From: DATKZS01 sp035527835 [NCBI: bacterium]
GTDB taxonomy: Bacteria > RBG-13-61-14
Reading direction: 5' to 3'
Assembly: GCA_035527835.1 (NCBI GenBank)
Contig: DATKZS010000070.1
Coordinates: 1-7,060, forward strand
DNA length: 7,060 bases
The notes beneath the pieces are model-generated. The model made no database searches, was not told the origin of the DNA, and worked only from the letters and a program-made list of their open reading frames with translations. Position numbers and translations under genes: made by a program. Shown here piece after piece: positions 1-7,060 of this stretch (the stretch's first letter is position 1; each line of letters begins with the position of its first letter).

Positions 1-1209
1 GACCCGGACTGCTTTAACAAGGAGCCGTGCAAGGAGACCAACTGCATGGGCGGCGGCGACGGCGACAACGACGGGCTCATGGACTGCGAGGACCCGGACT
101 GCTGGGGCTTTGTTTATTGCGGTATCGAGGACTGCAGAAACGGCAACGATGATGACGGGGACCTGCTGGCGGACTGCCTGGACCCGGACTGCATGAGCCG
201 GGAGCCGTGCAAGGAGGAGTGCTTCACCGGCGACTGGGACGGGGACAACGACGGCCTGGGCGACTGCGAGGATCCGGACTGCTGGGGCGACCCGCGCTGC
301 GGGGTGGAGGTATGTGACAACGCTTCCGACGACGACATGGACATGCTGACCGACTGCCGCGACCCGGACTGCGCAAACCGCGAGCCGTGCAAGGAGACCA
401 ACTGCAATGGCGGCGGCGACGGGGATAACGACGGTCTCATGGACTGCGAGGACCCGGACTGTTACACCTTCCCCTGGTGCCGGCAGGAGGACTGCACCAA
501 CAGCTCTGACGATGACATGGACATGCTCATAGACTGCCAGGACCCGGACTGCGCCACCGCGCCCAATTGCGCGGAAACCGTGTGCAACGACTGGGCGGAC
601 AACGACGGCGACTTCCTGACCGACTGCCAGGACCCCGACTGCGCCTTCTGGCCCGCCTGCCATGAGGCCCAGTGCCAAGACACCATGGACAACGACAACG
701 ACGGCTTCACCGACTGCTCGGACCTTGACTGCGCCGATGATCCGCTCTGCTTCGAGAACAACTGCCAAGACGGCATGGACAGCGACAATGACCTGCTCAC
801 CGACTGCCAGGACCCCGATTGCGACCGGGACCCCAACTGCGGCGAGCAACTCTGCGGAGACGGCCTCGATAATGACGGCGATGTGCTCATTGACTGCGCC
901 GATCCCAACTGCTTTGACGATCCGGCCTGCTTCGAGGAAAAATGCGCCGACCAGGTGGACAACGACAACGACACCTTTGTTGACTGCGCCGACCTCGACT
1001 GCGCCGGGAGCGTGTTCTGCTTCGAGTTCTCCTGCAACGACGGGCTGGACAACGACAACGACCTGCTCGCCGACTGCATGGACCCCGACTGCTTCGGCAA
1101 CGAGTACTACTGCTTCGAGATCAATTGCAGCGACTTTATTGACGACGACCTGGACGGCGCCACGGACTGCGCTGACCCCGACTGCCACGGCGTGACGCCC
1201 TGTCCATAA
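1..1209 (+). CDS. Cys/Asp-rich tandem-repeat protein, C-terminal part (5' end outside window)
   Basis: The frame is open from base 1 to a TAA at 1207-1209, giving 402 visible residues. The first ATG, at 46, lies inside the repeats and has no ribosome binding site, so the true start is upstream of the window. Thirteen modules of about 30 residues follow a partial one, each with four cysteines spaced C-x13-C-x4-C-x5-C-x4-C. There are 54 cysteines in all, about 13% of residues. Each module carries an acidic stretch such as DNDNDLLTDC followed by DPDC. Its D-x-D-x-D-x3-D-x2-D spacing resembles calcium-binding thrombospondin type 3 repeats. Similar modules are common in predicted extracellular proteins of Myxococcota and relatives. 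I infer a secreted or surface stalk, stiffened by disulfides and metal ions. No membrane segment or sorting signal follows the last repeat. Any signal peptide or catalytic domain would lie upstream. The specific function is unknown. Confidence 0.88.
   Translation, partial: DPDCFNKEPCKETNCMGGGDGDNDGLMDCEDPDCWGFVYCGIEDCRNGNDDDGDLLADCLDPDCMSREPCKEECFTGDWDGDNDGLGDCEDPDCWGDPRCGVEVCDNASDDDMDMLTDCRDPDCANREPCKETNCNGGGDGDNDGLMDCEDPDCYTFPWCRQEDCTNSSDDDMDMLIDCQDPDCATAPNCAETVCNDWADNDGDFLTDCQDPDCAFWPACHEAQCQDTMDNDNDGFTDCSDLDCADDPLCFENNCQDGMDSDNDLLTDCQDPDCDRDPNCGEQLCGDGLDNDGDVLIDCADPNCFDDPACFEEKCADQVDNDNDTFVDCADLDCAGSVFCFEFSCNDGLDNDNDLLADCMDPDCFGNEYYCFEINCSDFIDDDLDGATDCADPDCHGVTPCP
46..1206 (+). repeat. 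13 tandem coding repeats of about 90 bp
   Basis: Repeat boundaries taken after the fourth cysteine fall at 46, 136, 223, 316, 406, 496, 586, 676, 766, 856, 946, 1036 and 1129. Lengths are 30, 29, 31, then mostly 30 residues; the twelfth has 31 and the last is cut to 26 before the stop. The N-terminal part alternates two module types. Type A has DGDNDGL followed by CEDPDC; type B has NDDDGDL or SDDDMDM followed by DPDC and often REPCKE. This makes a 180-bp dimer unit. Modules 7 to 13 are single-type and more diverged, apart from a shared CFE after the third cysteine in several. Confidence 0.92.
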
Positions 1210-1228
1210 TCGCCCACTCATCTCTGAC

Positions 1229-1266
1229 CGCCCCGGACGCCTTCCCCGGCGTCCGGGGCGCTTTTT
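1229..1266 (+). terminator. Rho-independent terminator of the repeat-protein gene
   Basis: A perfect 13-bp GC-rich stem pairs 1229-1241 with 1248-1260. The loop is TTCCCC, and the stem is followed by CTTTTT at 1261-1266. It lies 20 bases after the stop codon. It is the only classical intrinsic terminator I can see in the window and it isolates the repeat-protein gene from the genes to the right. Confidence 0.93.
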
Positions 1267-1271
1267 AAAAA

Positions 1272-1291
1272 TGCGCCGACACAATGGCGCA
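1272..1291. repeat. Small inverted repeat upstream of the promoter
   Basis: TGCGCC at 1272-1277 pairs with GGCGCA at 1286-1291 across an 8-base loop. It lies between the terminator and the -35 box. It could be chance, or an operator-like site; nothing else supports a function. Confidence 0.35.
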
Positions 1292-1292
1292 C

Positions 1293-1321
1293 TCCAGAGT
1301 CCTGTCGTATTCCAGAGTCCT
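1293..1321. repeat. 11-bp direct repeat TCCAGAGTCCT abutting the -35 box
   Basis: TCCAGAGTCCT occurs at 1293-1303 and again at 1311-1321, an 18-bp period. The second copy ends on the first T of the TTGACA hexamer. Tandem identical sites directly upstream of a promoter are typical of activator or repressor binding sites, but 18 bp is not an exact multiple of a helical turn and the regulator is unknown. It could also be the remnant of a small duplication. Confidence 0.5.
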
Positions 1322-1349
1322 TGACAGCGCGGTCTAACCCTCTTAATCT
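1321..1349 (+). promoter_or_regulatory. Predicted sigma70-type promoter for the acyl-CoA synthetase gene
   Basis: A perfect -35 hexamer TTGACA (1321-1326) is followed after exactly 17 bp by TAATCT (1344-1349). That -10 box keeps the conserved first two bases and the last base of TATAAT. Transcription would begin near 1356, leaving a leader of about 110 bases before the chosen start at 1469. The position, just after the upstream terminator, supports a new transcription unit. No other gap in the window has a promoter this good. Confidence 0.6.
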
Positions 1350-1354
1350 GGAAG

Positions 1355-1468
1355 CGCATGCCGGGAAAGGCCCCATGCGGTAACCTCAGGTATCATGCTC
1401 ACGCCGAGGCAGTATCTCGTGAGCCTTCCATGCGGGCGCATCGCGAAATATCGGACACGAGGCGGTTG
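1355..1468 (+). promoter_or_regulatory. Structured 5' leader of the synthetase gene
   Basis: Two hairpins can be drawn. CGCATG (1355-1360) pairs with CATGCG (1374-1379), with an inner GGG/CCC stem. GCTCACG (1397-1403) pairs with CGTGAGC (1418-1424) around a 14-base loop. CCATGCGG occurs at 1373-1380 and again at 1428-1435, so the first left arm could pair with either copy, an arrangement that could allow switching. I do not recognise a known riboswitch class. The stretch is also in frame with the gene from an ATG at 1358, but its translation does not resemble the start of this enzyme family. Confidence 0.4.
1459..1462 (+). promoter_or_regulatory. Ribosome binding site choosing the 1469 start
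   Basis: GAGG lies 6 bases before ATG 1469. In-frame ATGs at 1358, 1487 and 1499 have weaker or no matches. The family-typical N-terminus (METLWHPRRVAMVGATN) begins at 1499, so 1487 and 1499 remain possible. Confidence 0.5.
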
Positions 1469-2962
1469 ATGAAAGACAGGCGGCTCATGTTATCCAGGAT
1501 GGAGACGCTGTGGCACCCGCGGCGGGTGGCCATGGTGGGCGCCACCAACTCCATGTCCAAGTGGGGGTTCATCATCTTCACGCGGATGCTGGGCGAGCAA
1601 TTCACCGGCGAGATTTTCCCGGTGAACCCCCGCGACGAGTACGTGGTGGGGAAGAAGGCGTATAAGAGCATCGCCGACGTGCCCGGCGCGATTGACGTGG
1701 CGGTGGTGGTGACTCCGGCGGCCACCGTGCCGGGCGTGCTCCGGGAGCTCGCTCAAAAAAAGGTGCCCGCCGCGATCGTGATCACGTCGGGTTTTTCGGA
1801 GACCGGGCCGGAGGGCGCGGCGGTGGAGCGGGAGATGGTGGAGTTCGCGCGCAAGGCCGGGATGGTGCTGGTCGGGCCGAACACGATGGGGACGTACAGC
1901 GCGGGGGTGCGGCTGAATTGTTTGATGGCGCCGGTGTCGCCGCTTGCGGGCCGGGCCGCGTGCATCGCTCAGAGCGGGAACGTGGGCACGCACATGCTGT
2001 TCCGGGGACGGCTCCGGGGCCTGGGCTTCGGCAAGTTCGTGAGCTCGGGCAACGAGGGCGACCTGTCGTTGGAGGACTACCTGTGGTACTTCGGCCAGGA
2101 CGACGAGACCAGCGCGGTGCTGGGCTATTTGGAGGGACTGGACCCGGACAGCGACTTCATGAGGATCGCGCCGGAGGTCACCAAGAAGAAGCCGGTGATC
2201 CTGTACAAGGGCGGGCGCACGGCGGCGGGGGCATCCGCGGCGGCGTCGCACACGGGCGCGCTGGCCGGGGACGCCGCGGTCTTCCGGTCGGCCATGCGCC
2301 AGGCGGGCGTGATTGTGGCGGAGTCGAACAAGGAAGTGGTCGAGCTGGCCCGGGCCATGGAGCTCTCGCCGGTGCCGAAGGGACCGCGCGTGGGCATCCT
2401 GACGCGCGGCGGCGGATGGGGCGTGATCACCTCCGACGCCTGCGTCGAGGCCGGACTCGAGGTGCCGCGGCTTTCCGACGATACCATGGCAAAGCTCGAC
2501 AAGCTGCTGCCGGCGTACTGGAGCCGGGGCAACCCGGTGGACATGGTGGCCGTGCTTTCCAACCAGGCGTATCTGGATTGCCTGGACCTGGTGGTGAAGG
2601 ACCCGAACGTGGACGCGGTGATCGGGCTCGGCGCGAACATTGACGCGCAGACCAATACCACGCTGGAAACTCTCCGGGACCAGGGCGCCATGGACGCGGA
2701 CAAGCTCCGCGCCATCGAGGAGAAGAGCCAGACGGAGGGAGACGAGTTCGTCAAGGCGTTGCGCGATTACCTGACCAACTCGCCGAAGCCCATCCTCTCG
2801 GTGGGCCGCTGGCGCGAGACCCCGGACTGGGAGTCCGGCCTCATGATGATCGGCGAGCCGGAGGACGCGGCCCGCATGATGGCCAAAATGGCGGAGTATG
2901 GCCGGTATTTGGCCGGGTCCAGTGGAAAGGAAGATAGACCGCCAAGACGCCAAGAGCGCTAA
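1469..2962 (+). CDS. NDP-forming acyl-CoA synthetase, alpha-subunit type
   Basis: The 497-residue protein matches the alpha half of ADP-forming acetate/acyl-CoA ligases, which link an acid, CoA and a nucleotide through a phosphohistidine. An N-terminal Rossmann-type CoA-binding domain starts with RRVAMVGATN near residue 20. A succinyl-CoA-synthetase-like domain carries IAQSGNVGT (S169), then SHTGALAGD with the likely phosphohistidine H261. A further ligase-CoA domain fills the rest; VGILTRGGGWG is a recognisable segment. About 460-500 residues is normal for an alpha subunit. The ATP-grasp beta half found fused in many relatives is absent, and no beta gene is in the window. It would have to act with a beta subunit encoded elsewhere or have another role. 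No signal peptide or membrane segment is seen, so it is cytoplasmic. The last nine codons (DRPPRRQER) run into a hairpin repeat that also provides the stop. The substrate is unknown. Confidence 0.85.
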   Translation: MKDRRLMLSRMETLWHPRRVAMVGATNSMSKWGFIIFTRMLGEQFTGEIFPVNPRDEYVVGKKAYKSIADVPGAIDVAVVVTPAATVPGVLRELAQKKVPAAIVITSGFSETGPEGAAVEREMVEFARKAGMVLVGPNTMGTYSAGVRLNCLMAPVSPLAGRAACIAQSGNVGTHMLFRGRLRGLGFGKFVSSGNEGDLSLEDYLWYFGQDDETSAVLGYLEGLDPDSDFMRIAPEVTKKKPVILYKGGRTAAGASAAASHTGALAGDAAVFRSAMRQAGVIVAESNKEVVELARAMELSPVPKGPRVGILTRGGGWGVITSDACVEAGLEVPRLSDDTMAKLDKLLPAYWSRGNPVDMVAVLSNQAYLDCLDLVVKDPNVDAVIGLGANIDAQTNTTLETLRDQGAMDADKLRAIEEKSQTEGDEFVKALRDYLTNSPKPILSVGRWRETPDWESGLMMIGEPEDAARMMAKMAEYGRYLAGSSGKEDRPPRRQER

Positions 2963-3033
2963 GAAAATTAATTAATTATATTATTATTAAAATATATTTA
3001 CTTGGCGCTCTTGGCGTCTTGGCGGTTAATCTT
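2931..3033. repeat. Hairpin element A (CGCCAAG type), overlapping the synthetase stop codon
   Basis: The left arm 2938-2963 pairs with the right arm 3001-3026 over 26 bases, with a single T/G wobble. With one mismatch the stem extends outward to 2931 and 3033. The 37-base loop (2964-3000) is entirely A and T. Reading inward, each arm holds three CGCNAAG units (CGCCAAG, CGCCAAG, CGCTAAG on the left) spaced by one and then two bases. The TAA at 2960-2962 lies in the stem. The + strand has no T-tract after the stem, so this is not a standard terminator. The right edge is 7 bases before the next gene's Shine-Dalgarno sequence. Confidence 0.92.
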
Positions 3034-3040
3034 AGCCTGA

Positions 3041-3047
3041 GGAGGTG
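3041..3047 (+). promoter_or_regulatory. Shine-Dalgarno fixing the 3054 start
   Basis: GGAGGTG, preceded by GA, lies 6 bases before ATG 3054. A GTG at 3045, in the same frame, overlaps this sequence and so cannot be the start. Confidence 0.8.
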
Positions 3048-3053
3048 AACAGG

Positions 3054-3602
3054 ATGGCGGAACATCATCTTCCGGAGGGGGCGCGGCGGGTGGCGCGGGC
3101 GCTGATCGAGGTGGTGAAGCCCAAAAAGCCGGGTTTCGACCTGCCGATCGAGGACTACATGCTCGATTTTCTCGACGACTTCTACTCGAACTTCCCGCTG
3201 CACCTCAAGATCGGCTTTCCGCTCGGCCTGTACCTCATGGAGTACGGGACTTTCATCTTCCATGCCTGGTCCAAGCCGTTCACGAAGCTAGAGCCCGGCG
3301 AGCGTGTAGTCTATGTCAAGGGCTGGATCAACTCGCGCATCTCGATCCGGCGCGACCTGATCAAGGGCGTGAAGGGCATATGTCTCACCGCGTTTTATTC
3401 GCACCCGGACGTGATGGCGCACATCGGCTACGACCTGGCCGGCCACTTGGCGGCCGTGAACCGGGGCGAGCCGTGCGATGCGGAGGCCGCGGATTTCTTC
3501 CGGGAAATGGGTTATGACCGCAACTCGAAAATCCCGTATCCGGCATACGACCACGTTGACCTGATCTGCCATGACACGCCGGCGGAGGGGGAGAAGGCTT
3601 GA
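3054..3602 (+). CDS. Probable small subunit of GMC oxidoreductase (gluconate 2-dehydrogenase subunit 3-like)
   Basis: The 182-residue protein has no catalytic motif I recognise. Its pattern recalls the gluconate 2-dehydrogenase subunit 3 family: a helical N-terminal half with a hydrophobic stretch (FPLGLYLMEYGTFIF, residues 55-69), a central ERVVYVKGW segment (83-91), and FYSHPDVMAHIGYD (114-127), close to the family's FYSxPxxxxxIGY signature. Such subunits are usually encoded beside a GMC flavoprotein, which is the case here: the GMC gene starts 140 bases downstream. I infer a structural or electron-transfer partner of that enzyme. There is no twin-arginine or other signal peptide, unlike periplasmic gluconate dehydrogenases, so the complex is probably cytoplasmic or peripheral to the membrane. 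The strong Shine-Dalgarno suggests good expression. Family assignment is by motif memory and moderately sure. Confidence 0.6.
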   Translation: MAEHHLPEGARRVARALIEVVKPKKPGFDLPIEDYMLDFLDDFYSNFPLHLKIGFPLGLYLMEYGTFIFHAWSKPFTKLEPGERVVYVKGWINSRISIRRDLIKGVKGICLTAFYSHPDVMAHIGYDLAGHLAAVNRGEPCDAEAADFFREMGYDRNSKIPYPAYDHVDLICHDTPAEGEKA

Positions 3603-3623
3603 GCGGTAAGAGTTGAAAAAATA

Positions 3624-3706
3624 TTTTGACAGGATGAACAGGATGATAAGAGGATAACCAATCATGGTTTCAGAAAATCCTGTTAATCCTGTTAATCCTG
3701 TCAAAA
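3624..3706. repeat. Hairpin element B (ACAGGAT type)
   Basis: The left arm 3624-3655 is imperfectly complementary to the right arm 3677-3706, around a loop of about 21 bases. The right arm holds three tandem units (ATCCTGTTA twice, then ATCCTGTCA) in a 9-base period. The left arm has ACAGGATGA twice and then a degenerate third unit two bases out of register. The stem is bordered by TTTT on the left and AAAA on the right. It begins 21 bases after the stop of the small-subunit gene and ends 24 bases before the Shine-Dalgarno of the GMC gene. Its sequence is unrelated to elements A, C and D, though the three-unit arm design is the same. Confidence 0.88.
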
Positions 3707-3730
3707 AATTCTGAGCGGGAATTAAATCAG

Positions 3731-3738
3731 GGAGGAGG
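3731..3738 (+). promoter_or_regulatory. Shine-Dalgarno of the GMC oxidoreductase gene
   Basis: GGAGGAGG ends 4 bases before ATG 3743 and offers two overlapping anti-Shine-Dalgarno registers. It lies outside hairpin B and so is not hidden by it. Confidence 0.75.
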
Positions 3739-3742
3739 GCTC

Positions 3743-5263
3743 ATGATTACGATCGGAAACGAGATCAGCCGCGACGTGGTCGAGAGCTGTGACGTTTGCG
3801 TGGTGGGCTCGGGCGCGGGCGGCGGCTCGATGGCGGCGGAGCTTAGTGAGGCCGGCCTCGAGGTCGTGATCCTGGAGGAAGGCGGCTACTACCAGAGCAA
3901 GGAATTCTCGCTGGACCCGGCCAAGGCCGTGCCCATGCTCTACCGCGACGCGGGCAGCTCCGTGATCATGGGCAAGCCCAACATCATCTTCAGCGAAGGC
4001 AAGTGCGTGGGCGGGTCCACCGTGATCAACGGCGGCATGTGCTGGCGGACGCCGGAGAAGGTGTTGCAGCGCTGGCGCTGGGAGCTGGGCTTGAAGGAGC
4101 TCACACCGAAGCACATGGAGCCGTACCTGGCCAAGGTGGAGGAGAGGATCAACGCGGCGCCGCAAAGCCCGGAGTCACTCGGCCGCGGCGACATGCTCTT
4201 CCGCCAGGCCGCGGACAAGCTTGGCTGGCTCATCCATCCCAACAAGCGCAATCAGAAGGGCTGCACCGGCGAGGGCATATGCATGTTCGGCTGTCCCACC
4301 GACAAGAAGCAGTCGGTGCTCATCACCTACATCCCGCGGGCGCTGAACAAGGGCGCGCGTCTCTATACCGACGTCAAGGTGCTCAAGGTCAAGACCAAGG
4401 GCCGGGTGGCGAGAAGCGTGGAGGCCCGGTTCGTGGACCGCAAGACCGGGAAGAAGAAGCCGCACCAGCTCACGGTCAACGCCAAGGTGATCGTGCTGGC
4501 GGGCGGGGCCTTGCAGACGCCGGTGATGCTGATGAACTCCGGGATCAAGTGCCAGGGCAACGTGGGCCGGCACTTCCACTGCCACCCCAATGTCAAGTGC
4601 GTCGGCATCTTCGACGACCCGGTCAATTACTGGAGGGGCGTGCACCAGGGCCACCAGATCCATCACTTCATTGACGAGGGCATCCTGATGGCCATCGGCG
4701 TGGTGCATCCGGGGCTGACCGCGCTCTCTTTCCCCCAGATCGGACGCGACAGCATCGAGCTCCTGGAGCTGTGGAACCACATGCTCGTGGCCGGCGGACT
4801 GGTGGACGACACCACCACCGGCCACATCTCGCGCGCGCCGTGGGGCGAGCCCCTGGCCTGGTACAACATTGACCACGTCGAGCACGAGCGCCTGATCCGA
4901 CTGGCCGCGCTCTTGTCCGAGCTCCTGTTCACCGCCGGCGCGCGCCGCGTGCTCCTGCCGTTCTCGTCGCTCGACGAGATCAGGGGACCGGACGAGATCA
5001 AGAAAATTTACGACGCCAAGATCAAGCCGGAGGAGATCGAGGTGCTCACGGTCCATGCCCTGGCCACCACCCGCATGGGCGCGGACCCCCGGAACTCCGT
5101 GGTCAACCCGTGGGGAGAGTGCTGGGACGTCGAGAAGCTCTTCATCGCCGACGCCGGCGTGGTGCCCACCTCATTGGGCGTCAACCCGCAGGAGACCATC
5201 ATGGCCCTGTCCACCCGCACCGGACAATACATCCTGGAGAACAAGAGAAAGTACCTGGCGTGA
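3743..5263 (+). CDS. GMC-family FAD-dependent oxidoreductase (alcohol oxidase/dehydrogenase type)
   Basis: The 506-residue protein has the full GMC plan. The FAD Rossmann motif GSGAGG (residues 22-27) is followed by VVILEEG with E45 as the likely ribose ligand. GKCVGGSTVINGG (86-98) is the second FAD-contact segment. The C-terminal signature HALATTRMG starts at H438, and GVNPQETI carries N481. By family analogy H438 and N481 form the His/Asn active-site pair that takes a hydride from an alcohol carbon, as in choline and cholesterol oxidases. A cysteine motif C174-x5-C180-x3-C184-P is reminiscent of long-chain fatty alcohol oxidase relatives; whether it binds metal is unknown. There is no signal peptide, so it is probably cytoplasmic. 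The upstream small protein is its likely partner. Substrate and electron acceptor cannot be read from sequence. Confidence 0.88.
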   Translation: MITIGNEISRDVVESCDVCVVGSGAGGGSMAAELSEAGLEVVILEEGGYYQSKEFSLDPAKAVPMLYRDAGSSVIMGKPNIIFSEGKCVGGSTVINGGMCWRTPEKVLQRWRWELGLKELTPKHMEPYLAKVEERINAAPQSPESLGRGDMLFRQAADKLGWLIHPNKRNQKGCTGEGICMFGCPTDKKQSVLITYIPRALNKGARLYTDVKVLKVKTKGRVARSVEARFVDRKTGKKKPHQLTVNAKVIVLAGGALQTPVMLMNSGIKCQGNVGRHFHCHPNVKCVGIFDDPVNYWRGVHQGHQIHHFIDEGILMAIGVVHPGLTALSFPQIGRDSIELLELWNHMLVAGGLVDDTTTGHISRAPWGEPLAWYNIDHVEHERLIRLAALLSELLFTAGARRVLLPFSSLDEIRGPDEIKKIYDAKIKPEEIEVLTVHALATTRMGADPRNSVVNPWGECWDVEKLFIADAGVVPTSLGVNPQETIMALSTRTGQYILENKRKYLA

Positions 5264-5277
5264 GGCAAAGTAAATTT

Positions 5278-5397
5278 ATTATTAAGCGCTAAGGCGCAAA
5301 GAACGCAAAGAAGAAAAATTTAATCAATCAGCGCCGACTCGGGATTTGTAATTAATTCTTTCTCTGCGTACTTTGCGTCTTTGCGCTTTAAAATAAT
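5278..5397. repeat. Hairpin element C (CGCAAAG type)
   Basis: Core arms 5284-5312 and 5360-5388 pair over 29 bases with 25 complementary positions; one of the other four is a G/T wobble. Outer A/T pairs (ATTATT 5278-5283 with AATAAT 5392-5397) extend it past a small bulge. The loop of about 47 bases is unlike that of A or D. The left arm reads CGCTAAG, CGCAAAG, CGCAAAG with one- and two-base spacers, the same spacing as in A and D. The left boundary TTATTAAGCGC (5279-5289) is identical to that of element D (6406-6416). It starts 14 bases after the GMC stop and ends 31 bases before the transporter start. Confidence 0.9.
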
Positions 5398-5428
5398 GCT
5401 TGATTACGTTTAGGCGGATGATATCGTC

Positions 5429-6355
5429 ATGCAGATCCTGAACACCGTACTCCCCGTTTTCCTGGTGATCGCGCTGGGCTGGGCGCTGGGCGCGGGGAAG
5501 CTGATTGACGAGGAGATGAACCGGAAATTTTCGTGGTTCGTCTTTTACGTGTCGGCGCCCGCGCTCTTGTTCCAGGGCGCGGCCAGGACCACGCTCTCGG
5601 CGGCTCTGGACCTGAAGACGATCGGGACGGTTTTCGGGGTCTCGCTGGCCACGGCGCTGATCGTTTATATGGCGGGCGCGCGGCTTAAAGCCTCGCGGCG
5701 GGGCGTGGTGGCGCAGGGGTCGTTTCGGAGCAACATGGTGTTCGTGGGGCTGCCGGTGATCCAGAACGCGCTGGGCAAGGAAGTCCTGGGACCGGCCGCG
5801 GTGCTGATCGGGTTCACGGTGCTGCTCTACAATTTCCTCGCGGTCCTGGTGCTGGCGCTGCCGCACGGCAACGGCGGAGAGAGCGGGCTGGACCTCAAGA
5901 AGACGGTACGCGACGTGGCGCTGAACCCGCTCATGCTGTCCTCCGCCGCCGGCCTGCTCTTTTCCGCGTTCGACCTGCATCTGCCCGCGGCCGCGGGCCG
6001 GGCCGCGGACATGGTGGGCGACATCGCGGCGCCGCTGGCGCTGGTGGTGGTGGGAGCGTCGCTGGACCTGAAGCAGCTCAGGCACGAGATCGGGCCATCG
6101 CTCGCGGTGTCGCTGATTAAGCTCGTGCTCTACCCGGCCGTGATCTTCGCCGTGCTCCGCTTCCTGGGCGAGACCGGGCCTGATCTCGAGGCCACCGTTC
6201 TGCTCATGGCCGCCCCCGCCGCCGTGGCCAGCCACATCATGGCCAAGGAAATGAAAGGCGACGAGCGCCTGTCATCATCCGTCGTCATCGGAACCACCGT
6301 CTTCTCCCTCTTCACCATCACCGCCTGGCTCGCCTTCCTCGCCTGGACCAAGTAG
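5429..6355 (+). CDS. AEC-family (auxin efflux carrier type) membrane transporter
   Basis: The 308-residue hydrophobic protein reads like a bacterial AEC permease of usual length. It starts with the typical helix ILNTVLPVFLVIALGWALG (residues 3-21), then FYVSAPALLFQ (39-49). The family's loop motif is FRSNMVFVGLP (99-109), and the C-terminal half has PLALVVVGASL (from residue 202). I count roughly eight to ten membrane helices, with a hydrophilic loop near the middle around GGESGLDLKK. Relatives export or exchange small carboxylates such as malate or malonate; here the substrate is unknown. By position it may move a substrate or product of the GMC/synthetase genes. ATG 5429 has only a weak, distant AGG (5412-5414), so initiation may be inefficient or coupled to upstream translation. 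Confidence 0.85.
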   Translation: MQILNTVLPVFLVIALGWALGAGKLIDEEMNRKFSWFVFYVSAPALLFQGAARTTLSAALDLKTIGTVFGVSLATALIVYMAGARLKASRRGVVAQGSFRSNMVFVGLPVIQNALGKEVLGPAAVLIGFTVLLYNFLAVLVLALPHGNGGESGLDLKKTVRDVALNPLMLSSAAGLLFSAFDLHLPAAAGRAADMVGDIAAPLALVVVGASLDLKQLRHEIGPSLAVSLIKLVLYPAVIFAVLRFLGETGPDLEATVLLMAAPAAVASHIMAKEMKGDERLSSSVVIGTTVFSLFTITAWLAFLAWTK

Positions 6356-6401
6356 CGCCAGCGGCCCGCCGGTTCCGTAAATCCGAGTGGTGAAGTGAAG
6401 G

Positions 6402-6519
6402 CTTTTTATTAAGCGCAAAGCCGCAAAGGGCGCAAAGAAAAAAGCAGGGAAAACGTCCGGCAATAAAAATCTTTGGTTTTTCCTTTGCGTTCTTTGCGGC
6501 TTTGCGCTCATAATAAAAG
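6402..6519. repeat. Hairpin element D (CGCAAAG type)
   Basis: Core arms 6412-6443 and 6477-6508 match over 32 bases with few mismatches, two of them G/T wobbles; A/T-rich flanks extend it imperfectly. The left arm has three exact CGCAAAG units spaced by one and two bases, then a run of A. The right arm mirrors this. The loop (6444-6476) is unrelated to the loops of A and C. It begins 46 bases after the transporter stop. No T-tract follows on the + strand. Confidence 0.92.
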
Positions 6520-6637
6520 TTGAATTTTCATGGAACCAAGAACTAGACTCAGGTGTCAGTTTCAGGTAAGAGGCTTATCGGGCCGGCGCGGGCCGGCCGG
6601 GCAATTCACCCCTTGATCTCTGACCAGGGAGGAAGCC
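6513..6637 (+). other. Leader region of the DUF2157 gene with a GC hairpin and a weak promoter candidate
   Basis: A 7-bp stem pairs GGCCGGC (6581-6587) with GCCGGCC (6592-6598) over a GCGG loop. No T-tract follows it, so it is not a simple terminator. A poor promoter candidate is TTGAAT (6520-6525), 18 bases, TAGACT (6544-6549). Beyond these I see nothing specific. Confidence 0.35.
6626..6633 (+). promoter_or_regulatory. Shine-Dalgarno of the DUF2157 gene
   Basis: AGGGAGGA ends 4 bases before ATG 6638. It is strong support for this start and for the partial gene being real. Confidence 0.7.
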
Positions 6638-7060
6638 ATGAGCACGAAGCCGACCGTTCCCAGGGCCTCGTTCATCCGCAGGCTGCTGGTCGAGATCGAA
6701 CACTGGACGGCGGAAGGGCTGATTGACGCGGTGACGGCGGCCAGGCTGCGCTCGCGGTATCCGGAGGTGGGTCCGGTGGACTGGCGGGGGCGGCTGGTCA
6801 CGGTGCTGTCGGTGATGGCGGCGACGCTGTTGGGCCTTGGCGTGATCATGTTCTTCGCGGCGAACTGGGACGCGATCCCTCGTTGGGGTAAGCTCGCGCT
6901 GATCATCGCGATCATGGGGGGCACGTACGTTGCGGGGTGGCTGCTGCGTTATGAGCGGGGGTATCCGAAGGTCGGCGGGTCGGTGATCTTCCTGGGCGCC
7001 ATCCTTTACGGGGCCGCCATCTTCCTGGTGGCGCAGGCGTTCAACATCCGGGAGCATTTC
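6638..7060 (+). CDS. DUF2157 domain membrane protein, N-terminal part (runs off window)
   Basis: ATG 6638 opens a frame that stays open to the last base, giving 141 residues. A soluble N-terminal segment (IEHWTAEGLIDAVTAARLRSRY type, residues 20-41) is followed by membrane helices near 52-75, 83-101 and 114-133. The patterns LGLGVIMFFAANWDAIP (about 65-81) and VAQAFNIREH (about 131-140) are characteristic of DUF2157, a family of predicted multi-helix inner-membrane proteins without an assigned function. The family is usually about 300 residues or longer, so the larger part lies beyond the window. It sits 282 bases after the transporter gene, beyond hairpin D, so it may be a separate transcription unit. 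Confidence 0.85.
   Translation, partial: MSTKPTVPRASFIRRLLVEIEHWTAEGLIDAVTAARLRSRYPEVGPVDWRGRLVTVLSVMAATLLGLGVIMFFAANWDAIPRWGKLALIIAIMGGTYVAGWLLRYERGYPKVGGSVIFLGAILYGAAIFLVAQAFNIREHF

Follow-up and report, generated by a model that had tools for sequence, protein, structure and literature searches.

Hairpins that hold a gene have been described before. The 23S rRNA intervening sequences form a hairpin whose loop carries a small ORF for a four-helix-bundle protein (S23). The elements studied here also have a small ORF inside a hairpin loop; however, they are intergenic, while the intervening sequences lie in rRNA. A second comparison is with homing endonuclease genes of the PD-(D/E)XK type, where a small nuclease gene could spread through cleavage of sites in which it is absent. 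Here too a small nuclease gene, named GxxExxY, has filled and empty sites, but there is no intron and no single conserved target gene; further, the gene has arms of its own on either side, and copies without a gene are common. A four-helix-bundle family, TIGR02436, is the second loop-borne family that we found, and its arm grammar is different: heptamer arms of period 7, another kind than the arms of GxxExxY.

Other described systems resemble the hairpins rather than the gene. REPs and REPINs are short, high-copy palindromes found mostly after genes, which a partner RAYT may move (PMC3733652). As far as that account describes them, the likeness lies in the high copy number of short palindromes, the position after genes and a candidate mobilising partner gene. 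The differences are that the gene here is a PD-(D/E)XK nuclease within the loop instead of an adjacent Y1 transposase, that the hairpins carry no GTAG/CGTC tag, and that their arms are repeated heptamers. Intergenic heptamer arrays of Xanthomonas and Nostoc, in tandem with period 7 and in Xanthomonas often as inverted pairs, have been studied as G-quadruplexes (PMC4692102); as presented there, they are nearer to the TIGR02436 class than to the arms of our locus.

In 2009 the three-unit paired anatomy was noted in Geobacter metallireducens, under the name 'predicted global regulator binding sites', classes 1-3 (PMC2700814). Class 2 consists of site pairs, one site on each strand and a variable distance apart, with three tandem repeats per site and the consensus TCTCCGTS[Y], which reads as CACGGAG-like units on the complementary strand; in classes 1 and 3 the paired repeats are octamers and heptamers. 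The sites were taken as putative regulator sites, unique to that genome, and the passages describing them speak neither of a nuclease gene nor of mobility or occurrence in many genomes. The hairpins of our locus have the class 2 architecture as given there, with a different unit sequence, while units of the CACGGAG type are present in relatives.

The window, that is the whole stretch of 7,060 nucleotides that was analysed, contains four such hairpins, named A to D:

1490..2962, plus strand: host gene before A, CoA-binding / succinyl-CoA ligase-like (PF13607, PF13380); its 3' end enters A
2931..3033, no strand: hairpin A, gene-less; units CGCCAAG CGCCAAG CGCTAAG on the left, CGCCAAG three times on the right
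2940-2963, plus strand: left arm of A, three heptamers with spacing 7-1-7-2-7
3001-3024, minus strand: right arm of A, three CGCCAAG heptamers
3620..3710, no strand: hairpin B, sister of A, C and D by inverted repeat and alignment; ACAGGAT units
3743..5263, plus strand: host gene between B and C, GMC oxidoreductase (PF00732, PF05199)
about 5276..5396, no strand: hairpin C, gene-less; arms 5287-5310 and 5362-5385, one mismatch
5429..6355, plus strand: host gene between C and D, membrane transport protein (PF03547)
about 6404..6518, no strand: hairpin D, gene-less; arms 6414-6437 and 6483-6506; all six units CGCAAAG

The pattern CGCNAAGNCGCNAAGNNCGCNAAG is matched by six arms (2940+, 3001-, 5287+, 5362- with one mismatch, 6414+ and 6483-), a number that none of 200 shuffles reaches (shuffle mean 0.01). 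The observation of the preliminary description, that A, C and D share arms of 7-1-7-2-7 spacing, is thus confirmed far above chance, together with their unrelated loops and the left edge TTATTAAGCGC common to C and D. Three of its details need amendment. The three copies stand, with the sister hairpin B omitted from the count. The copies were said to lie in gaps between genes, which is not entirely so for A: it is overlapped by the ORF ending at 2962, whose stop codon TAA (2960-2962) is supplied by the third left unit, CGCTAAG. The unit was also said to differ on both arms at once; this is clear for A versus D only, and in C the first left unit has T facing A.

In the arm alignment the left and right arms match at 23/24 positions in A, 20/24 in C and 22/24 in D. 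The RNA-folding z-scores are -13.6 for A, -6.1 for B, -5.0 for C and -8.1 for D, and no shuffle is equally stable for A, C or D. B follows the overall plan of the other three with ACAGGAT as unit, which is also the unit of the GxxExxY cassettes L312, L345 and L483. All four have the arms of the cassette class: inverted, with three heptamers spaced 8-11 nt. An Rfam search of the window returned no family at gathering score. Since a GxxExxY gene would not fit into such short loops and none of the window's ORFs was seen to belong to this family, we place A-D as gene-less members of the class. Most hairpins of this class are gene-less, as these are. Loops as remnants of the nuclease gene were considered and rejected: the best local scores of nine loops are 7-10.5, and random flanks have a median of 11.

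The arms are abundant. A genome scan found them in at least 118 stretches from many phyla, and exact arms occur in all 50 genomes sampled from these, at 1-323 per genome in this set chosen for the arm; the reversed pattern occurs in none of the 50. The 'abundant genomic element' proposed at the outset is therefore borne out. Among the matches listed for these 118 genome loci, which were selected for the arm, there are 60 strict hairpins, and only 2 have GxxExxY in the loop. Gene-less hairpins whose arms match GxxExxY cassettes elsewhere in the same genome were found in G005 and G415. Other ORFs also sit in hairpin loops, chiefly in viral contigs.

The association between the gene and the arms is clear when GxxExxY genes are taken as the starting point. 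By a strict count, inward three-unit arms flank 169 of 240 GxxExxY entries on both sides, compared with 34 for outward arms and 6/237 in shifted controls; strict arms on both sides are missing from the other 71. These entries derive from 238 loci, 237 of which gave 244 domain hits (L319, with two stops, gave none), after leaving out L306, L328, L406 and L418 with short flanks. L403 and L449 contain the same two genes twice, all positive, and the broken genes of L324 and L484 were hit twice; counting distinct genes gives about 167/236. With a looser arm score the fractions are 66/90 for GxxExxY versus 11/449 for mispaired and 9/575 for random regions, and in a sample not selected for arms 23/29 versus 6/112. 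The sampled genes were the best-scoring hits, so the counts favour intact GxxExxY genes.

Further, the arms covary. In the 169 gene-bearing relatives, left-right agreement at unit positions 2, 4, 5 and 7 is 0.964, 0.799, 0.970 and 0.964, well above the shuffled values of 0.49, 0.45, 0.51 and 0.53. Unit type tracks the nuclease tree closely: position 7 needs 6 changes and never fewer than 32 in shuffles, in a tree of 166 rows with many forks unresolved, where only rows with agreeing arms were used at each position. Within one phylum GxxExxY is found in 19/20 arm genomes versus 20/79 others (p about 1e-8), each sample including one centre genome picked for the arm. Six of the 50 arm genomes, among them G018 with 57 arms and G022 with 47, lack it or have it only below the cut-off; these assemblies may be incomplete. 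With one query, GxxExxY was found in 7 plasmid records out of 72,556 and in none of the 50,697 records from phages, so plasmids and phages seem not to be the main carriers. Four plasmid copies from the 7 hits were examined, with gene gaps set by a crude longest-ORF rule, and all four have flanking arms.

By motif and predicted fold, GxxExxY is a small nuclease of the PD-(D/E)XK fold. The family (TIGR04256 / PF13366) was recognised at 129 and 132 bits, with a cut-off of 35, and D64, E74 and K76, a conserved D and ExK, are invariant across 32 sequences. The predicted model (pLDDT 95.6) has PD-(D/E)XK-fold nucleases as its structure matches, with a best Z of 9.8. Foldseek gave no match with E <0.001 for the model, a weak match being I-Bth0305I (3r3p), and a profile search of PDB sequences found nothing up to E = 1. 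In the literature searched, the name GxxExxY occurs in two papers, in passing in each, and no paper on PDDEXK_3 was found; judged by title listings, no paper there ties GxxExxY to hairpins and none is relevant to the arm sequence strings.

Two observations point to mobility, in line with the 'MITE-like, mobilised' element of the preliminary description. First, DNA similarity stops at the arms on both sides in the cassette pairs L355/L322 and L278/L296, and on one side in five further pairs; 40 of 267 similar pairs were listed, and most of these pairs of similar genes have no clean end at both arms. Second, the gap between carA and carB holds a GxxExxY hairpin at 3 loci, a gene-less hairpin at 2 and none at 26 (30 loci from 47 genomes plus L280, hairpins judged by eye). 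Filled and empty versions of one site, typical of homing genes, thus exist. Of the features expected in a MITE of a known IS family, the inverted ends are clear, and the carA-carB sites are too divergent to define a target-site duplication. In Propionivibrio, the search for an empty site found no conserved gene order around the chosen hairpin.

Another explanation is that the repeats are bound by a nucleoid protein or a global regulator, as proposed for similar paired sites in G. metallireducens (PMC2700814). Such binding does not account for a gene carried inside the loop, for similarity that stops at the arms or for a single slot changing its unit type, and in the passages describing them the sites are predicted ones. 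We regard this explanation as very unlikely.

The preliminary description had instead suggested a REP/MITE-like family that a RAYT (Y1 tyrosine) transposase would mobilise. It is true that the repeats are palindromic, intergenic and abundant, and Y1_Tnp was found in 47/50 arm genomes, so its mere presence leaves room for a RAYT role. However, none of 19 Y1_Tnp genes (of 20 loci, L616 being too short) lies between two such arms, though inverted repeats of some kind flank 10 of them; the arm-rich genomes G033 (185 arms) and G038 (78 arms) have no Y1_Tnp match; and neither a GTAG nor a CGTC tag occurs in the 15 nt next to the outer edges of A-D. We therefore reject a RAYT partner as the main reading and consider it highly improbable. 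The earlier interpretation holds in part: abundant and MITE-like, with GxxExxY as the partner found.

The partnership of GxxExxY and hairpin is well supported by the gene lying inside the arms and by gene and arm type going together on the nuclease tree; so is the mobility of the cassette, by similarity ending at the arms in some pairs and by one site being filled, gene-less or empty among relatives. A cassette has two inverted arms of three heptamer units each, spaced about 8-10 nt, around a loop that may be short and unrelated, or contain another hairpin or a GxxExxY gene. For the mechanism, we infer the following. The nuclease would recognise the folded or cruciform arms and cut there, and repair would copy the cassette into new sites, mostly directly after a stop codon or by replacing a hairpin already present. 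Gene-less copies would be moved in trans. Given their shared design, A-D presumably follow the same scheme, and we think it probable that they are gene-less members of widespread mobile hairpin cassettes spread by GxxExxY nucleases.

The positions of hairpins raise a different possibility: that they are host features selected at gene ends (3'-end, mRNA-stability or terminator-like), with GxxExxY as an invading homing passenger. Slots are conserved among relatives (11/15, 6/9, 8/9 and 4/5 versus 2/31, 1/11, 2/19 and 4/32), gaps with hairpins are convergent more often than those without (8/20 versus 9/63), and the majority of hairpins are gene-less. Against this, a passenger need not show an arm type that tracks the nuclease tree, nor an own arm grammar for each protein family, and sequences at a single slot are swapped wholesale between relatives. 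A scan for intrinsic terminators found none at the hairpins, but it was limited to loops of 3-8 and is unsuited to loops such as these. On balance host selection with passengers seems unlikely to us. That positions are kept while sequences change would fit a slot with a function as well as a site where insertion is favoured. Nested palindromes of any kind number 25 versus 28 side by side in 620 kb, or 21 versus 5 without the dense stretch G005 C2 (4 and 23), which is only suggestive of loop insertion. In the slot, convergence and nesting counts a hairpin is any strong palindrome, beyond this class, and gene gaps follow a crude longest-ORF rule.

Returning to the mobile cassettes, the hairpin class is very common and barely described, often with a small nuclease gene in its loop, and this gene suggests that the hairpins are very small mobile elements of a type not recognised before. 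A broader reading, which we offer tentatively and do not quite favour, has at least two mobile hairpin classes in bacterial chromosomes, one in which GxxExxY goes with three-unit arms that are spaced and one in which TIGR02436 goes with heptamer arms of period 7; each protein would read its own arm grammar, and existing hairpins would be exchange sites, so that the gap between two genes would always have 'a hairpin', but one whose sequence is replaced as a whole. If true, it would describe a new kind of mobile element and account for much of the anonymous palindromic DNA in environmental genomes. The link between GxxExxY, a widespread nuclease family, and a hairpin class of such abundance suggests for each of them a function that can be tested. 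It also points to a partner gene for many palindromic repeats that are so far anonymous, and presents a natural system in which hairpins are exchanged at fixed gene-end slots. The arms are also relevant for annotation, as they provide stop codons of host genes: besides hairpin A, the stop codon of carA in L259 is supplied by the arm of the element.

Four hairpins, A to D, lie in the window, each made of two inverted arms of three heptamer units.

2931-3033: hairpin A, arms of three CGCNAAG units, spacing 7-1-7-2-7
3620-3710: hairpin B, same plan as A, C and D, with ACAGGAT units
5276-5396: hairpin C, arms of three CGCNAAG units, spacing 7-1-7-2-7
6404-6518: hairpin D, arms of three CGCNAAG units, spacing 7-1-7-2-7

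The preliminary description had reported the arms of A, C and D, and this observation is correct: six arms match the three-unit pattern (five exactly, one with a mismatch), against a mean of 0.01 in shuffled sequence, and all three hairpins fold far more strongly than shuffles. The TAA stop of the ORF preceding A falls inside the third left-arm unit. Of five neighbouring genes compared with Pfam, four have matches to ordinary families and one, the ORF at 3048-3602, has none; in an Rfam scan of the window no family reached its gathering score. Separate from the hairpins, an ORF at 1-1209 contains repeats rich in Asp and Cys that recur every 90 nt, with a consensus like DGDNDGLxDCxDPDC.

What was seen here is one part of a larger phenomenon, and we class A-D as gene-less representatives of a hairpin-plus-nuclease variant among palindromic mobile repeats; the protein concerned is GxxExxY (TIGR04256), of the PD-(D/E)XK nuclease fold. 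An abundant element had been proposed, and this is borne out: an exact arm scan of one-genome-per-species contigs gave at least 118 stretches, and 50 genomes chosen for carrying the arm contain 1-323 arms each, with the pattern read backwards occurring in none of the 50. Among the matches listed are Chlamydiota, Bacteroidetes, Desulfobacterales, Planctomycetota, Acidobacteria, Cyanobacteria and Gammaproteobacteria. The arm is present in 20/99 genomes of one phylum sample, which includes its centre genome G045, itself picked for the arm. It is also found in viral contigs, with 390 arms versus 57 hairpins, many arms being without a strict partner; in the viral loci L205, L231, L186 and L131 small non-GxxExxY ORFs lie between inverted CGCNAAG arms. 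Locus L076 has four co-directional arms spaced about 81 nt apart (6601-6866).

At two arm loci with an ORF between the arms (L079, L114) this ORF is GxxExxY (129 and 132 bits; cut-off 35). The gene is found above the cut-off in 44 of the 50 arm-selected genomes, and 14 named control genomes gave three matches, none of them above it. Counting against a partnership, six of the 50 are without an above-cut-off GxxExxY, including the arm-rich G018 (57 arms) and G022 (47). Each of three phylum samples comprised 99 genomes, of which 39, 50 and 42 have the gene above the cut-off; in the first sample, by hand count, it occurs in 19/20 genomes with the arm versus 20/79 others (p ~1e-8).

The gene lies between the arms. 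When three units spaced 8-11 with no more than two mismatches are required (the strict rule), inward arms are present on both sides of 169 of the 240 GxxExxY entries from four samples (72/90 in the arm-selected genomes, then 21/29, 33/62 and 43/59), compared with 34 for outward arms and 6/237 at positions shifted by 650 nt; after removing repeats the count is about 167/236 genes. A looser inverted-repeat score of at least 20 is reached by 66/90 genes versus 11/449 mispaired flanks and 9/575 random positions, and in a second sample the looser score gives 23/29 versus 6/112 shifted. The units of these cassettes, hairpins with the gene in the loop, are CGCNAAG, CGCNGAG, CACNAAG, CACNGAG, T- or A-ending versions, and ACAGGAT. 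Left and right arms of a cassette agree in 96, 80, 97 and 96% at unit positions 2, 4, 5 and 7, and in about half after shuffling. During replication one arm of a quasipalindrome can be corrected by the other; arm covariation may result from such correction and is therefore no evidence for an RNA role. Four of seven plasmid hits were inspected in public records, and all four are flanked by inverted repeats of such units, as in the cassette between fabD and fabG of Sphingomonas parapaucimobilis (NZ_CP155749.1). On the Gemmatirosa plasmid NZ_CP007129.1 (L637) the gene stands between two complete hairpins, not two arms, and resembles a composite element.

In an alignment of 32 GxxExxY sequences D64, E74, K76 and Y92 are invariant and E24 and Q88 nearly so, a pattern also seen in RecB/Cas4-type nucleases. 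The predicted structure is confident (pLDDT 95.6). Foldseek gave nothing below E 0.001, the top matches being an alkaline exonuclease (3syy) and the Cas4 protein SSO0001 (4ic1); structural re-alignment gave Z 9.8 for SSO0001, 7.1 for the archaeal junction resolvase Hjc and 6.7 for Cas4, values that are usual within this fold and not proof of function. Several copies are fragments or contain stops, as expected if the genes are invasive and decaying. The putative nuclease would act on the folded arms, cutting and subsequent repair would copy the cassette, and gene-less copies would be moved in trans. Mobilisation by a RAYT (Y1_Tnp) transposase, suggested earlier, is not supported. Flanking inverted repeats of another kind were seen at 10/19 Y1_Tnp genes (L614-L633); some contain GGGGTCAG, and they bear no relation to the CGCNAAG-type arms.

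Gene and arm type have a common ancestry. On a partly unresolved tree of 166 GxxExxY domains from a short alignment (119 columns), unit position 7 (G vs T/A) changes 6 times, while shuffles give a mean of 40.6 and a minimum of 32; positions 2, 5 and 4 change 34, 31 and 29 times versus 51.9, 51.1 and 36.3. Host phylum, over three phylum sets, takes 28 changes versus 43.0, so hosts are clustered as well, though more loosely than position 7. The same tracking of the tree by arm type would arise if gene and arms were simply inherited together.

Inverted repeats also flank the four-helix-bundle family TIGR02436, studied in 29 genes that are best hits of a 99-genome sample shared with the GxxExxY survey: the score is at least 16 in 27/29 and at least 20 in 19/29, versus 3/110 and 2/110 controls. 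Here the arms consist of tandem heptamers of period 7, found on both sides in 10/29 and on at least one in 18/29 (L358-L387; units such as AAAGTCC, GGGTAAT and TAGCAGT). Spaced three-unit arms on both sides occur in 1/29, and period-7 arms on both sides of GxxExxY in 0/240 entries; arm grammar thus differs between the two families. An earlier paper (PMC4692102) describes arrays of heptamers in Xanthomonas and Nostoc. No paper connecting GxxExxY with hairpins was found in the literature searched, which includes a minority of subscription papers.

Cassette boundaries were compared in 40 of 267 similar GxxExxY gene pairs. Two pairs, L355/L322 and L278/L296, lose DNA similarity at the outer edge of both arms, and five more (L330/L241, L245/L262, L348/L307, L450/L409 and L439/L351) do so at one arm; in most remaining pairs similarity ends closer to the gene, and in same-site pairs it continues into the neighbours. 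Filled, gene-less and empty sites can be compared directly in the carA-carB gap, a natural experiment: among 31 loci, three have a GxxExxY hairpin in a 472-nt gap (genomes G005 and G415, and L280 from G035), a gene-less CACAGAG hairpin occupies a 98-nt gap in two (G416, G413), and 26 have no such hairpin (gaps 64-139 nt). In G005 the arm supplies the stop codon of carA.

Ten other places matching the arm of the carA-carB cassette were fetched from G005 and G415. Both arms are present in eight and one decayed arm in two, four contain (by eye) an inner hairpin of different unit type, and no GxxExxY remnants were seen in the nine loops tested. These gene-less hairpins match the pattern described for the window, common arms with unrelated loops. 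Among loci of the arm-selected genomes GxxExxY lies in 2/60 strict hairpins, most being gene-less. Near 1,329,000 of G415 C1 (L594-L597) about 600 extra nt with a 178-aa ORF lie between hairpin arms, where G005 (C7:86419) has only a short hairpin; we read this as cargo capture.

The gene gaps that hold hairpins, or slots, are conserved. Where a G005 gap has a strong palindrome the relative's gap has one in 11/15, 6/9, 8/9 and 4/5 cases, versus 2/31, 1/11, 2/19 and 4/32 for other gaps. Hairpins sharing a slot often differ in kind: C7:42516 has ACAGGAT units in G005 and CGC units in three relatives, and C7:49243 has CGCAAAG units in G005 and G415 and period-7 hairpins in G416 and G413. At C7:46787 the hairpin is alike in G005 and G415. 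Median identity of G005/G415 gaps is 0.763 with a palindrome in both (n=15) versus 0.961 without (n=57). In raw counts, cassette arms adjoin ORF 3' ends on 184 sides and 5' ends on 75, with 79 undecided; a stop codon lies within about 40 nt in 126 of the 184. Either a hairpin is useful in the slot and is replaced in kind, such a host function being the main rival to a mobile element, or existing hairpins and gene ends draw new ones. A nested hairpin (CGCAGAG outer, ACAGGAT inner) is found at a shared position in G005 and G415 (L567-L570, 57021-57188, vs L571-L575, 56981-57148); its best match is in inverted orientation (99.4%), a sequence comparison that suggests inversion of the element.
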